Positions 1-64,000 of a stretch of 64,000 bases of DNA are shown here, piece by piece. Below the pieces are notes generated by a model. That model did not search any database. It was not told where the DNA came from and saw only the letters and a list, made by a program, of their open reading frames with translations. Every line of letters starts with the position of its first letter. Positions within the stretch are counted from its first letter, which is position 1. This DNA comes from Alloascoidea africana (lineage: Eukaryota > Ascomycota > Alloascoideomycetes > Alloascoideales > Alloascoideaceae), in contig JAKTTT010000013.1 in the NCBI GenBank assembly GCA_030581615.1, positions 310,001 through 374,000 of the forward strand, written 5' to 3'. The translations under genes and the position numbers were made by a program.

Positions 1-1191
1 CTGCGAATGAGTAGATGGCGTCCGCGTCGGCGTGGACTGTATGAGCTGGGAGCTTCTTGTGCTGCCAGGTGCTTTTGGAGACGACCGTGATGATCTCGAC
101 CCGATCCTAAACCCCTGCTCAGGGCTCTTTCGGGGACGCCTCAGTCTTTTTCTATTTTCCGCGGTAAGGGAGTTCTTGATGGAGCTGACCTTGATCTCAA
201 TGTCCCTTGCCCGCGCAATTATCCCGTGCAAAACCACCATGCTGTTAGAGGCCGGACGCTGCTGCTGCTGCTGCTGCTTCTCTGATCTTGTGTCCGTGCT
301 GTTAGTAGTCACGACCCGGAGAGGCGACAGAGGCAGGAGGGCCGTCGTCGTCGTCGAGGCCGCCGAGGTCGTGACGGCTCGCTGCTTGGACCGGCCCTGG
401 TACTGGGGCTCGTCGCCCCTAGCGCTTTCGACCAGGGCCCGAAGCTGAGAGTTCTCGTCAATCAGCCTCAATCTCTCCTTCTCGCTCTTTTTCAGCTTCC
501 TCCGGTTCACATCGAGTTCCTCCATCACATCTCGTAGATCGTCTTTGATCCGCTGCATGTCATCCTTGAATGTTTCAATCACCTGGTTCTTACTGATCAG
601 CTCCGATTCGAGAAGCGTCATCTCCTCGATACACCGGTTGTACCTGTCTTCGAGATCCTGGACGGTGGACTGGGCTATCCGCTCATGCTGTTCCAGATCG
701 TCGTTTGTGATTTCCACGTCTCGTAATCGCTCTTTCGCAACGTGAAGTGATTCAGTGACCTTTTTGAGTTCCATCCCCTTGGTCATCTCAACATTTGCCA
801 TTTCCTGTTGGGACTCCACGTACTGCTTCTTCCAGCGAGCCTTCTCCTGCATTTCTTTTTGCCATTTCTCTTTCATGGTGTCGTAACGGGCTTCGCTGTC
901 CACAAGCTCCTTCTCGAGCTCTGACTCCAGCTCCCTACTAGACATTTGAAACTCAGAAAGCTCGTTCTCTAGCTGTGCTATCTGCTTCATTGCCTGTTCG
1001 TACCGCTCATGCTCTATCACGGGTGTCCTTGCAGTCATGCTGCTGCTAGCCCCAGCAGTGCTGTTGCTATACTGAGACACCAGAGAAGGAACGGGACTTG
1101 ACGATCTTGATAGATTGTGATCGTTCCAATCGCATGTATCCGACACATATGCCGATGATATGCTTTGTGTCTGCATCTGTACACTTGCCAT
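1..1191 (-). CDS. NudE-family dynein/LIS1 regulator (partial, 3' end outside window)
   Basis: The minus strand is open for 397 codons from an ATG at 1191 to the window edge, so the C-terminus is missing. Residues about 50-230 form a long heptad-rich coiled coil that contains the NudE-type stretch ELSEFQMSSRELESELEKEL, characteristic of NudE/Ndl1 proteins. These bind LIS1 (Pac1/NudF) and dynein and promote nuclear migration along microtubules. After the coil comes a Ser/Thr-rich region, a run of six to seven Gln encoded by a CAG repeat, and a short conserved-looking helix (around SMVVLHGIIARARDIEIK). The N-terminal 45 residues are disordered and Ser/Thr-rich. The start is the first in-frame ATG, and stops lie just upstream. 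Family assignment rests on the coiled-coil motif and domain order; which NudE paralogue it is cannot be told. Confidence 0.8.
   Translation of the reverse strand, partial: MASVQMQTQSISSAYVSDTCDWNDHNLSRSSSPVPSLVSQYSNSTAGASSSMTARTPVIEHERYEQAMKQIAQLENELSEFQMSSRELESELEKELVDSEARYDTMKEKWQKEMQEKARWKKQYVESQQEMANVEMTKGMELKKVTESLHVAKERLRDVEITNDDLEQHERIAQSTVQDLEDRYNRCIEEMTLLESELISKNQVIETFKDDMQRIKDDLRDVMEELDVNRRKLKKSEKERLRLIDENSQLRALVESARGDEPQYQGRSKQRAVTTSAASTTTTALLPLSPLRVVTTNSTDTRSEKQQQQQQRPASNSMVVLHGIIARARDIEIKVSSIKNSLTAENRKRLRRPRKSPEQGFRIGSRSSRSSPKAPGSTRSSQLIQSTPTRTPSTHSQ
259..278. repeat. GCT/CAG triplet repeat in NudE gene
   Basis: About seven GCT units on the plus strand, which read as CAG on the coding strand and give a short polyglutamine run in the NudE tail. 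Likely length-variable between strains. Confidence 0.8.
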
Positions 1192-1857
1192 TTTCTTTTC
1201 TTTTCAGTCAAAAATGGTCTAAAAAAAAGGTGAAAGAATGGCCTTTCTGATCCCGTAAATATTGGTTCTGTCGCAAAGATTGTGTGTTCTCCGTTGATCC
1301 AATCCCGTCACGGTTACTCTTCTTGTCGTTCACAGTGTCGAGGTTGTCGCCCGGTGCTGATTTATATCCCTTTGCTGATCCAGTCCACAGTCAGACCTCC
1401 TAATGAGCATCAAGTTTCTTTCTCTTCTCTTGCGCCTACGTATTCCGCTCCACTACAGTTCAGAGAATCAATGAATTGCAAGGACAAGGAACAAAGATCC
1501 AGGCGAGATCAGGCTAGGGAAACAAGAGAAAAGAAGACAACGCTCTCTCGATATAGGGAGAAGGCGAGGGGGCTGGCGCGGAACAGATCAAGAGTCACGT
1601 GCACATGTTGAGATAGCGGCCAGCCCCATTTTTGGGCTGCGAATGCTAAATTTCGCGAGAAGAAAGCACCAGATCTAATTAGAAAAGCAATCTGCTAGTA
1701 TATACTTGTCTCTAGTCGCTTCAAAACCAAGTCTATCGCTATTAACACTCCCTTTTTCCGGTCCCATGTCGTTTCATCATCATGTAAAAGTAGAAAGAAT
1801 AAAAAGAAAAGCCAACTAAAACAAACATCTCAACCTTTTTAATACATCACCCATCAA
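1192..1857. other. Intergenic: NudE promoter and VPS62 3' flank
   Basis: No convincing gene. It carries the 5' control region of the NudE gene and the 3' flank of VPS62. The half nearest the NudE start has pyrimidine- and purine-rich runs on alternating strands. The only clear motif is a CACGTG at 1596-1601. Confidence 0.6.
1596..1601. promoter_or_regulatory. CACGTG E-box upstream of NudE gene
   Basis: Palindromic CACGTG inside GTCACGTG, 405 bp upstream of the NudE start. This core is bound by Cbf1/Pho4/Tye7-type bHLH factors in yeasts. Function here is inferred from sequence only. Confidence 0.35.
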
Positions 1858-3420
1858 TCATCCCCAGAAACGGTCCACGAAAAAGCACCCAATTCCACCT
1901 CTTGTCAGAAAGTCAATAATAATCCGTAGTGGCCAGGGCCGAATTCGAGAGACAACTCGGCTGCAACCGCCAGTGCCGGTTCCTTCTCCTTCAATCCCTT
2001 CCCCCAAAAGAGCATGTCTGCGGACATGGCAGCCGCCCCAAAAGTTCCACCATTTTGTGCGTTGGCAGACGGCCAACCGCTCCAGGTTCTTCACTATGGG
2101 GCCTAGTGGGCCATCAATGTATCGCCATTCGAAGGGATGGAATTTTTGTCTAGGATCACTATGTGGCAATTTCTGATCGCCCCAGTGGCCTCTGAACAAA
2201 AGCCAATCTCCGTATTTTGCCTCTCTCCCGGAATGAGAGCCGTTGGCGTGAGCCATGTGGGTCCCATCCCAGGTGTAGGCAAGGTAGTTCTTGGTGACGT
2301 CCCACATGGGGCCCCTGTCGGTAAAGTCGGACAGCATCGCGTAGGGAATATCATGGGAATGCTGTCCCACACTGGGGTAGTTTGCATGGGTTCCTCGCGC
2401 ACTGAAAGTGACGGGCCTCGATCTGTTATCAATGTGGTACATTTCCAGGCCTTTGTAAAAGTATCCGCCGCCGCCGCCATGTGCGCTCATCCACAGGAAC
2501 TGGGGCTGGCCATTGTAGAAGCGAACTAGAGAATGTTCCCAGTCGCCAATGTGGTTCCCATAGGGGCCAGAACCCATAACAAATGGCCCCAGGTTGAAGG
2601 AGTAAAAATAAAACCAATATGAGTCAACCCAACCGTTTCCCTTATCAACGATGATCAACACTGCGGGAGCGGATGGTAACGAGCCATCGCTGACTTCAGG
2701 GACATTATGCCGCCCGGTGATCCAGTCTGGATTCGTTGCAAAATCAGAATTTGAGGTCATATACAGGTCCTCGTTGTCTTGGAATAGGCCTAGATCGGAG
2801 ATTTCCAAATGTTGTCTTGGCTTCCCCGACTTGAGATCCAGAGGCAGTGTGATATTTGTGCCATTGGGATAGGTCAGCCTGAAGTGCTTCACATACTCTG
2901 CAATATCGTAGGGGAGGTATTTTTCCTCGGAGTACAGATGGACAACAGGGGCTGCTCGAATTACATACTCGGGGATTTCGCCAGGAGTCAATGTCCGTTG
3001 GGACTTGCTTGGAAATTGGACCAGCGGTGGTAATCCCTTCAGAGGGTTGAAAGTAGGGGAGGAATCCTTTGAACTAGGATCACGATCGCCATCGCGATGA
3101 TCAGCACCGCTGGCCTGGAAAAGGTCATAAGAGCCCTTCATTTCCCTCTGAAAGGCCTCCCAGTTGGAAACCACGGTTTTCTGGTCCTCCCAGTGTTCCG
3201 AGAACCTTGACTTTAGTTGAGGTCTATAATCACCATTTCCATTGTCATAAAAATCGTTTGGTTTGAACAGCTCGGAATCGTCGCCAGAACGGTCTAACAG
3301 ATGGGCAAGGATATCCAACATGGGCATGCCCTGAGCAACCACAGCAAATGTCAAAACATAGCAGATTGACCAGAAAACCCATCTCTGGAAAGCAGATGTT
3401 CGTTGGTGGACTAAGCTCAT
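1858..3420 (-). CDS. VPS62: VPS62/TDA6-family protein (DUF946)
   Basis: 520 residues from the ATG at 3420; the frame extends upstream only to a GTG, so this is the first usable start. A hydrophobic stretch at about residues 15-35 is a signal peptide or signal anchor. From about residue 150 the protein follows the Vps62/Tda6 (DUF946) family: the entry RAAPVVHLYSEEKYLPYD, a central GPYGNHIGDWEHSLVRF block, FSARGTHANYPSVGQH, and a closing GHWGDQKLPHSDPRQKFHP-like block. The family is named for a vacuolar protein sorting phenotype in S. cerevisiae; its biochemical role is not established. The C-terminal 45 residues (Gly- and Arg-rich) look unconserved. Residues 60-140 are polar and probably disordered. 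Confidence 0.85.
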   Translation of the reverse strand: MSLVHQRTSAFQRWVFWSICYVLTFAVVAQGMPMLDILAHLLDRSGDDSELFKPNDFYDNGNGDYRPQLKSRFSEHWEDQKTVVSNWEAFQREMKGSYDLFQASGADHRDGDRDPSSKDSSPTFNPLKGLPPLVQFPSKSQRTLTPGEIPEYVIRAAPVVHLYSEEKYLPYDIAEYVKHFRLTYPNGTNITLPLDLKSGKPRQHLEISDLGLFQDNEDLYMTSNSDFATNPDWITGRHNVPEVSDGSLPSAPAVLIIVDKGNGWVDSYWFYFYSFNLGPFVMGSGPYGNHIGDWEHSLVRFYNGQPQFLWMSAHGGGGGYFYKGLEMYHIDNRSRPVTFSARGTHANYPSVGQHSHDIPYAMLSDFTDRGPMWDVTKNYLAYTWDGTHMAHANGSHSGREAKYGDWLLFRGHWGDQKLPHSDPRQKFHPFEWRYIDGPLGPIVKNLERLAVCQRTKWWNFWGGCHVRRHALLGEGIEGEGTGTGGCSRVVSRIRPWPLRIIIDFLTRGGIGCFFVDRFWG

Positions 3421-3754
3421 CTCTCTTGTCAGATGCGTGATCACTGACAGATGCACGCACGTTTAGTCGGAGTCTCTCGGTTTTGGCTCACGATGTTTGA
3501 AGAAAGCAGGTTAAATGTCTGTTCTGGTCTGTAAGATACAGCAATAACTGGAGAAGAGAAAAGCCAGAGGGCGAAAGAGAGCTGTTCGGGGATATATAGC
3601 GAAGAGAAGAGAAGTGTGGCGGAACAAATTCCATCGCAGCCGGACTTAGCCCTCTATGGGGTTACCCGGCACTAACACACCACTTTATTTTGGCCCGGCG
3701 AATGCCAGTGAAGAATCTCGATCAGGAACTCTTTGGTATATTACAAGTAAATAT
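3421..3754. other. Intergenic: VPS62 promoter, RING gene 3' flank
   Basis: 334 bp between two minus-strand genes. A TATATA-type sequence lies near 3592-3598 on the VPS62 side, about 175 bp before its ATG. Nothing else recognised. Confidence 0.5.
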
Positions 3755-4429
3755 CTAATCGAAGAATCCCTCTCGAATGTCTCGTCGGCAGATGGGACAC
3801 GCAAAGCTCTTTTCGCGGAAAACCCAGTGGTCGATACACCCAATGTGGAAAATGTGCCCGCACGGCAGGACTCTCAGGAATTGGGAGTCGGTAAGGTTTT
3901 CAAGACAGACTGCGCACGTTTCATTTTGATCTTCCTCATGCTTGGGCTCGTGCTCCTCCAGACCATCGTCTCGTACCTGTTTTTGGTTGTGTTTGTGGTT
4001 GTCGTTGTCGTTGTCGTTGGCGTTGCCTGGATCATCTTTGCGCTTTTGTGCCTGTTGCCGTTTCCAGTCCCTAAAGGTCAGGACTTCAGTATATAGCTTT
4101 GTGGGACTGTCATCTTTTTCAATTATCGTTTCTGGGATACTGTATCTACGCTCTACTGTTGTTCTTGGGTGTCCCGTCATTGCTAGACCAGGCCTCGTGG
4201 GGGTATTATATCCTGGAGGAGGATGGCTCCGGCTTTCAAGCTCTATCTCCTGTTCCTCATCGGGTCGCTCCAAAAGTCGCTCTTGCTGCCTTCTCCGAGA
4301 GCTTTTCAGAAAATCGGGCCGCATCCAGAATATAACAAGGAGAATCGCAATAAGGAAAACAATGCCCGCGAAAACCAGCCCAATAATTATGGGCTTCGCG
4401 TGGTTTTTCTTGTACCTCGAAGTAGCCAT
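3755..4429 (-). CDS. Membrane-anchored RING-H2 ubiquitin ligase
   Basis: 224 residues from the ATG at 4429 (the frame runs upstream only to a GTG). A single transmembrane helix spans about residues 13-35, preceded by a basic N-terminus. The middle is polar, with a PPGYNTP segment and an Asp/Asn/His-rich run. Residues 172-214 form a RING-H2 finger in the order CAVC, PCGHIFHIGC, CPIC, so all eight zinc ligands are present. Such one-span RING-H2 proteins are E3 ligases with the finger on the cytosolic face, acting at ER, Golgi, endosome or vacuole membranes. No substrate or compartment can be read from sequence, and I cannot match it to a named yeast gene. Confidence 0.8.
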   Translation of the reverse strand: MATSRYKKNHAKPIIIGLVFAGIVFLIAILLVIFWMRPDFLKSSRRRQQERLLERPDEEQEIELESRSHPPPGYNTPTRPGLAMTGHPRTTVERRYSIPETIIEKDDSPTKLYTEVLTFRDWKRQQAQKRKDDPGNANDNDNDNHKHNQKQVRDDGLEEHEPKHEEDQNETCAVCLENLTDSQFLRVLPCGHIFHIGCIDHWVFREKSFACPICRRDIREGFFD

Positions 4430-5144
4430 TTTTAGTATGCGCTTTGGCACAACTGAAACCGTAGGATCGTATCTTGAGCTTTGCTGCTGCCTTTTCGACT
4501 AGTATTGGCTTGAGTCTTTTGACTCTTTTTCGAGTTTTAAATGGTTTTTGAACTGCCTCAAGGTAAACAAAATGCACTTATGTCCGGCGCCTGGTCCCAC
4601 ATGATCCAAAGAGTGCTTGGCATTGGCCATTTCAGTGCGATTGAATCACCGCTCACTCCATATCCAGGAAATAACGGCCCAGTTTTGGGAAATGGGCCTC
4701 GGGGCTGCAGAGGTCCCGAGGAGGTCCCGAGGTTGGTGAATCTTGGTGTTGGATCGTGGACCTGACCATGGGACCACTCGTCTTCCGTCGGATTTCAATG
4801 GTCTTCGCGAACTCGCTAATGGACAAATTATAGTCACTGGTGTGTTCCATCCTGGACTCGCCATTATTATCATCATCTGCGTCTTGCCTCTTGAACTCCC
4901 CATGGCTTTTGTCTCATTTCTAGTCACTTTTTTTTTCCATGGCGTAGAGAAACGGATGGGGCTCACTCTTTCCAGTGTGCTATTTATACCAGGCACAAAA
5001 CCGTTAATAGATATTCTTGCATTGTAGTTTTTTACACAAACAAAAACCGTTTGCTACCGTTGAAAACTCATCTGTTCTATAGCTTTTTCACCAAACGTTA
5101 AATCAGCTCGCTTATGTTCAACAGCTAGTCAAAAGCTTTTCAAA
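4430..5144. other. Divergent intergenic region
   Basis: 715 bp between the RING gene (minus) and a plus-strand unknown gene, so it serves as promoter for both. Two overlapping ORFs of about 95-116 codons occur at 4646-5027 but have no recognisable motifs and conflict with each other. A short direct repeat of GAGGTCCCGAG lies near 4708-4731. Confidence 0.5.
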
Positions 5145-5966
5145 ATGACCCGTAATTCTAGTTTCAAGCGCCGAAGAGAAACATCTCTTTCGTCTTATGA
5201 CCCTACAGAAGAGTTATACTCGAAGCCTTCTTCATATGTGGAAACTCCACAAAGTGGAAGCCAAGGCACGCCAAGGGCAACATGGAAAAAAAAGCTCATG
5301 CAATTTTTATCAAAGCAGCGCAAAACAGCAAAGAGCTGGTTCAGGAATTCAAAACACGGGAAAAAGGCTAAAGAGGCCGAAAATGCAATGCTCTCACGGG
5401 TTGCATCCCGGCTCACCAAGGTGCTTATCAGGCTTAGAATACTAAGGTCAAAGCAAAAAAACCAGACAAGACATGAACAGGAGACAGACGATTTCAGCAT
5501 TGAGGCGTCTTCATCGAATTCTGAACCTTCTTTTTCAACGCTTATTTCATCGGATTCATGTTATTCTATCCCGCCCCCTTACACTAACAAAGACAATGAT
5601 GACAATTGCGCCATGTCCAGATACGCAGATCGAGTCAAACTGCGTACAAAAGAAGAATTGAGTAATTCTCTAGGACTTGGCTTAAAAAAGCAAAAAGAGA
5701 TTCTAAGTTCTACTATTTTATACAAGACTCTGATTCAGTCTTATCAGTGGATCTCCTCCTCCCTCAATTGGGGCATCAAGGCACATGTCAAAAACACAAA
5801 AGATAAAGTTGTTGTTGACAATTCAGAGATGCCTGGAAAACGGAAACGCAAAGTCCCCTACATTGCCTATTCCTGTTTCTCCTTAGCTGTATTGGCTATG
5901 GTAATGGCAGCAAGACAATATTCTCAGAGTACACCAGATCCAATTACTCTGTTCAAGTTAATTTAA
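5145..5966 (+). CDS. Hypothetical basic protein with C-terminal membrane anchor
   Basis: 273 residues from an ATG at 5145. The protein is Lys/Arg/Ser-rich and largely disordered. Several basic clusters fall between residues 1 and 110. One hydrophobic helix at about residues 243-261 (around YSCFSLAVLAMVMAAR) is followed by only some 12 residues, the layout of a tail-anchored membrane protein facing the cytosol. I recognise no family. The strong basic charge just before the helix (GKRKRKVP) is compatible with ER or inner nuclear membrane targeting, which is speculation. The even codon use and an uninterrupted frame support a real gene. Confidence 0.6.
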   Translation: MTRNSSFKRRRETSLSSYDPTEELYSKPSSYVETPQSGSQGTPRATWKKKLMQFLSKQRKTAKSWFRNSKHGKKAKEAENAMLSRVASRLTKVLIRLRILRSKQKNQTRHEQETDDFSIEASSSNSEPSFSTLISSDSCYSIPPPYTNKDNDDNCAMSRYADRVKLRTKEELSNSLGLGLKKQKEILSSTILYKTLIQSYQWISSSLNWGIKAHVKNTKDKVVVDNSEMPGKRKRKVPYIAYSCFSLAVLAMVMAARQYSQSTPDPITLFKLI

Positions 5967-6070
5967 ACCTTTTCATGCTTTTATGCGCGTCGCTCACTCA
6001 TCAAATAAACTTTCATAGCATTGCTTCTTCTATTTACAAATAAAAAGAATTTTTTTTTAATGGCGTAAGA

Positions 6071-7099
6071 TCATAAATTATAGTACCACCTATGGACCTC
6101 TGGATCCACTTCAGCAGGCTCATCAGCGGTAAACGTGTATCCTTCCAGTTCAATATTCACTTTCTTGTACTGGTCACTGCCTTCTAGTCGTGTGTTCCCT
6201 AGTTCCAATCCAGTACTTAGATCACTTGGAGCGGTAGAATCAGCTTTTTTAAACAACAGTTTCCAATTTTCAAACGCTTCCTCAACAACGCCTTTTGCTT
6301 CATTCCTATCCAAATACTTCCCATCCAAAGCAAACTCATTCTCAGGTTTTCCATCAGGTTTTTTGTAATCTCTGAACCAAATCTTTGTTGCATCGAGTAA
6401 ACCTGGCATCACATACTCCACATCCTTCAAATCGTGTACCTGTTGGGCCAATGGATCCCGAATGTCAAGCGCAATAAGCTTCCAATCTGTCTCGCCCTCA
6501 TCCAGCAATGCCACGGCACCGAGAATCTTAACTGGCTTAATCTCGCCAGTGCGTCCCACCAAGGAACCGATCTCGCAAACGTCGAGTGGGTCATCGTCCC
6601 CCTTTGTGTCCGTGAGCGGATCGAAATGGTACGGGTTTTCCCACGTCTGGGGAAGCGCACCGTAGTTGTGAATGTAGCCATGGTACGGGAACAGGTTCTT
6701 GACAAACCGTGGCTTGCCATTCTTCGTGTCTTGGAGAATTGGATTCAGCTCATTCGTCTTTGACACCTCGAGCTTTGCATTTGAAAATCGTGGGATCTCA
6801 ACAATCATGTTGTAAACTCTCACACTGTCGTTCTCATTCGACGAAAAATGCGTGTTCACCAATGGCACATCATGCCAAAAGGATGCGAGTTCACCGTCTA
6901 CTTCGCAATAGACTTTGTATGAGGTGGTATTTAGCGTCCCCACATGTCGCGCCCTGTACTCTTCAGCCTTGGTGTAAAGTTGTCTGTGACTTCTCACCTG
7001 AGCTTGCAAGAGACGGGGGACAACCAGTCGAGAGACGTGCGATGAATACACAGACGATGGCAGATTTGGTCGGTGTCTGAAAAGTCCTGCTAGAGACAT
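6071..7099 (-). CDS. PPA2: Mitochondrial inorganic pyrophosphatase
   Basis: 342 residues from the ATG at 7099; the frame continues upstream only to a TTG. The protein is a family I soluble pyrophosphatase, hydrolysing PPi to two phosphates with Mg2+. The signature GDDDPLDVCEIG lies at residues 168-177, with further family blocks FPYHGYIHNYGALPQTWENP and DATKIWFRDYKKPDGKPENEFA. The first 45 residues are rich in Arg, Ser and Leu with no acidic residue, the pattern of a mitochondrial presequence, which points to Ppa2 rather than cytosolic Ipp1. In yeast Ppa2 is needed for mitochondrial function, clearing PPi made by matrix synthetic reactions. It lies 101 bp downstream, on the same strand, of DCP2. 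Confidence 0.92.
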   Translation of the reverse strand: MSLAGLFRHRPNLPSSVYSSHVSRLVVPRLLQAQVRSHRQLYTKAEEYRARHVGTLNTTSYKVYCEVDGELASFWHDVPLVNTHFSSNENDSVRVYNMIVEIPRFSNAKLEVSKTNELNPILQDTKNGKPRFVKNLFPYHGYIHNYGALPQTWENPYHFDPLTDTKGDDDPLDVCEIGSLVGRTGEIKPVKILGAVALLDEGETDWKLIALDIRDPLAQQVHDLKDVEYVMPGLLDATKIWFRDYKKPDGKPENEFALDGKYLDRNEAKGVVEEAFENWKLLFKKADSTAPSDLSTGLELGNTRLEGSDQYKKVNIELEGYTFTADEPAEVDPEVHRWYYNL

Positions 7100-7200
7100 G
7101 TTCAAATGTAATTTATGGGCTACACAATTGATCGAGGGGGAAGCACAAGAGAAAAAGATCTTATACAAGTGGGTGGTTGGATGGATGATGAATTATGCTC

Positions 7201-10200
7201 CTAGCTAGGTTTCTTATTTAAAAGAGACAGAAGCGACTGAGAAGCACTCTCGTTGCGCTGTAATGAGCTTGCTGATCCCGCGGGAGAAGCAACTGGTGGA
7301 ACATTCACATGTTGAGAAGGAGGTGGAGAAAGTAGAGAGAGTAGCGATTGAGCAGGCGTGCTTGGATGCGACTCCAACTCGGGACTTGCTTTGGTCATGG
7401 GAACTGGCGGAGGACTCTTCTTTCTGTTCAAAAGAGCCATCAAAGAAGCACCGCTATCGCCATTCACACCAGATTTAGATGGTGAGCTTCCATATGCTTT
7501 GGGTGTTACGGTTCGAGCCTCGCTGTTTCCTTCACTAGCATTTTCCGTGACCCTTGAATTCTGCTCAACCCGTACTGCATCTGCCCCTTCAATTTTCTTT
7601 GCGTTTTTATTCAATAGCGATAGCAACGAAGCACTTGGAGACATGGGCTCAGTAGAAACAGATTCTTCGCGATTACTGTTTTCGGGTTCGCTTCTGACTG
7701 GGGGAGTAGGCGTAGTTGGCTTCTTGTTCAGTAGCGATAGCAAAGAACTACTCTCTGTAGATGTCGCGATTGGTGCCGGAAATGGAGGTGACACTGATTT
7801 TAAACCAGGGGTAGTAATTGAGCTCGGGCTGTTTTCACTTTGGTTTGGAACTGCATTTCGGTTCAACAAAGAGAGTAAAGAGACACCAGCACTGACATTA
7901 CTGTTACTAACAACGGTCTTGCTATCAACCTCAGTCAGACGTCCCCTTTGATCCACGCTTGAGTTTGTAGTGGCCTCAGATGAGGGTTCCTCTTTTGGTT
8001 CCCTGTTCAGGAGCTTCAGTAAAGCGTTGGCACCACCACCAGACGCTGGCACTTCTTGAGGCTTGGGGCCCAATGTTGGCGATAAAACAGTCTGCTTTTG
8101 AGAGCCTGAGCTCCCTTGTGGAGCCTTATTTAGCAGTCCCAAAAGCGAATTAGTAGCTTCTTTATTCGTTACAGGCTTTTTAGTAACCGGTTTCAAAGGC
8201 TCATAATCTTCTGATCTAAAATGGTCTCCGATATGAGATTGCTGGTAAGGAAGATGTGATTGTCCTGGGATAAACGGGGAAGCTGATTTGGAACTTGCCT
8301 TGCTATGAGATTTCACTCGCTCAGTTCGTTCCCTTTCTATAGCCGGTCCGGTAGGAATAGTTTCATTCTCCCACGGAATTAAACTACCTTGATCAGCATT
8401 GCCCATCTTGCCGTTTTCCTTGTCGGGAATTGGGGCATTTAGGTTGTGTGTCTTGGTGGTTGATGGAGTTTCTTTCTGTTTCTCAGTTTGATTAAGAAGC
8501 TTCAAAATCTCTTTAGAAGATTCATTAGAAAAAGTAGATGTTTTGGTATCGGCCTCAGTGTCTTTCTTCTCTTTATTAACACCTCTATTTAGCATGGAAA
8601 GTAAGTCACTTGCCGCATTCCTAGATTCTTTCTCATCAGTGATTTTCCCGGTTTCTGTCTTTACACTGTTTGGCGCACTTTCAGTGGATTCTCCCTCATC
8701 ACCACTCTCAACAGTGTTTTCTCTCTTTGGAGGCTTTTTCTCTCGCAGAAGAGAGAGCATATATTGAGAGGTGTTGTTCGAAATTGTCCTCAAGTGGCGA
8801 ACTTTTGGAGTAACTGGTGATTTATCAACAGAGGGTGATTCTTTCCTGGTTTCTCTGGGGCTCGTCAGCAGGTCTAATAATGATCTAGAAGGAATGGGTC
8901 CTGCGGATTGATCGGAACTTCCGTAGTAACCATCATCATCGTCATCCTCGTCATATCTATGATTTGTAGAGTTCTTCAAATCCCGAACCTTTTCTAGCGT
9001 TTGGGCTTGGAATTCGGATAAATTTCGAGGATGTCTATTTGCAGTCAGAATATGAGGCCGCAATAGCTTGGGGGAAGCTTTAGCCATTGATGCTTGAGGT
9101 GGGACTTTCGGTGATGCTGCGAGGCTTTGAATTGGAGGACTGGTAGAAGCCTGTGTTTTCTGAGGAGTATTAGTGTTGGCGTTCAAAGCGTTAAGGAATG
9201 GGAAGGGTGGCGGTTGAATGCCAGGGAACGGTAATTGCGGTGTAGCTGCATTTGCAGTGAATTGATCTGAAGTAGAAGGCAAGCCCAATGAAGGAGCCAG
9301 CATTTGGGGCATGAAAGGACCTTGGAACGGGAAGCCGTTGGGGAACAAAAACGGAGGAAACATTTGGGGCATTGGCATTGGCATAAATGACATGGGAAGA
9401 ATGTTAATTGGTGGTTGTTGGCCATTCCAATCGGGTGGAGGAGATGTGACTAACTGCGAAGATTGAGTTGGTTCGTGTTGCGGTTCTGTCTGTGATTGTT
9501 GATCTGATTTGGGTGGAACGGTGGCCTCTTTCCTAGCAGCGCTATCTGTACTGCTTTTTACCAAATTTAACAATTGAGCTGAATCGGCCCCATTATCTGC
9601 TTGATTACTTCTATGCAGCAAATTAAGCAGTTCTCTTCCCGGATCTTGTTGAGGAAAAGTTGCGTTTTCAGCGTTTGACTTCCCAAATATGCCAACACCA
9701 AGAGCCTTTTTAAGCTCAACTTCAGCTTGTAATAGTTGCTCATTCGTAGTCGACGACTTTTCCTTGCCCTTTGCTTTTCTAATCCATTTCATCAAGGGTC
9801 TTATAAAAGGTAGCACTATGAAAAACGCATTGCTGTTGATTCGGCCTTTGCTCAAAGATTTGATATCGTGCCATTCAATTTGCTAATATGTTTTGTTAGA
9901 AATCCGGCAAATCTTGCAAATAGGTCTTGTTACATACACTGATTTCATTTCGTGTTTGTGGAACAAACGAAGTATCCATGGGAATATCCTGTATGATATA
10001 CATTTTGTAGTTTTTGCCATTTATCGTTCGGTCAATGTATTCATCTTTATTCATATGCGCTCCAATGTCAAATCCAATCTCCTCAAACACTTCTCGAATG
10101 GCACAGCTCTCGTCACTTTCATCCTTGCTGATCTTGCCTCTAGGGAACCCCCATGCTGAGTTTTGACTCATGCCTTTAACCAAAAGCACTTTTGTCAACT

Positions 10201-10605
10201 TTTTGTTTAAAATCATTGCACCTCGAACTGGAATTCCAGACTTGTAAAGTCCAAACTGCCTAACTGCATTTTCTTTATCCTCCCATTTCCATATATAAGG
10301 GTACAGTGAGATCATCCTATCAGAAAATGATTTCATCTTCATGGATGGCAGTTGTGGGTTCTGATATCTGGCAAAATCAAGATAAAACCATTGCGCTTCT
10401 TCTATTTGAAAGAATAGTCTCTTGATGAAGTCAATAATAGAAGTTAGTTCAATTGTCCATTAAAAGTAACAAACAGACCGCCACAACAAACCTCGACAGA
10501 TGCTACGTCCTCTGGAGGACAGTTAATCACGAACCGCACGAGAAGATCTTCTAAAACTCTTTCCTGAGATTCGCCTGCGTATGTATAATTCAGCGGTATA
10601 GACAT
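7201..10605 (-). CDS. DCP2: mRNA-decapping enzyme Dcp2, three exons
   Basis: Exons 10605-10492, 10420-9938 and 9882-7201 give a 1092-residue protein. Intron 1 (71 nt) starts GTTTGT and has an AACTAAC branch site; intron 2 (55 nt) starts GTATGT with TTCTAAC. The junctions restore the Dcp2 order: N-terminal domain (residues 1-95, with [13 protein letters not shown] and QWFYLDF), Nudix fold ([23 protein letters not shown], catalytic glutamates in the Nudix box) and box B ([11 protein letters not shown]). Dcp2 cleaves the m7G cap of mRNA. The third exon, apart from its first residues, is a disordered tail of about 850 residues with a Pro/Met/Phe-rich stretch (about 360-430). In it a short motif of the type SLLSLLNK recurs 14 times; such helical leucine-rich motifs bind Edc3 and Pat1 in fungal Dcp2. 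The last copy ends four residues before the C-terminus. Confidence 0.93.
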
Positions 10606-11088
10606 TGTATTACGTGATGATAATAGTAATTGTAATAATCGGGTAGATTATGGATAGATATGTGTGATGGCCAGAAAAAGGGAGACCAGCCATCTGCGGA
10701 GGAGTGGCTGGTTGTGAAAGTGCCGGGTAACTACTGGAACATGGTGAGGGAGGGAAAAAGGTTTGGAGGGGTGGTGGGCTAGAAAGAAGTTTCAGTTTTG
10801 GTTATTACTGTCTTTATGCGAAGGTTAGAATCGCTAAGATATACAATCATAATCATGAGAAGGGTTATATCAAAACGCTGTTTAAATAAAAAAGTGCGAA
10901 TGCTGGCTTGTGTCTCAAAAAGCTGGGGGAAAAAAAATAGAGACGTAAAGTTTTAGAGAAGTTCTCCTGATTGTAAATAGAACAAAAATATTGAAAAGTA
11001 AAAGCTCATCCAAAAGCATAAATAAAAATTCATCGTCCAGTCATCCTCAGAATCATCGTTATTTTGTTCATATCCCAAAGGCTCAGAC
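10606..11088. other. Intergenic: DCP2 promoter and F-box gene 3' flank
   Basis: 483 bp between two minus-strand genes. AT-rich towards the F-box gene end. A 92-codon frame at 10953-11231 overlaps the F-box gene end in another frame and is probably not used. No clear control motif. Confidence 0.5.
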
Positions 11089-13959
11089 TCAGGATTTGAA
11101 AACATTGCTGATCTGTAATTGAAATAACAGATACATAACCCAAACCCAAACAAAAAAGCTAGCTGTAACAAACAGCAAATGAATGCAAATGTCCAGTTGA
11201 AACCAGCCCTGTTGAGGGTTGACATTCCCATTGATGTTGTTGTTTATTGCCACAAATCCGTTTCTTCGTCTTATTCTTCGAGGAACTCGCACTATTCCAC
11301 CAACAGTGGTAGTTGCAGACAGACTACCGTTCCCATTGTGAAGTCCAATTTCTTCTCCATCCATGTTTACCACCGAAGCTGTAGGCATGACTGTGGAAGA
11401 CGAGTTATACAAAGTGGAAGAAGAGGAAGGCGCCGCATTCGTAAGCGAATGTTTCCAAATATAAAAGTGGAGATTTTCGTCGAGAACATATGTGAACGCA
11501 CTTGTATTGAAAAGCTTCTCGATAATCCATTCCAAAATGAGGATTGGCCAGGAAGCCAATGTCCAAAAAAGTGCGGTTTCTTCATCTGATACAATGACAC
11601 TTTCGGGGCCTCCTTTTGTTGTTCCCAAGGCCTGATTCGCCTTGCTTATTTGCTTCTGTTTTTCACGTTGGGCATAAATGTCGCCCAAGTTTCTGGGGAT
11701 GCTTAAATCATAAATGCACCAGTTGTTCACTGGAGTTTCCGTATCAATCAGATAAAGCGAGTTCCTTCTTGGAGATCTTTTGTTCTGGTTATTAGAACAC
11801 GGCTTGATAATGAGATATCGCTCATTAGGCGAGATGAATAACTGTGGTTTTGTAAGCGCTGTGGACACAGAAGATCTGGTGCCATTTTCTCCTGTTCCTC
11901 CTCCTCTTCCACGAACATCACCAACAGTATGGCTATCGCTATCGTGCAGGACCAGGTTGAACAGTCGTAGTTTTGTACATCTCCAGTAAACAAGATGCGA
12001 TCGGGGAACGGGGAAGAAAAGTTGGAACTCGCTCAACTCGCGAACCTTACACAGGTTTTGAATTTTTTCAAAATTTAACAACGGTTGTAAATTTCTGAGT
12101 CCCTCATGCTTGCTTACCTGTGAATAGTACTCTCTGTTCAACTTTCCAAGCAGCTCAAATATTGAACAACTATGAAGCTGTTGGTTTTTGTTTAACGCAA
12201 ATATCCAGGTGGAGGTAGCAACAAGTTTACTCTCCCATAGGAGGTCTCTCGTGTCTGGTAACAATTTTGCAGTTCCCAAAAGTTGGCCATTCTCACGGAG
12301 AAGTACAATCATCTCGGAATGGATTCCGATTATAAAGATGTAATCCTTGTTTGCACAAGTGTTCCATCTATCCTCCATATAGTTGATTGCATTGTTGTTG
12401 ATGAGACTGATCCACTCCAGATAATCTCTCGAGCTTCCGCCGCTTCCGTTTGCGTCTGAGCCCGTTTCACTTGCAGTTGGCTCCTCTTGCTGATTATCAT
12501 CATTGTTACTGGTATTCCCAGAGCGAGCGGCCTGTGCGGCTCCAGTAGTGGCGAAACGTTTAAGTTTTGGCCCGGTTTTTCGTCCAGCTGGGGAGTTCAA
12601 GCTGGTTGTTGCCATGCATGCAATGCAAACTATGCTTGAATGGATGTTCAGAGCCATTCGGGTTGTATAGAACACTCCGTCATAAGTGCAGTTTTCGTAG
12701 TCGATGATTGACTCTGGGTATTTTGTGAACTGGCCATTGCTCCAAAATAAAATATCGTCCAGGTTGGAACTCTCGGAATCGCCTTGTTTCGAAACTTCTG
12801 GATTCGATCCAAGGGATGAAGGTGTGGGACGGTAGGGAACGATATGGGAGACCAAATTTACAGTATTGCTTGAAACCTCGACTTTTGTCTTTGGGATTGA
12901 GGTGCTGGTTAGAACAAAAGTATCGTCTTCTTCCTCCTCCTCATGTTCTTCTTTTTGGTCTTGTACCAGGCTTTGGTCTTCTGGGTCATAGTCCCCGGAA
13001 TTCGCTGCGTGGACGCTAGAGAGTAGATTAAGCTTTTGCTTCTCGTTCTTATTGCAGACAGAAAGCACGGCAGCTGTCCTAGTTGATGCATCACCATCAT
13101 CAACAGAAATCCCTCCACATTTAGGGCTCCAACTCTGGATTCGGTCTCGTTGTTGAAACTCGTGAACCATGACAAAAGGTGCCTCTGGGTTGTCTAGATA
13201 GGCCGTGGTAACAAGACACTTGTCGGAAGACACGTTTTCAATGCTACACCAGTCGCTCTCGGCGAACATGAGTTTTGATCGCTCTTCCCTTTTGGGAAAG
13301 CTATTAAAGCTGATTTTGAAAGGAGATTCTTCCGATTCGAGATCTTTAAGAGTATGAAGCTTTATCACCCGGGGTTCCTTATTAAAACTCTTACAAAACT
13401 TGAAATACCTTAGAGCAGCCTTTCTCCACTTGCCCTGCTCCTCCTCGTCACGCTCCATCCGATTCTCCGCTTTGGACTTTCCAGCTTTTGATGAAGAAGC
13501 AAGAGTTTGGCTCTTATGGCCAAAGCTCGAATCCAGCGGTTTCTCGTACAGGAAGCCTCTATGATGGCTTGTTTCAAGAGGAGCGATTAACGGGTTGATT
13601 GCCCTTGCGACATCCCTTATCAAGAGGTCGTTTGCTGGGTCTTTGTAAAAATTGTAGAAGCGTTTACAGCAGCTCACATAGTGTAGGAAATCTGTATAAG
13701 AGCAGTGTTCAATAACACGAAGTAAGAGTTCAGGGGGTAATGTCAAGAGGTTGAGATCTGATTGTTGATGATGACGCAGCTCTGATGGCAAGGATAAAGA
13801 GGATACCGATGATGACGGCAATTTGCCATCAAGACGATTCAGATCTGTATCTTCAGTCTCTTGGCGTCGTTGATAACACTGGGACCACTGAGTCCCAGAG
13901 GAATCTGACAAAGGTGGATCATGGAACAGCTCAAGGCCACAAATACCTGGGTGCTCCAT
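11089..13959 (-). CDS. Large F-box protein with C-terminal hydrophobic segment
   Basis: 956 residues from the ATG at 13959; further upstream the frame has only a TTG. An F-box lies at about residues 73-110 (LPPELLLRVIEHCSYTDFL, then CCKRFYNF), which would bind Skp1 in an SCF ubiquitin ligase. The rest is long and poorly conserved, with a Glu/Asp-rich patch near residue 345 and scattered blocks with beta-propeller-like character (for example KDYIFIIGIHSEMIVLL and WIFALNKNQQL). The last 30 residues hold a strongly hydrophobic stretch (LFVTASFFVWVWVMYLLF), a likely tail anchor. F-box proteins with a membrane anchor are unusual. The substrate is unknown. It may be a distant relative of the F-box gene at 21947-23537. 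It shares a 540 bp divergent promoter with TRS20. Confidence 0.75.
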   Translation of the reverse strand: MEHPGICGLELFHDPPLSDSSGTQWSQCYQRRQETEDTDLNRLDGKLPSSSVSSLSLPSELRHHQQSDLNLLTLPPELLLRVIEHCSYTDFLHYVSCCKRFYNFYKDPANDLLIRDVARAINPLIAPLETSHHRGFLYEKPLDSSFGHKSQTLASSSKAGKSKAENRMERDEEEQGKWRKAALRYFKFCKSFNKEPRVIKLHTLKDLESEESPFKISFNSFPKREERSKLMFAESDWCSIENVSSDKCLVTTAYLDNPEAPFVMVHEFQQRDRIQSWSPKCGGISVDDGDASTRTAAVLSVCNKNEKQKLNLLSSVHAANSGDYDPEDQSLVQDQKEEHEEEEEDDTFVLTSTSIPKTKVEVSSNTVNLVSHIVPYRPTPSSLGSNPEVSKQGDSESSNLDDILFWSNGQFTKYPESIIDYENCTYDGVFYTTRMALNIHSSIVCIACMATTSLNSPAGRKTGPKLKRFATTGAAQAARSGNTSNNDDNQQEEPTASETGSDANGSGGSSRDYLEWISLINNNAINYMEDRWNTCANKDYIFIIGIHSEMIVLLRENGQLLGTAKLLPDTRDLLWESKLVATSTWIFALNKNQQLHSCSIFELLGKLNREYYSQVSKHEGLRNLQPLLNFEKIQNLCKVRELSEFQLFFPVPRSHLVYWRCTKLRLFNLVLHDSDSHTVGDVRGRGGGTGENGTRSSVSTALTKPQLFISPNERYLIIKPCSNNQNKRSPRRNSLYLIDTETPVNNWCIYDLSIPRNLGDIYAQREKQKQISKANQALGTTKGGPESVIVSDEETALFWTLASWPILILEWIIEKLFNTSAFTYVLDENLHFYIWKHSLTNAAPSSSSTLYNSSSTVMPTASVVNMDGEEIGLHNGNGSLSATTTVGGIVRVPRRIRRRNGFVAINNNINGNVNPQQGWFQLDICIHLLFVTASFFVWVWVMYLLFQLQISNVFKS

Positions 13960-14499
13960 ACAGAATAAGATCGACTTGGAATGTAGATACGAAGAAGCAA
14001 TAGGGGAAGGGGGGAGGCGGTACAATAACTTTTATACTCGAATCCAGTTTCCCTTGACTTTTGTAAAACAGAGAGAGAAAGAAAGAAAGAAGAGGAGAGA
14101 TGGATAGGAGGTCGCTGTGTATTATAATTCGGGATCTGGTCTGATCTGGTCCCTGTAACGGAGTTAACTCCTTTATAACATGCTCAGTCCCAAGCCAAGT
14201 GTGGGACGGCGAGTGCTTGCCAACAGGTCCGGTCTGGTCTGGTTCTGGTATTGTTTTGGTCCACGAGCAGCCTCCGGGCTCCAGCGGTGATCCATTCTGC
14301 GGAGGACGGTCTTCACTCGCTCGCCAGTCCACGGCAGATCTCTTTTTCCTGCTTTGGTGCTCATCGCAAGTGTGCGGGTCACGTGCACCGGCTTCTGATA
14401 GTGTGATGCGAAACAACACCCGTGCACCCCGGGCTTCTGGGGCGAGGGCCACCGCCCGCGAACAGAGCATAGGCCACGAGAGCGCGGAGGGAGCCAGGC
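13960..14499. promoter_or_regulatory. Divergent promoter region, F-box gene / TRS20
   Basis: 540 bp between divergent starts. A purine-rich GAAAGAAAGAAAGAAG run lies near 14076-14095. The TRS20-proximal half is GC-rich, with a GTCACGTGCACC E-box-type core near 14377. No TATA box stands out. Confidence 0.45.
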
Positions 14500-15039
14500 A
14501 TGTCGTTCTATTTTGCAATACTGGGCACTCGAGACAACTCGATATACGAGGCAGAGTTTGGGACGTATCGGCTGGGCGGTGATGGCCGATCGAAAGTATG
14601 TGTTTGGTGGTAGCGGTCGACCGGTGTTATCATTGTCATTAACTGGAACCACAGTTTACAAATGAAATGAGAGAATTAAGTCCTTTCATACTGCATTCCG
14701 CGTTGGATATTGTGGAGGATGTTCAATGGACAACAAATACTATGTATCTCAAAGTCGTGGATAGTTTCTATGGCTTTCTGGTGTCTGCTTTTGTCACTCC
14801 TGGAAGTGGGTATTTCTGCCTTTCTCATCTTTGACTTTCCTTAATCTAACAATTGAAAAGACATTAAATTCTTGCTGCTTCATGAAATCAAATCAGAAGA
14901 GCCAATACGGCAGTTCTTCATGGAAGTGAACGACCTGTACGTAAAGACCTTGTTATCGCCTTTTTACGCAGTCAATGACCCCATAACAAGTGAAATCTTT
15001 GATACCAAAGTGAGAACTTTCGCCAAAAAGTACCTGTGA
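14500..15039 (+). CDS. TRS20: TRAPP complex subunit Trs20 (sedlin/TRAPPC2), three exons
   Basis: Exons 14500-14595, 14655-14805 and 14861-15039 encode 141 residues, the usual family length of about 140. Intron 1 (59 nt) starts GTATGT. Intron 2 (55 nt) starts with the weak GTGGGT but has a good AATCTAAC branch site, and the splice restores the conserved [19 protein letters not shown]. Conserved sedlin blocks are [52 protein letters not shown] and [18 protein letters not shown]. Trs20 is a longin-fold subunit of TRAPP complexes, the tethering and GTPase-exchange factors for Ypt1/Ypt31 in ER-Golgi traffic and autophagy. Homology spans the full length, so the model is firm although two of its exons are short. 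Confidence 0.93.
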
Positions 15040-15696
15040 TTTCAAACGTATGCGAAATGGAGGTATGGGAAAGAGTGGGGGGTGCATACCTAGTGGCTGA
15101 GACAAAATAATGATGCATTTCCGCAAATGTTTTTAGTATTCACATAAAGGAACCAAAGATAGATCTAAAGATCAAAGGAAGCAGCAGACCTCGCCTCTAT
15201 GAGCATGTCGGGCTTACATTTCTGGCTGGGCGCATTTGAATACTTTTGGAATAGGATAGATCAATTGCACAATGTAGAACTCGTTTTACAATCCCAGTCA
15301 TAAATGTTCAAGGTTGTTTTTTAAAACAAAGCATTTCCTTTCTCCCAAGTTTTAGAAAAGAGAAAAAAAGCGTGTTAGTATTATTAATAGTAGAATTATA
15401 GTACAGCCCTGAACGATTTTTGAAGAACGAAAAATCAGTACCAAACAGATAACAAATTGGGAAAGCTGCAAAGCTAAGCTCATTCAGATGGTGGTAATAA
15501 ACATGACAAACCAAAACATTACAAAGGTTTTTTGATCTAAAATAAACATAAAAAAAGCGAGTGTGAAAAGAAATAAAGAAAAACAAGAGATAGAAACAGA
15601 AACAGAAAGCCCAAGAGTGAAAAAACTCGATTCAGTCCAGTTAAAAATCATTAAAATGCATCATTCAGTACAAAATAAGGTAATTTGGGATGGATG
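15040..15696. other. Convergent 3' flanks of TRS20 and DSN1
   Basis: 657 AT-rich bases between the convergent 3' ends of TRS20 and DSN1. A weak 92-codon minus-strand frame (15308-15586) rich in Phe, Tyr and Ser has no support. Nothing else seen. Confidence 0.5.
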
Positions 15697-18120
15697 TCAT
15701 ATCTGTGGCTTATCAACTCTTGAAAAAGCGCGTAATAAATCTCTAAGATCATCTTCTGGAGCCTTCAAAGCTTTGGGTTGCTTGCCCGAGGTTGATACAT
15801 CAAAAGAGCTATTGGTAGTTTTCCGATACAGAGCCTGTTTTTCTGAATCCACCCGTTCATGCTCCATGATAGAGCTGATATATCTCATCTTATCCCTTGC
15901 AAAATTGTTTACAACTTTGTCTACTGATCCAATCAAATGTGTGGTATTGGCCAGCCTATCTACCTCAAACTCGACTTGCTTGCCCTTGGACTCGACTGTT
16001 TCTTCTTGGTTTGTCAACTTTTTAATTAGGCTCTGATCCAGAGCTGGTCCATACTTTTCAAGACTTTGAGAACTGCTTTGAGTGGAAGTGGAAGGAGCCT
16101 GTAGTTTTGAAATGTCGATTGCGGAAACCTCTGGGTTTGTGGCCTTTTCACGTAGTTGTGCCAACTGAGACTCCCACAGTTTTTTCTCGCTCTCCAACTG
16201 CTTTAACCGATGCTTGAAAACTCTGATATTCTCCGCATTCTGTAGATTCTGTGAATTTGGCAGCTTTTTGACTTTTTCTTCCAACTCCCGCTCCTCCTCT
16301 TTATCTCTGCCCCACCAGCTTGTCTGGATTCGGCCATCGCTCAAATCCCGTATCAGCTGCTCTTGAATAACTTTCACAATCGTTTGAGCCGAAAACTCAT
16401 AATCATTAGTGCTGCCATTAGCCTGTTGCTGCTGTTTAGTTTTTGCTCTATGCGATCCTTTCTCAGCCTGTTGTTCTTTTGTATATTTTTCCAGTAATCT
16501 TTTCCCAGACCATACCAACAGTTGCTTCATTCTATGGGGTTCAGGTAGATCTTCATCCAGATGTTTGTAAAATTCTTCGGGCTTTATGCTGTCATGAGGA
16601 ACAGCCACAAAGCCATTGCCTATCGAACTTGCGCGTTTCCCTCGGTTACCAAGGCTACTTCTACGACGCCCATTAGCCACCCGCATCTGCTGATTCTTCC
16701 GCTGAATTGGAGTATCAGAAAAGGGAAGCGCCACTTTTACGCCTTCATCTTGTGGTTTGGGCGAATGGATAACGTTTTCGTCAAAAGGAGTTGGTTCCAA
16801 ATCGCTCTCTATATCATGGGGTAAAGGTTGAGCCGATTTCTTGGTTTTTGATTCACTTGTACTTTTCGATTTCCCTTTTGTTCTCGTCGTTGTTGTTTTA
16901 GCTTTAGTTTTGGTTCTTTTTGAATTCTTGGCTTTTGTCGCCAGCGGACTTTCTTCTATTGGGTCAGATTCCAATTCTATGTTAACATGTGATGGTATTG
17001 GTATAGGGGTGGGTAAATCCAGGGAAAACTGTTGTACCGTCTCCTGGGGTTTATCATTTTTCTGTTTCTTTGCAGGCCGACCTCTGCCTTTTGTGGCAAC
17101 TTTTTTTTTCAGCTTTGTCTCTTTAACTATATCTTTGGGTTCATCATCTACATCCTGTTTCGGTTCAGCTTGTCTCGCCGTTGGAGAAGAATTGGGCGGC
17201 GTTGGAGGGGAAGGTGGTATTTTTGAAGTTTGCAGATTCGACAATAGCGTCGAGCCAGTCGACATTTTTACCAAATCTCCATTCTCATTATCATCCTCAT
17301 CTTCGTCTTCGTCTTCATCCTGATCCTCTTGTTGGACATGATTTGCCTTCTGACCTCGACCTCTTGACCGTGTTTTAGTCGTAGCTTGTGTAGTTTTCTT
17401 GCTGGTAACTTCGGGTTTTCCTTTTGTCTTTGCCTTTGGATTTGGCTCTGCTTTCTTAGCCTTTGTAGTTGCTGTTGATCGCGTTCCCTTCCTTGTCGTT
17501 GTTGCTGTGGACTTCTTGGTGGTTGTTACAGGTTTAGCTCTGGCTCGCTTTTTCGGTCGTTCTTCGTCGAGAATTTGATCCAAATCTAGGCCCGTATCTG
17601 GGGCAGGAACAGGATCAGCATCAATGCTTTGATCGTGCTGTGACTGTTCTGATTCAGATTGTTGTTCTTCTATGGGATTTCGCGTTCGTTTCTTTGGTCG
17701 TGATATGGTAGGTTTCTTGACCGTTGCTCGTCGCGTATTTCTCGTGCCATTTACACCTCTAGTCGTTGCTGTTGTCGTTGGCTTACTCCTGGCTTTTATA
17801 GTGGGCCTTGAGGAAGAAGCAACATTGGCATCTAGGATATGTGCACCTCGCTTAAAAATAAAGCCACCATCCTCCTCAAACTGATCGCTATCATCACTGT
17901 CGGATTGATTCAGTATAACAGCAGCAGCATTCTTTGTGATTTTCCTCCGCTTCGCGTTTGTGGCTATCTTGGGCATTGGAGCAATTGCGAGGCCGTTTTC
18001 ATTTTCATTTTCATTTTCATTTTCGTTGTGAGTTGGGGGTTCGTTACTATGCTGGATACGCGCGCTCTTTCTGAGAGTCGTCCTTGTCTTGGTCGTAGGG
18101 GCCCTTTTCGCCCTCGGCAT
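15697..18120 (-). CDS. DSN1: Kinetochore Mis12-complex subunit Dsn1/Mis13
   Basis: 807 residues from the ATG at 18120 (MPRAKRAP...). The frame extends to an ATG at 18345, which would give 882 residues but would start 18 bp after the MED22 stop, so I prefer 18120. The C-terminal 330 residues are Dsn1: the RRRSSLGN and KRASSIGNG pair, matching Aurora B/Ipl1 sites that control CENP-C binding, then PHDSIKPEEFYKHLDEDLP, MKQLLVWSGKRLLEKY and a coiled coil. Dsn1 links the inner kinetochore to Ndc80 within the Mis12 (MIND) complex. The preceding 450 residues or so are a highly basic, low-complexity extension rich in Lys, Thr, Arg and Ala. It has an AT-hook core (GRGRPAKK) near residue 345, an acidic patch, and a NENENENENEN repeat. 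This extension is much longer than in S. cerevisiae. Confidence 0.9.
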   Translation of the reverse strand: MPRAKRAPTTKTRTTLRKSARIQHSNEPPTHNENENENENENGLAIAPMPKIATNAKRRKITKNAAAVILNQSDSDDSDQFEEDGGFIFKRGAHILDANVASSSRPTIKARSKPTTTATTRGVNGTRNTRRATVKKPTISRPKKRTRNPIEEQQSESEQSQHDQSIDADPVPAPDTGLDLDQILDEERPKKRARAKPVTTTKKSTATTTRKGTRSTATTKAKKAEPNPKAKTKGKPEVTSKKTTQATTKTRSRGRGQKANHVQQEDQDEDEDEDEDDNENGDLVKMSTGSTLLSNLQTSKIPPSPPTPPNSSPTARQAEPKQDVDDEPKDIVKETKLKKKVATKGRGRPAKKQKNDKPQETVQQFSLDLPTPIPIPSHVNIELESDPIEESPLATKAKNSKRTKTKAKTTTTRTKGKSKSTSESKTKKSAQPLPHDIESDLEPTPFDENVIHSPKPQDEGVKVALPFSDTPIQRKNQQMRVANGRRRSSLGNRGKRASSIGNGFVAVPHDSIKPEEFYKHLDEDLPEPHRMKQLLVWSGKRLLEKYTKEQQAEKGSHRAKTKQQQQANGSTNDYEFSAQTIVKVIQEQLIRDLSDGRIQTSWWGRDKEEERELEEKVKKLPNSQNLQNAENIRVFKHRLKQLESEKKLWESQLAQLREKATNPEVSAIDISKLQAPSTSTQSSSQSLEKYGPALDQSLIKKLTNQEETVESKGKQVEFEVDRLANTTHLIGSVDKVVNNFARDKMRYISSIMEHERVDSEKQALYRKTTNSSFDVSTSGKQPKALKAPEDDLRDLLRAFSRVDKPQI
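17995..18024. repeat. Hexanucleotide repeat in DSN1
   Basis: Five near-perfect TTTTCA units on the plus strand; on the coding strand they encode an alternating Asn-Glu run near the N-terminus of DSN1. Likely variable in length. Confidence 0.8.
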
Positions 18121-18363
18121 TCTGCTCCGTGTCTCGAGTTCAGAGACCAAAGAACACAGTGTGCGGGACTCGCTTCTTTCTACGGCAGAGACTTGCGGGA
18201 GCACGCGATCACGTCTAGCAAAATCGAAGCGTGTGGTGTTTGGCGAGGTGGAGCCCATTCGTGTGTTGTTATGGAAAAGTGAAGCGGTTTGTGTGGGGTG
18301 GGTGGGTGTACGATAGGTTGCCAGGGCAACATCTTTGGGATTCATCTACAATATCTGCTTTAT

Positions 18364-18947
18364 CTACTCGCTCTTGACCAGAATCCGCTTCAGCTGCTCC
18401 AGATTCTCCTCTATCCGCTGTTCCTCGTCTGGCGAGATGGCCCGCTCGGGGTCCTTGCTGGTGTCGGTCTGGCTCAGCAGCCACGTCTCCTTGAGGCTTC
18501 GCGTCGTCATCAGCAGCTCCTCGATTTGCTTGACCTGTTCAATAGCCCGTTCTGGTGAGTATCAGATGTGTGTGTGGCCTGGCCGTAGTCCCGTAGTCCC
18601 GTAGTCTCTTTATTCAAAAAGAATGCTTACAATCATGTTTGCGTTTACCTCGATTTGGTAAATCTCCGTCGCCAGCTTATCCTGCGACTTGCCCGATACC
18701 TACTCCCTCGTATTCGCAGACAATGTTAGATGGGTCCTGTCGTCACATATATCTTTCGGTATCGTTCACTGCCACATACAGAGGCAAGATCGATGATGGT
18801 GGAGTATCGCGTCACCAGCTGTTCGGTGATGGAATCGACCTTTTCTGCAGCGTTGTCTCCGTGTTAGTGTACGCTAAGCAGAGAACACCATAGCAGAGAC
18901 CTCTCTGAAGGACACATACGCAGTAGAGTGCTCGTCCGCTGCTGCAT
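18364..18947 (-). CDS. MED22: Mediator head subunit Med22 (Srb6), four exons
   Basis: Exons 18947-18920, 18844-18780, 18699-18631 and 18534-18364 encode 110 residues (S. cerevisiae Srb6 has 121). Introns of 75, 80 and 96 nt start GTATGT, GTATGT and GTAAGC; the first two have CACTAAC and ATCTAAC branch sites. The joined product runs MQQRTSTLLQKVDSITEQL, then EIYQIEVNANMIVKQIEELL and TRSLKETWLLSQ, which aligns without gaps to human MED22 (AANIVRAGESL...SDLKQFL) and to yeast Srb6 (LTRSIKEKWLLNQ). Med22 is a core Mediator head subunit bridging activators and RNA polymerase II. The acceptor of intron 3 was chosen at 18535 because it alone keeps the family alignment; the nearby CCAG gives the wrong frame. 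DSN1 follows on the same strand. Confidence 0.88.
18584..18609. repeat. Short tandem repeat in MED22 intron 3
   Basis: Three head-to-tail copies of a 9-base unit CCGTAGTCC inside the third MED22 intron. No function seen. Confidence 0.6.
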
Positions 18948-19256
18948 TTCGCTCCGGAAACGTGGTGATGGCGGCCTTTGGCGGTTTGTGTCTGCTCTTC
19001 TGGAAAGAGTGCGGCTGCTGCTTTCTTTATGACTCAGGCTCAGGTGTCAAACTTCCGGACTCAGCTTCGCGGCTGCGCGCCTTCTCTTTTTGGCCCGCCC
19101 CATTGTCTAAGCGCCTAAAAAAAAAAATTCGAGGACTCTGAAAAGTCAACGCTTTCTTCTACTATCCACCAGTCCAGACCTATAAAGGGTTCTCGTCCAA
19201 CAGATTCTCTTTTTTTTTGCTCTCATTACATCCCCTGTGCCGGTGTTAACAGTGAT
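18948..19256. promoter_or_regulatory. Divergent promoter, MED22 / DAHP-synthase-like gene
   Basis: 309 bp between the two start codons. It holds the Gcn4-type TGACTCA at 19030-19036, a poly-A run near 19118 and a TATAAAGG-like sequence near 19181 on the plus strand. Confidence 0.55.
19030..19036. promoter_or_regulatory. Gcn4/CpcA-type site TGACTCA
   Basis: A perfect TGACTCA palindrome, 221 bp before the DAHP-synthase-like ATG and 83 bp before the MED22 ATG. Gcn4 activates amino-acid biosynthetic genes, so the DAHP-like gene is the likelier target. Inference from motif and distance only. Confidence 0.55.
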
Positions 19257-20409
19257 ATGGATTCTTCAACAAACAGTCTCTCATCAAGACCCTCGACCCA
19301 GGCCTCAAGGTCCGGAACGCCCAGCAGTATTGCTTCCTCGGCAACAAACTGCTCTAGTTTCTACTGTAAGATTTACTCGCTCTTGTTAATGTCACTCTTG
19401 CTCCCAAAAAATTTATGACTCTTAGTATCTAACGTTTCCACATATAGCTCGAGGAGCAGAATCAATCCCATCGCCCGAGGTTCTCCAACAACTGCTACCT
19501 ACTACTCCACAGACAGAACAGCAGGTTATGTTTGGCAGAAGTGAAACAGAGGCCATCATCACAGGTTCCTCTTCAAAGCTGCTGGTTGTGCTGGGACCAG
19601 ATGCAATTACGAATGTCGAAGGTGCCGTAAAGTATGCCAAGGCTCTTTCTGTGATCAAACACAAGTACCCGAATCTAGTGCTTACGATGCGGGCAAATCT
19701 ACACAAGCGACCCCAAAACGGTATAGATGGATGGGATGGGCTCATCGTGGACCCCAACTTAACCGGGGTTGGCAGAGACTTGAACAAGGGAATAACAACT
19801 GCTCGCTCATTGTTGTTACAGCTTAACGATTACATACCGGTCTGTGGAGAACTAGTTGATACGATATCGCCTCAGTATCTAGGTGATCTTGTTTCCTTTG
19901 GGTCAATAGGTTGTGCAAATACCGAGTCCCAACTGCACAGAGAACTGGTCAGCGGGCTTTCTTTCCCAGTCGGCTTCCATACCCGTGCCGGTTCGCTACT
20001 GGACTACAGCACAGGAATGGCAAAAAACGCAATGCTGAGTGCTAGCCATCCTCATCATTTCTTATCCATCACAAAGTTCGGCACGTGTGCCATTATTGGA
20101 TCAGCAGGGAATAAAGATACGTTCCTGATTGTAAACGAAGATGGGGAGGAAGAGGTCAAGTATGACTGCCTCTTGGACCAGAAAACTTTCCCTGGTCGCA
20201 GAATTATGGTACATAGCTCTCTGAAACCAAAAGAATCCATTCAAAGGCTGGTTAAAAGACTTCAACGGAATAATAGCCTGAAAGATAATATCGGAGGGGT
20301 TTTGATTGAATCAACGGATAAAGACGTCCCCACTGCCCACGATGCTCTGAATTGGGAAGAAACGATACAAGCTTTGGAATTGCTCAACTCTTCTTATGCT
20401 CATAATTAA
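19257..20409 (+). CDS. DAHP-synthase homologue, probable pseudoenzyme
   Basis: Exons 19257-19365 and 19448-20409 encode 356 residues; the 82-nt intron starts GTAAGA and has a TATCTAAC branch site. Full-length homology to class I DAHP synthase (Aro3/Aro4) is plain: NKGITTARSLLLQLND, DTISPQYLGDL, NTESQLHRELVSGLSFPVGF, HPHHFLSITK. DAHP synthase joins PEP and erythrose 4-phosphate at the first step of the shikimate pathway. Several essential residues are changed. The metal-binding Cys of GPC(S) is Asp88, the metal His of the (D)xSH motif is Leu295, the metal Asp near the end is His334, the PEP-binding Arg of GARTTES is Ala193, and the Lys of VGFK is His214. The metal Glu (Glu324) and the MR..K pair (Arg118, Lys123) remain. 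The first 60 residues are Ser/Thr-rich and unlike Aro3. The frame is intact, so it is probably a regulatory or repurposed paralogue. Confidence 0.85.
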
Positions 20410-20533
20410 CTGGCTTGGTACTTTAGACATCTGGGTTAGAGGCATTTATATTTTTATCTGGTTTTTGTTGGTTTCATTTCTATTTGATTTTACTCTGTTA
20501 TGGCGGTTAGTAGACAAATAAGAAGTTTGAGTG

Positions 20534-20985
20534 TTATTTTATGTTTCCAGTTCTAATTGCGTTTTCATCCAGACCCGGAGAATATCCTAAATCCTCAGCC
20601 AGCTCCAGCATCTGTCTTTTCCTCTCCAATTGCATTATAGTCGTCCGGCGATCAAACTCGCACATCCTTTTTTCTGCTCCGCGAACTGCAAAAGCAGTAA
20701 TAAATAAGATGAGATATACAGCGTTCACTTGGAAAGTGGTTCTTGCTCGAAACTTGTCCCAAAACCGGTACATGAGCGCAAATGAGCCGATTCCGAGCAC
20801 GGTTCCCTTAGCGCCACCGTGAGCTCCTCCTATCAAAATCTAACCACAGAAAGTTAGCTATTCTTCCCCAGATACAGAAGAGATGGGCAGTTAAATGGGG
20901 CCATTCATAGGTGAGCTGACTACTCAAACCTTACCTCTCGTCGAAGGGCTTGCATGTTCTCTGGCGAGCGTCTATAAGATTTCAT
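20534..20985 (-). CDS. RCF3: Rcf3-type respirasome factor, two exons
   Basis: Exons 20985-20935 and 20839-20534 encode 118 residues. The 95-nt intron starts GTAAGG and has an AGCTAAC branch site 14 nt before its end. The product matches yeast Rcf3 (120 residues) along its core: REILIGGAHGGAKGTVLG against KEITVASCIGAAQGALFS, followed by two hydrophobic segments (about residues 20-42 and 54-72) and a charged helix rich in Arg and Glu. Rcf3 and the related N-terminal half of Rcf2 are inner mitochondrial membrane proteins that associate with cytochrome c oxidase and respiratory supercomplexes. Similarity is moderate, so the exact orthology needs an alignment. It ends 124 bp from the convergent end of the DAHP-like gene. 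Confidence 0.65.
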
Positions 20986-21946
20986 GCTTGCAAGAATAGG
21001 GAGTGGGAACGAGTATCGCCAGAGCTCCCATCAAAAGGCGTAGATCGTGATCCAGAAACGTTGTTGTGGGGATGGTTTGAGCAATTTATCGGGCTAAGTT
21101 AGCGGCATCGGCAATCTCACGATCCGCCTTCACTATCACGGAGGATCGAAGTAGCCACGGACTGGCGTAATACTCGGAATTCGTGGTACATTTCAGACCG
21201 CTGTTCTAAATAGCAAAATGTTACCATTCGTTGTTCCTACACAAATAGGGAAACAGAAGTTACCGGATCGGGCTGATACCAGTTTTTTTAACTAGTTTTA
21301 TGTACATTAAATTTTTTTATGTCAATGATTCATACCTTTAACGTATCCCTGTCATGTTACACGACGTCAAAAGCGTCTTCGGGCTTTCCAACCAAAGCTA
21401 TCCTATCTAGCAAGCAAAAAGGTTTCCAAAAAAATGAGCTAATATATTTTTCTCAAAGGTGTCAAAAAGGAAATTCTTTGGACAAAACAAAAAAGGTCCC
21501 TGGCATTTGTGCTGAGAAATGTTAATAAAGAATTCTGTAATAAAGTGCACGGCTCTTCCATCGTTTTGAGTATCACTTGCTTCTGCTCCAAAGCTTAAGT
21601 TTTGGGTATTTCTGATATAGATAAATTGAGTAGGTGTACTACGGGGTCTGTGAAATAAAACTTTAAAGAGATAAGGTGAACTTTTAGTGGTCCACTCCCA
21701 ATATCAACACAACAATGGCAGGGACGTGTGCAACCCCCATTTACTCCTTCTAGTGCCTTGTACTTGTGATGCACTGTATACAGAACATAAAATTTGGTTT
21801 TGAAATCTACAGAAATGCGTGGAAAATGGAGGGGAAAACGTCGAGATGGAATTATCATCTAAGGCTTGTTTTTTATTGGATCATCTACTGGATATTCTCC
21901 AGAGAAAATAACACTTCTGAATTTGAATCTTTAGACTACTTCTTGC
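20986..21946. other. Gene-poor interval
   Basis: 961 bp between RCF3 and the 3' end of the broken F-box gene. An 87-codon minus-strand frame at 21595-21858 and a 68-codon plus-strand frame have no recognisable features. No tRNA or repeat was seen. Confidence 0.5.
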
Positions 21947-23537
21947 TTAATCTTCTTTCTTTTTTGTGTTTTGAATTTCCCGAAACAAAACAGCTCCAAT
22001 CGAATCCTCTATTCCATTTTTTTCATCATGAAGCGTCTCAATTTCACAACAGCAACCCCTAGTCTCCAAATTTGCCAACAAGTCAGAAATATTGATAATA
22101 TCGTCAAGGAAAGAGGGCTTCAAAAAAGCCAAATTGGCCAGAAAATAGAAAGATCTTCTATCCGGTTGATGGCCCTTCAGGATTTCTCTAATCAAAGTGA
22201 GAGATTCTTGCCCATTGCAGTTCCCATTCACATTAGTGGTGTAATTCCACTCAGAGGAGTCTGGGTTAAAATGGCCAATATACTGGCCAGTATGCTTTGA
22301 AAAAACAATTAACTCGCGACTGATTTTTGTTATTGCAAAAAGATAATACGCATTGTATGCAATTACAATTGGATAGTTGTACATCTCCATATCGGAGAAA
22401 GTAAGAACCGCTCTCCATACCAGTTTCGTATTGGGACAGCCACCATCTAGCTTTTCCTCGATGTCAGTTCTATCATAAGCTGAAATGGAATACATCTTGC
22501 TGTAATGGCCATCTCCTTCATGTTTTCGACCAGACGAGTTTGAAATGAAGAGTGTTTTCTGCTTCAAGGAACTCAGTAGTGAAAGTGCAAACCCTTCCTG
22601 GATGAAGGAATCTTTGTCTACACCTGTAATTGTAATTCCTTCAGAAGGATTTGGATCAAGAAGCCAGAATGTCAAGGTAGAAGTTGGAGGGTCGTAAATG
22701 GAATCTTGATCTTCAGCATCAAACACTGCAGTTTTAACCGCATGTATAACGTGCGGATCAACAAGGTCTAATGTTTTCTCCAAAATCACACTACAAGTGA
22801 CATCTTTTGCAAAAGATTTATGAGAATCAATTATATATGGAAGGATTGAGTCTGTGTTGCAAACTGGCCCAAAACTTTCAGCAGTAACTCCTGGAAACAA
22901 TTCTGATAAGGTCAAAGCATTTAAGCCTCGCTTTTGCAAATCCTCAACTGTCCGCAAACAGATCATTCCTAACTGGGTCTTTCAATCATCAATAACAAAA
23001 GATACCAGAATATCTTTTGGTTGGTACGCTGTAGCGAGTAGCACCAAATTTGGAGAGAGCTTGTGAATGTTATAGTTGAATATTGTGTTAGCTCTAACAC
23101 TGCTGATATCGTTCACAAAATCGTCTTTGCTTGGAAATCGATTCGGAAATAGAGATAATTCAAGAATAGTAGATTTGTAAAACATTTTGTATGAAATTCC
23201 TTCTGAGTAAAACCTCTTTCGCAATTCTCTTTCAGAAGTTGTTTTTATTGTCAGTATCTGCAGCCGTGGAATTGTTAGACAGTATTGCGACACACTCTAA
23301 GACAAATGGCGAGCAAAGTAAACCATTCTCTACTTTAACTATATCATAAAGAGGTTTGAAAAAATAGTCGAACTTTGGCTCTTGGAAAAGCTTGGAGTAG
23401 AATTTGCAGGTATGAGACAAGCTCAAAAAATCGGATATCGTCAAATGCTTGACAATGTGCTGTAACACATCAGTAGGAAGACTTTGAATAGTAATCGAAG
23501 GTCCGTTTGGTTCTTTACAACAACTTCTTGAACCCAT
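21947..23537 (-). CDS. F-box gene split over three reading frames (possible pseudogene)
   Basis: An ATG at 23537 opens a frame with an F-box at about residues 17-60 (LPTDVLQHIVKHLTISDFLSL, then CKFYSKLF). The reading continues in a second frame (about 23257-22982) and then in a third (about 22975-21947), ending in 330 residues with beta-rich blocks such as VWRAVLTFSDMEMYNYPIV. The first change of frame can be explained by a 76-nt intron, 23333-23258: it has a good TCTAAC branch site and CAG end but a weak GTAGAG donor. The second change, near 22980, has no believable intron; a GTATCT donor would give only 33 nt. The gene is therefore either a recent pseudogene with one frameshift or uses an unrecognised splice. 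It resembles the F-box protein at 11089-13959 in layout. Confidence 0.5.
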
Positions 23538-24355
23538 ATTTGTTGTTTTTTGTCCAATTTGAAAACCTTGTAGAAAGAGGTGTGTTTAAATATCCTTCTC
23601 ATAACAACAAGGACTCGAGAGTCTCGGTGCATATGAATAGCACATTGCCACTGTTTTCTCGCCTATAATCATTGTAGTATTTGAGAGCACACAAATGGTG
23701 TTTTGAAGTCTTGCCATTGAAGTGTGCTACTTGTATGGGAACCACAAATCCGGCAATCACTGTAATCACCTTCCACAATCAACATATCAGGAAATCATGA
23801 TTAAACAGGGAGAAGGATTAGTGTGCTTGCTAACGAGCATAACACGAGGAGTTGTGTAATAAGTGTGTGCTTAAATCTTCACTGATTTAAAGGTTACTTC
23901 TCTCCCTTCTTAACTCATTATCATGACGCTATCATTAAATCCATTTATATTATTGTACAAACCCTCCAATTCTACACAGGCTCAAGTATACAAATAATAC
24001 AAAGCGGATTTGATATCAGCTCAGAAAAAAAAAGAAGAAGAGGACATCCACTTAAAACATAGTTCGTTGATGACTTGGTCCTATGCCTTCGACTTTTCAA
24101 ACTAAAGAAAACAGTAGCATATCCAGTACAAAAATACATTAAACATATTTACTTGACATTTTTTTATCAAATTAAGGGGACGTTGTACAAAATAAAAATT
24201 GCCATCTTTAGCTAATCGTTCCGCCTCCAATATTCCAAGTTAACGGAGCTTTTATCATTTCCTGCGCTTGATATTCTAAACCACCAAAAAAAAATAGTTT
24301 CCTAAAAGAACAAGATAAAAATTTGAGATATTCGAAGTAGAAATTATTCGTATGG

Positions 24356-24389
24356 CCTACTGCTCTATCACCTAACCGGGAATTGAACC
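24356..24389 (-). other. tRNA-like remnant or TFIIIC B-box site
   Basis: On the minus strand 24389-24379 reads GGTTCAATTCC, a perfect B-box with a T-arm that could pair at four of five positions. At 24367-24356 follows TAGAGCAGTAGG, matching 11 of 12 positions of the A-box consensus. The two are in the wrong order for one tRNA, and no matching acceptor or anticodon stem was found. It may be a tRNA tail next to a tRNA head, or an extra TFIIIC site. Confidence 0.3.
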
Positions 24390-25738
24390 TGAAAATATCT
24401 CTGAAAGCTGTTTTTTTTTTATATTTAAAGAACTCAAACACCAACTTTTACTTTTATTTTTAGACTATTATCCTTATAATGTGGGAAGACAAATGGATTG
24501 AGTATCAATAGTCTCACCTATCCGCCTACAAACGCTTGGTGCTTTCTCAGCCACAACTTTGGCTCTAAAAATTAGACTTGGCAAAGGTAAAAAAGCTGCC
24601 TTAATGGCATTGAAATGGAAATTTTCATATATCATGTACTGGCAAAAATTATACGGGCTGAGATGTTATTAATGTACTCTCATAAGCTGTCTTTGCGTCT
24701 TGCATACTGAAATTTCTGGTGCATGACGATTGCTGTGGCAGGTTAAACAATCCAGTTTATGGAAACAGAAAAGATCCAAAAAAACTCATGTCTAAATTGT
24801 TTTTCGAATAAAGGATTCTTGTAGGTTTCTGCCAAAAACGTGCATCTTGTTATTCAATCTTTTTCATTAAATGTGAAACCTTTCTCATGCCCTGATGTAT
24901 GCATACCTGCCTGAGATGCCACCACTCCACATTGATCCGATCTTTTAAACCTTCGGCTTTCTTTAAATGCCCTGGTGTTTACATTCTAAGGGTCTATTAT
25001 CCTGCATAAAGTCAGGCACTTATTTTGATCCGTTACAGAACGGATCGGACATTCTTCATAAGTATACTAGTGCTTGCAACACACGTTTAAAGCTGACCCC
25101 GATTTAAGGCGAGGATAAATAACTAAGATGGCTGGTTGCTCAAGTCCTGCCATACAAGTTCTGACAAAAACAAACTTTTCAAGCATCTTATTTTCACACA
25201 GTATACTCTAAGAAATCCTAAAACATTGTAATTACAGTAGGCATTAAAGGTTTCAAGCAAATCATATTGTGCTTGTCGGCCAATTGATTACTGACCCTAA
25301 TATGTGTATTATATTGCTTGGCAAAGTCTGATCCATCAGCTATAGTTTCAAAATTTACTGGTAAAACCGTATCGGTTTGACCCTTGAGATCAAGAAAAAG
25401 GATGACATAAACTGTGGACTTAGATGCAAGAGATGCAAGCTCATTTTTTGACACCGTAATGCATGATCCAGCCCAACTCGATCTTTCAGTTAAAACCAAA
25501 TTTTCTATGTTACAAGATACTTGATCAGAAAAGGGCCTAGTATGGGCTTCCAATAATAAAGTGTTGCATGATAATTAATTAATTGCGGACTCTGCTCCTC
25601 TTTGGAGCGTCGCTCGGCATTGGAAAAAATCACACAACTGCAATCGCACCAAGACGCTCGGAGTATGGCATTAGCCTTGGAAAGCCTGAACAAGCCAAGA
25701 TTTTAAATTCCAATGTCAATTCAAACACCATACAAGGG

Positions 25739-25746
25739 TATATAAA
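25739..25746 (+). promoter_or_regulatory. TATA box of the AA9 gene
   Basis: TATATAAA, 164 bp upstream of the AA9 start codon and the only strong TATA sequence in the proximal promoter. It is followed by a pyrimidine-rich leader (CTCTTCACCTCTTCACTC). Confidence 0.55.
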
Positions 25747-25902
25747 CCCACTCCCACTCCCTTTCCATTTGGTTTATCATCCTTCACTGAGCTGGAATCC
25801 TCTTCACCTCTTCACTCTTTTCTGAATATCTGGCATATTCGCAAATCATCGCATTCCTTCACTTCAAAAGACTACAATCATTACAATCTTCCCAAACCGA
25901 AC

Positions 25903-27069
25903 ATGAAACTTTCAACCCAAGTTTTTGCTGCTGCTGCACTAGCTTCCTATGCCGCTGGACACGGTATAGTTCAAGACCTCAAAGTTGGCGATCAGTGGGA
26001 AACTGCTTGGCTGGTTTACCAAGATGTTTATGCCAACCCAGTTCCCGACAGAGTCGTTTGGAAATTCACAGGTGGAAATGGTCCTGTTGAAGATGTTACA
26101 AGTGATGCCATTACCTGCAATGTTGATGCTGTTTATGGCGGTCTTAGTACCTCCATTGAAGCTGGTGGCCAGATTACTTTCTACTGGACCGATTGGCCCG
26201 AGTCCCATCAAGGACCAGTTATGACCTATCTGGCAAAAGTTGATGGCGACTTTGAATCTGCTGATCCCCAAAGCCTTTCATACTTCAAGATTGACGAAGC
26301 TGGATACAGTAATGGCGTCTGGGCTGCTGAAGAATTGATTGCCAACAACAACTCATGGACCGTCACTATTCCTTCTGATATCGAAGCTGGAAACTATCTT
26401 GTAAGACATGAGATTTTGGCTCTCCACAGCGGTTTTAACACCAACGGTGCTCAGTTCTACCCAATGTGTGTCAGCTTGGAGGTTACTGGAGGGGGAAGTG
26501 CTAACCCTGAAGGTGTTAGCTTCCCAGGAGCTTACAGTGCCACTGACCCAGGTATTCTTTGCAACATTCACAGCGGTCTCACTGAGTACGTGATCCCCGG
26601 ACCCGCTGTTTACGGTTCAGGCTCTTCAGGATCCTCTGGTTCCTCAGGATCATCTGGTTCCGGTTCCGATTCTACTACTTCTACCACCAAAGCTGCTGGT
26701 ACCTCTGCTGCTACTACTCTCGAAGAAACTGTGAGCCAAGCAACAACTTTGCCTTCAACAACTCTTGATGGAGAACAAAACGATGTTGCTACCTCCCCAG
26801 TTTCTTCGGCAAACACTCTACAAACACAATACGTTACTCCCACCACCGCAGCAGGGACGACGGCAACAAAGACTACAGCTGAACCCACAGCAAATGACGA
26901 CGCCACTGAGACCGAGTCCGTTCCTGATGCCTGCTTCACTGACCCTGTCGAATTCAATGCCTGTCTTGACGAGGTTAATGACTGTATCAGAAAAGCTCAG
27001 TCCCCAACTGGCGGTCAAAATGACCTTTCTATTTGCGAAGCTAAGCGCGCCGCTTGTGCTTTTTGCTAG
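25903..27069 (+). CDS. Secreted AA9 lytic polysaccharide monooxygenase with six-Cys tail
   Basis: 388 residues. The signal peptide (1-19, ending ASYAAG) leaves His20 as the mature N-terminus, which is needed because in AA9 enzymes the N-terminal His forms the copper histidine brace. The second brace His is His102 (ESHQGPVMTYLAKV); His169 (LVRHEILALHS), Gln184 and Tyr186 (NGAQFYPMC) complete the family active site. Cys72 and Cys189 fit the usual disulphide. AA9 enzymes oxidatively cut cellulose or hemicellulose outside the cell. A Gly/Ser/Thr-rich linker (about 238-340) leads to a 45-residue module with six cysteines (344, 354, 361, 378, 385, 388). This is not a CBM1 cellulose-binding domain, which has four and a different pattern. 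AA9 genes are known from Geotrichum among budding yeasts. No intron is visible. Confidence 0.93.
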   Translation: MKLSTQVFAAAALASYAAGHGIVQDLKVGDQWETAWLVYQDVYANPVPDRVVWKFTGGNGPVEDVTSDAITCNVDAVYGGLSTSIEAGGQITFYWTDWPESHQGPVMTYLAKVDGDFESADPQSLSYFKIDEAGYSNGVWAAEELIANNNSWTVTIPSDIEAGNYLVRHEILALHSGFNTNGAQFYPMCVSLEVTGGGSANPEGVSFPGAYSATDPGILCNIHSGLTEYVIPGPAVYGSGSSGSSGSSGSSGSGSDSTTSTTKAAGTSAATTLEETVSQATTLPSTTLDGEQNDVATSPVSSANTLQTQYVTPTTAAGTTATKTTAEPTANDDATETESVPDACFTDPVEFNACLDEVNDCIRKAQSPTGGQNDLSICEAKRAACAFC

Positions 27070-27395
27070 TTTCTATTTCTCTGACTAGGAACAAGAGTGT
27101 CTATTCCCTCTTCCCTTTTTATCCTTTTTTCCTAAAACAGTTTAGATTTAAGATAGCTACAATGATATATTCCATATGATGCTAAAAAGGTCACATTTTC
27201 ATGTAGAATTGTATGAACTTCCAGAAGAGGAAAAACACTATTTACTTCCAAAAAAAGCAAAAACCTCTATTAGGAATTTACCCGGATTTAACATGTTTCG
27301 CTTAGGCGGAACGAACTTCTCAACCCACGCATAAAAAACTGGGAAGGCCCATCAACTATTTTCCTCAGATGAACTACTGAACCCCGGTATCTTTA
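27070..27395. other. Intergenic: AA9 3' flank and IFM1 promoter
   Basis: 326 bp between two plus-strand genes. It holds a T-rich terminator-like stretch just after the AA9 stop. No further motif recognised. Confidence 0.5.
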
Positions 27396-29994
27396 ATGGC
27401 TTCACGAATATTAGCAGTTAATTCTGCAAAAAAGGCAATACTTATACCCCAGATATGCCCTTGTTATTTACTGGCCGGGCTAGCTTGCAACACGACTGGG
27501 AGTGTAAGCACTTTATTATGGATCTTACATTTGTTCAACACTGACCCATCTATAGAGATTTTATAGCTCTATCCCTAGACCTAAAAGGACTAGAAACCTG
27601 TTTGGAAAACCCAAAGTGGCTCAGCAAACAGAAAATGAGTCTCTTTCAGTTCCCACAAACAACGGTTTAGTTCCAAAGGCACCACCCAAACCTAGAGCCG
27701 TCACTCCTTTCCATCAACACAAAACAGCGAGAGATCAGAACTCGGATACAAGAGGTTTTGGCGGAAGCCGGGGTCGAAACAGTCGTAACTCGTTTAGTAA
27801 TGGCGATAGAAACAGGGAAGATCACATGAACAGGAGGAAGAATAGCACTAACAATCAGTCCAATGAAAATCGGCAACATCGAAATTGGAATGACAATAGA
27901 CACAAAAACGAGAACAATAAAGCACAGGAAGAGCGTAGAATGGATCAGACATCTAGAGATATTCGCATGAGAGCTGCAAAGTACGCAGACAGGCCTACCA
28001 GACCGACTCATAACCCAAAGAAAAAAATCACTTTGACCCCATCCAATTCTGCTTTGACAGGCAAAACTGCTCCTATCAGGGATATTGAAGAGATTTCGAA
28101 AATCAGCATCTCAATTCCACAGTTTTGCACAATTGCCAACCTAGCAAACATTTTTCACGTCCGGCTTGAACAACTACAATCGAAGATGGAAGAGCTTGGG
28201 TTTGACCAAGTATCCTATGATCATATCTTAGATGTCGAAACAGCAGGGCTAATTGCGGACGAGTACGGTTTTGATGTAACGATGAATGACGACACCGGCC
28301 TGGATCTCTTCCCCGACCCAATGCCACAGGATATGAGCAAAGTCCCGCTAAGACCGCCGATCGTTACAATCATGGGGCACGTAGATCATGGAAAAACAAC
28401 TATTCTGGATTATCTTCGAAAATCAAGTGTTGCCGCCGGGGAACATGGCGGTATAACGCAACGGATCGGTGCCTTTTCGGTGAATTTGACAGGCGGGAAA
28501 ATCACATTTCTGGACACACCTGGGCACGCCGCGTTTTTAAAGATGCGTGAACGTGGAGCAAATGTCACGGATATTGTCATTCTTGTTGTTGCAGCGGATG
28601 ATTCGGTTATGCCCCAGACAATAGAAGCTATTAAACACGCAAAACAGGCTGGAGTAAGCGTCATTGTGGCTGTTAACAAATGCGACAAAGAAGATGTGGA
28701 TCCTGACAGGGTTATTCGAGATCTTGCGGCAAATGATGTGGACGTTGAGGACTTTGGCGGCGAAACACAGGTTGTCAGAGTTTCTGGGCTCACAGGCCTC
28801 AACATTGACAAGTTAGAAGAAGCCATTATCACGCTTTCTGAGATCATGGACCTCCGAGCTCCTGCAAATGGGAACGCTGAAGGTTGGATTGTGGAGTCTC
28901 AGGTTAAAAAGGGATTGGGAAATACTGCTTCTGTGCTTATTCGAAAGGGAACGCTTAAACCTGGTGGTTTTATCGTTGCTGGAAAAACATGGTGCAAAGT
29001 ACGTTCCATGAAAGACGAAAACGGCAAGGTTGTAAAAGCAGCTGGTCCCTCCACAGCAATAGAAGTCTGGGGCTGGAAAGAGTTGCCTGAAGCTGGAGAT
29101 GAGGTGCTTCAAGCAAAGAATGAAGCGATTGCTAAAAAAGTTGTCAAGAACAGGATGGAACGAGAAGAACGGATCAAGGAGGCTAAGGAGATTGGCGTCA
29201 TTAATGAGCTTCGGAGGAAGCAGCGACTAGAAGCCGAAAGAGAGGCAAAAGCAGAAGAACTGAGAAAATATGGTCTTACTCCCGAGGAGATTGAAAAACG
29301 ACTTGAAGACTCTGAACTAGGTAGCAGTTCCTCTTCATCCAACAATTCTGATCCAGAGAAAAATGAATGTACGACTCTCAGCTTCATTATTAATGCCGAT
29401 GTAAGTGGTTCAACTGAAGCAATCGCGGAGAGCATTGAGGGGCTTGGAAACGACGAGGTACGTGCCGAAGTTCTCCTCAAGAATGTGGGTCCTCCAAATG
29501 AATCTGATGTTGCGAGGGCGGAATCTTCAAATTCCAAGATAATCGCGTTCAACGTGCCTGTCTCAAAAGAGATATTCAACTTGGCACATCAACGTGGTGT
29601 CGAGATCGTCGAGTACAAAGTCATTTACCACCTGCTCGAAGGCATTACAGAGCTACTGACGAAGCAACTCAAACCTCGGATAGAGACGCGAGTGGTTGGC
29701 GAGGCCGAAATTAGATCAATGATAACAGTCACCGGCAAAAACCGAATAACAGTTAAAATTGCAGGGTGTCGTGTTGGCAACGGTAAGATCTTGAAGAAAA
29801 ACACAGTCAAGGTCCTCAGAGCTGGACAGGAGATCTATAAAGGAACCTTTTCAAGTCTCAAGCAGGGCAAGGACGACGTTACGGAGATAGGAAAGGGAAA
29901 GGAATGTGGTATGGCCTTTACAAAATGGGATCTATTTGAAGAAGGTGATGTCGTTCAGTCGTATGAGGAGTATGAGGTCAAGAGACATTTGTAA
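27396..29994 (+). CDS. IFM1: Mitochondrial translation initiation factor 2, two exons
   Basis: Exons 27396-27503 and 27556-29994 encode 848 residues. The 52-nt intron starts GTAAGC and has a CACTGAC branch site. The long frame has no ATG near its 5' end, only GTG, so the upstream exon is needed; it supplies MASRILAVNSAKK..., a mitochondrial presequence, and the junction reads GS-RFYSS. The order is a basic disordered region (to about 170), an IF2 N-terminal-type segment, then the GTPase domain with GHVDHGKTT (from about residue 310), DTPGH and NKCD, followed by the beta-barrel, linker helix and C-terminal domains. IF2 delivers initiator tRNA to the mitochondrial ribosome using GTP. A bacterial-type IF2 with a presequence in a yeast nucleus is diagnostic. 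Confidence 0.93.
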
Positions 29995-30267
29995 AAATTA
30001 AAAAGGATGGTAACTTTTGTATATAGCGCCGAGTTTTTTGGTGTTAAAAAAGAACAAAAACTCATTAATCATTCTGTAAATAGAAAGATGGTTTATAGCA
30101 GTTAAAAAGTATTCCTAAATCTATCAACAGGGACAAACAAAAGCAACTGGAAAACCTAGTTCACTAAGACAAGAACACACACAGTAAAGAAAAAACTCCA
30201 CACATACACTTACCCGTTATTTCGTATCATTATTATTGCTATTCTAATATCTCTTATTTACTCCTGT

Positions 30268-33200
30268 TTAGTCCCACCCGTAAATCAATTGTTTCACTTC
30301 TCCAAAGTCATTTGCATCCACAAACTCCTCATAGCCGCCTTTGACCTCGTCATCGTACACAATAGCAGGTAGCTTTTTGCCTTTTTGAACACCTTGCCAT
30401 TTCCAAACACGTTTGTGTTTGTCATCCGTTGATATGTCAATAGGTTTAAACTCGATCTTGTTTGCTCTGAGGATTGTTGCCATTCGGTTTGTGTGTGAAA
30501 TTAACTGTACCCCCCCTCCCGCTAATGTCGTGTAGAGATACACTGTTGGATCATCAGGAATGTACTTTTCTTCTGAAGAACCCGCGACCTTGGTATCAGC
30601 AGAAACAGCTGGTGTTTCTGTCGCTGGCTTGGAAGAATCCTTATCGGACACTGAGGCAGATGTACTTGAAGCGGATGCAGGCTCGATGCTTTCTTTACTA
30701 ATCTCTAGAGGTGACTCCTTTTCTGATTTCTCGGTTTGGGCTTCATCAACTTTTGAGCTTATGTCTTTTTCTGCTTCATCCTTAAGCTTTTCAGTCTTTG
30801 TATTATCGCTAGGGGCTTCGGTTTCGGCCTTTGGTTCCGTTTTAGACTCCTTTGCAATTGATTTTTCAGTGTTGACAACCTCCGGGTTTGAGCTCTCAGT
30901 CTTTACCTCTGATTTCTTCTCTTGCTTATCTTCTTCAGGAATTTGCCTTGCCACCTCAGACTCAGTTTTCTCAGAAACCTTCCCAGACTTAACAGAAGCC
31001 GAGTCCGCTTTTTCTTCTTCAGGTGCGCTCTCTTTTTCCTTCTTGTCAGTTAAAGCTGCATAAGAGACCGAGGCCGCTTCTTCAGCTTTCGTGGTATTTT
31101 CCTTCTCAGCCACAGCTGGCGTATCTTCAGAACCCTCTGTTTTCAAAGTATTAGACTCGACAACAGGCTCTTTGGTTTCTTCTACGACAGAATCTGAAAC
31201 AACCTCTTTCTTGTCATCTTTAGGAACTTCTTTGTTATCTTCTACAACAGTTTCTGAAACAAACTCTCTCTTATGATGATGATCATCATCTTTAGAAAAC
31301 TCTCCTTTGACTTCTACTACAGCTGATTCCTCAACACCCTTCTTTTCATCAATTTTAGAAACTTTGTCGTCAATTTCAGTAGCTTCATCAGTTGATTCGA
31401 CCGTACTAGCCAGTGAGCCTTTTGCTTCCTCAACATCCAACGGCTCTGCGATTTCTGTGGGTTTGGTCTCAATAGGTTCATGCTTAAATGTTGCTTCCTT
31501 GGTCGCAACCGTTGGCTCCGGTTCAGCTTGCAATGGCTTTTCCTCTTCCTCTGACTTTGTCTTGGGGGTATCAACATCCTTGGGCTCAGGTGATATTTCA
31601 TCCTCAGTAACTTTTGATTCGGATTCAGTTTCTAAAGGTACTTCTTTATCACCCTTCTCTATCACTCCCAAATCTTTTGGTTCTGGTTGCAAGTCGTTTC
31701 CAGCAACACTTGGCTCAGGCTTAGCTTCCAAAGGCTCTTCTTTTTCAGTAGATCCGTTCTTGCTGACGTCTAATGCTTCAGTTTCCAAGTCAACTTCCTT
31801 CTCGACATTTTTTGACTCAAATTCGGTTTTCAAAGGCATTTCCTTTTCCGTAGGCTCATTCTTCTCAGGCTCAGGTGCTGGAATCTCTTTCTTCTCCACA
31901 TCCAAAGACGCCGGCGTTTGCATTTCTGGTTCTTCAGCTTTAAGAGCTTCAACAGGAACACTCTCTTTGTCTGCCTTTGCAGCCTTCAAATTTGAACGGC
32001 TTCTCGCCTTTTCCTTTGCCCTTAATAACTTTTCAGAAATGTTTTCCGTTCTAGCACTCTTCTCAGAATTCTCAACGCTCACAGGAACTTTGGGTCTTTG
32101 TTCCACTTGGTCTAGAGCCTTCTCGTAGGCCGCCAATTGTTCGGGAGATGCGGAGTCGAATCCAGACAAAAGAACGCCCTCCTGCTCCAATTCATTCCTA
32201 GTTGGCGTCTGACTATTTTCCTTCGTGTTTTTGCTCTGCTTGGGGCTGGGGGCTGGTTTGGTCAGGTTCTCTTCACGCTGCCTTTGCTCCGCAATTCGAT
32301 ACTCGTCGGGTACATGACTTTCTATAGGCGAGTGATGTAACAAGTCGTTATAACCGTTGGAGGGGATAGTGACCTTAGCAGATTTTGGCACGGCTGGTAC
32401 AGGAATCGATGGTGAGATTTGTTCATTGGGTTTGGGAACATCTATAGGCTCTGTATCCGCAAGAGTATTTGACTGAGGAGAGCTGGCAGCTTGCAGGGGA
32501 GTCGTCTCCTTGGCAATAGCAGCGTTTTTGGGGTCCTCCTTCGGGAGGTCCGTAGGAAAGGAAGTGAAATAGTCCTTTTGAGAATCCATCAAAGCGGCTG
32601 CCTCCGCGTCAGACGAGATCAAAGCCCCCTGGGCCTCCAGTTGTTCAACTGTTGGGGTCCTCAACCGCTCCATGGTGTCTAGGTTAAAGCCCAAACTGCC
32701 GCCGGTGAGTTCAATCGAGCTCCGCAGCTGGTCGGCAATACTGCTCTTTGGAGTCTTGGAAGCCTCGTGCAAGCTAAGATTCAAGGAACTTGTTTGGATG
32801 CCCTGCTCCATACCGGGAGTAACAGCGATGAGGGTTTCCTGGCCGTCCTCTGTTTGAATCGTACGATTTCTGTCGTCCATAGTGGGCTCTGTGCTAGTGC
32901 TAGTATTGGTCTTGGTGCTAATTTCGGCTGCTGGGGTCTTGGCTGGGTTTGTGCTGTTTACTTTTGAAATGGAGCTGGAGGAAGAAGTCGAGTCCTGTGA
33001 CGGAAGGGAGGGCCCGGTGCTGGACACGGTACCGGTCTGGGACAAAAGACCCGCAGAACTGGAGACGGTTCTACGGGGGTCCAGAGACCGAGGACCCGGT
33101 TCATCGCTGCTGGAGCCGGCGGTCGACGCGGTGAGGCTGGGATCAAGACTCTTCAGCTTGAGCGGATTCAGGTCCTTGGGCTTGCGATCCCGACCCTGGT

Positions 33201-33636
33201 CCTCCTGCTCCTGCTCCTGCTCCTGCTCCTTTTCGCTCTCAAACACCGTCTCCGGAACAGTGGCAGACGTGGGCGTTATACCCGAGCCTGAGCTGGGACC
33301 GTGTCCTCCCGGTTGTAAGCTTAGGCCGCTAGAGCCTCGTCCTACATTAGGTCCCGGGCCTGGCTTCGAGGTGACAGGGGTCACAGGAAGCGACCCTGTG
33401 AGGTTATTGTTGAGAATTGGAACACTGGAGCTGCGATTTATCTGTCGGCCGATCGAAGGCGATAACAGCGATGAAAGGCCTCTTCTCGAACGCTTTGAAA
33501 TAGTCAACTCGGGCAGTTTAGGTTTCGAGGTAGTTGGCGTGGAGTTTGAAGTAGACTTTGAACGGGGCCGTGTCCTGGCACTCTGGCCACCCTGGCCGCC
33601 ATGACCTTGGTTGGATTTCGAGACTTTGTTGCCCAT
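30268..33636 (-). CDS. N-myristoylation-type protein with SH3BGRL-like C-terminus
   Basis: 1122 residues from an ATG at 33636. It begins MGNKVSKS, which fits the N-myristoylation consensus (Gly2, Ser6, basic residues after), so it may sit on the plasma or endosomal membrane. Residues 10-1020 are low-complexity and disordered: first Ser/Pro/Gly-rich with a Gln-Glu repeat, then about 600 residues of Lys/Glu-rich repeats. The last 95 residues (from VYLYTTLAGGGVQLISHTN) match the thioredoxin-fold SH3BGRL/glutaredoxin-like domain, with KIEFKPIDIS, GKKLPAIVYDDEVKGGYEEF and FGEVKQLIYGWD. There is no CxxC, as in SH3BGRL, so redox activity is unlikely. I do not recognise a named yeast orthologue. Long plus-strand ORFs opposite it are mirrors of its biased composition. 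Confidence 0.75.
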   Translation of the reverse strand: MGNKVSKSNQGHGGQGGQSARTRPRSKSTSNSTPTTSKPKLPELTISKRSRRGLSSLLSPSIGRQINRSSSVPILNNNLTGSLPVTPVTSKPGPGPNVGRGSSGLSLQPGGHGPSSGSGITPTSATVPETVFESEKEQEQEQEQEDQGRDRKPKDLNPLKLKSLDPSLTASTAGSSSDEPGPRSLDPRRTVSSSAGLLSQTGTVSSTGPSLPSQDSTSSSSSISKVNSTNPAKTPAAEISTKTNTSTSTEPTMDDRNRTIQTEDGQETLIAVTPGMEQGIQTSSLNLSLHEASKTPKSSIADQLRSSIELTGGSLGFNLDTMERLRTPTVEQLEAQGALISSDAEAAALMDSQKDYFTSFPTDLPKEDPKNAAIAKETTPLQAASSPQSNTLADTEPIDVPKPNEQISPSIPVPAVPKSAKVTIPSNGYNDLLHHSPIESHVPDEYRIAEQRQREENLTKPAPSPKQSKNTKENSQTPTRNELEQEGVLLSGFDSASPEQLAAYEKALDQVEQRPKVPVSVENSEKSARTENISEKLLRAKEKARSRSNLKAAKADKESVPVEALKAEEPEMQTPASLDVEKKEIPAPEPEKNEPTEKEMPLKTEFESKNVEKEVDLETEALDVSKNGSTEKEEPLEAKPEPSVAGNDLQPEPKDLGVIEKGDKEVPLETESESKVTEDEISPEPKDVDTPKTKSEEEEKPLQAEPEPTVATKEATFKHEPIETKPTEIAEPLDVEEAKGSLASTVESTDEATEIDDKVSKIDEKKGVEESAVVEVKGEFSKDDDHHHKREFVSETVVEDNKEVPKDDKKEVVSDSVVEETKEPVVESNTLKTEGSEDTPAVAEKENTTKAEEAASVSYAALTDKKEKESAPEEEKADSASVKSGKVSEKTESEVARQIPEEDKQEKKSEVKTESSNPEVVNTEKSIAKESKTEPKAETEAPSDNTKTEKLKDEAEKDISSKVDEAQTEKSEKESPLEISKESIEPASASSTSASVSDKDSSKPATETPAVSADTKVAGSSEEKYIPDDPTVYLYTTLAGGGVQLISHTNRMATILRANKIEFKPIDISTDDKHKRVWKWQGVQKGKKLPAIVYDDEVKGGYEEFVDANDFGEVKQLIYGWD
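33202..33230. repeat. CTCCTG hexamer repeat
   Basis: Four to five CTCCTG units, read on the coding strand as the alternating Gln-Glu run of the myristoylation-type protein. Confidence 0.75.
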
Positions 33637-35012
33637 TTAGAAACAGAGTGGACAGGCCGGACTAGATGAGGAGTAGAGGTATTCGAAAGGGAAGGAGAAG
33701 AGAAAAGAATGAGAAGGAGAAGAAGGAGGTGAAGCACACAATTGTTCGTGGTGCTGTATATGCCGCTAAACGTTCAGGCGTTTAGAGTATGTGGATACTC
33801 ACTCTCATGTTCTTTCCTTCGCTGGCAAACCCTCACTGTTTCGAAGCATCTGCTGCTGAGAATTTGCGGGCGGCTCGGTAGAGACGCGCATTTTCATCCG
33901 TACTGATTACCTTGGTAAGGAGAAGGGAGTGCTGGGATACCCAGGATGATACTTTGTGGTACTTAAGGCACCACCTTTTTCGGCCGTGGCATATTAGCCT
34001 GCTCGGATCTAAACATTACGCATTCCCACTTGTGGTTAAGTTCATGTTAATGCTTCTTTCCATCTGGTCACTGCAGCTGCCAGATGAAGTGCTTTAGGAT
34101 CAGTCTTTCGGGAGCTGGAGATAATAGTAAGAATGCATTGTGATAGGCGGGAGCGCGAGCACGGGCTTGTACGAGAATCATTTTTTGAAAAATCCCGAAT
34201 ACTCCAGATTTACACAGTTTTCCAATTTCTATCTATGGCTGCTGTAGGTTGGATTCTGCCTCAAACTAAGGACCCAGACCGGCCATTAAACTATAGGCTT
34301 TGTGGAGATGGAGAAACACTCGCTCCTATGCGCTTGTCTAGCACCAAGACTTTGAGCACATGCTCCTGCCCAATTTTGCATGGTTATCGGTCAGATACGA
34401 ACTTCTCTAATCTGAGACCAAGTCCAAAAAACACCTACCAGCAAAAACAAAATTTGGTGGAAATAATTCTTGTCTACTGTATCTGCCTTTGAATCTTTTA
34501 AGCTTAGTACAGTTTGTATGCAATAAACTTCTATTGTCTATTCTGGACTAGTTCAAAACCACTCTGCATTTCCACAACATCTTCTTCTACAACAATTCTC
34601 ATTTGCTTTGACTACCTGGAAAAACAGCTACTTGCAACTACCGTCAATAGGCCAGCCATGAGACATGTCTTCATCCAAGTGTCCACTGTTGGCCTAGTTC
34701 GTGGCTGATTCGCCTCCTGCTCAAGCAGAAATCCCAGTTCTAGTTAAACATGAGACTTAAAAACGGCATCGCCCTAGTCCTAGACATTGACAGCAAACAA
34801 CTTCCTCGGAATCCTCTGAACTTTGCGAATTGTGCCCTTGCCCGTTCCACCAGCCCGACCCAGCTTAGCTAATATTTCAGGCACACGTGACCCGCGTGGA
34901 TCAATGGGGAAGGACATATATTCCCCGGCCTGGGATAAGTACTGCGAGCCAGGACTCATTCAAGACAAGCGCCAGCAGAGAAACAGAGAACAGCGCCAGC
35001 GGAGTATATTCA
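33637..35012. other. Divergent intergenic region
   Basis: 1376 bp between divergent genes. A 119-codon plus-strand frame at 34133-34492 has no recognisable motif and no clear splice partner. The MCP2-proximal part has a long open leader without a better ATG. Nothing else recognised. Confidence 0.5.
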
Positions 35013-36881
35013 ATGAATGTTATTCCTGTGGTGAAAAGGGCTCTCTGCGTTTCTGTACCTACAGGCCTTAGAGCTTCGGTGTGGTATGGGAGCAACGCGG
35101 CAACAACCGGGTGGAGTTTTTCGAGATCTTCAGCAACGATTTGGCAAAAGAAAAGCGACTCACGGTTTCAAAGCTATGGAGCAAAGCGGTTTTACTCATC
35201 ATCAAGACCTACTTTTGAGCAAGGCGAAACCGAGCATAGATCCGACAAAGGTAATAATAGAAAGGGAAAGAAATCGACCGGAAAAACACTGGCCCTTGTT
35301 GGTGGGGGTGGAGGAACACTACTCGCTGCTGGGCTAGCTTTAACAACCGATGACGTTACCCAAGTAGGAAGACACGCTTATCTCACAACAGGACGAGTCG
35401 CAGTTGTTACAGTAGCGACTGTGGAGTGCTTTCTCAAGTATAGGAAAACCTTGGATGCAAAATACGAGTCTAAAGAGGCTAGACAAGTAGCTCTAGCGAA
35501 ATGTCACAAAGAATGTGCCGAAATTACTCTGAATGCCCTTGCAAAAAATGGTGGAATCTACATCAAACTAGGCCAACACATTTCAGCAATGACCTATCTG
35601 TTCCCGCCTGAATGGACCGAGACAATGACCCCGCTGCAAAATAGGTGTCCAGAGTCCTCTTTAGAAGATATTGCAAACATGTTTTTAAAGGATACAGGGT
35701 CCAAGTTGGAAGACGTTTTCAGCTCTTTTGATCCGAAGCCTATAGGAACTGCCTCGCTAGCACAAGTTCATAGAGCAACTTTGCGTGAAACTGGCGAGGA
35801 AGTAGCTGTTAAAGTTCAACATCCTTCTTTGGAAGAGTTTGTTCCTCTTGACGTGTGGCTCACCAGTGAGGTCTTCAAGGCCATGTACAAAGTATTCCCC
35901 GAATACCCTCTGACATGGCTCGGAGATGAGCTTCAGTCCTCGATTTATGTCGAGCTTGATTTTACAGAGGAGGCGAAAAACGCACAGAAAACGGCCAAGT
36001 ATTTTAAACAGTATACAAGCCTCACTGCTTTGAGAATTCCCAAAATCATCTCTGCAAGGCCCAGAATTTTGATAATGGAGTTTGTGGGAGGTGCGAGACC
36101 AGACGATTTGGAATACTTGAAAGAGCACTCAATCTCAAGAGCTGAACTTAGCGCCTGTTTCTCTCATATCTTTAACAACATGATCTTTACCCCCGGAGTT
36201 GGCGTTCACTGCGACCCTCATGGCGGTAATATTGCAATCAGAGCTTTATCACCCAGCGAAAGAAGGGCTAAAAAGTTTCCGTTCAACTTTGAGATCGTTC
36301 TGTACGACCACGGCCTCTATAGAGACGTCCCTCTCGATCTGCGACGGGACTACGCGCACTTTTGGCTAGCGCTTATCGATAAAGACGACGCTGCAATGAA
36401 GAAATACGCACAGCGCTTTGCTGGAATTACAGAGGAGCAGTTTCCCTTGCTCGCGGCCGCGATAACAGGACGCGATTTTGACCACGCAACAGGAGATGTC
36501 ACCTCAGCCCGCTCGCATACGGAAATTGACAATATGGCAGCTGCTTTGGCGGGAGGTGGCTTACTCACGGATCTCATGGGCCTCCTGGCCTCCATGCCCC
36601 GTATCGTACTGCTCATCATAAAGACAAACGACCTTACAAGACACTTGGATGAGAGTTTGAACAACCCTTTGGGTCCCCTACGGACTTTTTTGATCCTAGC
36701 AACATACTGCGCAAAGACGATTTACGAAGAACAAAAGGAAATGCTGGTTCAAAAGTACAAGGGCCAAGGATTCAGGTTTGGCAAGATTATCGATGAGATA
36801 AAAATATGGTGGTCCTATTTTAGAAGGGTGAACCAGTTGTATATATATGACTTGTCGCTTTATTTCGCCAGGCTGATTTAG
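35013..36881 (+). CDS. MCP2: Mitochondrial ABC1/ADCK-family atypical kinase Mcp2
   Basis: 622 residues from the ATG at 35013. The frame is open upstream to a GTG at 34887, but the residues from 35013 form a good presequence (MNVIPVVKRALCVSV, then RFYSSS). UbiB/ADCK motifs are present: YIKLGQHIS (the KxGQ motif, near residue 184), PIGTASLAQVHRA, VAVKVQHP, ELDFTEEAKNA, VHCDPHGGNI (near 399, catalytic Asp) and LYDHGLY (near 432). The DHG in place of DFG and the overall pattern match the ADCK1/Mcp2 subgroup rather than Coq8. Mcp2 is an inner mitochondrial membrane protein tied to lipid homeostasis in yeast. A Gly/Ala-rich hydrophobic stretch near residues 95-115 could be its membrane segment. Confidence 0.85.
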   Translation: MNVIPVVKRALCVSVPTGLRASVWYGSNAATTGWSFSRSSATIWQKKSDSRFQSYGAKRFYSSSRPTFEQGETEHRSDKGNNRKGKKSTGKTLALVGGGGGTLLAAGLALTTDDVTQVGRHAYLTTGRVAVVTVATVECFLKYRKTLDAKYESKEARQVALAKCHKECAEITLNALAKNGGIYIKLGQHISAMTYLFPPEWTETMTPLQNRCPESSLEDIANMFLKDTGSKLEDVFSSFDPKPIGTASLAQVHRATLRETGEEVAVKVQHPSLEEFVPLDVWLTSEVFKAMYKVFPEYPLTWLGDELQSSIYVELDFTEEAKNAQKTAKYFKQYTSLTALRIPKIISARPRILIMEFVGGARPDDLEYLKEHSISRAELSACFSHIFNNMIFTPGVGVHCDPHGGNIAIRALSPSERRAKKFPFNFEIVLYDHGLYRDVPLDLRRDYAHFWLALIDKDDAAMKKYAQRFAGITEEQFPLLAAAITGRDFDHATGDVTSARSHTEIDNMAAALAGGGLLTDLMGLLASMPRIVLLIIKTNDLTRHLDESLNNPLGPLRTFLILATYCAKTIYEEQKEMLVQKYKGQGFRFGKIIDEIKIWWSYFRRVNQLYIYDLSLYFARLI

Positions 36882-36975
36882 ATTAGTCCAGTTTAGTATT
36901 GCCATTTAGCTTTTATACATGTTCTCATAGGGTGTTGGGGTGACCCGGATTTGGCAGTTGGTGGTCGGCGATCAA

Positions 36976-36984
36976 TATATAAAA
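36976..36984 (+). promoter_or_regulatory. TATA box of LYS2
   Basis: TATATAAAA, 220 bp before the LYS2 ATG and well placed for a start of transcription near 37020-37040. Confidence 0.6.
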
Positions 36985-37069
36985 GCTCCCAGTTCGGACC
37001 TAACAAATTTGGAAACCTTCGATTTAGAACAGTCTCTCCTCTATTTCGATTGATCGCTCCTCTTTAACT

Positions 37070-37189
37070 GTAAGTTTTAAACGAAACTGTCTGGATCTGG
37101 AAGTCCCAAATCTCATGTTTCTGCTGTTCAATCTTTCTCTCTGTGCCTGCTCTTCAGCTCATCTAATCATATCGAGAAATCTCATCTAG
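37070..37189 (+). other. Candidate 5'-UTR intron of LYS2
   Basis: A consensus GTAAGT donor at 37070 is followed by a CATCTAATC branch-like site and a CATCTAG acceptor ending at 37189, six bases before the ATG. Length is 120 nt. Since it is non-coding, homology cannot confirm it. Confidence 0.45.
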
Positions 37190-37195
37190 AGAAGT

Positions 37196-40100
37196 ATGAC
37201 TCAACCATCATCGTCAATTATGGAGAACGTTACGCTCTCTGTTCTTCCTCATGACTACCGGAGAACAGTAAGCAGTAAAGTCGTAGAGGCTTCACTCTCC
37301 TTGAAATCTTCCAGTTCTATTGCTACTGCCGCCGTTATTGGTGGATCCGGTGAGTCATCCTTGGCAACGTTTCTCGCTGCGCTCACCGTGCTCATCTTCA
37401 GATACACTGGTGATGAGGATATTCTTATTGGGAGTAGCGTCAATGGACAAGGAATTGTTCTGAGATCTGATGTTTCGGCCGCAATTCCGTTCAAGCAGGT
37501 GTTAGACTCGGTCAACTCGCAGATCAAGCAGCGTCTGGAAGACAACGTTTCTTACGAGGAACTAGCTAAATACGGAGGACCACTGTTTAAGGTTTCTCTA
37601 GAGCACCATTCAAGCAAAGGTGCGGAGGCCAAAGCAGTGTTTGAACCTGTAAAGGGGACAGTAAAAGACATTGCCATTTTCTTCAACACAGATGGAGAAG
37701 AGTTGGTATTGGAATTCCATTACAACTGCTTGCTTATGAAAAAAGACAGAATACAGATCATGGGAGAGCAACTTTTCCAGATCATAGAAACTGGTACTGT
37801 GGATCCTAACATCAAGATCGGTTCGATCAGCCTTATCACAAAATCTCAGGACAAACTTCCCGATCCAACAGTCGACCTGAACTGGTCCGGGTTCCGAGGC
37901 GCAATTCATGACATTTTTGCCCAGAACGCAGCCAAGTTCCCCGAAAGAAACTGCGTTGTGGAGACACGAAGCGGCGGCTCTGACGTTGTCTTCTCTTATA
38001 AACAGATAAACGAAGCCACGAACGTTGTTTCCCACTTTTTGAACAAGACCGGGGTCAAACTGGGCGACGTAGTTGTGATCTATGCCTCGAGGTCGGTCGA
38101 CCTTGTTGTAGCGATCATTGGTGTTTTGAAGGCAGGCGCAACTTTCTCTGTAATTGATCCTGCCTATCCTCCCGCTCGTCAAAATGTCTATCTCCAGGTT
38201 GCACAGCCTAAAGGTCTCATTGTGCTGCAGAAAGCTGGAAGTCTCGACCCGCTGGTAGTTGACTACATCAAGGAAAAGACTCCGATACACACACAGATCC
38301 CAGCGCTTAAGGTACAAGACGATGGATCTCTGGTAGGCGGCCTTGTGGAAGGCTCTGACGTTTTGGCACCCTATGCTACGTTTAAGGACAAAGAATTGGG
38401 AGTCCTGGTTGGACCGGACTCTACGCCTACATTGGCTTTTACAAGTGGAACAGAGGGCCTTCCAAAGGGTGTCAGAGGTCGACACTTTTCCCTCACATAC
38501 TACTTCCCTTGGATGGCAGAGACTTTTGGACTTGGCGAGAATGACAAATTTACCATGTTGTCTGGAATCGCACACGATCCTATACAGAGAGACATTTTTA
38601 CTCCTTTGTTTCTGGGTGCCCAGCTGTTGGTCCCCACAGCTGAGGATATAGGGACACCAGGAAGGTTGGCAGAGTGGATGGATCAATACAAAGCCACAGT
38701 GACCCATTTGACTCCTGCCATGGGCCAGTTGTTGGCAGCCCACGCGACACACGAATTTCCATCTTTGCACCATGCTTTTTTCGTCGGAGATGTTCTTACA
38801 ACTCGGGATTGTAGACGTCTACAGAACCTGGCTACAAACGTGAACATTGTCAACATGTACGGAACCACAGAGACACAGAGATCGGTTTCCTACTTTGAAC
38901 TTCCTTCGCGAACACAGGACTCTGGATTTCTAGACTCACAAAAGGATACAATTCCAGCTGGTTCGGGAATGTTGAACGTGCAGCTAATCGTTGTAAATAG
39001 ATTTGACCGCTCTCAGAGATGCGGAGTCGGAGAGGCCGGCGAAGTCTACGTTAGAGCAGGTGGTCTCGCAGAGGGTTACCTGCAATTGCCTGATATGACA
39101 GCTGAAAAGTTTGTTACAAATTGGTACACAGACCCCGAAAAATGGAGCGAGCTTGATGCAAAGTTGGATAAGGGAGAGACATGGAGAAAGCACTGGTTTG
39201 GCCCAAGAGACAGACTTTACCGAACTGGTGATTTGGGCAGATACCTGCCAGATGGAAATGTTGAAGTCTCAGGCCGTGCTGACGACCAGGTCAAGATTCG
39301 AGGTTTTAGAATCGAACTTGGCGAAATCAACACTCATCTTTCCAGACACCCCTCAGTCAGAGAGAACGTCACTTTGGTCAAGAAGGATCAAAACCAGGAC
39401 TCCATTCTGGTGGCCTATATTGTCCCCAATACGCAAATTGAGGATGAGAAGAAATATACCCAGGAGCTCAAAGCGCATTTGGCGAAGTCTCTCGCGTCAT
39501 ATGCCATTCCCTCTCTGTTTGTCTTTCTTAAAAAGTTTCCTCTGAATCCAAATGGCAAAATCGACAAGCCCAAGCTGCCCTTCCCATTGCAGGATCTCGC
39601 TGCTACACCAGGACCCGAATCCGAGGGTGAGTTTACCGAGGCGGAAGCACAAATAAGAGATTTGTTACGGGACGTTGTTTCAGTTCCTATAACCAGAGAA
39701 TCACACTTTTTTGAAGACCTGGGTGGTCATTCTCTTAGTGCGACCAAGCTAATCTTCAAGCTTCGAAACGCTTACAAGAGGAACATTGAACTGAACTTTT
39801 TATACAAGTACCCTACCGTTGCCCAGATTGCAAAGGCATTGGGCGAAGGAGAGTTGATTCTTAAACCAGGACAAAATCCATCAGAAACTTTGACTGCAGA
39901 AAATGAAGTAGACTATGCCGCGGATGCAAAACAACTGTGTCAGACCCAGTTGAGACCGGCTTTCAAAGCATCTTCAGGTAAAACCAAGACTGTTCTAGTC
40001 ACCGGAACCACTGGATTCTTGGGAAGCTATATTGTACGGGACCTGCTCAGAAGAAAGGAACCAGTCAAAGTGATCGCACATGTAAGGGCGAAAACGGAGG

Positions 40101-41218
40101 AACTTGCATTACAGAGGTTGAAAAACAGTATTGCGTGGGAAGAAGGCAAGGAAGACTCTCTAGAGGTCCTTTTGGCCTCTCTGGAAGAGCCACAACTTGG
40201 ACTTTCTGAAGAGCCCTACAAAAAACTAGTCCAGGAAGTTGATGTGGTCATACATAACGGTGCTGCTGTGCACTGGATTTTGCCTTATTCGTCCCTGCGA
40301 TCAGCAAATGTTTTGACAACCGTGAACCTGTTGAACTTTGCTGGTGATGCACAAGCCTCATTTGTGTTTGTTTCTTCTACTTCTGTCCTCGACAGCGAGC
40401 ACTATTTCCAGTTGTCGGATACCCTCCTGGACCAGGGCAAGCGGGGCATTCCCGAAGAAGATGACCTCTCGGGTTCAAGTACAGGTCTCGGCAACGGATA
40501 TGGTCAGAGCAAATGGGCTTCTGAATTTATCATCCGCGAGGCGGGAAAGAGAGGTCTTAGAGGAGCTATAGTACGACCAGGCTACGTTACCGGTGACTCC
40601 AACACTGGAATCTCAATCACCGACGATTTCCTAGTTCGAATGCTTAAGGGATGTGTCCAGATTGGATTCGCACCTGATATCTACAACACCGTGAACATGG
40701 TTCCTGTTGACCATGTTGCACGCGTCGTTACAGCTTCCAGTTTCAATCTGCCTGCTCCTGATGGCGTTTCAGTAGTGCAAGTTACAAGCCACCCACGACT
40801 CCGATTTAACGAGTTTCTGGGAACGCTTAGCACATATGGATATCAAATCAAAGTCACTGACTATATGGAATGGAGACATCAGCTCCAGCACTATGTGCTT
40901 GACGAGTCTAAGGATAGTGCACTATATCCATTGCTAGCGTTCGTTCTTGATAACCTCCCACAAAACACAAGGGCCCCTGAGCTGGACGACTCTAACGCTG
41001 AAAAAGTTCTCCAGGCAGATGCTGCGGCTACAGGTGTTGATCTCTCGAAGGGAAGTGGAGTGAATACCAAGACTATGGGACTGTATCTGAGTTACTTGGT
41101 CGCAATTGGTTTCCTTCAAGCACCTTCTCAGAAGGGTGGAGCTGAGTTGCCAAAGGTCCAGATAAGGGAAGAGTTGTTAAAGAAGCTGGCCTCTGTTGGA
41201 GGTAGAGGGAATAAGTAA
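37196..41218 (+). CDS. LYS2: L-2-aminoadipate reductase
   Basis: 1340 residues (S. cerevisiae Lys2 1392). This multidomain enzyme activates alpha-aminoadipate with ATP, loads it on a phosphopantetheine arm and reduces it with NADPH to the semialdehyde, in fungal lysine synthesis. Order: condensation-like N-terminal part (to about 220), adenylation domain (about 225-750; FTSGTEGLPKGVRG near 413, YRTGDLGRYLPDG), carrier domain with the pantetheine Ser in FEDLGGHSLSATK (near 847), and an NADPH thioester reductase (VLVTGTTGFLGSYIV from about 932; active-site YGQSK near 1101). It needs the phosphopantetheinyl transferase Lys5, not in this window. All catalytic motifs are intact and no intron interrupts the frame. 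Confidence 0.97.
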   Translation: MTQPSSSIMENVTLSVLPHDYRRTVSSKVVEASLSLKSSSSIATAAVIGGSGESSLATFLAALTVLIFRYTGDEDILIGSSVNGQGIVLRSDVSAAIPFKQVLDSVNSQIKQRLEDNVSYEELAKYGGPLFKVSLEHHSSKGAEAKAVFEPVKGTVKDIAIFFNTDGEELVLEFHYNCLLMKKDRIQIMGEQLFQIIETGTVDPNIKIGSISLITKSQDKLPDPTVDLNWSGFRGAIHDIFAQNAAKFPERNCVVETRSGGSDVVFSYKQINEATNVVSHFLNKTGVKLGDVVVIYASRSVDLVVAIIGVLKAGATFSVIDPAYPPARQNVYLQVAQPKGLIVLQKAGSLDPLVVDYIKEKTPIHTQIPALKVQDDGSLVGGLVEGSDVLAPYATFKDKELGVLVGPDSTPTLAFTSGTEGLPKGVRGRHFSLTYYFPWMAETFGLGENDKFTMLSGIAHDPIQRDIFTPLFLGAQLLVPTAEDIGTPGRLAEWMDQYKATVTHLTPAMGQLLAAHATHEFPSLHHAFFVGDVLTTRDCRRLQNLATNVNIVNMYGTTETQRSVSYFELPSRTQDSGFLDSQKDTIPAGSGMLNVQLIVVNRFDRSQRCGVGEAGEVYVRAGGLAEGYLQLPDMTAEKFVTNWYTDPEKWSELDAKLDKGETWRKHWFGPRDRLYRTGDLGRYLPDGNVEVSGRADDQVKIRGFRIELGEINTHLSRHPSVRENVTLVKKDQNQDSILVAYIVPNTQIEDEKKYTQELKAHLAKSLASYAIPSLFVFLKKFPLNPNGKIDKPKLPFPLQDLAATPGPESEGEFTEAEAQIRDLLRDVVSVPITRESHFFEDLGGHSLSATKLIFKLRNAYKRNIELNFLYKYPTVAQIAKALGEGELILKPGQNPSETLTAENEVDYAADAKQLCQTQLRPAFKASSGKTKTVLVTGTTGFLGSYIVRDLLRRKEPVKVIAHVRAKTEELALQRLKNSIAWEEGKEDSLEVLLASLEEPQLGLSEEPYKKLVQEVDVVIHNGAAVHWILPYSSLRSANVLTTVNLLNFAGDAQASFVFVSSTSVLDSEHYFQLSDTLLDQGKRGIPEEDDLSGSSTGLGNGYGQSKWASEFIIREAGKRGLRGAIVRPGYVTGDSNTGISITDDFLVRMLKGCVQIGFAPDIYNTVNMVPVDHVARVVTASSFNLPAPDGVSVVQVTSHPRLRFNEFLGTLSTYGYQIKVTDYMEWRHQLQHYVLDESKDSALYPLLAFVLDNLPQNTRAPELDDSNAEKVLQADAAATGVDLSKGSGVNTKTMGLYLSYLVAIGFLQAPSQKGGAELPKVQIREELLKKLASVGGRGNK

Positions 41219-41304
41219 AAGCGTAAAATATGAAATACAAACTCTTGGATGTGATGCTGTGTTGTTTTTAATTGAATTCATGATAATAGTATACAACGAG
41301 AACC

Positions 41305-43278
41305 CTAGTCCTTGATTGTTCTCTTGAATGATTTTGCAACATCTACGTTGAGTTTGGCTACGCTATCCCAAACCATTTTATCAATCACTTTAGGGAGCTT
41401 TCTCCCGTACAAGCATTGATCCACGAGCCACATCCCAACTAAAAAAGATCTCCTGTCAAGGGTTCCATCTACTCTTGTATCGACAAGCTGCCAGATATTC
41501 ATCAAGATGTCATCTGGCAATTTGCTGCGTCTCCATAGAGCGCGAACAACGTAGCCATGGATCGATTCGTTTGGCTCCAATCGTAGCGACTCTTGTTGTT
41601 TATGAATTGAATTTAGATCTGGAGGGATAATATGGATATATTTGCGGTTTATCATTGTTCCTCTGTTTGATACCCAAACACCCTCGTAACGTTTCCGTTC
41701 TTGTTCAGTAACCCGCGTAGCATCTGAATGGTGTTTCCAAGGCTTGTCTTCGTTAAACTGTTTCTTTTTCCCATGATCTTTCCGCATTGTCATTTTCAGT
41801 TGTACAACGTTCTCTTGTGGTGCTAACTCTCCGCTGTTAGCATTACCACCAATAGCTCCTATCCCCGGTGATCTTGCTAGAGGGGCAGAGTTTGAACCGC
41901 TATGCCGGTCATTATGCTTAGGTATTAGTTTCAAGTCTCGAAGGACTTTCTTCGTTCCACTTAGATACGAGTGTTTTGATCTTGGTTCGATTCTTGAGGC
42001 AAGTTGAGTAGCCAGTTGAGCAAGCTCGCCTTCATTATTTTTTCTGCCAATCCCATACTGTTGGCACTGTTGGCGAAAAGCATTATTGGTTGAAAATACA
42101 ATATCATCATCCCTGTCGCTTGTGTACTCGCTTCCATCATCAGATATTGATTTTCTATTCCTGCCCACTGTATGCTTAGGCACAGTCAAAAGACTTAGAT
42201 CGGATACATTGTCTTGACTTGTTCCAAGCCCTTGTAGGGTATTAGGAGAAGGTTTTCGTGGTGATACCTTTCGTGAAGCATTCTGTGAAGGTTCGTTCTT
42301 GCGCCGCTGCTGACCTGGTTTCAAATCCAATGAACTAACTGAATGTAATGATCTCGGACTTAACTTCTTTTGAGGTGCTTGCCGTCGAGTGGGCTTTTCT
42401 CGTCTACCATCACTTACAGTTTTTGAATTAACCGATAGAGACGTCACTGATGTCTGGGGACGTAGACGTGGACGAGTACTTTCAATGTCATCGTTGCTCT
42501 TTGTTTGTAACGAGCTAGCTGAAGAGTGTTCGGATTTGGCGGTGAAGTAAGGAGAAGCATTTCCTGAAAGTAAACCAGACGCTCTCTTACTACCTTCGGA
42601 AAGGAGATTGTTCACCGATGTTTCAACATTGGAATAACTCCTTGTCGAATCTTGAGCAGCTGTTTTTGAACCGTTGAAGCTTTTCAAAGCAGCAGCTAAT
42701 GACTCTGTTTTTCTGGTCTCATTCTTCTGATACTGTCCCAGGGGTCTAGAGCTGGTATTCTTCAACGGAAGCTCTATTCGTTCGCTTCTTTGGCTGTCAA
42801 AAGAATTTCGAGACCTGGAACGAAACGAGTCGGACCTATCATTTGAATCAGCTTCTCTTATAGAGTCGTAATCTTCGCCAACGTTTTTCCCTGTGTGGCT
42901 TGCAGTACTATAAAGAGACTGTCTTTCGGCATTGGAGGTTGTTGACACGGACTGAAATCCCTCGAAGTGGTCCGGCTTGCGATTACTCTGTGCAGTGTAT
43001 GAGCGAGACGAGCTCAGTGATATACTAGTTGGGGTAGACGAAGAGGTCGTTAAGGAGGCTCGTGCACCCTGCCGAACAGGCACCGATTTTGCAGGTGAGC
43101 GTGATCTTGGTTTTCGAGCCTGCTGGGAAGGGGGTATTGCAGGGGCGGACAACGTTGATACTGGTATTGGCGGTGGCCTCGCGGCTTTCATCAGCGAGGC
43201 AGCCGCAGTTGCAGCCGCTAGAGCCTCTTTTCGCGGCGCAAGTGTTGACTGTGTTCTTGATGCTGAGTGCTTTCCCAT
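41305..43278 (-). CDS. IRS4: IRS4/TAX4-like EH-domain protein
   Basis: 657 residues from the ATG at 43278; upstream the frame has only a TTG. The first 500 residues are Ser/Thr/Lys/Pro-rich and disordered. The C-terminal 130 residues form an EH domain of the Irs4/Tax4 type: KRYEGVWVSNRG, then ESIHGYVVRALWRRSKLPD, IWQLVDTRVDGTLDRRSFLVGMW and KMVWDSV. In yeast Irs4 and Tax4 bind and stimulate the phosphatase Inp51, lowering PI(4,5)P2, and affect rDNA silencing and autophagy. Only one such gene is present here, so it probably corresponds to the single ancestor of the Irs4/Tax4 pair. The EH homology is clear. Confidence 0.85.
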   Translation of the reverse strand: MGKHSASRTQSTLAPRKEALAAATAAASLMKAARPPPIPVSTLSAPAIPPSQQARKPRSRSPAKSVPVRQGARASLTTSSSTPTSISLSSSRSYTAQSNRKPDHFEGFQSVSTTSNAERQSLYSTASHTGKNVGEDYDSIREADSNDRSDSFRSRSRNSFDSQRSERIELPLKNTSSRPLGQYQKNETRKTESLAAALKSFNGSKTAAQDSTRSYSNVETSVNNLLSEGSKRASGLLSGNASPYFTAKSEHSSASSLQTKSNDDIESTRPRLRPQTSVTSLSVNSKTVSDGRREKPTRRQAPQKKLSPRSLHSVSSLDLKPGQQRRKNEPSQNASRKVSPRKPSPNTLQGLGTSQDNVSDLSLLTVPKHTVGRNRKSISDDGSEYTSDRDDDIVFSTNNAFRQQCQQYGIGRKNNEGELAQLATQLASRIEPRSKHSYLSGTKKVLRDLKLIPKHNDRHSGSNSAPLARSPGIGAIGGNANSGELAPQENVVQLKMTMRKDHGKKKQFNEDKPWKHHSDATRVTEQERKRYEGVWVSNRGTMINRKYIHIIPPDLNSIHKQQESLRLEPNESIHGYVVRALWRRSKLPDDILMNIWQLVDTRVDGTLDRRSFLVGMWLVDQCLYGRKLPKVIDKMVWDSVAKLNVDVAKSFKRTIKD

Positions 43279-44757
43279 TGCATTGTATGACAAAGATAGG
43301 AGGTGTCTACCAGTCTAGCTTGACTGGTTGTTTTATAGATTATGGAAGCCCTAGTAAAGACAAAAAACCAAACCAAACCCAAAATGCAAAAAGGACAAAA
43401 AATGAAATCAGCTGGAATCAACAAGATCGTTATCAAAAAGTCGTTGAAATGTTAGAGCAGAGTGCTGGGAGGTCAGGGAGTATTCACTGTGGTTACCCGG
43501 AGCATCACGTGTCGTGGCTGAGATGAGCTGTATTCACCCATACACCCCTTACAATGTGGTTGGGACCGGCTGGCATGAGCCGATTCGCAGCCTCAAGCCT
43601 GAAGCTGCTGGAATAACCAGAAGCTGACGGAGCGGCCCCAACAGTGCCAGACCAGATACTGCCGTGTCGAGCTTTTTGTTTGTTTGTTTCTGTGTATGTG
43701 CATGTGTTTTGTTCTCAACAACATACCAACTTTAAAAGGGTTGGGGTGATGGGCCACAGATGGCATGACATGTTCAGGATAGGTCAGTTAATCCACATTC
43801 TCCCTTCAAGTATCGTCATAATCTGCTCGACTACAAATAGATAATGCGATTGGTCTATCAATAGAGTGGTCATTTTCTCTTTTGCTGAGCCAACTACCAT
43901 AAAATTTAGGGCAAGGTAGAAAGACAACAATCGCTCAAAGCGTAAGTTGATTTGCTTCCAAATTCGTAGTATTGAGAGCTCCACACACCGGCGCCAAGCA
44001 AGATATGCTTTTGTGGGTAGCTAGTGGAAGTAAACAATATCACGGCTAAAATCTAGCTTGTTTTTGTTTTTTGTTTGAACAGTATAGAAGATGTATTCCA
44101 TGGTCTAACCTGTGATAAGCGCGGCTTTTCTCAACAAACAAATCTCTTCTTTTAAAGCAGCGTTATTTTACAGAAGGCCGCTCACTGTATCATTCTTAAT
44201 TGTAATGAACCACCGCTGAATTATTATCTTCTTTAGCCACAAATCCATCCGACGTAGAAACCCAATGACCTAATTTTCCGGGACTGAAAAGAGGCACAAA
44301 GCTATAAGTACAGTGGGTTTCAGGTCTATTATTGGTGGGCTTCAAGGAAACCTTAATACACCATGGAGGCAGATGAAGCTCCTTCGAGACGCTAGTAAAT
44401 GTAGGGTACATTGAGGCGTGTATCAACGTTAATGCTTATTTGGACGCGTAGAAGAAAGCCTAAAACTCTGGAGAACGGGTTAAAATAGTTTGTTACATTT
44501 AGAAACTGTAGAATGAGAACTAAAAGTCATAAGGGCATTTAGAGGGTAAAATCAAAGAGTAAAAACATATTGAAAACTCAATATCGTTGTATCCGAAAAG
44601 GCAAAGTTATACTTGTATCTAAATTATACTCCTGGGTTTGTGTGCGTGGCTGCAAAACGGCGCTTCAAAAAAAGGCGGAAGAAGTCCAAATACCAATAAA
44701 CAAAAACACAAAAAGAAAAGGGAAAACGAGATTGTTAATTTTTTTTGGCAAAATTAA
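43279..44757. other. Gene-poor interval
   Basis: 1479 bp between the IRS4-like start and the CAP-protein 3' end, both minus-strand. Short frames (66-76 codons) at 43644, 43784 and 44196 carry no recognisable feature. A string of GTTTGTTTGTTT-like bases lies near 43676-43687. No RNA gene recognised. Confidence 0.5.
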
Positions 44758-45729
44758 TCAAGAAAGAAGGGGCAAAACATTCTTTCTGAAGTTGTCTGCA
44801 CCAACGTAGTTCCCAGGAGAATTGTAACTGCAAATTGTGTATTGGCCAACTCCACTTCCACAAGAGACAGAGGCACAGCCTACCTCGGAAGTGCCCTTCC
44901 AAATCAACTGTGTGAAATGGCCAGAGGTCATAGAAAATCCAGGGTTGGAGAAGTCATAGTCTTTGATTTCGTCGTACCAGGCTTCGCAAGCTCCGGACGT
45001 AGAGTAGCCAACCGCCAAGTTCTCACCATATTGGCCGCCTGAATGGACAAGATTACCAGAACAATCGTACTTTGCAGCATAATCACTCGCGTATTTGTAT
45101 AGGGTATCGCTCCATGTTAAATCGCTTACACCGTGAAGTGCACGCTTTTCATTATGGACCTTGAGAATTTCTGCTGCAAAGTCTTTGTCTACATCTCCGT
45201 CGACACCAGTGCTGGTCGGTTGAGCAGTAGTTGAGGTTGAGGTAGGTGTTGTCTCCGTGTTACTGTAGTAGACAGTCCATGCAGTACTCCAGGATTGAGT
45301 CCAGCCAAAATTGCCGTCTTCAGTCTCGGCTTCGGCGGCTGAGCTGGAAGAAGGTGTAGGAGTAGGAGCAGGGGGAATAACAGTACTGGAGGAAGAAACG
45401 GTTGTCGGGATCTCGACACTGACTTCCTTTTGTTCAACTTGGGATGTTGGTTCAAAAGTCGGCTCAGAGATCGGTTCAGAGGTCGATTCAAAGGTTGGTT
45501 CGGCGCTTGTTGAGGATGGTTCCGGAGCAACAGCTTCGTTCCCACCGCTGACCCATTGGGTGATCCATTCCGTGACAACTACAGTGTTGACGTTCACTGT
45601 CTCAGAGGTTGTAAGAGCAGTTTGAACCTCGGTGACGTAGACTGTAGCACCAGAAACGAAAACGTTTGGGCCTGACAAGGTGAGCAACCCGAAGAGGGCA
45701 CCTGTTAGAGACTTGGAAAGCTTGGCCAT
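44758..45729 (-). CDS. PRY1: Secreted CAP/SCP-domain protein of the PRY type
   Basis: 323 residues from the ATG at 45729. An N-terminal signal peptide (about 1-27, LTGALFGLLTLSG) precedes a Ser/Thr/Pro/Glu-rich, probably O-glycosylated stalk of about 150 residues. The last 135 residues are a CAP domain: VHNEKRALHGVSDLTW, GENLAVGYS, the CAP1 signature GHFTQLIWKGTSEVGCA and the CAP2 signature YTICSYNSPGNYVG. Conserved cysteines and the CAP-cavity histidines (HSGG, GHFTQ) are present. Yeast Pry1/Pry2 bind and export sterols and fatty acids. There is no GPI signal, so it is secreted, unlike Pry3. A TATATAA on the coding strand (46008-46014) lies about 280 bp before the ATG. Confidence 0.88.
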   Translation of the reverse strand: MAKLSKSLTGALFGLLTLSGPNVFVSGATVYVTEVQTALTTSETVNVNTVVVTEWITQWVSGGNEAVAPEPSSTSAEPTFESTSEPISEPTFEPTSQVEQKEVSVEIPTTVSSSSTVIPPAPTPTPSSSSAAEAETEDGNFGWTQSWSTAWTVYYSNTETTPTSTSTTAQPTSTGVDGDVDKDFAAEILKVHNEKRALHGVSDLTWSDTLYKYASDYAAKYDCSGNLVHSGGQYGENLAVGYSTSGACEAWYDEIKDYDFSNPGFSMTSGHFTQLIWKGTSEVGCASVSCGSGVGQYTICSYNSPGNYVGADNFRKNVLPLLS

Positions 45730-48675
45730 TTCTATAAGTTGTTTATTCGATTGATTTCGAGAAAAAGAACGTGAATTTGATAGTGTGTCGATTTGTTCTA
45801 CAATTGACTGGACGAACAAATAGTCTAAACGAAGGAATGACTGTAAAGGAAGGTGAATTGAAAGAGTGGATTTGGGACGGGAATCTGTCTAGCTTAGCGT
45901 CTAGCGTTGGCTATGAGAGAGTGGCGTATAAAGAGCGACTACAAAGAAGAAGATATCGATCGATCGTGGAGAGGAGGAAGGGACGGGAATGGGAACTTTA
46001 GGTAGGTTATATACCAACGCTAATGGCGGTTTTTCTCCTTTTAGCCTTTCTCTGCCTTGCTTCCCAGCCACCTTCCAAGCGTGTTTAAACTTGCAGGAAC
46101 GCGCACTCGATAAGTGGTCTTTGATTTCCTGATTTGGCATCATGCATAGAATAGGGAGACTACCACAACAAAAAACGGCAAAGGCACTGCAATTTCTGAT
46201 CATAATAGACAATCATGAAAATCCTGGGGTTTGGATTCTGCATAGAAGAGACTAATGTTGTTTTCAAAACACTGGGAATACAAATCAGCTCCTAGAACTT
46301 AAGCGTTGCGAGAACCCCCAAACTCTATGTTTATAGTGGCATCTAACGGGCCCAAAAGGGCATAGATCAACTGATTGCTAGTTCATAAAACATCAACAAA
46401 AGGCCAAGGACCATGAAAGTATTGCCGCTTAGCTTAGGGGCACCTGAGTCCAAGCACAGTGTTGAATACAAGCTTTTGAAATGGTTTCAGGTGTCCTGAA
46501 TTAAAAGCAAGATTTGCGATGCATGCAATATTCAGGAACCGATTCCAACACCAAACACGAATTATCAAGGCGGTTCTCGGAGGTCAGGAGGCAAACAGTA
46601 AGTTGCAGGCACAAAAAAGCTACCATAATTTCTTGTGAGTAAGAATACCTTACTCAGGAAACTCTTATTCAACATCAGTAGATAATATCTATTGAGTACC
46701 TCAGAAAGTTTCCAAAGGGTATGATGGAAAACTCCAAGGATTGACGTTTCATTTTCTGTGGAAAAACATCTCAAATTTTGGTTCCTACTGGCAATAATGT
46801 AATCATAATGATTTTCCATAAGATTAAGAGAAGTCAAATAAGCAATCAAGCATAAATTTGGCGGTTTTGAGGCCTTTTGCTTTCGACTGGCACTCCAGTC
46901 GGAACCAAATCTACAACCACTTCAAAGTACATGAGCCTGCCGGGGTTTGCTTAAAAGTAGTATCTTTTTATTTTAGTTTGTATTGAAAATTAAGACTAGT
47001 TATAGATTTAATCTTTTGGACTTTCAAGAAATGTCCCACTTCGCTTTGCTCAGATTTTGCATTCAGAAAGGGGTGCATATAGCAGAACAATGATAAATCA
47101 TTGGGAAAACCTCTTAGCCGCTGCAAAAGGCATGTGGTCATAAATTATTCAGAATAGTTGTGCTAGCCAACTGGGAAATAAACTGCAGCTTCTTTAATAA
47201 ATGTTCTGCTCGTTCCGTTTTGAAGCTTTCTCTCAAGCGTCGTATGATGTTATGATTTCGTTTTCTTTCTCTAAAACTTCCCAAAAAGTGAATAAAAAAG
47301 CCTCCATTATTCCCTTTAATGGTTGGCTTCCACAAATGAGGCAAGCTTATTACCCCTTTCATAATCCAAAATTCCAGGTAGAGAATAGAATCATGTCGCT
47401 ACCTGTGGTTATATGAATATTTCGCGCAGCTGTTGCCACTTGAAAACAAAAGTTGAGCAGAGATTAAAGCCTATTCCAAAGCATGTTTGGATCTCACTGT
47501 TTTACAATTGTAGAGTCCATTCACCTAAGTCTCTTGAATTTTGGTATGTAACGAGCAATCATGTTGTGGATCAGTCTATGGCTTGCTTCTAAATGCATTG
47601 CTTCCTAAATATGCCGCAGCCTTTTATGAAACCTCGTTAACTTACAGATATAAGCTCGATTTCAAGAAACAAGGAAAACCAGGTTTAGATTCTTGACTTT
47701 GGTTTCAGGAATAATGACAGTTTGGAAACTATTGCCAAATAACAAACCGAAAACAAGATTTGTCAACTGTAAGAAAGCATCTTTTTGGAATCAAGCCCTG
47801 CAGGTGTTTTGCTAAATTGAAACAGTCAATGTAAGCACTGATTGAATTATACCGTAAAGTACGGGAGCATTTAAAACCTGTAGCTAATATTCAAATTATG
47901 TAAGGGGTCTCAATTGACAGATTCGAATGAGTCTACAGTTTCTACTCTCTGTTTACAACCTCCTACAACAAAATAGGACAAGGTAGTGCATTTACATACA
48001 AGCTTTGATTAGCGATTTGTTCTTGAACGGGTGGTTAGGGCGAAATATTTTCTTTGCATTCGGTCAACATATAGGCACGGCTAGGAATTCTTAGGCAAGG
48101 GCTGGAGAAAAACCTTTTCGCTGTTTGTTAAAGTAAGCACTACCTGTTTTCCTCGTCTCATGTCACAAATTAAGTTCGAAACACCAAGATTCGCTTTTTC
48201 TGTGACAGAAACCACAAAACGATCCCGCTCAGTAGTCCCGTCATCAATGCATTGTCAGACTGCAATAAATTGACGAACGGCTAGTCTCATGGGGCCGTGT
48301 TTCAGTTTTTTATTAGATGCCATCTATGTCTACCTGTTGGATAGCCAAAAGGCATTGCGGAATCTAAACACACAGCATGATGTGATGATGCCTTTCAACT
48401 ACAACATATTATCCCATTTCTTTTTCCTGGGAACGAGAAGCCAAGCGGAGCGGCATATTACGATCCACCTCACCCTCTAATTGGACAAATTCTGTCTTTT
48501 GAACAGGGTGATTAGAATCTCAATTGTACCATTCAATTGCCAATGAAGTTGCCTACAACTCGACAGAGATGAACGGTGACCGCATTAAAACAGATAATTC
48601 TGAACTGTGTAAACCAAGATTTCAAAAACACGCCAATACAAATACAATAGGAAATGTAAAACACATAGTAAACGT
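45730..48675. other. Longest gene-poor region of the window
   Basis: 2946 bp between the CAP-protein start and the 3' end of PRI1. Only motif-free frames under 105 codons occur. The sequence is AT-rich with poly-A and poly-T tracts and several repeats of the short word CAAGGC or AAGGCAT. The first 300 bases are the CAP-gene promoter with its TATA box. No tRNA or other RNA gene was found by eye. A replication origin, centromere or long non-coding RNA is possible but not shown. Confidence 0.5.
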
Positions 48676-49992
48676 TTAAAACTCCAACCCCTCTTCGCGT
48701 TCTCGTTTAGCAGTCTTCATCTCGACTTTGTTCAACTCAGAAACGAATTTACCAAAATATTGGACATAGGGCTTAAGCGAGGTCTTTTCATACCCAAATA
48801 CAGACTTCTGCGTTTCCTCGTCTTTCGCAGCAGCTTTAATTTTTTCAACTCTCCACCGCTCCAGCTCCTCCAGTACCTGGTCAACAGTGGGGACAGAAAA
48901 GGGGTCAAATTCGGAAGATGGATCAACGGGGACACAAATTCTTCTTGTACCTGGGTGAACACAAAAGGGTGATTTCAACAAGTGGATCAACTGCTTTGAC
49001 ACCTCTATATCAAGTCGTGGATACATGTACTCCAGAATAACGTCCTTTTTGGCCTCCACTAAAGAATTTCGCTTTACTATTGCTTGATTCCCTTTAAACG
49101 TGCTTTTAAATACTTCATCAATGTCCCCCCATTTGCCCAGAGACGATCTGTTTGGATGTTGTGCCCAATGTGCTCTTAGTGCGTCGTTCAGAATTTTATC
49201 AGGTAAAGAAGCCAGCAGTTTTTCAGCCTTTGAATCCTCTCTCCACGGATCCTGATCAACAAGAATCATTTTTTTAAAATGAGTCTTCAGAATGTCAAAA
49301 CTCCTTGCAACCATAGGGTGGAAAGGTCTCTTGACGGATATTCTCTTCCCATTCACACCCGCGTTTTTGCCTTTAAACACGTCCATATAATCCACAAGAC
49401 ATTTACGCTGGTGCTCGTTCATCACGCGCGCTCGCTTGTCGCACACCCAGGCATGAATACCTCTTCTACCCGAATAAACCCAGCATATGTTTGTGAAGCC
49501 AAAGTCCTCTCGCAGAGCGCCCTCAATGATTTTTTGGGCAACCTCTATAAAACCCCAGCATTTATGGCAAATCTTGGTTCCTGAACAGCAGGTTCGGATC
49601 TCATCATAATCTGTCAAATCTATATCGAACACCAGCTCTTTCTCGATTGGCTTCATGACTGCTTTGGAGACCAGCTTTCGGTCTTTAGGGTTAACGGGGT
49701 AGACTGCGCCAATCTCAAACCTGTTTGGCGTCAGCATCACAACATCCTTTTTAAACTCTTCTAGCGTCCGATAGGAGTTGTACCGTTTGTAAATGCCACC
49801 GGGCAACTCATAGGCAATCTCCCTATTTGTAAAGGACTGTGTTGGAGCAGGAGAATGACTTAGCCATTGGAAAATGTACCGGAATGGGAACAAATTGTTG
49901 TAGAAAAGTTTCATCTTTTCCTGGTCTGACAGCAATGAGATGGTTTTGCTAATTTCAGACTCCTCGTCAAGTGAAATGTCCATTGCATCCAT
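48676..49992 (-). CDS. PRI1: DNA primase small (catalytic) subunit
   Basis: 438 residues (S. cerevisiae Pri1 409) from an ATG at 49992. Pri1 makes the RNA primers that DNA polymerase alpha extends. The catalytic Asp pair is in VFDIDLTDYDE (Asp123, Asp125), followed by zinc-binding cysteines in CCSGTKICHKCW (135-145). Further primase blocks are VYSGRRGIHAWVCDKRARV (172-190, nucleotide binding) and KRISVKRPFHPMVARS. An N-terminal block YNNLFPFRYIFQWL and a late FCVHPGTRRICVPVDP, the third catalytic region, complete the family layout. The C-terminal 50 residues are charged and variable. It is divergent from PRE1 across a 300 bp promoter. Confidence 0.95.
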   Translation of the reverse strand: MDAMDISLDEESEISKTISLLSDQEKMKLFYNNLFPFRYIFQWLSHSPAPTQSFTNREIAYELPGGIYKRYNSYRTLEEFKKDVVMLTPNRFEIGAVYPVNPKDRKLVSKAVMKPIEKELVFDIDLTDYDEIRTCCSGTKICHKCWGFIEVAQKIIEGALREDFGFTNICWVYSGRRGIHAWVCDKRARVMNEHQRKCLVDYMDVFKGKNAGVNGKRISVKRPFHPMVARSFDILKTHFKKMILVDQDPWREDSKAEKLLASLPDKILNDALRAHWAQHPNRSSLGKWGDIDEVFKSTFKGNQAIVKRNSLVEAKKDVILEYMYPRLDIEVSKQLIHLLKSPFCVHPGTRRICVPVDPSSEFDPFSVPTVDQVLEELERWRVEKIKAAAKDEETQKSVFGYEKTSLKPYVQYFGKFVSELNKVEMKTAKREREEGLEF

Positions 49993-50174
49993 AGTTCTTT
50001 TGTTCTTAAAACCCCAAGATTAACAAATATATATGTGGAGGGGATCCTCGAAAAAGGCTTACTCTTTCTGTGAGTTAAATGGATTTCGTGTTTCGTGTTT
50101 CGTGAATGCAGGGTAACCGCAACATGTCTTTTATAACAATTACCCTGCCTTGACCTGTTCAAACCTCTCTGAGA

Positions 50175-50183
50175 TTTGCCATC
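50175..50183. promoter_or_regulatory. PACE-like (Rpn4) site upstream of PRE1
   Basis: TTTGCCATC, whose complement GATGGCAAA differs at one base from the yeast proteasome element GGTGGCAAA. It is 110 bp before the PRE1 ATG. Rpn4 raises proteasome gene expression when activity is low. Motif match is imperfect. Confidence 0.35.
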
Positions 50184-50292
50184 CAGTTCACAGAAAGAGT
50201 AGGCCTTTTTCGAGATAGAGGAAGAAGGACCCCATCTACAAATATACTTTTGATAATCTTGGAATTTCAAGAACAAAAGAACTAGGAACACA

Positions 50293-51101
50293 ATGGATAT
50301 TTTACTTGGCATCAAATTGGGTGATGGCACGCTTCTGGCGACATCAAAAGCAGCAGTTCGAGGCATCAGTGTGTTGAAGACAACAGATGATAAAACAAGA
50401 GCTTTGAATGAGCACGTTCTGATGGCGTATACTGGCGAGGCAGGAGATACAGGCAAGTTTTGAAACGTTTAACTGGAGGCTCAATTGGGGCCTGAGGCCA
50501 CTGTTGTGTCACTGGCTGTGTATGCCATTCGATTTGTGCTGTCTTATTAACACCATTTTAGTGCAATTTGCCGAGTATATCCAAGCAAATATCCAACTCT
50601 ACGGCATTTCAAACAGCTATGACTTGTCTCCAAAGGCAGTTTCCAGTTTTGTCAGGAATGAGCTTGCACGATCTTTACGAAGCAGAGTAAGTGTTTGAAA
50701 CTGTTGCCACCCCATACTTTCTTTTTATGCTAATTGACTACAGAAACCATACCAGGTGAATGTTCTATTGGGAGGCTATGATGTCAAGACAGACACTCCT
50801 AGCTTGAACTGGATTGATTACCTCGGTACAAATGTTGAAATACCATACGCTGCACATGGATATGCCGCTTACTATACACTTTCATTGCTGGATCGACATT
50901 ACAAGCACGGTATGAGCCTGGAGGAAGGTCTCAAGCTGTTGAAATTGTGCTCCGATGAGTTGAATCGCCGAATGCCCATTGACTTTAAGGGAATCTATGT
51001 AAGTTTTCTTACCCGATGCTTCATCTTTTTCGTTGGCTAACATTATTTCGCAGGTCAAATATGTCACAAAGGATGGAATTCAGCAAGTTGATTTTGAGTA
51101 G
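50293..51101 (+). CDS. PRE1: 20S proteasome beta4 subunit (Pre1), four exons
   Basis: Exons 50293-50452, 50562-50686, 50744-50998 and 51054-51101 encode 195 residues (yeast Pre1 198). The protein aligns to Pre1 end to end: [87 protein letters not shown]. Beta4 is a non-catalytic subunit of the inner ring. Intron 1 (109 nt) starts GCAAGT rather than GT: the homology fixes the junction at ACA-G|GCAAGT, so this is a GC-AG intron. Introns 2 and 3 (57 and 55 nt) both start GTAAGT, the third with a GGCTAAC branch site. PRI1 lies divergently upstream. Confidence 0.95.
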
Positions 51102-51197
51102 AGAGCTTGTTGAAGGATTAGAGAAGAAAATATTTAATGAATAAATTTTCAAAGATTTTCACCCAAAGCATGTATTATACAACCCATTACAGTAAGA

Positions 51198-52208
51198 TTA
51201 TCTAAAAGCTGGCCGGTTCTTTATGGAGGTTGAGGCCGCGCGAGCATGTCCACTATTAGCTGATCGAGCGGCTGGTACGCCAGAAGCGCTCCTCGTAGAC
51301 CGATGGCTTGGGATCCTCGACTGTGGTATTCTTGATCTAGAGGTGGAGGCTGAAGCTGATGTTGAACTAGACGATAGCGATGAGTTTGCATTTCGGGCAC
51401 CAGAACGTATTCCTGGGCGAGCAGTACCAGTACCAGAGCCAGTACCGGTTCCTTGACGTGAACGTGTAGAAGTCTGGGCACCTGACAAAGAAGAGGCCCT
51501 ACTCGCTTGTCTTGAATTTGATCTAAATGTATTTGTTTGTGTTGGCGGTTCCACGTTCCTGGGCTTGGGCTGGTCCACAAAGGACTCATTTGTCATGTAT
51601 GTCATTTCCATATCTTCTGGTTCATATGTTCGCTGCCTTCCCTGTGCCTCCCTATGGTCAATCTCTTGATGTTCTCTTCCCAGGCTGAAAAGCCCTTGTG
51701 TTTCTGGCTGGGATTGTGCCATGTACATTTCCATCCTCTTGAAATTTTCGAGACTGGGTGCTTCTCCAAACTCAACACACCATGCGTTCATTTGCAGTCC
51801 GTAGACAAAGCCAGCAAAGCTCTCGTTAAAAGTAGCAAGACTCTCATGTATCAGTTGCAAGTGTTGAAAGTTGAGATCGAGATCTGTCAGAGAATCGCTC
51901 ATCTCGCGAAAAGAGCCCAGGGCCGCGTCCAGAGGCAGATGCTCTGCATCTACAGGATAGTGTCCACCCGAAGGAGGTCCATGGATGGAAATGTTCTGGG
52001 AAGAGAGCCGATGAGGCGTGCTGGGACGCGACAGGTCTGTTCTGGCCATGTTTCTGTCCTCAACATTCACTATCTTCCAAGGTCCTTTTGGCATGTTTCT
52101 GTTTAGAGTGTATGGGTGTACTGGAACACAGTAAAGCCAGCTAACCGGTCTGAGATTTACGCTTGTACGCGGCTGTATGCAAGGGTCTGCGTCTTCTGCC
52201 AAAGGCAT
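51198..52208 (-). CDS. DAM1: DASH/Dam1 complex subunit Dam1
   Basis: 336 residues from the ATG at 52208; an internal ATG at 52094 (MPKGPWKIVNVED) would give 298 and is an equally good start. The Dam1 domain lies at about residues 92-150 (SFREMSDSLTDLDLNFQHLQLIHESLATFNESF...NAWCVEFGEAP, shown broken). The DASH ring couples kinetochores to microtubule ends. The C-terminal 130 residues are basic, Ser/Arg-rich and disordered, as in other Dam1 tails that contact tubulin and Ndc80. They contain SRIPQSRIPS at 292-301, two tandem SxIP motifs of the kind that bind EB1/Bim1. It overlaps no neighbour and is divergent from the asparagine synthetase gene. Confidence 0.88.
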   Translation of the reverse strand: MPLAEDADPCIQPRTSVNLRPVSWLYCVPVHPYTLNRNMPKGPWKIVNVEDRNMARTDLSRPSTPHRLSSQNISIHGPPSGGHYPVDAEHLPLDAALGSFREMSDSLTDLDLNFQHLQLIHESLATFNESFAGFVYGLQMNAWCVEFGEAPSLENFKRMEMYMAQSQPETQGLFSLGREHQEIDHREAQGRQRTYEPEDMEMTYMTNESFVDQPKPRNVEPPTQTNTFRSNSRQASRASSLSGAQTSTRSRQGTGTGSGTGTARPGIRSGARNANSSLSSSSTSASASTSRSRIPQSRIPSHRSTRSASGVPAARSANSGHARAASTSIKNRPAFR

Positions 52209-52568
52209 TACTTAATTTGGCGGACTGCGTGCACGGAACGGGCGAGAAAACGGGCCGCGGTTTTGGGGAAAGACAGCAACGAGAAACCAGCAGAGAAAGC
52301 TGGTAACGGTTAACTGGGGGAGGCGTTCCGCCCGGTGCGAAGAGTCATAGCAGATAATCTCGCGAGCGGAACGGTTGCCGGGCGGCAAAAAACACCAAAA
52401 GGAAGAAAAAAGATAAGGATGGATTGCTAAGTCAGCGATTAGTCATACCCGTTGAGTCATAACTTTTTTAATTTTTCGTTTTAAATTTTCCATACAAACC
52501 GCCGGATTGCTCTTCTCTCCTCTTCTTTCTTCACTAGCCTACTTTCTTTCTGTTGCTTTAGACAAATA
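52209..52568. promoter_or_regulatory. Divergent promoter, DAM1 / asparagine synthetase
   Basis: 360 bp between the starts. It includes a TGAGTCAT site at 52453-52460, a related TAGTCAT at 52439-52445 and an AGAGTCAT near 52342, then a T-rich stretch before the synthetase ATG. Confidence 0.55.
52453..52460. promoter_or_regulatory. Gcn4-type site TGAGTCAT before asparagine synthetase
   Basis: TGAGTCA followed by T, an exact Gcn4/AP-1 half-palindrome pair, 116 bp upstream of the ATG. Partial copies lie on its left. Fits general amino-acid control of asparagine synthesis. Confidence 0.65.
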
Positions 52569-54642
52569 ATGTGTGGGATCTTCGCCTGTTTCCACCATGA
52601 CGATGTGGTTGCTTTTAAAGAAGCTGCTCTGAGATACTCGAAACGGTGAGCATTTGTTTTGTCTCTTCTTTTATTCGGTGTCTTGTGATTCGCGATGGGT
52701 GTGGTGAAAAATCGGAAATCATTGACGGAGTGATTCATGTTTTGGTCCTAAACAAGAAAGAAGCGTCTAGCAACGACGCCAACAAGAAGGACTTGGTCCA
52801 GGACTGACGTTTTTCACTGGCCGTTTTATTGAGCTGATTTTTTTTCCCGAACCACTTGCGATGAAAACTGCGGTTTTCAGGTAGAGAACTCTACAACCTG
52901 AAGATCAAAGATCTCCCTGGGATATCCTGTGTACAGAAACGATGATCTAACAAAGACGGTTTTCTCTCTCTCGTAGTATACGACATCGTGGACCCGACTG
53001 GAGTGGCACCTTCATCAAGAACGACTCTATAATCTGCCACGAGCGTCTTTCGATCGTTGGACTAGACTCTGGTGCCCAACCAATCACCAACGCAGATGAG
53101 ACGATTGCCCTTGGCGTCAACGGCGAGATTTATAACCATGTCAGCATAAGACATGAGTTCTCGGGGTATCCTTTCAAGACTCTGAGCGACTGTGAGCCCA
53201 TCATCCCCTTGTATGAAAAATATGGCATCGCTGCGCCCGAGAAGCTCGACGGCATGTTTGCGTTTGTGCTCTATGACTCTAAAAAAGACCGTGTTATTGC
53301 GGCTAGAGACCCCATCGGAATCACAACGTTGTACATGGGCCGATCTTCCAAGTACCCCAAGAGACTGTATTTTGCATCCGAGCTAAAGTGTCTCGTTGAT
53401 GAGTGCGATAACATCGAGGCTTTCCCTCCGGGCCATGTTTATGACTCAGTGACGGACAAGCTGACCAGATATTACAAGCCCTTATGGTGGGACGCAAAGA
53501 CTCCTACAACTCCGGTCGATTATAAGCTGATCCGGACGACGTTGGAAACTGCCGTTCGCAAGAGACTCATGGCCGAAGTTCCATACGGTGTTTTGCTCTC
53601 TGGTGGACTAGACTCTTCGCTGATTGCTGCTATCGCGGCAAGGGAGACCCGCAAAGCGGCACTTATCGAGGAGGCCAAGATTTTGGCAAACGGTTACGAG
53701 GACGCTTCACACACGCTTTCGGGTATAGACGAGGCTGGTAACCTCCAGCTTAACGGATTACCCACGGCGAGATTACATTCGTTTGCAATCGGACTTCCAG
53801 GTGCTCCTGATCTTCTTGCAGCTCGAAAAGTTGCAAAGTACATTGGAACAATCCATCACGAGCACACTTTTACCGTCCAGGACGGACTGGACGCTTTGAA
53901 CGACGTTATCTATCACCTCGAAACGTACGATGTGACTACGATCCGGGCATCCACACCCATGTACCTGCTTTCGAGAAAGATCAAGGCCCAGGGAATCAAG
54001 ATGGTGCTTTCCGGAGAAGGAAGCGACGAGATCTTTGGTGGATACCTTTACTTTGGAGCAGCACCTTCGAAAGAAGAGTTCCACGAGGAGTCGGTCAAAA
54101 GAGTCAAGAACCTCCATTTCGCCGACTGTCTGAGAGCAAACAAGTCGACGATGGCCTGGGGTCTTGAGGCACGCGTTCCTTTCCTTGACAAGCAGTTTTT
54201 GAACGTTTGTATGGATGTGGACCCCAAAGAGAAGATGATCAAGAAGGGCCGCATTGAAAAGTACATTTTGCGTCGTGCTTTTGATACCAAGGGCGAAGAG
54301 GATGGCGAGGCCAAGCCCTATCTCCCCGATGAGATTCTCTGGAGACAAAAGGAACAGTTTTCGGATGGTGTGGGCTATTCGTGGATCGATGCGCTCAAAG
54401 ATACTGCGAATGCCACTGTCACTGATGAAGAACTCGCCAACCCCAAGCCCGAATGGGGAGATGACATACCCACCACGAAAGAGGGATACTGGTACAGATG
54501 CAAGTTTGATGCTTTGTTCCCTCAAAAGGCAGCTGCCAACACGGTTATGAGATGGATCCCTAAAGCAGAATGGGGATGCGCTGAAGATCCTTCTGGAAGA
54601 TACGTCAAGAGCCATGAGGCCCATGTTGATGATGCAGAGTAG
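52569..54642 (+). CDS. ASN1: Asparagine synthetase (glutamine-hydrolysing), two exons
   Basis: Exons 52569-52645 and 52977-54642 encode 580 residues (yeast Asn1 572). The 331-nt intron, the longest seen here, starts GTGAGC and has a GATCTAAC branch site; the junction restores [13 protein letters not shown]. Cys2 of MCGIF is the glutaminase nucleophile. The glutaminase domain runs to about residue 200 ([19 protein letters not shown]); the synthetase domain has the ATP-pyrophosphatase loop [10 protein letters not shown] near residue 231 and [16 protein letters not shown]. It converts aspartate, glutamine and ATP to asparagine. Yeast has two near-identical copies (ASN1/ASN2); only one lies here, so the symbol is by family. 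A 343-codon antisense frame over it is a shadow. Confidence 0.95.
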
Positions 54643-54825
54643 CGAACCAAATAGACATGTATGTATAAAGACCACTCCAGAAGATAAGAATAGTAGTAGT
54701 AAGCAATAAAAATACAAAGAAACATAAGAACAAAACAAAATAGGAAAATCGCTTCTCATGCCTAGTTTTTTTTTGTGTTTTTTTTTCAATACAACTTTCA
54801 ACAAATACTAAGACCTAAAAGAATT

Positions 54826-56923
54826 TCACCATATTGGCAGAAAGTTGCCTACAATCATCATTGGAATATCAAAAACGTCTCTCTTTATCGTCCATGTACA
54901 CGCAGTTCGGATCTTACCCTCGTTGAAAAGCGAACTGGGCGAATTGTAGAGTGACCTGTTGCCCTGTACGTATTTTGTGTTTTTGCTACCGTCATGGAGA
55001 TACCCACCGGATGAAGATCCCGGTAGAGGTAGAGGCAAGTCCAACTTCATGCCATTTGCGTTTGCACCCTCACCGCCTTCTGTTCCGTTTTGCTTGTCTG
55101 GATGGACTTGATCATTTGCATTTTGCATCCTGTTTTGAAATCTTTTCTTTTGTGCCAATTCGGGGCGTAGGAGTGTGCACTCGGTCATTGTGGCTCCTCT
55201 TGAATCTCCAAAGGCCATGTCGCTGAAGAGCTTAAAATAGTCGACGATACTCTTATCGTCGAACAGTTCCACTATCAGAGTTCGTTTGCCGAGCAGTTGC
55301 GAACGAGTCCAACCCGTAAGCATACAAAACTCTTTGCCAACGGCGGCAATCTCTCCTGTACGCCGCCAGATGATGGTCGGCGTGGCACTGAAAGAGATGA
55401 ACTTTTCGTACTCCAGTAAAGTCCGCTGGAAGCATTTTTCCATGAAAACCAGATCCTCCACTTGCAGCGTTTTGATTGTTGCGATGAACGAGGGACGGTA
55501 GGCGGCCATCGCCTGGATGACCGTGGTCAGCGTTGGTTTATCGAGCCGCTGGGACAGATAGGACAGCAGCGCGTGGAAGCCCGCGGTATAGGAAAACGGC
55601 TTTGAGACATTGCGATAGACTGTCTCCGGGGTCTGAAGGTTTTTCGGCACTGGGCGATTTCCACCGGCATTGAAAGCTGGATAGGAAGGCGACCGAGAAC
55701 TGCTGGCGTTATAGTAAGAAGCCCCCGGAGACAGACTCGTCAGTGCTCCTTGAACCGGAGGACGCATTGCTCCCAGATGACCACCTTGCTGTGGCGGTCT
55801 TTGCACTTGTGTCTGTGCTTGAGTATGAGTATGAGTCTGGGCTTGGGCTTGGGCTTGAGGCTGGGTCTGCGAATGGAGATGGAACATGTCTAGCGAAGGC
55901 ACATCGCCGAGGCTGCCTGCTCCATCGTCAAACAGCACGGTTGGGCTTGCGCTGGATCGGTCGGCCAAGGACAGGCCTGGGATCAAACGCTTATCGCTGG
56001 TGTCAGGGTCGCTGCTGGAGCTGCCTGGGGCCAGCATGTTGGAGATGATTTCGTACTCCAGGTCTGCGGTCTTGGAATCGAAACGGGCGGGAAGCAGCTG
56101 GTTATACCCCGGCTGAACCGACTGCGACTGCGACTGCGACTGAGACTGAGATTGGGCCTGTGCCTGGGACGACGAGGGCAGCATCGACATGGCCACGGGC
56201 GTGCTGGAAGGCGTTGGCGGGACATTTGAAGGCAGAATCGAGGACACAGAGGGCAGGGCCAGCTGGAGATGCTGCTCCACGGGCCTTACTCTCGCAGAAG
56301 CATTTGGCGTTGACGTTGAGATTGGTCCCTGTCTTTTTGCACTCTCAATTTCGTCCGCAAGCAGATACTTTGCCTTTTTCCTAACGCCGTTTCTACATGT
56401 CGCGGCGAGGCCCTTTCGGATACACGACTGGCAGGGACGGCCTGGAAAATATGGTTAGTTGGTTAACGAGTTGGCTTTTCTGTGCTGGTGCCCAAACCAA
56501 AAAAAAAAATTCAAACTTACCGTCGTCGCAACTCAAATGCGATTTCTGACAGTTTGTGCATGCCCTGCTTGACTTTCTTCGCTTTTTGGGTTTTGTCTGG
56601 CTTGGATATTGAGTTTGAAATTGCTGCTGGGGTTGCGATTGCTGGTTGGGCTCGGAAACGGCAGCGGAGGAGGGCGAGGAAGGGGGGATGATCAGAGGCT
56701 TCTTCTGGCCTGGCTGCTGGGACGGAGGAGGAGGCGGGTCCGCCACGCCCACGTCTCCAGCAGCCGAGACGAGGGATCGATCGAGAAGGTCCACCTGGTG
56801 GGAGTCGTTATCGGGCTGCTGCTGGAGATGGCGTCCCCTCGGAGGCAGCAGCTGCAGAGCAGAGTTGGAGGAGGACGGGTTCGTTTGGGAACGGACAGCC
56901 ACGGAGGTTGATTCCGAGGGCAT
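54826..56923 (-). CDS. ERT1: Zn2Cys6-PAS transcription factor of the ERT1/AcuK type, two exons
   Basis: Exons 56923-56521 and 56441-54826 encode 672 residues. The 79-nt intron starts GTAAGT, has an AACTAAC branch site and splits the zinc cluster between the third and fourth cysteine. The joined cluster reads CTNCQKSHLSCDDGRPCQSC, continuing through IRKGLAATC and NGVRKKAKYLL (Cys122 to Cys150), the pattern of Ert1/AcuK/AcuM regulators. These act on gluconeogenic and ethanol-utilisation genes. A PAS domain lies at about 475-590 (TPTIIWRRTGEIAAVGKEFCMLTGWTRSQLLGK, in part). The middle is rich in Gln, Ser and Pro with long Gln-Ala, Gln-Ser and Gln-Thr alternations. The ERT1, GSM1 and RDS2 subfamilies are close, so the symbol is provisional. 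It is divergent from GLC3. Confidence 0.8.
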
Positions 56924-57128
56924 GCTACTCGACGACGAAAGACACAACGTGCTGATATTATTTGTTTAGGCGCACTGTAGCCGATATTTCTGCTGGATTC
57001 TTCTTCTGTTCGTATGGGCCGGACTGCTGGCCAGGACCGTGCTCTCCTGGGGTTCGTGATCTCCAAGAAAAGTCTTGCTCGTTCAAGGGCTGTTTAGTAC
57101 CGCTACCCCAGATTTAACGGTTCGCACT

Positions 57129-57144
57129 ACACACACACACACAC
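57129..57144. repeat. (AC)8 microsatellite
   Basis: Eight AC dinucleotides in the ERT1/GLC3 intergenic region. Confidence 0.8.
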
Positions 57145-57369
57145 GCTCAACTCGCGCAGGCAGCTTTCTAGTCGGAGGGTCGGATACACGCGTATAGTGG
57201 TCGGGGTCTCGGTGCTCGCTCGCGCTGTCTGGCCATCGCCTGCTCGTCCCCGGATGTTTTTTTCTGCCCGGAACTGGTCGTGGAGAGCTGGTCCTGCCAG
57301 CCGCGAGGCGGAACGCCCCGGACCCCGCGGGTGCACGGGTGTTTCGTTTGGGTTTCTCTCTGTGTGCAT

Positions 57370-57375
57370 CACGTG
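57370..57375. promoter_or_regulatory. CACGTG E-box upstream of GLC3
   Basis: Perfect palindrome within TCACGTGA, 87 bp before the GLC3 ATG. In yeasts this core binds Cbf1, Pho4 or Tye7, the last a glycolytic and carbohydrate regulator. Inference only. Confidence 0.4.
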
Positions 57376-57461
57376 ATCACCACCACCACACCACCTCGTG
57401 GCTGTCCATCGCCATCTCCTTCTTCTCCTTCTGTCTCGCCCTCCAGACCGTTCTTGCCCCC

Positions 57462-59591
57462 ATGTCCGCCGCCCACGCCCAGACTGCTGCCGAGACCGCT
57501 CAATTGGACTCAATTGACGCCGACATTCGCCAGGCGACCGCCAACTCCAGGCCCGGAGAGGGCGTCATCGACCTGGACCCGTGGCTTTCCCCTTATCGCG
57601 ACTCCATTGCTCGCAGATACGCAATTGCCCAGGACTGGATCAAGCGATTGGAGAGAGACGAAGGAGGGCTGGCAAACTTTGCCAGGGGCTACGAGTCCTT
57701 TGGGCTCCATGTCCGCGACCGCGACCAAAGCGTCCTGTACCGCGAATGGGCTCCGAACGCAACGGCCGCAAGCTTCATTGGCGACTTTAACAACTGGGAC
57801 GACTCCAAAAACCCCATGAAACAGGATGCCTTTGGCGTGTGGGAGTGCGTGGTGCCCCCCGATGCTAACGGAAACGTGGCAATCCCCCACGACTCCAAGG
57901 TCAAGATCCGGCTCACGGTCCCCGGCCGCGACGACAAACTAGACCGTCTGCCTGCCTGGATCACAAGGGTCACCCAGGACCTCGACGTTTCCCCCGTCTA
58001 CGACGCCAGGTTCTGGAACCCCCCGGCCTCGGAACGCTACGTTCTAAAGAACCCAAAGCCAAAGCGTCCAGCGTCTGCTCGTATCTACGAGGCCCATGTT
58101 GGCATCTCCACCCCAGAACCAAGAGTCGGCTCTTACAAAGAGTTTACACAGAACGTTCTCCCTCGCATAAAGGACCTGGGCTACAATGTCATCCAGCTCA
58201 TGGCCGTCATGGAACACGCCTACTATGCCTCCTTCGGCTACCAGGTCACCAACTTCTTTGCTGCCTCCTCCAGATACGGCTCCCCTGAAGACCTCAAAGA
58301 GCTGATTGATGTGGCCCACGGCATGGGCATCACCGTCTTACTTGATGTTGTTCACTCCCATGCCTGCAAAAACGTTCTCGATGGCATTAACATGTTTGAC
58401 GGAACTGACTACCAGTACTTCCACAGTGGTGGAAAAGGCCAGCATGACCTGTGGGATTCACGTTTGTTCAACTACGGCAAACACGAGGTGCTCCGATACT
58501 TGCTCTCGAACATACGTTTCTACCTCGATGAGTACGGTTTTGACGGATTCCGCTTCGACGGTGTCACCAGTATCCTCTATCTCCACCACGGAATCGGCAC
58601 AGGCTTCTCCGGTGGATATCACGAGTACTTTGGTGATGCAGCCGTTGATGAAGAAGGGGTTGTCTACCTCATGCTTGCGAATGAATTGATCCATCAATTG
58701 AGCCCCAACTACATTACTGTAGCCGAAGATGTTAGCGGAATGCCTGCTCTCTGTCTGCCCCTTGCCATTGGAGGCATTGGCTTCGACTACCGTCTCGCAA
58801 TGGCTGTGCCCGACATGTGGATCAAGATGCTGAAGGAACAGCAAGATGACGATTGGGATATGGGACACGTTGTATTCACCCTCACAAATAGACGCCATTT
58901 GGAACGTACAATTGCCTATGCAGAGTCCCACGATCAGGCCCTTGTTGGGGACAAGACCCTTGCCTTTTGGCTCATGGACAAAGAGATGTACACCAACATG
59001 TCAATTTTGTCACCCCTTACCCCCGTTATCGACCGTGGCATTGCGCTTCACAAAATGATCAGGCTTATCTCCCACGGTCTAGGTGGAGAAGGTTATCTCA
59101 ACTTTGAGGGAAACGAGTTTGGCCATCCCGAATGGCTCGACTTCCCGAGAGAGGGCAACCAAAACTCATTTCACTACGCCCGCAGGCAGTTCAACCTTAT
59201 TGATGACCAGCTCCTGAGGTACAAATTTCTGTATCGCTTCGATCTTGCTATGCAACACACCGAGGAGAAATTCCATTGGTTGGCTTCCCCGCAGGCCTAT
59301 GTGTCCTTGAAGAATGAGTCTGATAAAGTTATCGTGTTTGAGCGTGCGAATCTCCTCTGGATTTTCAACTTCCATCCGACCAAGTCATATTCAGACTACC
59401 GTGTAGGAGTCGAGATCGCCGGCAAATACAAAGTTGTTCTAGACACGGACGCCGAAGAGTTTGGTGGACACAAGCGAATCGATCATTCGACAGAGTTTTT
59501 TACGACCGATCTGGCATGGAATGGCAGGAGCAACTTTGTCCAGGTCTACATCCCTTCGAGATGTGCCATTGTTTTGGCCCGTTTCGATTAG
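57462..59591 (+). CDS. GLC3: 1,4-alpha-glucan (glycogen) branching enzyme
   Basis: 709 residues from the ATG at 57462 (yeast Glc3 704); upstream the frame has only a GTG. It cuts alpha-1,4 glucan chains and rejoins them by alpha-1,6 bonds, making glycogen branched. A CBM48 domain ([21 protein letters not shown], near residue 90-110) precedes the GH13 barrel. The four barrel regions are intact: [10 protein letters not shown] (near 294), FRFDGVTS (near 363, nucleophile Asp), AEDVSG (near 420, acid-base Glu) and AESHDQ (near 488, Asp). The C-terminal beta domain ends in CAIVLARF. Its 3' end converges on the proteasome-chaperone-like gene. Confidence 0.97.
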
Positions 59592-60026
59592 ATACATTGA
59601 TTGATAATATATATACATTTGGAGTTGACGAAAAATTTATGGCATTTGCCTTATTATGAAAGAGCTAGTATATAAATGCAAGCAAAAATCACAGAAAAAA
59701 TGAAACGTTCACTACTATTACATCCAGCATTGATAACAAGAAGAATCGGATAAAAATAAAGTAAAGACAAACCCAAAAAAACAAAAATACAATGCATGCC
59801 ATGAAACGTTTGTCCCAAGTAAGAACATAAAAATAAGTATAAACGGTCGATCTGACCTGCATCAGATTTAAACTCTGGCTCAGATTTAGACTCAGATCTT
59901 GTCAAGATAATAATGACCTTCAAATAACTGGAGCATGACCGACTAACAATCCCATCATCATCATCAATATCATCATGAACATGACGTGGCAAGCACGCTT
60001 CATCGAAAACAGACGTTTCATCGCCT
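59592..60026. other. Convergent 3' flanks
   Basis: 435 AT-rich bases between the GLC3 stop and the end of the minus-strand gene at 60027. A minus-strand frame crossing it (59654-60184) is hydrophobic at its end but lies out of frame with the better gene model. No RNA gene seen. Confidence 0.5.
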
Positions 60027-60723
60027 TCATTTGGAACTTGAGCAGATCCCGCCACCGCACTCGACATTGGACTCAGTTTGCTCTTCAATCTCCTCTTGTC
60101 TCGTCTCGTACATCTTTTTCTGTAGACGTTTGTTGTCAAAGGATGGAAAGCTCGCGTAGCCATACCCGCTTGTGGCAGTAGCATCTCCTTCTGGAGTTGT
60201 CAATTCAGGAAGCTTTAGCAGAGTTGCAGAGTCGTTGCTTGGGTTTGGGCTCGTTGTGTTTGATCTCAATGCCTCTAATAAATTCATTGGAACTTTTCCC
60301 TATAGATGAAACAAATTAAAAAGACCTAAAGAAAAGTGCCTGCTGCACACTTTATATATTGCCAATTGGACTCAAAAGGTCAGCCCTGGCTCCACAAGAG
60401 AAAAAGAAAAAGAAGCGTGAACAGGCTGTAACAATGGCGGTGGCCATGACTGAGCGGTTAGATATAAGGTCTGCCACGTCCCTCGCCATCATGGCAAAAA
60501 GCTCATTTTCAACCTGATTTCTAATCCCGAACTGACTTTTCTCGTCATAAATAGCGCCGTTCTCCCCGATTTGCAGAATATGGAGATGAGCATCCGGAAG
60601 TTTGAGCTGCAAGATCCGGGCAGATAGACCTGTGCTGACATATGCCGGAAACCACCACTTTTGTCTCTTTTTTGTGAAGCAAACCAGTTTGTCCGTTTTG
60701 CTATTGTCATTTCCCATTTTCAT
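60027..60723 (-). CDS. Proteasome assembly chaperone PAC3/PAC4-like (candidate), two exons
   Basis: Proposed exons 60723-60433 and 60299-60027 encode 187 residues. Taken alone, the first frame ends at 60352 (123 residues) in a poly-Phe tail. The second frame begins right after a CTATAG acceptor, where the upstream codon is a stop. Joining them removes the Phe run and gives a plausible chaperone end (SNRSVMATAI-GKVPMNLLEALRS). This resembles the closing strand and helix of PAC3/PAC4-type proteins (human PAC3 NRAVLLAMAV...). The start region, GLSARILQLK and HLHILQIGENGAIYDE, resembles PAC4 (FSARL...FHVMRLTDSLF). Such proteins, Pba3/Pba4 in yeast, help assemble the proteasome alpha ring. The donor GTTACA is poor and no clear branch site is visible, so two separate small genes remain possible. 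The C-terminal 75 residues are disordered and end in a Cys-Gly-rich ECGGGIC. The start lies only 33 bp from that of RIB5. Confidence 0.45.
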
Positions 60724-60756
60724 TTACCGTTGCTGCTCAATTGAGATTCAAGATAT

Positions 60757-61622
60757 ATGTTTACAGGAATTGTTGAACACATTGGGAGTATGTATTGCCT
60801 TGGCTTTTTTGATGTGGAGTAGTGAGCATTAGTAGTACTAAACATGTTTCGTCAATAGCCGTCTCTGAGTATTTGGCCACGGTCGAGTCCGAATCAGGAG
60901 GAAATGGCGCCGCTGTCTTGATCACAGATGTAGGCCCTATTTTAGATGATGTCCATATGGGTGATAGCATTGCTGTTAATGGTATGTAGCACTGGTTTTT
61001 CTCTGCCTTAAGATTATTAATACTCATGACTTCTGTGCTATTAGGAACATGTCTCACGGTGACGGATTATAACCCGGAAAAATCTTGGTTCAGACTCGGC
61101 CTTAGCCCAGAGACTTTAAAGCGGACAAACCTCGGCGAATTGAAAGCCGGAGATCATGTAAACTTGGAAAGAGCCGTATCTGGAGAAGTTCGCTACGGCG
61201 GCCATTTGGTCCAGGGACACGTTGATACGGTAGCTACAATAGTATCAGCCGAACCCGAGGGAGATGCTCTCAACTTTACTTTCAAACCCAGAGAACAAGA
61301 ATACTTGAAGTATATCGTGGAAAAGGGTTTTATCTGTGTCGATGGCACATCCCTCACAGTAACATTTGTGGACTCTGTGGCCGGTACGTTTGGAATTAGC
61401 ATGATTGCCTATACGCAAACCCGTGTTGTCCTTCCCTCGAAACCCATCGGGGGGCTAGTGAATATCGAAGTGGATCTTGTAGGGAAACTCCTCGAGAAAC
61501 AGGTCCAGGTGCATCTACAGGCAGAATTGGAAAAACAGGACTCGGTTCTGGGCAAGTACATTGAAAAGATTGTAGAGGCAAAAGTGGAGGCAATTGTCAA
61601 TCAGAAACTAAGTACTAAATAG
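60757..61622 (+). CDS. RIB5: Riboflavin synthase, three exons
   Basis: Exons 60757-60787, 60859-60981 and 61045-61622 encode 243 residues (yeast Rib5 238). Introns of 71 and 63 nt both start GTATGT; the first has a TACTAAA branch-like site. The joined N-terminus is MFTGIVEHIGTVSEYL, the family start. The enzyme turns two molecules of dimethylribityllumazine into riboflavin and a pyrimidine. The two tandem barrel repeats are visible: DSIAVNGTCLTVTDYNPEKSW in the first and GFICVDGTSLTVTFVDSVAGTF in the second. GGHLVQGHVDTVATI links them. Exon 1 is only 31 nt long, so gene finders may miss it. SQT1 converges 54 bp downstream. Confidence 0.95.
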
Positions 61623-61676
61623 AAGCATGAACCTAAACAAAAGGTGCCGAAAAAAAAGAAAAAAAAAAGCATGAAA

Positions 61677-62930
61677 CTACTGGTCGTTAAATACAAGAGC
61701 AACACCCTCATCTCCAGCAGTTATAATCCTCTTTCCGTTATCCTGGATGGCAAAATCCAAGACGCCATCGTTATGGCCAACTCCTTTAAACATTTCTTCT
61801 CCAGTCCTCACATCCCATTTTTGCACAAGACCTCCTGTGTCACTAGAAATCAAAATATGCGAATCAGCTACAAACTCGAGCTTGGTGATTACCCCAGAAC
61901 ATTGGATCGTACGGCGGATTCGCCAGGATCCAGTATCGTAGAGCGTAATCTGCCCGCTGATGTTGCCCGTAGCGAGAAGAGGGAGTGATGGACACCATGC
62001 TAGAGCCTCCAGACTTGCATCGTTAATGTCTTCTAACGTCTTGGCCTGCTGTTGTTGCTTTGTATCGATAACGTTCACAACATGGCCCGCCTTTACGGAT
62101 ACAATCGCCAAGATGCCTTCTCGAGATCCTGCTGCTAGCGTTGCTTCATCTTTGCTCAACGCTACTGTGATCCAGGGTGTTTCCAACTTGAAATCCGAGT
62201 CTGTAAGCTTGAAAGTATAATTCCCAAGGTAACAATTCCAGCAGATAATTGTGCCATCCTCGGAGGCACTTATCAAGTTGAGAGAATCCAGATCCGCCGA
62301 ATTGACAAAAATCCCAGCAGTCGTTTCCAGAGAATGGTTGAACCCAGACATGACTTGCTCGATAGCAGGCTCTAAACTGTAGCACCAAACAGACCCGTCC
62401 TGTGCTCCAAAGGCAAACACAGGCTGTGATGGATGAATACTGAGCCAGGTAACCTCTTCAACAACGTCCAGGGACCCTAGAAACTGCCATTGCTGGCCCC
62501 GTCGCAGAGCCTTCCATGATCGTACTTTACCAGCCATATCTCCAGTTATCAAATAATTTCCACACGATGTGAAACCTCCCGCGATCACAGACTCCTGATG
62601 ATTTGTCAGCTGTGTCAAAATCTTGGGTGGGTTTGAATTTGTGGTCCACAGGTACCCCGTATTGTCTCCTCCTCCAGTGACAACCACAGGCAGAGTAGGA
62701 TGGGTCCGGACCATAAAGATCGAATCGGTGTGCTTGTCGAAATAGCTCGAGCTGTTGTTTTCCATGTTTATTTCAATGTAGTCCTCTTCTCGTTCGTCCT
62801 CATCCATTTGCACATCCTCTCCTTCCTCTGGTGCATTACCTGATCCTTCAGCTGTGTCCAGGATTTCTTCCACGTCATTTGGATCTATGAATTCTTCGTT
62901 ATCGCTGTGGTCTTCTTCACGGACTACCAT
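61677..62930 (-). CDS. SQT1: WD40 ribosome-assembly chaperone Sqt1
   Basis: 417 residues from the ATG at 62930 (yeast Sqt1 431); the frame goes on upstream to a TTG only. An acidic N-terminus (about 50 residues rich in Asp and Glu) leads to a WD40 propeller beginning YFDKHTDSIFMVRTHP and VVTGGGDNTGYLWTT. Further blades include GFTSCGNYLITGDMAGKVRSW, FAFGAQDGSVWCYSLEP, ISASEDGTIICWNC, AWCPSLPLLATGNISGQITLYD and the closing IQDNGKRIITAGDEGVALVF. The blade order and the YFDKHTDS start match Sqt1. Sqt1 holds the nascent end of ribosomal protein Rpl10 (uL16) and delivers it to the 60S subunit. Confidence 0.9.
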   Translation of the reverse strand: MVVREEDHSDNEEFIDPNDVEEILDTAEGSGNAPEEGEDVQMDEDEREEDYIEINMENNSSSYFDKHTDSIFMVRTHPTLPVVVTGGGDNTGYLWTTNSNPPKILTQLTNHQESVIAGGFTSCGNYLITGDMAGKVRSWKALRRGQQWQFLGSLDVVEEVTWLSIHPSQPVFAFGAQDGSVWCYSLEPAIEQVMSGFNHSLETTAGIFVNSADLDSLNLISASEDGTIICWNCYLGNYTFKLTDSDFKLETPWITVALSKDEATLAAGSREGILAIVSVKAGHVVNVIDTKQQQQAKTLEDINDASLEALAWCPSLPLLATGNISGQITLYDTGSWRIRRTIQCSGVITKLEFVADSHILISSDTGGLVQKWDVRTGEEMFKGVGHNDGVLDFAIQDNGKRIITAGDEGVALVFNDQ

Positions 62931-63655
62931 TCTGAAAAAAAATGATTTGAAATGTTTATCACTTGTCAAAAAAGTGAAAAAGCAGAAAAATACTGAAAAA
63001 AGATTTGGGATTACGTAACGGAGTGTATGGTTACCCGGTTTGTATTTTGATGTTGAGGAATTTTGCTTTCGAACTAACGTAGTTCGCCATCGAAAGCCTT
63101 ACAAGTGATATGGCTTCACACATATGAGAATTAGTTTACTACTCGCCACGATCAAACCTGCCTTTTATTAGCTCACCTTTTTTTTCTGAATAGTTCTGTC
63201 TAGGTAAGAAGAGCCATTTTCTTATTTCTAATAAACTCCTTACAAACTAGGTTCCGTGCTTCAGCATATATAATACCAACAGCAGAGTATCGAAATGCTG
63301 TATCTAATCAAGACCAGTAGTAGTAATATTCCATCCATCTTCAGTAGGTGTTATAGACCAAGGGTGTGGTGGATTACACAATGAGTACCAATTATCAATG
63401 GCATCTCCCTAGCGTCAGATAAGAGATGGGAGAAAACCTTGTCCATAAAGGTCCATATTTCCAAATCCTGTCTCATAATGAGCTTCAATTAATCCGGGAT
63501 CTTTCTGGATGTTGATGTTTGATCTTGTGTGATGGCCTGGATAGCTAGAAGACGTTTGATACACGTTGTCTAAGATTTACAATTCTAAAGGAATAAATTG
63601 GGTGGCTTTTCGTTGGTAAGTTATGGTATATAGCAAAACATTGGTCATAACATGT
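62931..63655. other. Intergenic: SQT1 promoter and protease 3' flank
   Basis: 725 AT-rich bases between two minus-strand genes. The SQT1 side starts with poly-A and AAAAGTG runs. Nothing else recognised. Confidence 0.5.
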
Positions 63656-64000
63656 TCAAATCATTAAAAAGAATCCCAAAACGGACACTAAAAGCGTGGA
63701 AAATGAGAAGCTAAAATTGGATGCGAGATCTGTACTCCTTGAGATTGTGGAATTGGCGCCGGCGGTCTTGGGGACACCGTCTTTGCCTGCCCGGATCTCC
63801 TCAATGTTGGAGCTGCCAGACCCCATCCTTGCGGTTGCAAGATGAATCTCGTTATTGTCGAGATCATAAACAATGTAAAAGTTTCTCAGAAAGTTTTGGC
63901 CGAGTATTGTATGGTTTATATCTTGCGGTACAATTGTCAAAACAGTATCATTTTCTCCTGCATTTTCCCTGTAAGTGTCGGGGATCAAAAAGCTTTGAAT
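63656..64000 (-). CDS. GPI-anchored aspartyl protease, yapsin type (partial, 5' end outside window)
   Basis: The C-terminal 114 codons of a gene entering from the right edge. IQSFLIPDTYRENAGENDTV leads to the block HTILGQNFLRNFYIVYDLDN and NEIHLATA, the closing part of pepsin-fold proteases (compare ILGDSFLRNAYVVYDL in yapsins). A Ser/Asn-rich stretch follows, then the hydrophobic end FSFSTLLVSVLGFFLMI, which fits a GPI-attachment signal. The two catalytic Asp motifs lie outside the window, so activity cannot be judged. Yapsins act at the cell wall on secreted proteins. Confidence 0.8.
   Translation of the reverse strand: MQSFLIPDTYRENAGENDTVLTIVPQDINHTILGQNFLRNFYIVYDLDNNEIHLATARMGSGSSNIEEIRAGKDGVPKTAGANSTISRSTDLASNFSFSFSTLLVSVLGFFLMI

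Follow-up and report, generated by a model that had tools for sequence, protein, structure and literature searches.

The gene at positions 19257-20409 of the window (the whole 64-kb stretch of DNA that was analysed) is, as judged by its sequence, a diverged full-length relative of the fungal type I-alpha DAHP synthases. Homology to these enzymes, an open frame, a predicted fold and lost catalytic residues, the features by which a pseudoenzyme is recognized, are all found in it. The feedback pocket is retained and the lid of this pocket is lost. From its residues the candidate is very probably not a DAHP synthase. The best explanation, to which we give about an even chance, is a folded pseudoenzyme under selection, which would have arisen from a duplicated Phe-type (Aro3-like) DAHP synthase and would pair with Aro3/Aro4 and tune them.

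Gene model, surroundings and predicted fold

An ATG at 19257 opens a predicted spliced gene of 356 aa on the + strand (Table 1). The initial annotation had joined two exons by a splice with a good branch site, and this model holds: the join is in frame, the 356-aa frame is open, the donor is GTAAGA and a CTAAC lies 14 nt before the intron end. Read unspliced, the exon-1 frame runs into a stop at 19418, so splicing would be needed. Other matches in the window share the form of this intron, which is weak support, because the window intron search required GT..CTAAC..AG and their common form is by construction. Introns in the yeast Geotrichum candidum are short, with a median of 71 nt in the available text of PMC4479816. 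The first 37 residues of the candidate include 15 Ser. From codon 38 onward the sequence pairs gaplessly with the N-terminal region of 6u8j over 44 residues (tblastn). When the 6u8j N-terminus was used as tblastn query for an alternative first exon bearing the usual GYDPL lid, the sole match with E<0.1 was the start of exon 2 at 19450.

Table 1. Coordinates of the candidate gene, its residues of interest and its surroundings
Feature	Position	Strand	Details and basis
Exon 1	19257..19365	+	109 nt; Ser-rich N-terminus, residues 1-36 and first base of codon 37; in-frame join, composition
Intron (predicted)	19366..19447	+	82 nt; GTAAGA donor; CTAAC branch-like motif, then 14 nt ending in TAG
Exon 2	19448..20409	+	DAHP-synthase-like barrel, residues 37-356 and stop; homology, predicted fold
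Feedback-lid position, S33 S34 .. Y36 S37 for AroG D6 D7 .. R9 I10	19353..19365	+	L-INS-i alignment
Asp88 for metal-ligand Cys61	19600..19602	+	Cys in 78/78 relatives; 78/78 pairwise alignments, three schemes
Gln126 Asn127 for Arg99 Thr100 of KPRT motif	19714..19719	+	L-INS-i and pairwise alignments
Pocket segment D174-D183, DTISPQYLGD (AroG 146-155), kept	19858..19887	+	Sites according to the available text of PMC9529685 and PMC10349828
Cys192 Ala193 for Ala164 Arg165 (PEP site)	19912..19917	+	L-INS-i and pairwise alignments
Pocket residues L203 .. L207 S208 (AroG L175, L179, S180), kept	19945..19962	+	Alignment
His214, likely replacement of Lys186	19978..19980	+	Strand register; most pairwise alignments choose Arg216, two residues further
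Pocket hairpin F241, S243, K246 (AroG F209, S211, K214), mostly kept; I244, I253 for Val	20059..20097	+	Available text of PMC10349828
Asn266 for Arg234	20134..20136	+	Alignments: N266, E267 or gap, basic in none
Leu295, likely at metal-ligand His268	20221..20223	+	Strand register; MAFFT gaps His292 there; L295 rare in pairwise alignments
Glu324, metal-ligand Glu302 retained	20308..20310	+	L-INS-i and pairwise alignments
His334 or adjoining Asp335 at metal-ligand Asp326	20338..20343	+	Register and alignments
Possible new barrel-mouth metal ligands Asp88, His122, Cys192, His214, His334	19600-19602, 19702-19704, 19912-19914, 19978-19980, 20338-20340		
Gcn4-type site TGACTCA	19030-19036		220 nt before candidate ATG
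Probable multi-exon gene, divergent to candidate	18367-18510	-	Weak match to Med22 (Mediator), 17 bits (cut-off 26)
Short ORF directly downstream of candidate, convergent	20534-20836	-	Without Pfam match; possible intron 20934-20840
AA9 lytic polysaccharide monooxygenase	25690-27069	+	PF03443, 224 bits; Ser/Thr-rich tail
Possible intron	9883-9937	-	Would join ORF 9896-10459 (Nudix/Dcp2-like by eye) to low-complexity ORF 7201-9882
Protein with ERT1/acuK-type PAS domain	54826-56454	-	PF24990, 162 bits; possible intron 56520-56442

The Gcn4-type site upstream of the gene had been taken to suggest amino-acid control. The site is real, but its motif is not above chance frequency: TGACTCA occurs 8 times in the window against 11.6 expected, and at least 8 copies arose in 93 of 100 shuffles. 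We therefore reject it as a sign of amino-acid control. The candidate and the Med22-like gene are divergent, so the intervening site may serve either. The window also encodes an asparagine synthase, a primase, Mis13 and an alpha-aminoadipate-reductase-like protein, which we take to be LYS2-like. The Mis13 gene lies on the same side of the candidate as the Med22-like gene. Enzymes of the AA9 family, of which the window holds one member (Table 1), are reported for G. candidum in the available part of PMC5596469. The window resembles DNA of a Saccharomycotina yeast with introns, and the AA9 gene and the short introns would suit a member of the Dipodascaceae, which is a guess. A second DAHP synthase was sought within the 64-kb window by tblastn with six DAHP synthases, and the best other match had an E-value of 0.018.

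The candidate matches PF00793 with 108 bits (cut-off 25.5) and TIGR00034 with 178 bits (cut-off 173.2). Its best sequence matches in the PDB are 6u8j (183 bits), 7ykc (yeast Aro3) and 1og0/1hfb (Aro4). Over aligned columns it is 40.1% identical to 6u8j, 37.5% to Aro4, 36.8% to Aro3 and 33.8% to AroG; for scale, Aro4 and AroG are 56% identical. The upstream part, SPEVLQQLLPTTPQT, pairs with the N-terminal extension of Aro3/Aro4, which argues that the protein is full length. AlphaFold2 with exon 2 and 72 relatives gives a DAHP-synthase-like barrel with a mean pLDDT of 89 and a pTM of 0.90. Ten strands of at least three residues follow the DAHP-synthase order. The last barrel strand is scarcely assigned, and it is short in the model of a control protein too. 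The top Foldseek match of the model is 1hfb (Aro4), with a TM-score of 0.88 by query length. Insertions are seen in the KPRT loop and in the loop after Lys186. Since the supplied alignment raises the confidence of AlphaFold, the (β/α)8 fold is well predicted rather than proven. The description of the gene as a full-length paralogue that keeps its frame and most of its fold agrees with the 356-aa frame, the pLDDT and the similarity to 1hfb.

Replacement of catalytic residues

The alignment query gave AroG-type proteins, namely the best 80 of 589 relatives in prokaryote genome contigs and 23 viral loci. The patterns used to collect the relatives covered the Arg165 block, with Ala allowed there. 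The model alignment holds 72 of the 103 loci (57/80 genome, 15/23 viral); 23 redundant genome loci and 8 viral loci (one near-copy and seven partial) were removed by hand. With Aro4, 7reu, 7ykc, 6u8j, AroG and one phage protein these 72 loci form the set of 78 relatives against which the catalytic residues were checked, in AroG numbering and by pairwise alignment under three scoring schemes. By tblastn, 476 plasmid and 209 phage records were matched, every best place at less than 60% identity. Among the tblastn matches listed (40 plasmid, 10 phage), those with a named product are DAHP synthases, some 'hypothetical protein' entries aside. A pattern search with exon 2 in prokaryote genome contigs gave 15 matches, none of them a relative, and a pattern search of viral contigs with a 293-aa part gave 7, again none a relative. 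The collections searched were those of prokaryotes and viruses, in which the absence of a fungal orthologue says little.

In the L-INS-i alignment C61, R92, K97, P98, R99, T100, E143, G163, A164, R165, K186, R234, H268 and E302 are invariant in 78/78 relatives, and D326 in 77/77. We take C61, R92, P98, R99, T100, R165 and D326 to be catalytic positions, with the roles given here. In all three scoring schemes and all 78 pairwise alignments, C61 is replaced by D88, R99 by Q126, T100 by N127, A164 by C192 and R165 by A193. The exchanges of the Cys ligand for Asp88 and of the PEP-site Arg for Ala193, both proposed in the initial annotation, are thus independent of the scheme. The position of R234 is occupied by N266, E267 or a gap, and by a basic residue in none of the pairwise alignments. 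Among the basic residues that bind the phosphates of PEP and E4P (the KPRT Arg, Arg165, Lys186 and Arg234), three of four are lost in every pairwise alignment. Retained residues are P98, E143 and G163 (78/78), the metal ligand Glu302 as Glu324 (67-73/78) and, depending on the scoring scheme, R92 and K97 (36-78/78). On the alignments, the loss of one metal ligand, the Cys, and of three arginines is firm. It makes DAHP synthase activity of the candidate very unlikely.

The other three positions depend on the alignment. Pairwise under the three schemes, Lys186 falls on Arg216 in 55-63 of the 78 alignments and on His214 in 13-21, and Asp326 falls on Asp335 in 27-51 and on His334 in 14-26. His268 is paired with His292 in 14-43 of 78, with Leu295 in at most 10 among the rows listed, and otherwise with gaps and other residues. 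MAFFT with 79 sequences places His292 at H268 by means of gaps, and an alignment of five sequences scores D326 as kept. To set the register of strands and helices, an AroG-type protein (L006) was modeled with AlphaFold as a control; its pLDDT is 93, and its alignment held 43 loci and the candidate beside the target. The candidate strand 211-216 (VGFHTR) corresponds to VGFK 183-186 of the control, and strand 289-293 (IMVHS) to VMID 262-265. The last helix begins at W339 in the candidate and at W331 in the control. The stretch from strand 7 to the helix, with the loop after His268, is about 5 residues shorter in the candidate. This register leads to His214, Leu295 and His334, which are the assignments of the initial annotation, and in the models the counterparts of Lys186, His268 and Asp326 are likely lost.

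On realignment the changes at Cys61 and Arg165 stand, while Lys186 falls on Arg216 in most, and His268 and Asp326 on His292 and Asp335 in part, of the pairwise alignments. The claim that at least three of the four metal ligands are replaced therefore divides: the loss of Cys is firm, the losses of His and Asp are likely by register but alignment-dependent, and Glu is kept. To call the protein stripped of its metal residues is too strong, because metal-capable residues are still present at three of the four metal positions; Asp88, Glu324 and His334 or Asp335 could hold a metal.

The feedback pocket and its lid

The pocket was defined by 13 positions, the inhibitor-site and feedback-resistant residues of type I enzymes in the available text of PMC9529685. 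The C. glutamicum numbers used there were turned into AroG numbers (offset 8, later 6), and some of the pairs are stated in that text. This set supersedes an earlier, partly hand-picked set of 14 positions (p=0.014 against the catalytic positions). Fifteen catalytic positions were compared with it, 8 from the same source and the 7 that we take to be catalytic (see above). Retention was counted where two Aro3-type references agree. In the pocket 11 of 13 residues are identical to these references, and the other two are changed from Val to Ile. The catalytic positions retain 7/15, in an alignment that credits His268, and all other positions 86/222. The p-value is 0.002 for pocket against other positions, 0.055 for pocket against catalytic positions and 0.59 for catalytic against other positions. 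When the count is limited to positions at which four fungal enzymes and AroG all agree, 9/10 pocket, 7/15 catalytic and 58/119 other residues are kept.

Feedback type in the yeast isoenzymes, Aro3 (Phe) and Aro4 (Tyr), goes with a Ser/Gly residue according to the available text of PMC10349828. Ser243 of the candidate is the Ser of the Phe-sensitive Aro3 at this inhibitor-type position, and the counterparts of Aro3 D154, Q159 and K222 are retained in the alignment as well. The conserved block NTESQLHRELVSGLSFPVGF, described earlier as intact, contributes AroG L175, L179 and S180 to the feedback pocket (available text of PMC9529685). The segment table ranks the pocket, its surrounding blocks and the hairpin as the best-kept parts of the candidate. 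In the block 143-186, 8/8 pocket, 20/28 other and 2/5 catalytic residues are kept; in the hairpin block 205-236 the numbers are 3/5 for the pocket and 13/18 for the others. Non-pocket positions in these blocks are also well kept, so the retention of the pocket is not clearly separate from that of its blocks and, by these counts, may ride on it.

The lid has a different fate from the pocket. Its acidic pair, presumably D6 and D7 in AroG, is lost in the L-INS-i alignment, with Ser-rich sequence in its place. Without a lid of its own, the candidate as a homodimer is hardly expected to bind Phe in the manner of Aro3. The N-terminal extension and the hairpin of type I-alpha enzymes contribute to both the tight dimer and the Phe site (PMC4735112 and PMC10349828, available text), and in Aro3 the lid over the Phe site is supplied by the second subunit (PMC10349828, same text).

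Selection, alternative histories and possible role

To simulate neutral decay, a gene that encodes 6u8j in the codon usage of the window was mutated at random, without indels. A retention of 56% is what the 40% identity to 6u8j implies, if normal divergence explains 0.72 (the 6u8j-Aro3 identity). At this retention none of 300 runs was stop-free (mean 7.2 stops), while 4/300 were at 70% and 14/300 at 80%. The candidate retains 55 of 61 strongly hydrophobic family columns of the core. Neutral runs keep 46.3 ± 3.1 of these at 56% retention, where 0/500 reach the level of the candidate, and 51.5 ± 2.9 at 70%, where 70/500 do. These counts make a largely neutral history unlikely, and we consider it probable that the gene has been maintained by selection. 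There may have been a short late neutral phase or a milder decay. The selected-pseudoenzyme pattern read from the gene at the outset survives in that neutral decay to the implied divergence fails to yield such a frame and core; at milder decay some runs do. In a tree of 25 sequences the candidate branch measures 6.8 changes per column, compared with a median of 0.24 for end branches. Such a branch can mean changed, possibly relaxed, constraint. It also makes the placement in the tree unreliable, so the Aro3-like assignment rests only on pairwise identity and Ser243. By codon preference the coding frame does not stand out among the frames of this gene. Its GC content by codon position resembles that of the LYS2-like gene.

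Three other histories have to be weighed against a selected partner of Aro3/Aro4. The chief rival to a non-catalytic partner is a rebuilt site: the barrel would be neofunctionalised, with another metal or small molecule held in the old active site and a role unrelated to Aro3/Aro4. The ligands could be Asp88, Glu324 and His334 (or Asp335), with Cys192, His214 and His122. Five of 10 changed active-site residues, in a list made by hand, became His, Cys, Asp or Glu, and the metal-capable residues at three metal positions, the very long branch, the insertions in the KPRT loop and after Lys186, and a deletion after His268 all suit such remodeling. The pocket, however, is better kept than the catalytic and other positions, which speaks more for sensing, and we regard a new function of the old site as unlikely, at somewhat better than one chance in five. 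Recent or slow decay, in which a duplicate under relaxed constraint heads for loss with the stop yet to come, we rate at just about one in five. It accords with the same long branch, with catalytic positions kept no better than background, with the lack of a codon-preference signal and with the simulations at 70% retention, in which some runs stay open and some keep the core as well. The runs at about 0.56 retention, with their many stops, contradict it, as do the number of core hydrophobics and the intact frame and splice signals, and indels, left out of the simulations, would bring added frameshifts.

The remaining alternative, a still-active DAHP synthase that uses Arg216, His292 and Asp335 for Lys186, His268 and Asp326 by means of local shifts, draws on the pairwise placements given above for these three residues and on the retention of R92, K97, E143 and E302. 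It offers no like residue for C61, R99, R165 or R234 in any pairwise alignment, and the strand and helix registers favor H214, L295 and H334. This alternative is highly improbable.

Under the preferred reading, a selected pseudoenzyme beside active isoenzymes, the expressed protein would form the tight dimer of type I-alpha enzymes together with a catalytic subunit, Aro3 or Aro4. The intact N-terminal lid of the partner would close the Phe pocket of the candidate, and the Ser-rich N-terminus of the candidate would take the place of the lid over the pocket of the partner. The candidate could then sense phenylalanine without catalysis and shift the feedback inhibition or the stability of the active subunit. 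By analogy with known systems, a regulatory role toward Aro3/Aro4 is possible, though we lean toward doubting it. A more specific version is that of a dedicated Phe-sensing dead subunit, in which the live lid closes the dead pocket, while the live pocket is covered by a Ser-rich lid that may be phosphorylated and is thereby desensitized or rewired. Two gene products would then share the feedback control of the first step of the shikimate pathway. This version we think improbable, with roughly a one-in-five chance of being right. If the preferred reading is true, nature would have separated sensing from catalysis where the shikimate pathway begins, which would be of use for engineering feedback control in aromatic production.

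Regulation of active enzymes by their dead paralogues is a familiar theme. In the open-access literature searched, no report of a dead DAHP synthase paralogue was found among the matches listed. The partner role proposed here is inferred from the kept pocket and the dimer-forming hairpin, and its model is the trypanosome AdoMetDC prozyme, a catalytically dead paralogue that activates its partner. The likeness is in the proposed logic only, a dead paralogue kept as oligomer partner; the prozyme belongs to an unrelated family and its heterodimer is shown by crystal structure (PMC5201418, available text), whereas the heterodimer of the candidate is a proposal. The closest known structures are Aro3/Aro4 (7ykc, 1hfb; also 6u8j), with which the candidate shares the predicted fold, the Phe-type Ser pocket, Glu302 and 37-40% identity. 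It differs from them in the replaced Cys ligand, KPRT Arg, Arg165 and Arg234, and probably in Lys186, His268 and Asp326 too. It also has a Ser-rich exon for the acidic lid, and two of its loops are shorter, one following strand 7 and one preceding the last helix. Between the Ser/Gly-type isoenzymes Aro3 (Phe) and Aro4 (Tyr), Ser243 places the candidate on the side of the Phe-sensitive type (PMC10349828, available text). Compared with the active isoenzymes, it appears to keep the sensing half only.
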